11,575 nucleotides of DNA, taken from positions 1 through 11,575 of the forward strand of contig JAOZPP010000088.1 of the NCBI GenBank assembly GCA_029932675.1, read 5' to 3'. The position numbers were made by a program, and so were the translations under genes. Positions 1-11,575 of this stretch are shown here, one piece after another. The notes under the pieces are model-generated. The model was not told the DNA's origin, searched no databases, and saw only the letters and a program-made list of their open reading frames with translations. Source of the stretch: a bacterium (GTDB lineage: Bacteria; SM23-81; DAOVCL01). Position 1 is the first letter of the stretch. The number at the start of each line of letters is the position of its first letter.

Positions 1-3
1 AAG

Positions 4-29
4 TCTTCGCCTAAAGGCGAGGGTTTTTC
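4..29 (+). terminator. Intrinsic terminator of an off-window upstream plus-strand gene
   Basis: A 7-bp stem (5-11 with 16-22, including one G-T pair) closes a TAAA loop and is followed by five T at 24-28. This is the usual form of a Rho-independent terminator read on the plus strand. The gene it would serve lies before the window. A second small hairpin, TCCCC-GAA-GGGGA at 36-48, follows without a T tract. Confidence 0.6.
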
Positions 30-76
30 TCCCATTCCCCGAAGGGGACAATAAGGACATTTGACCCCACACCAAA

Positions 77-107
77 AGGAAAAGCCACCAGACAAATCCG
101 GTGGCTT
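77..107 (-). terminator. Intrinsic terminator of the FG-GAP/dockerin gene
   Basis: A perfect 8-bp inverted repeat (82-89 with 100-107) with a 10-base loop lies about 30 bases beyond the stop codon of the minus-strand gene. Read on the minus strand, the stem runs directly into TTTTCCTTTT. On the plus strand the tail is poorer in T, so the main use is probably for the minus-strand gene. Confidence 0.7.
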
Positions 108-135
108 CCCTCTTTTAGCTATAGAGGTACTCCTC

Positions 136-3100
136 TTATTTCAACAGAACCATCTTCCTGGTAGCGGTGAAGTCACCGGTCTTAATTCTGTAGAAGTAGA
201 TTCCAGAGGAGATATCCCTCACATCCCAGGTTACGGTATGATGTCCTGCCTCTACCTTCCCCTTCACCAACTCGGCCACCTTTTGCCCTGAGATGTTGTA
301 AACTGTTAAGCTTATATCCACATCCTCCGGCAGATCAAAGGCTATTCTAGTGGTCAGGTTAAACGGGTTAGGATAGTTCTGGTGTAAGGCAAACCAAGTG
401 GGTATCAACTCCACCTTGGCCGTCATCAGATAACCGGCAGCATCAGATGCCTGAACCTCCCTCAGCTCAAACTCACCAGGTATGGTCACCAAATTACCTA
501 CTGCAGTAGCAGTTTCATCCCTCCAGTCCGCACCAATGATGATGATTCTTCGCTCACCATTGACCTCACCAGTTTCCATCTGCATACCAGACGCCCTAAG
601 CACAGGTTCACCACCACCGTCCACTACCAGGTAGAGCCCAGCAACAGGTTTATCGACTGAAACAGTATTACCCTTAACGATCAGATTCAGATCCTCGACC
701 ACAACCTTGGCTCCTCCTCCAGGTCTCTTGGCACCTCCATTGATGATATTCACCAGATAGATGAGATCAGCTATTGTCCACTGATGCCCATCCCTGTTGA
801 TGTCCGAAGCAGTGCCCTGATAGCCCTCATCTTCCAACTCAACCTGGCCCTTGAGATACTCCATAAAGTAGACTGCATCAGCGATGGTATATCTGATCCC
901 ATCCATATTGACATCACCATAAGGGCCATGAATCTCTTCACCCTCAATCTTACCGCCATATAAGCTAATGGGCTGTTCCATGGAACCACAGGGAGGGATG
1001 CCCTCAACATTATAGTCAGTGCCTTGCCAGTAATGACGTTCTTTTGCTGTCCAGAGCTGGGTGCCAAGTTGGTTGGAGAGGGTATTGTCGTTACAAGGAT
1101 CATCAACCTCAAAATCAATGGGTATCTGATAGTTGGGGTCCCAATTAGAACTCACATCAAAGATTAGGTCGAAGAGCTTTTGATCTTGACCAGGCGATAT
1201 AGGAGGGGTTCGCAACTGATTGGGCTTGTTGGCGATGCCTATGATCCTTGCCTTACAACCGTCATCCACCTGCCAGGAACTCCAGTTGAAATACTCGAAT
1301 TGAAAGGAATCACCATCTACATAGTAGTATTTCTGTTCCACATCCACCAACTCAGCCAGGGTGCAATCCCAGTGGATGAGTATGTCGTGGGCACCAACTA
1401 AGTCAACATTACATAAGGTCACCGGGACATCAACAACTTCTCCAGGCCAGGCGAGAACCTTCTTCACTTGCAACGCGAACGGAGGCCACAGATCCTCTAC
1501 ATAGACAGCTACCTGGCAGGTGTCAGCCAGTCCAGAGGTGTCGGTGGCGATGAGGCTAATAGTATACCACGGTCCTAAGTTATGAGCGGAGCATCCAGGT
1601 GTCCACTTCAAAGTATCCTCATTAGGATTGGCCCAATCAGAGCCTGTCCAGTCGAGGTACTGAGTAACAGAGTCACCATCTGAACCGCCCGGGATTTGTG
1701 GGGTGGATTCCCATTGAATGTGGACCAGGTCACCACTGTCAGGGTCACTGGCAGTAACAACAATGATCGCTGTATCTACCTTCTCCATTGCCCAGATCGT
1801 ATCAGGAGAACATAAGATCTGCGGCGGTTTGTTGGTCACCACCTTCTGGTTTAAAAGAACGAGGACATTGTCGGAACCGAAAGTTCCAGTCGTCAGATCG
1901 AGATCACCATCACCGTCAAGATCTGCAGCAAAAACAGACCAAGGATGATATTCAATGGGATAATCCGAATGGGGAGCAAAGGTGCCATCCCCATTGTTCA
2001 AAAGAACCGAGACATTACCGGAACCCCAATTGGGACCCATATTTGCAGTTATGAGGTCGAGGTCACCATCACCATCAAGATCTCCAGCAAACAATGACAT
2101 GGGGACAATGCCGACTGGATAGATGGAATGGGGAGCAAAGGTGCCATCTCCATTGTTCAAAAGAACAGAAACATCGTCGGAATGGTTATTTGCAGTCGCT
2201 AAGTCGAGGTCACCATCTCCGTCAAGATCAGCAGCAAAAATTTGTGTAGGCCAATCACCTACTGGATAAATTGAACCGGGGCCGAAGGTACCATCCCCTT
2301 TGTTCAAAAGAACAGAAACATCGTTGGAACCGTTATTTGTAATCGCCAAATCAAGGTCACCATCACCATCAAGATCAGCAGCAAAAACTGAGAAAGCCCA
2401 ATCACTTACTGGAAAGGTTAAATCGGGGCCAAAGGTGCCATCTCCGTTGTTCAAGAGCACCGAGACATTATTGGACTCACAATTTGCAGTCACCAAGTCG
2501 AGGTCACCATCACCATCAAGATCAGCAGCAAAAATCGAATGAGACCAGTCAGCAGATGTCTGATTGGTAGAATATGGGGCAAAGGTGCCATCACCATTAT
2601 TTAGTAAAACATAAACATCGCGAGAAGCAGTAGCCAGGTCGATGTCACCGTCTCCGTCAAGATCAGCAGCAAAAATCGAACTAGCCCCACTATCTGTTGG
2701 GTAAGCGGAATAGTGGCTAAAGGTGCCATCTCCGTTGTTCAGTAGAACATAGACATTGCCGGAAGCAATTGCCAAGTCGAGGTCACCATCTCCGTCAAGA
2801 TCAGCAGCAAAAATTTGTGTAGGCCAATCACCTACTGGATAGGCCGAATCTAAGACGAAAGCACCAGCACCATCATTCACAACATTGGTAAAAGACCAGA
2901 CATAGCTGCTGTCCAAGGGAACCCCTTGTGAGGATCTTATATCGGTAGTGAGCACCACGGTTACTACCTCTCCTTCATCGAAATCGCTGGAAGGATCGAA
3001 AATTGCTGTTCTGGTCTGGCTGTTATAGCTAATCATCCCCCGATGTAACCCCGTAAACATTGCATTCACCACAAAGGTAGAGTCGTTAATGGTTGTCTCA

Positions 3101-3270
3101 TCCATATCTTTATCGAAGGTCACCGATATATCGGTGGAAACCGGCACATTCAGCTCATTCTGTGCAGGTGAAGTGGAACTGATGTGGGGAATCTCCTCGG
3201 CAAAGCCTACCCGAACTATGTTGGCAAAAAGTGCCAAAAATACTGCTAAAGTGAAAGGCAAGTACCTCAT
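136..3270 (-). CDS. Secreted modular protein: Big_5 / seven FG-GAP repeats / cohesin-like / dockerin / T9SS-type C-terminal domain
   Basis: This 1044-residue exported protein is probably surface-bound or extracellular; no enzymatic domain is visible. Residues 1-24 form a signal peptide with a likely cleavage after Ala24. Residues about 25-130 resemble the SbsA-type Ig-like fold (Big_5). Residues about 144-475 hold seven FG-GAP/VCBS units, each with the calcium-loop motif DLDGDGDLDL and most ending LLNNGDGTF. An Ig/cadherin-like segment follows at about 480-590, then a cohesin-like beta domain at about 597-740. A type-I dockerin at about 785-848 has two calcium loops, GDVNMDG and SDINRDG. The tail at about 960-1044 contains NYPNPFN and ends GIYFYRIKTGDFTATRKMVLLK-like, typical of FlgD-like/Por-type sorting domains. 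The ATG start has AAGGAGGT eight bases upstream. Expression is predicted to be controlled by the c-di-GMP riboswitch in its leader. An adhesion or matrix role is inference. Confidence 0.93.
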   Translation of the reverse strand: MRYLPFTLAVFLALFANIVRVGFAEEIPHISSTSPAQNELNVPVSTDISVTFDKDMDETTINDSTFVVNAMFTGLHRGMISYNSQTRTAIFDPSSDFDEGEVVTVVLTTDIRSSQGVPLDSSYVWSFTNVVNDGAGAFVLDSAYPVGDWPTQIFAADLDGDGDLDLAIASGNVYVLLNNGDGTFSHYSAYPTDSGASSIFAADLDGDGDIDLATASRDVYVLLNNGDGTFAPYSTNQTSADWSHSIFAADLDGDGDLDLVTANCESNNVSVLLNNGDGTFGPDLTFPVSDWAFSVFAADLDGDGDLDLAITNNGSNDVSVLLNKGDGTFGPGSIYPVGDWPTQIFAADLDGDGDLDLATANNHSDDVSVLLNNGDGTFAPHSIYPVGIVPMSLFAGDLDGDGDLDLITANMGPNWGSGNVSVLLNNGDGTFAPHSDYPIEYHPWSVFAADLDGDGDLDLTTGTFGSDNVLVLLNQKVVTNKPPQILCSPDTIWAMEKVDTAIIVVTASDPDSGDLVHIQWESTPQIPGGSDGDSVTQYLDWTGSDWANPNEDTLKWTPGCSAHNLGPWYTISLIATDTSGLADTCQVAVYVEDLWPPFALQVKKVLAWPGEVVDVPVTLCNVDLVGAHDILIHWDCTLAELVDVEQKYYYVDGDSFQFEYFNWSSWQVDDGCKARIIGIANKPNQLRTPPISPGQDQKLFDLIFDVSSNWDPNYQIPIDFEVDDPCNDNTLSNQLGTQLWTAKERHYWQGTDYNVEGIPPCGSMEQPISLYGGKIEGEEIHGPYGDVNMDGIRYTIADAVYFMEYLKGQVELEDEGYQGTASDINRDGHQWTIADLIYLVNIINGGAKRPGGGAKVVVEDLNLIVKGNTVSVDKPVAGLYLVVDGGGEPVLRASGMQMETGEVNGERRIIIIGADWRDETATAVGNLVTIPGEFELREVQASDAAGYLMTAKVELIPTWFALHQNYPNPFNLTTRIAFDLPEDVDISLTVYNISGQKVAELVKGKVEAGHHTVTWDVRDISSGIYFYRIKTGDFTATRKMVLLK
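1843..2841 (-). repeat. Seven in-gene tandem FG-GAP coding repeats
   Basis: Units of roughly 53-62 codons repeat seven times within the large secreted protein gene. Each encodes (I/V/L)FA(A/G)DLDGDGD(L/I)DL followed 10-20 residues later by LLNNGDGTF or a variant. Together they should fold as a beta-propeller with bound calcium. The first and fifth units share an identical 68-base run (2774-2841 and 2201-2268), a sign of recent duplication or gene conversion. Confidence 0.9.
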
Positions 3271-3395
3271 GATACCTCCTTATTTACTCGTTGATTGTTT
3301 ATACAATTATTCCTTTGTGGACAGACCTCCCAACCACCTACGGGGGATCAAAACAAGTTCTGACCTGTCAATACGCTTTGAATGTATATGCCCCA

Positions 3396-3441
3396 ACAAA
3401 CAAAAACCGACCTACCTTTATCTGACTCTCTGGCAGCCCGG
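3396..3441 (-). terminator. Riboswitch expression-platform terminator
   Basis: On the minus strand CCGGGCTGCC (3441-3432) can pair with GGTAGGTCGG (3416-3407) in nine of ten positions, counting G-U pairs, with one G-G mismatch. A 15-base loop separates the arms and TTTTTG plus more T follow at once (3406 downwards). The 5' arm is also the last conserved hairpin of the c-di-GMP aptamer, so aptamer folding and terminator formation exclude each other. Confidence 0.6.
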
Positions 3442-3556
3442 CTGTCTAGCTTTTCGACGTTCAATAAAAATACTAAACGTTTGTTTTAGACCCCGGGCTT
3501 TGCTATTTACAGTTTCCACTACAGGAAAGGCGGGATTTGCCCCTATCGGGAACACG
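3431..3556 (-). promoter_or_regulatory. Cyclic-di-GMP-I (GEMM-I) riboswitch aptamer
   Basis: Read on the minus strand, the conserved blocks of this class appear in order. They are GGGGCAAATCC (3543-3533; consensus GGGCAAACC), a hairpin with a GGAA (GNRA) tetraloop closed by AGT/ACT, then AGCAAAGCCCGGGGTCTAA (consensus ACGCAAAGCC-CGGGUCUAA). A variable arm follows, closed by ACGTT/AACGT, and finally ACAGCCGGGCTGCC (consensus GGCAGCCGGGUUGCC). The ligand-contacting position before GGC is G, which favours c-di-GMP over the A-containing c-GAMP variants. The aptamer starts a few bases after a strong promoter and lies about 160 bases upstream of the secreted protein gene, a known type of target for this class. 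The outer closing stem is not clear, so the ends are approximate. Confidence 0.82.
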
Positions 3557-3569
3557 ATCTAACATACTA

Positions 3570-3598
3570 AATATAATCAATTATAACCTTTCTGTCAA
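3570..3598 (-). promoter_or_regulatory. Sigma-70-type promoter of the riboswitch-secreted protein unit
   Basis: On the minus strand a perfect -35 TTGACA (3598-3593) and a -10 TATATT (3575-3570, five of six matches) are separated by exactly 17 bases. The transcript would start near 3562, just before the c-di-GMP aptamer, giving a leader of about 290 bases before the ATG. Confidence 0.75.
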
Positions 3599-3600
3599 CA

Positions 3601-3948
3601 TCTCTCTGCCCTTTTGCGTAGGCTGTTATCTCACAAAATTGCCCCATTGGGAAGTTCCTGCAGGAGTCACCAGGACTATAGGGAAAGGATTAAAACATTA
3701 GGATCCTTCCTCTGGACAGCCTCCACTTTGCCTACTCTCTACCTCCTGGTACCAAAGACAAGGGAAAAATAACTTGACACCCTTTAAATGAGGCATTAAC
3801 CTTAACCAATGTAGGTAACTTCTGCATCTCCCTCCACGAATGGATTTCTGGCGATATTACTGATGATCACAGCCGACAAAGAAATGATAGATGAACAATA
3901 TCAGTGGGAATGACATCTTGGATTCTGCGTCTTTATCTTCATTTTAAC
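3601..3948. other. Intergenic DNA without a recognisable gene
   Basis: No convincing coding frame, RNA gene or repeat is seen between the divergent transcription units. A possible weak plus-strand promoter is TTGACA at 3774-3779 with TAACCT 17 bases on (3797-3802), but the -10 matches only three of six positions. The region is divergent-promoter space. Confidence 0.5.
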
Positions 3949-3989
3949 TTGCTAATTGTTAATTGACCATTGTATAACTGTTCACAGTT
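3949..3989 (+). promoter_or_regulatory. Candidate promoter of the OPT transporter with overlapping dyad
   Basis: TTGCTA (3949-3954; four of six) and TATAAC (3973-3978; five of six) are 18 bases apart. A perfect dyad, AACTGT-TC-ACAGTT (3976-3989), overlaps the -10 box and the expected start point, where a repressor operator would sit. The leader to the chosen TTG start would be about 65 bases. Both the promoter and the operator are predictions from sequence alone. Confidence 0.38.
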
Positions 3990-4050
3990 CCGTTGGTTTC
4001 TGTGGTTAGTTATTACAATTTTGGACACTAATTCCTTACCAGGAGACAGT

Positions 4051-5967
4051 TTGAACCAAGACTCCTCCAAAGGACCTTTCATCCCCCCTGAGAAGAAGAT
4101 CAATGAGCTAACCCTAAAAGCCATACTTTTAGGGGCGCTTCTTGCCGTAGTTATGTGTGCAGCCAATACCTACTTAGGTCTCTATGCTGGGATGACCGTT
4201 TCGGCTAGCATTCCAGCAGCGGTGATCTCTATGGGGATCCTGAGAGGCATTCTCAGGAGAGGGACTATCTTAGAGAACAACATCGTGCAGACGATCGCCT
4301 CCGCTGGTGAATCCCTGGCTGCTGGGATAATCTTCACTGTGCCTGCCCTGGTGATCACCGGGGTGTGGAGCGGATTCAACTTCTGGTTAGTTACCTTGAT
4401 CGCCATTTTAGGGGGAACCTTAGGGGTAGTCTTTATGATCCCTTTACGCAGAACCCTCATTATAGAGGAGAAGGAGCTTGTCTACCCCGAAGGGGTCGCC
4501 TGTGCAGAGGTCCTGGAAGTCGGGGAAAGGGGCGGTTCAGGAGTGGGTTATATCTTTGCCGCCTTAGGGGTTGGTGCGGTTTTTAAGTTCCTTGTCTCCG
4601 GCATTTCAATCATCAAGGGGACAGTGGAAGGGGCCTTTCGATGGGGAAAGATGGCCTTTTATATGGGAAGCGACCTCTCCCCTGCCCTCTTGGGAGTGGG
4701 CTTCATCGTGGGGTTTAACATCTCCCTTCTGGTCTTCATCGGCGGGGCAATTGGGTGGATATTGGGAATCCCACTTTTCGGGCTCCTTAAGGAGATCTCC
4801 CCCACTGGCTCCCCCTTGGATTGGGTCTGGGGTTTATGGAACACCCAAATCAGGTACATGGGGGTAGGCACCATGGTGATCGGGGGGATATGGTCAATTA
4901 TCAAGGTGAGAAAGGGAATCGCTCAAGGTTTGAAGCAAGCCTTCAGTGGGGTAAAAACGGCAGGAAAGCAGTCGGTGAGGCTACGCACGGAGATCGACCT
5001 ACCTCCATCCCAAATATTGTGGATCGTCCTCCTGACCATAATCCCCATCTTCATCCTCTACTGGCAGCTCACCGGAGGGTTGAAGGTTGGCCTAGTGGCT
5101 GGTGGGGCTATGGTGGTAAGCGCATTCTTCTTTGTGGCCGTTTCCAGCTACATAGTTGGACTGGTGGGAAGTTCCAACAACCCCGTCTCCGGGATGACCA
5201 TCTGTACGGTGCTCTTGGCCTCTGGCCTCCTCCTTCTCTTTGGGATGACCGGAAGGAGTGGAATCTTAGCCAGTTTAGGGGTGGCCGGAATTGTCTGCTG
5301 TGCTGCCTGTACAGCAGGCGATGTCTCCCAGGATCTGAAGACGGGTTATCTGGTCGGCGCTACCCCGCGTAAACAGCAGCTTGCCCAGTTAGTAGGGGTG
5401 GGGGCATCTGCCTTCGTCATTGCTCCTATCCTCACCGTCCTTAACTCCGCTTATGGTATAGGCACAACAAGTCCAACCTCCCTCAAGGCACCGCAGGCTA
5501 CCCTCTTTGCCAGCATAGTGAAAGCTGTCTTCACTGAGAAGGGGCTACCTTGGCTGATGTTGGGTATAGGGGTCCTCATTGGGATCGCCCTTATCCTCAC
5601 CGATGAGCTACTGCGGGCCAAGGGAACTGGATTTCGGGCCTATGTGATGCCTGTAGCCGTGGGAATCTACCTACCCCTTAGCCTCTCGGTTCCCATCCTC
5701 CTCGGGGGAATCCTCAGCTTAGTAGTGAAGAAGATAACCTCCTCCCAGGGGGAAGGGGAAGCCAAGGAGGCCAATCACCGGGGTATACTTTTTGGTTCGG
5801 GCCTCATCGCCGGTGAGGCCATTATGGGTATCATCATCGCCGCCTTGATTGTAGGGAAGGTCAGACTGCCGATAGAGGTTTTAGAAAACAGTTTTGTTTC
5901 CCTGCTTTTCTTTGTCGTTATCATCGGCCTCATGGCCTATAAGGCGTTGCGGAGAAGGGACAACTGA
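4051..5967 (+). CDS. OPT-family oligopeptide transporter
   Basis: This is an integral inner-membrane transporter of the OPT superfamily (PF03169), of 638 residues from the chosen start, normal for prokaryotic members. These proteins are thought to import small peptides, in some cases metal chelates, using the ion gradient. Visible family signatures are the N-terminal NELTLKAILLGALLAVV helix with AANTYLGLYAGMTVSASIPA, NNPVSGMTI near residue 376, and TAGDVSQDLKTGYLVGATPR near residue 423. More than a dozen hydrophobic helices are present. I chose TTG at 4051 because AGGAGA lies just upstream and the family usually begins shortly before PPEKKxNELTL. An in-frame TTG at 3970 lacks a ribosome site and would add a non-family stretch. 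Peptidase genes downstream support a peptide substrate, which remains inference. Confidence 0.9.
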   Translation: MNQDSSKGPFIPPEKKINELTLKAILLGALLAVVMCAANTYLGLYAGMTVSASIPAAVISMGILRGILRRGTILENNIVQTIASAGESLAAGIIFTVPALVITGVWSGFNFWLVTLIAILGGTLGVVFMIPLRRTLIIEEKELVYPEGVACAEVLEVGERGGSGVGYIFAALGVGAVFKFLVSGISIIKGTVEGAFRWGKMAFYMGSDLSPALLGVGFIVGFNISLLVFIGGAIGWILGIPLFGLLKEISPTGSPLDWVWGLWNTQIRYMGVGTMVIGGIWSIIKVRKGIAQGLKQAFSGVKTAGKQSVRLRTEIDLPPSQILWIVLLTIIPIFILYWQLTGGLKVGLVAGGAMVVSAFFFVAVSSYIVGLVGSSNNPVSGMTICTVLLASGLLLLFGMTGRSGILASLGVAGIVCCAACTAGDVSQDLKTGYLVGATPRKQQLAQLVGVGASAFVIAPILTVLNSAYGIGTTSPTSLKAPQATLFASIVKAVFTEKGLPWLMLGIGVLIGIALILTDELLRAKGTGFRAYVMPVAVGIYLPLSLSVPILLGGILSLVVKKITSSQGEGEAKEANHRGILFGSGLIAGEAIMGIIIAALIVGKVRLPIEVLENSFVSLLFFVVIIGLMAYKALRRRDN

Positions 5968-6000
5968 TTTTAGCCTCCCCTTTTTACATTACACGAGCCG

Positions 6001-6056
6001 ACAGGTGTGCCCACCTGATGACGAAGGTAAGAAGGGATTTGCACCTGTAGACCCTT
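6001..6056 (+). promoter_or_regulatory. Leader with mutually exclusive hairpins before the barrel protein gene
   Basis: CAGGTG at 6002-6007 can pair with CACCTG at 6012-6017 (loop of four) or with a second CACCTG at 6042-6047. The distal copy is itself inside a third possible hairpin, AAGGG/CCCTT (6033-6037 with 6052-6056), that ends just before the ribosome site AAGGAGG at 6064-6070. Such competing pairings resemble a cis-regulatory leader. I recognise no known riboswitch class here. Confidence 0.3.
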
Positions 6057-6074
6057 TAAAAATAAGGAGGAATT

Positions 6075-6644
6075 GTGAAAAGGATCTCTCTTTGCTTGTT
6101 TTTCTTCTTCTCTATCTCCAGTCTTGCCTCAGCAGGTGGTCTCTTCTCTACTGACAAACAAATGCCTATAGACAAAGGAAACAAGATGTTCGTTGGGTCA
6201 CTCAATTTCTCCACAGCAGGCGGAGATCTCTATGAAAGGAATGGTAACCGGTTGACCAGATTTCAAATCGATTACTCCTACAGTTCATTCCTGGGCAGAG
6301 GTTTCGCCTTCGGTGGACACTTCAGCATCGAGCACATCTCACAGGGATCGTCCTCCTATTCCTCGTATGGTGTCGGGCCTCAAATTATCTGCTTCCCGGG
6401 TAGGAATCGACCTAAACCGCGCATAAAGGGGGCAAACTACCCCTATTTCGGCTTAACGTTTACCCTTACCCATTACTCCGGCAATTTGGACGGCAGGATA
6501 GTAGGTATAGGTGTAGGAAATATCCATATGTTAACCCGCACAGTGGAGGTGCCCCTGGAGCTAACCTACCAAATGGAGAGGGTGAAATCCACAGATGGCA
6601 ATAGCTTTAATGTTACTGTAGGTTTGCTTATCTTTATCTACTGA
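6075..6644 (+). CDS. Small outer-membrane beta-barrel-like protein
   Basis: This 189-residue exported protein starts with GTG, supported by AAGGAGG five bases upstream. Residues 1-20 form a signal peptide with a Leu/Phe-rich core and a likely cleavage at ASA-GG. The mature part alternates polar and aromatic or aliphatic residues in strand-length pieces (QIDYSYSSF, FAFGGHFSIEHIS, PYFGLTFTLTHYSG, PLELTYQME, FNVTVGLLIFIY). It ends in a strand with terminal aromatic Tyr, the usual signal for barrel insertion. The short length suggests an 8-strand OmpW/OmpA-like barrel, but I cannot name a family. It sits between the transporter and an aminopeptidase, with 107 and 35 bases on either side. A part in peptide entry through the outer membrane is possible but unproven. 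Confidence 0.75.
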   Translation: MKRISLCLFFFFSISSLASAGGLFSTDKQMPIDKGNKMFVGSLNFSTAGGDLYERNGNRLTRFQIDYSYSSFLGRGFAFGGHFSIEHISQGSSSYSSYGVGPQIICFPGRNRPKPRIKGANYPYFGLTFTLTHYSGNLDGRIVGIGVGNIHMLTRTVEVPLELTYQMERVKSTDGNSFNVTVGLLIFIY

Positions 6645-6679
6645 GTCAGTAACGAGCTAAATTTAAAAGTGGGGGTAAA

Positions 6680-7633
6680 ATGGATGAGTTAAGAAAGGCC
6701 GCTCAGACGGCTTTAACCAACTGTTTGAGAGTAAAGAAGGGTGAAATAGTGTTGGTAATAACGGATGAACCGTTGAGGAAAATAGGTTACATCTTCTGGG
6801 AAGCGGCTAAGGGTTTGGGGGCTGAGGCAATGCTTACCGAAATTATCCCTCGGGGAAGCCATGGGGAGGAACCGCCACTTCCCTTGGCAAAATTTATGAA
6901 AGAGGTCGATGTGCTCATCATCCCCACCTCGATGTCCCTTTCCCATACCGATGCCCGTCGGCAGGCATCTCAAGCCGGGGTTCGGTGTGTAACCCTCCCG
7001 GGGATAAGGGAGGAGACGATACGGAGAGCCCTTAACGCCGACTATGAAAAGATCGCCCTCCGCAGCAGGAAGGTGGCCCAAATACTCAGCGAGGGGAAGG
7101 AGGCAGAGGTTATCACCCCCGCTGGGACCCAGATCGTGATGTCCTTAGAGGGAAGAAGGGGCCATGCCGATACCGGCTTGGTCTTCAACCCAGGGGACTT
7201 CAGCAACCTTCCTGCCGGTGAGGGTTACATCGCCCCCTTAGAGGGAACAGCAGAGGGAAAGATAGTTATCGATGGAGCCATCGCCGATACAGGTGTGATG
7301 GATGAGACCATCGAGCTCACCGTTAAAGGGGGATATGTGGAGGAGATCAAAGGGGGAAAGTGGGCCAAATACCTGAGGGAATTGGTTGAACCGCATGGGA
7401 GGCCAGGGAGGAATATAGCTGAATTGGGGGTAGGAACCAATGATAAGGCCAAGCTAATTGGAAATGTCTTGGAAGATGAGAAGGTAATGGGAACGGTGCA
7501 CGTCGCTTTGGGGGACAACGCCTCAATGGGTGGGAAGGTTTCTGTAGCCAGCCATTTAGACGCCATCCTCCTGAGGCCCAGCCTCAAGATTGATGGAAGA
7601 ACAATCATGGAAGGAGGTAAACTCCTGGTGTAA
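6680..7633 (+). CDS. M29-like metallo-aminopeptidase, short form
   Basis: This 317-residue cytoplasmic protein resembles peptidase family M29 (PF02073; AmpT/AmpS/PepS type), which removes N-terminal residues from peptides using a two-metal site. The five expected ligands are visible in order: Glu181 in AGEGYIAPLE, Glu248 in AELGVGTND, His274 in GTVHVALGDN, and His292 and Asp294 in SHLDAIL. The HxD spacing and the distance of about 67 residues between the two Glu residues match the family. Canonical members have about 370-410 residues; the N-terminal domain is shorter here. No signal peptide is present. The ATG follows GGGGGT at a normal distance. Some relatives are annotated as dioxygenase-like enzymes of the NicX type, so the substrate is less certain than the fold. 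It probably degrades peptides brought in by the OPT transporter. Confidence 0.82.
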   Translation: MDELRKAAQTALTNCLRVKKGEIVLVITDEPLRKIGYIFWEAAKGLGAEAMLTEIIPRGSHGEEPPLPLAKFMKEVDVLIIPTSMSLSHTDARRQASQAGVRCVTLPGIREETIRRALNADYEKIALRSRKVAQILSEGKEAEVITPAGTQIVMSLEGRRGHADTGLVFNPGDFSNLPAGEGYIAPLEGTAEGKIVIDGAIADTGVMDETIELTVKGGYVEEIKGGKWAKYLRELVEPHGRPGRNIAELGVGTNDKAKLIGNVLEDEKVMGTVHVALGDNASMGGKVSVASHLDAILLRPSLKIDGRTIMEGGKLLV

Positions 7634-7785
7634 AGTGGGGATGAATCGCTAAATATGCTATTTATTCCCCCAAGCCTCCTCGGACAGGTCTAAAGACCTC
7701 TCCTCCAGCAAAAAAGCAGTTTGGGATTTAACCCAAAGTTCTGAATAGATCGGACAAAAATCGATCTAAGAAAAAGGAGAAATCG
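7634..7785 (+). promoter_or_regulatory. Hairpin-rich spacer before the DUF885 gene
   Basis: Four inverted repeats follow one another. They are a long imperfect stem at 7637-7670 (GGGGAT.. with ..TTCCCC), AGGTCT-AA-AGACCT at 7686-7699, TTTGGG/CCCAAA at 7720-7737 and AGATCG/CGATCT at 7747-7767. None has a clear T tract. The first could stabilise the 3' end of the aminopeptidase message; the last lies just before the AAGGAG ribosome site. No strong promoter is seen. Confidence 0.35.
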
Positions 7786-9405
7786 ATGGAAAACTTTAGG
7801 GATTTGACCGATGAGATTTTGGAATTTGAATGGGAGAACCACCCGGTAGGAGCTACCGGAAAGGGCATTCACCGTTACGATCACCTCTTGGGTGACTATT
7901 CAGAGGATAAGCTTGTAGAGCTAAATCGCCGGGAGAAGGAGTTCATCGGGAGGCTGGAATCCATCCCTATGGAGGAGCTCTCTTCGGATGAGAAGATCGA
8001 TCGCTCCATCCTTATAGGTCAACTCTCCACTCAGACGACCGAATTTGATGAGTTCAACCCTTATCAGGCCGATCCAGGAATCTATCCTATGATTGGACTG
8101 GGAGGAATTTACCTCCTCTTGGTGCGTGAGTTTGCCCCGCTCCCTCAAAGGGCTCAATCAATCTTATCCAGACTACGCCAGGTTCCTCAAGTCTTGAAAG
8201 AGGGCAAAGCCAACCTAAAGAAGGTTCCACCTGTCTTCGCCCAGGTGGCCATTGAAGTCTGCGAAAATAGTAAGGGTTTCTTCGGTTCCCTCATCCCTCA
8301 GATCGCCCAGAAGGTTCCCTCCCTAAAGGAGGAGCTGGAGAAGGCGAGCCAGGAGGCCCTGGAGGCCATTAAAGGTTATTTAAATTTTCTCCATAAGGGA
8401 TTGCCGGAAAGGGACTTTGCCTATGGCACTGATCTCTTTAACTATATGCTGAAAATGCACCACCGTCTCCCCTACGATGCGCAGGACCTCTGGGAGTTGG
8501 GTGAGGAGGTTCTGGCCAAGACTGAGGAAGAAATAGAAAAACTGGCTAAACAGATAGATCCCTTCCAAAGTTGGACCAAGGTGGTGGAAAAGTTAAAGGA
8601 TGATCACCCTGGACCTGAGGAACTATTCGATGCCTATCGGGAGAAGATGGAAGAGGCCCGCAACTTTGTCCTTCAGAAAGAGTTAGTTACCATTCCCCCA
8701 GGAGAGAAGCTGGAGATCATTCCTACCCCTGCCTTTGAGAGACCGACTATCCCTTATGGGGCATATATGCCTCCCGCTCCATTTGAGAAGGAACAGAAGG
8801 GATTCTTCTATGTTACGCCGGTGAACGAATCGCTACCCCCGGAGAAAAGGGAAGAACAACTGCGTGGTCACAATCGGTTCGGGATGGTTCTCACTGCATT
8901 ACATGAGGCCTACCCTGGTCATCACCTACAATTGGTTCATTCTAATCAGGTGAAATCCAAGGTGAGAAAGACATTTTATACCAGCGTGTTTGCCGAAGGG
9001 TGGGCCCTTTACTGTGAGGAACTTATGTATGAAATGGGCTTCTATAAAGACCCCAGGGTTAGACTGATGCAGCTTAAGGATCAACTGTGGAGGGCTGCCA
9101 GGGTGCTCATCGATGTGGGTCTACATACTCGCGGGTGGAGCTATGAGAAGGCAGTTGGTTTCCTCATTGATAAAGCCAAGTTGGAAAGGACTAATGCTGA
9201 GAAGGAGGTGAAGAGGTATTGTGCCACTCCCACCCAGCCGATGAGTTACCTGATCGGGAAAGTGCAAATTTTGGATCTGAGGAGGGAGTTTCAAACAGCA
9301 AAGGGCAATGATTTTAACCTCAAGGGGTTTCATGACCAACTGCTCAGTTTTGGCACTATCCCTGTTGGTTTGATAAGGGAGGCAATCCTTGGAAATAAGA
9401 AGTAG
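7786..9405 (+). CDS. DUF885-family zinc metallopeptidase
   Basis: This 539-residue protein belongs to the DUF885 family (PF05960), putative zinc carboxypeptidase-like enzymes. The key motif is HEAYPGHHLQ starting at residue 373: His373 and His379 would bind zinc, and Glu374 would be the catalytic base. FAEGWALYCEELMYEMG follows about 25 residues on and places Glu404 as the third ligand, a gluzincin arrangement. The remainder is largely alpha-helical and charged. No signal peptide is present, so it is likely cytoplasmic. Length fits the family (about 550-600). The ATG is preceded by AAGGAG. The 3' end overlaps or abuts the cupin gene. With the OPT transporter and M29 enzyme upstream, a role in breaking down imported peptides is a reasonable inference. 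Confidence 0.87.
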   Translation: MENFRDLTDEILEFEWENHPVGATGKGIHRYDHLLGDYSEDKLVELNRREKEFIGRLESIPMEELSSDEKIDRSILIGQLSTQTTEFDEFNPYQADPGIYPMIGLGGIYLLLVREFAPLPQRAQSILSRLRQVPQVLKEGKANLKKVPPVFAQVAIEVCENSKGFFGSLIPQIAQKVPSLKEELEKASQEALEAIKGYLNFLHKGLPERDFAYGTDLFNYMLKMHHRLPYDAQDLWELGEEVLAKTEEEIEKLAKQIDPFQSWTKVVEKLKDDHPGPEELFDAYREKMEEARNFVLQKELVTIPPGEKLEIIPTPAFERPTIPYGAYMPPAPFEKEQKGFFYVTPVNESLPPEKREEQLRGHNRFGMVLTALHEAYPGHHLQLVHSNQVKSKVRKTFYTSVFAEGWALYCEELMYEMGFYKDPRVRLMQLKDQLWRAARVLIDVGLHTRGWSYEKAVGFLIDKAKLERTNAEKEVKRYCATPTQPMSYLIGKVQILDLRREFQTAKGNDFNLKGFHDQLLSFGTIPVGLIREAILGNKK

Positions 9406-9772
9406 GGAGATGGCCACTCCTTATCAAACGAAGGATGGCTCGCTGATTAGAAGCATTATGGACCTCTCCAACTCCCCGGTAAGAAACCTCAGCTTGGCGG
9501 AGGCTACGGTGGGTCCAGGCTCTAAAACCTATCCCCACCTTCATACCCAATCTGAGGAGGTTTACTATCTTCTCCAGGGAAAGGGGAGGATGTATATAGG
9601 GGAAAAGTCAAAGGAAGTGAAGCAGCATGACGCTATCCTCATCCCGCCAGGGACGAAACATTATATCGTGAACACTGGTCGGGAAGATCTCGTCTTCCTC
9701 TGTCTTTGCTCTCCCCCCTACACCCACCAGGAGACTAAAATATTGACCAACAATTCATCGGCCGACACCTGA
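9389..9772 (+). CDS. Small single-domain cupin
   Basis: This protein of 120-127 residues has one complete cupin barrel. Motif 1 is G44-x5-H50-L-H52-x3/4-E56/57 up to G64, and motif 2 is HDAILIPPGTKH with His91 as the third histidine. The metal site therefore appears intact. Many such stand-alone cupins have unknown substrates (mannose-6-phosphate isomerase-like or dioxygenase-like folds), and the reaction cannot be told from sequence. The given start is TTG at 9389, which has AGGGAGG six bases upstream and overlaps the DUF885 gene by 17 bases. The in-frame ATG at 9410 (MATPYQTKDGS) is the alternative and fits the usual family start, but its GGGAG touches the codon. The overlap indicates translational coupling with the peptidase gene. 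Confidence 0.82.
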   Translation: MEIRSREMATPYQTKDGSLIRSIMDLSNSPVRNLSLAEATVGPGSKTYPHLHTQSEEVYYLLQGKGRMYIGEKSKEVKQHDAILIPPGTKHYIVNTGREDLVFLCLCSPPYTHQETKILTNNSSADT

Positions 9773-9850
9773 GGAACGGCTCACCGCTGAGCGATAGGGT
9801 TGATCTCTGGCCCTATCAAAACCTTTGAATAAAATCCCAGCCTCAGGTGT
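9765..9850 (+). promoter_or_regulatory. Structured intergenic element (10-bp stem enclosing two hairpins)
   Basis: ACACCTGAGG at 9765-9774 is perfectly complementary to CCTCAGGTGT at 9841-9850. Inside are two perfect hairpins, GCTCA-CCGC-TGAGC (9779-9792) and, directly abutting it, GATAGGG/CCCTATC (9793-9799 with 9811-9817, 11-base loop). An unpaired A-rich segment completes the arrangement. As RNA this would be a three-way junction ending ten bases before the GAGGAA ribosome site of the sigma-factor gene, and its 5' arm overlaps the cupin stop codon. It does not match a riboswitch class I know. It could be a cis-regulator of the sigma operon, a 3'-end stabiliser for the cupin message, or DNA-level palindromes. 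Confidence 0.45.
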
Positions 9851-9873
9851 ATTTAAGGTAGAGGAAGCTTGTG

Positions 9874-10404
9874 ATGCCTGATTCTGATGAGAAATTGATG
9901 CTCCGGGCTAAAGAGGGAGATATGGCCGCCTTTGAACTCCTGGTCAAGAGGTATATGAAGAAGGCTTACTTCTTGCTCTTGGGCTTTACCGGTGACCCAG
10001 AGGGCTCTTTGGACCTTTCCCAAGAAGGTTTTGTCAAGGTTTTTAAGTCCCTAAAGAGGTTCAATCCCCAATACAGGTTCTATCCTTGGTTCTATAAGAT
10101 TTTGAAGAATCTGGCACTTAATCACCTCAGAAGTAGAAAAAGGGAAACCGATATAAGTAATCCCATTCCGGACAGTAGTTACAACCCAGAAATCATTAGG
10201 GAAAGGAATGAAAGGAAAGATGCGGTTTGGAAGGCAATCTGGGAGTTAGACCCTGGTGAGAGGGAGATAATCATCCTTAAACATTTCCAGGGCCTCTCCT
10301 ACAAGGAGATAGCTCAGACGCTTGACCGTCCACTGGGAACGGTTATGTCCCGGCTCTTCTATGCCCGTAAAAAGCTCAAAGAAAAGGTAGAGAGGTGGCT
10401 TTGA
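9874..10404 (+). CDS. ECF-family RNA polymerase sigma factor
   Basis: This 176-residue alternative sigma factor contains region 2 at about residues 8-90 (DLSQEGFVKVFKSL, then RFYPWFYKILKNLALNHLRSRKR for -10 recognition) and region 4 at about 115-172. The latter carries the helix-turn-helix YKEIAQTLDRPLGTVMSRLFYARKKL that binds the -35 element. The size and lack of other domains are typical of ECF sigma factors controlled by a membrane anti-sigma factor. That partner is encoded next, with the stop and start codons overlapping (TGATG). I chose ATG 9874 with GAGGAA eight bases before it; a GTG directly before it (9871) would add one residue. The stimulus cannot be deduced, though envelope or metal stress would be usual. 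Confidence 0.92.
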   Translation: MPDSDEKLMLRAKEGDMAAFELLVKRYMKKAYFLLLGFTGDPEGSLDLSQEGFVKVFKSLKRFNPQYRFYPWFYKILKNLALNHLRSRKRETDISNPIPDSSYNPEIIRERNERKDAVWKAIWELDPGEREIIILKHFQGLSYKEIAQTLDRPLGTVMSRLFYARKKLKEKVERWL

Positions 10405-10850
10405 TGGCCTGTGAAGAGTATGAAAAGCTCATCCCTGCCTACTTGGATGGGGAGCTCTCCAAAGAGCAGAAGGGGAGGCTTGAGAAGCATCTGAGCGAGT
10501 GTTCCCACTGCTCGGAGGAGCTTTTAAAGTTCAAAAAATTGAAGGAGGTGACTGAGGAGATGAAATTCGTCGAACCCCCAGAGGAGGCCTGGAGAAGATA
10601 CTGGACCGGGGTTTACAATCGCCTGGAGAGGGGGACAGGATGGATCTTAACCTCCATTGGAGCAATTATCCTCATCTTCTATGGAATATGGAGATCATTG
10701 CAGGGTTTAATTCAGGATCCCCATCTCACCCTGCTGGTAAAGATCGGCATCCTCGCCCTTGCCGGAGGACTGACAGTCCTCCTCGTCTCAGTAATCCGAG
10801 AGAAGATATTCACTTACAAAAAAGAGAGATACAAGGAGGTGGTGAGATGA
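10404..10850 (+). CDS. Zinc-finger membrane anti-sigma factor
   Basis: This 148-residue protein begins with a ZAS/zf-HC2 anti-sigma domain: Cys3, then His29-x3-Cys33-x2-Cys36 in EKHLSECSHC would hold zinc and clamp the sigma factor. Two hydrophobic helices follow at about residues 79-97 and 110-131 with only a short loop between them and a basic C-terminus. The protein is thus anchored in the inner membrane with the N-terminal domain in the cytoplasm. ATG 10404 overlaps the sigma stop codon and is preceded by AGAGGTGG. An in-frame GTG nine bases earlier lacks a ribosome site. Lack of a sizeable periplasmic domain suggests that the signal is sensed in the membrane or the cytoplasm, for example through the zinc-thiol centre. 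Confidence 0.9.
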   Translation: MACEEYEKLIPAYLDGELSKEQKGRLEKHLSECSHCSEELLKFKKLKEVTEEMKFVEPPEEAWRRYWTGVYNRLERGTGWILTSIGAIILIFYGIWRSLQGLIQDPHLTLLVKIGILALAGGLTVLLVSVIREKIFTYKKERYKEVVR

Positions 10851-11161
10851 TTATAGTCACATCAGATACCATCCCGGGGAGGAAGATAATTAAGACCCTG
10901 GGTCTGGTCAAGGGCAATACAATTAGGGCTAGGCATATCGGGCGCGACATAATGGCCGGGTTGAAGAACATTGTTGGCGGTGAGATTGAAGAATACACTA
11001 AAATGCTGGCTGAATCCAGGGAACAATCTTTGGACAGGATGGTGGAGCAGGCGAAGAAGATGGGGGCAAATGCCGTGGTTTGCCTTAGGTTCACCACATC
11101 AGCCATTATGGGGGGTGCTGCAGAACTTTTGGCCTATGGCACCGCCGTGGTGGTGGAATGA
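10847..11161 (+). CDS. YbjQ/UPF0145 family protein (putative heavy-metal-binding domain)
   Basis: This 104-residue cytoplasmic protein belongs to the YbjQ/UPF0145 family (PF01906). Matching features are the start MIIVTSDTIPGRKIIKTLGLVKGNT, the RARHIGRDIMAGLKNIVGGEIEEYT stretch, helix ESREQSLDRMVEQAKKMGANAVV and the closing LLAYGTAVVVE. Family members form small pentameric or oligomeric alpha/beta assemblies; their role is unknown and the metal-binding label rests mainly on structural prediction. The ATG overlaps the anti-sigma stop (ATGA) and follows AAGGAGGT at seven bases, so it is translated with the sigma/anti-sigma pair. This arrangement suggests that it belongs to the same stress response. 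Confidence 0.88.
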   Translation: MIIVTSDTIPGRKIIKTLGLVKGNTIRARHIGRDIMAGLKNIVGGEIEEYTKMLAESREQSLDRMVEQAKKMGANAVVCLRFTTSAIMGGAAELLAYGTAVVVE

Positions 11162-11172
11162 TGAAAACCCAT

Positions 11173-11191
11173 ACATGGCGACGATCTTTAT
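11173..11191 (+). repeat. 19-bp direct repeat, left copy
   Basis: ACATGGCGACGATCTTTAT is identical to the copy at 11435-11453. The copies begin 262 bases apart and flank the composite palindromic element. GAAAAC occurs beside both copies, on opposite sides. Confidence 0.8.
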
Positions 11192-11246
11192 AACCCGAAT
11201 TATTCACAAATTCACAGCCCCTCTCAAATCGCTGAGGCCCCTTGCT

Positions 11247-11306
11247 GTAGGGACTCCGCCTTAGCGGAGTCCGAGGAAGCGGACAGACATAAATGTCTGT
11301 CCCTAC
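11247..11306. repeat. Composite palindromic element with GTAGGGAC terminal inverted repeats
   Basis: The ends GTAGGGAC (11247-11254) and GTCCCTAC (11299-11306) are perfect inverted repeats. Inside are two perfect hairpins: GGACTCCGC-CTTA-GCGGAGTCC (11251-11272) and GGACAGACAT-AA-ATGTCTGTCC (11281-11302). The first arm of one and the last arm of the other share the terminal repeat bases. This resembles REP/MITE-type intergenic repeats, which usually occur in many copies. It might also act as a bidirectional transcription stop, though no T tract follows. Confidence 0.6.
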
Positions 11307-11434
11307 GAAACAAATACATAAATCATTGGCCTTGAAAAATTTATGCCAATTCATTTTCAGTATCACCAAAAATGAGGTGGCAGATCACTGTTCTGTCACG
11401 GTCAGATCAGGGGACCTGACCGCTCAGCTATTTG

Positions 11435-11453
11435 ACATGGCGACGATCTTTAT
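11435..11453 (+). repeat. 19-bp direct repeat, right copy
   Basis: This is the second exact copy of the sequence at 11173-11191. It is followed by GAAAACTACCC, while the left copy is preceded by GAAAACCC, so the surrounding similarity may extend in a rearranged form. Confidence 0.8.
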
Positions 11454-11575
11454 GAAAACTACCCTATCCTGATCTCCCCTCATCCATTATTGGAGGGTTC
11501 TTCCAGGGGATCACTGCCTAAGTAGTCAAATTCATAATTACAATGGCGTATAAAGGACTTGACATAAAGGTTTTA

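Follow-up and report, generated by a model that had tools for sequence, protein, structure and literature searches.

A diverged c-di-GMP-I type element, one of a genomic set favouring T9SS cargo, in the leader of a gene for a predicted T9SS-exported FG-GAP/cohesin protein

The window analysed here, an 11,575-nt stretch of bacterial DNA, is the entire contig C105 of a 3.03 Mb genome in 116 contigs. Its minus strand encodes a 1044-residue protein (positions 136 to 3270) that has a signal-like N terminus, a Big_5 domain, seven FG-GAP stretches, a cohesin domain, a dockerin-like motif and a type A sorting tail of the type IX secretion system (T9SS). The Big_5 and seven FG-GAP matches are above their curated cut-offs, as are the cohesin (PF00963; 27.1 bits against a cut-off of 24.1) and the sorting tail (TIGR04183 and PF18962; 49.5 bits against 23, and 43.5 against 27). 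The seven FG-GAP repeats, the cohesin-like domain and the T9SS-type tail had all been named in a sequence-only reading of this DNA and are borne out. The dockerin that it also named is dockerin-like at best, because the match to the type I dockerin (PF00404) is weak (16.2 bits, E = 0.012) and under the cut-off of 22.9.

The gene is preceded by a leader (about 3598 to 3271, minus strand) made up of a promoter, an aptamer and an intrinsic terminator. The promoter (3598-3570, minus strand) has the hexamers TTGACA (3598-3593) and TATATT (3575-3570) separated by a 17-nt spacer; it matches the consensus at 11 of 12 positions and was correctly described in the earlier reading as near-consensus. That reading was also right about the terminator (3442-3402, minus strand), in which GCCGGGCUGCC (3442-3432) pairs with GGUAGGUCGG (3416-3407) and is followed by UUUUU (3406-3402), and which has a folding energy of -14.2 kcal/mol and a 15-nt loop. 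A simple terminator scan did not list this long-looped hairpin on the minus strand, and reported only a hairpin on the plus strand. The 5′ arm of the terminator, GCCGGGCUGCC, is the aptamer's own 3′ strand, and contains the residue equivalent to C92 of the Vc2 aptamer (at 3433).

The conserved blocks of the c-di-GMP-I (GEMM-I) aptamer are present in the expected order, as had been claimed, at 3551-3429 on the minus strand, as judged from the sequence and from its Rfam alignments. An Infernal search with RF01051, which had been suggested as a check, gave a match of 28.3 bits at this position with an E-value of 0.0019 across the whole genome (3.03 Mb, 116 contigs); this falls short of the model's gathering score of 35 bits, and Rfam run at the gathering score had no matches in the window. 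In a permissive Rfam run on 451 bases (window positions 3250-3700), the variant model RF03167 (c-di-GMP-I-GGC) matched 3550-3428 on the minus strand with 25.9 bits (E = 5 x 10−4), and all matches outside the GEMM-I clan were chance ones. Although the window copy shares the 3′ GCUGCC form with the GGC variant, we dropped this label, both because the score is far too low (the gathering score of RF03167 is 59 bits) and because RF03167 has G at the position equivalent to A47, where the window copy has A. A much stronger match was obtained with R2, a leave-one-out covariance model made from other copies in the genus and trained without the window sequence: it scored the window at 69.3 bits (E = 2.9 x 10−17), covering the 3′ half of the aptamer, and its next-best match inside the window had only 9.5 bits. 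Because R2 also picks up GEMM-I RNAs of the canonical type in unrelated lineages, it ties the family seen in the window to the known GEMM-I class.

The ligand contacts in Vc2 are G20, A47 and C92 (PMC4744006), and the equivalents of all three are kept in the window copy. The G20-equivalent is in GGGGCAAA, the P1/P2 junction block (3543-3536, minus strand), and was read from the sequence and the Rfam alignment, and the A47-equivalent is position 3501 in GCAAAGCC, the P2/P3 junction block (3503-3496, minus strand), placed by alignment. P3 (3499-3435, minus strand) has a basal helix, in which 3499-3487 pair with 3448-3435, and continues in a 10-bp hairpin (3480-3457); all 12 of the 12 pairs in the drawn P3 helix form on folding. 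The G83-equivalent (3442) is retained, whereas the position where GEMM-I carries C44 is an A (3504), so the C44-G83 interhelical pair is lost, according to positions that we assigned manually, using the conserved blocks on either side, and to our own translation of them into Vc2 numbering. The interhelical Watson-Crick pair has been described as universally conserved in GEMM-I (PMC4744006). The best local hairpin in the P2 region, UUUCC[UGUAGU]GGAAA (3528-3513, minus strand), has a UGUAGU loop and puts GGAA inside the stem, folding it with GGAA as the loop gives a less stable structure, and Infernal skips the region as a 32-nt local end, which makes the previously reported GNRA loop doubtful. 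P1 is short; it keeps two of three model pairs and could be extended by GUUC/GAGU pairing that includes two wobbles, and a fold with both P1 and P3 forced is about 10 kcal/mol costlier than the free fold.

Compared with RF01051 RNAs, the element has the same order of blocks, the same P3 core, the equivalents of G20, A47, G83 and C92, and the same kind of position in a leader. It differs in P3, in which the usual bulged base after AGCC is absent while a G and a long hairpin at the distal end are additional. We call it diverged because of its sub-threshold Rfam score, the lack of a clear GNRA hairpin in P2, the weak P1 and the A in place of C44. As far as its sequence goes, it is a diverged GEMM-I derivative that we do not file as a plain member of the class, and it probably still binds c-di-GMP.

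The element is not alone in its genome. RF01051 has three matches with E < 0.01 in the whole genome: the window (28.3 bits), contig C103 (46 bits) and contig C85 (72 bits), the last of which is a canonical GEMM-I RNA. By searching for the 3′ core AYAGCCGGGYTGYM we found many more, bringing the number of elements to 13. They comprise the canonical type (C85 and C103), set A, whose five copies are almost identical and have a long P2 (on C2, C11, C19, C34 and C109), a second long-P2 set (set B, one copy on C3 and two each on C84 and C93), and the window copy. R1, a covariance model of the P3-plus-terminator half, lists all 13 (C103 marginally, E = 0.79) and adds relatives from the same genus. A pattern scan for elements that combine the GCCNNGGGG form and a long P3 had no matches in our genome contig collection, which possibly does not include this genome itself. 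The C at the C44 position is kept by C85, by set A and by the copies in a sister species (genome G001). From promoter to terminator the set A copies (L053, L054, L055, L056 and L057) hardly differ, and other short repeats (GGGACAGGGCTTCAGCCCTGTCC and AAATAGGAAGTGTCCCTATTTT) are found next to them, which gives the impression of promoter-riboswitch cassettes copied from place to place. In the C103 aptamer (4756-4448, minus strand; L062), more than 200 nt of inserted P3 sequence apparently separate the two conserved halves, and in one sister-species copy (G001 C120; L031:2627-2731, minus strand) the 3′ half and the terminator are kept but the P2 hairpin seems to be absent.

The pairing between the aptamer's 3′ strand and the terminator is shared across this family. 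Over the 13 copies, 97% of cells in the terminator helix are paired, compared to 15-56% in controls slid by 1-3 columns, and the P3 helix with its 3′-side AG bulge is present with 92% of cells paired. Terminator complementarity extends to 9 of 10 positions in 10 of the 13 copies, including the window copy, and to 8 of 10 in another; shuffled sequences reach 9 in 0.7% of cases. In the C93 and C84b copies the terminator pairing is lost (6 of 10 pairs), and these copies precede toxin-antitoxin-like or small genes, not T9SS genes. The variable terminator pairs show mostly G-C/G-U changes, with one two-sided change. Covariation tests on the terminator and P3 pairings of the 13 copies were no better than column shuffles, because the copies are closely related, so the case for pairing rests on the slid controls and the complementarity.

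We found that the elements tend to lie ahead of genes for T9SS cargo. The genome encodes the T9SS translocon SprA and has 124 T9SS tail matches. In 6 of the 11 assessable elements, the first gene of substantial size (at least 150 aa) in the same orientation codes for a protein with a T9SS tail or a FlgD-like tail: the window, C85 (a GH18-containing protein of 1901 aa), C103, C2 (LVIVD repeats), C11 and C3, with a smaller ORF between the element and the tail gene in C103 and C11. The enrichment has a hypergeometric P of about 3 x 10−6, assuming 2,700 genes, which is our estimate of the genome-wide count. In the sister species, two elements lead T9SS-tail proteins and one (G001 C120) leads a secreted M1 peptidase that is cut by the contig end. 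Elsewhere in the phylum, a copy in genome G002 leads pseudopilin-like genes (judged from sequence) and one in G003 leads an HD-domain protein, both the usual sort of c-di-GMP target. The window element is one of a genomic set that favours T9SS cargo. We considered whether the closest sister-species homolog of the window's protein (an ORF on G001 C43) shares the leader, and rejected this: the sole element found there leads the next T9SS gene.

As regards the ligand, the genome contains four GGEEF and one GGDDF diguanylate cyclase domains, the four strongest carrying GGEEF signatures, and two PilZ proteins, so c-di-GMP is likely to be made. At the C92-equivalent, four of the paralogues carry U (GCUGUC): L058:177-285, L059:2209-2301, L060:9693-9794 and L103 (C93:35115-35221). 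The C92U elements lie on C3, C84 (at 37718) and C93. In the C92U copy on C3, the terminator arm has a matching G-to-A change. To judge from the substitution, the C92U paralogues may sense a different cyclic dinucleotide.

With the promoter, the aptamer homology, the overlapping terminator, the paralogue family, the T9SS-tail association and the cyclases all computed as above, we infer the identity of the ligand, an ON polarity and a role in surface attachment. We think it rather likely that the leader is a transcription-attenuation riboswitch of GEMM-I descent, by which c-di-GMP turns ON a T9SS-exported FG-GAP/cohesin protein. Transcription would start just downstream of the promoter (3598-3570). 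With ligand present, most likely c-di-GMP, GCCGGGCUGCC, the 3′ strand of the aptamer, would stay engaged in P3 and at the P1 junction, leaving GGUAGGUCGG without a partner, and the polymerase would read through into the gene. With ligand absent, GCCGGGCUGCC would pair with GGUAGGUCGG ahead of the U-tract and transcription would stop, so that the large surface protein would be made when c-di-GMP is high. It is the overlap between the aptamer's 3′ strand and the terminator's 5′ arm that predicts the ON polarity, and in forced folds the P3 state (-51.2 kcal/mol) and the terminator state (-46.0 kcal/mol) are close in energy and mutually exclusive. Polarity is not deducible from class, because the class I switches of C. 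difficile are OFF switches (PMC6366702). Bc2 of Bacillus thuringiensis, on the other hand, is a class I ON switch that works by read-through and controls the collagen adhesion protein gene cap (PMC6366702). It resembles the window leader in class, in the ON mechanism proposed here and in its secreted adhesion-type target, but comes from another phylum, whereas the window's target is a T9SS cargo and its element belongs to a set of paralogues. In Vibrio cholerae, Vc1, which precedes gbpA (PMC4744006), is likewise a GEMM-I RNA with positive control of a secreted attachment protein; unlike the window leader, whose terminator overlaps the aptamer, it has no apparent terminator. The sequence-only reading, in which a c-di-GMP-I riboswitch controls a giant FG-GAP/cohesin protein secreted by the T9SS, is thus still the best explanation, amended in that the copy is diverged, that the dockerin is only dockerin-like and that a direction of switching, which the reading did not give, is added, and it gains support from the paralogues, the relatives and the genome's c-di-GMP enzymes. 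The protein may act in biofilms, as that reading suggested.

Loss of the C44-equivalent, the lack of a clear P2 tetraloop, the weak P1 and the sub-threshold Rfam score would all be expected if the aptamer had decayed into a ligand-blind relic, with the leader now serving as a leaky terminator or constitutive attenuator. We regard this as unlikely, because the window copy retains P3, the equivalents of G20, A47 and C92, and the competing terminator; because it keeps 9 of 10 terminator pairs when C93 and C84b have fallen to 6 of 10; and because a strong terminator that nothing relieved would keep the gene off. It is quite improbable that the same architecture responds to another cyclic dinucleotide, such as 3′,3′-cGAMP. 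Natural GEMM-I variants have changed their specificity to c-AMP-GMP (PMC7266159), this genome has its own C92U paralogues, and in the permissive run the variant family RF03167 was the better-scoring Rfam model for the window copy, but that copy has the c-di-GMP-type G20, A47 and C92 without the substitutions linked to other ligands, and the four strongest cyclase domains have GGEEF signatures.

When the full leader is folded freely, its minimum-energy structure has a 5′ segment, CCCGCCUUUCC, paired with the 3′ strand of the terminator. This segment could act as an antiterminator that is removed when ligand binds, making an OFF switch of a kind that exists in class I (PMC6366702). However, P3 also forms in the free fold, so the same state excludes the terminator, and CCCGCCUUUCC is unconserved among the copies whereas the aptamer/terminator overlap is conserved; an OFF switch is accordingly very improbable in our view. 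That the element is no riboswitch at all, only a dispersed promoter-plus-terminator repeat spreading by copying, seems scarcely credible: the five set A copies do hardly differ and, like another set of repeats that shares their terminator, lie scattered through the genome, but the core matches GEMM-I in unrelated lineages and the copies sit at non-random positions ahead of different T9SS genes.

If the attenuation riboswitch that we favour is real, the T9SS secretome of an uncultivated lineage would be tied directly to c-di-GMP at the RNA level. Searches of our paper collection for riboswitches with type IX secretion, and for c-di-GMP riboswitches with dockerins, returned nothing on point, and what may be new here is the T9SS-cargo riboswitch set, together with natural C92U paralogues possibly sensing another dinucleotide. 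The T9SS association and the C92U paralogues are the strongest new leads, and the latter are natural variants for specificity tests. More speculatively, a genus-wide, multiplied GEMM-I family with remodelled P2 and P3 might form a coordinated c-di-GMP switch for T9SS cargo, in which the C92U members would sense a second dinucleotide and so give the secretome two parallel inputs; we consider this extension doubtful. A real riboswitch set can fall under the Rfam threshold, and the numbers of c-di-GMP riboswitches counted in genomes of this kind are therefore probably underestimates.

We also noted further dispersed repeats, in which a CTCCAGC-type hairpin arm is followed by GCTGGAGTCCAATAGG and the terminator GCAGGTCGGTTTTT. 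They share the style of their terminator with the family, but not the P3 core, and occur at L053:438-546 (C2:8937-9045), L105 (C90:365-468), L106 (C78:5328-5432), L107 (C112:8604-8713) and L108 (G001 C57:1835-1934). The genes that the C103 riboswitch leads (L062:537-4298, minus strand) encode a PqqD protein, a small peptide containing Cys, a protein with a T9SS tail and an enzyme of the radical SAM/SPASM type, and from this gene content the locus resembles a RiPP pathway controlled by a c-di-GMP-I riboswitch. In an unrelated genome, a GEMM-I element (L253, G241 C60:32241-32370, minus strand) lies ahead of the gene for a secreted protein of 834 aa that ends in a FlgD-like tail, and the link between GEMM-I and tail-bearing secreted proteins may be wider.
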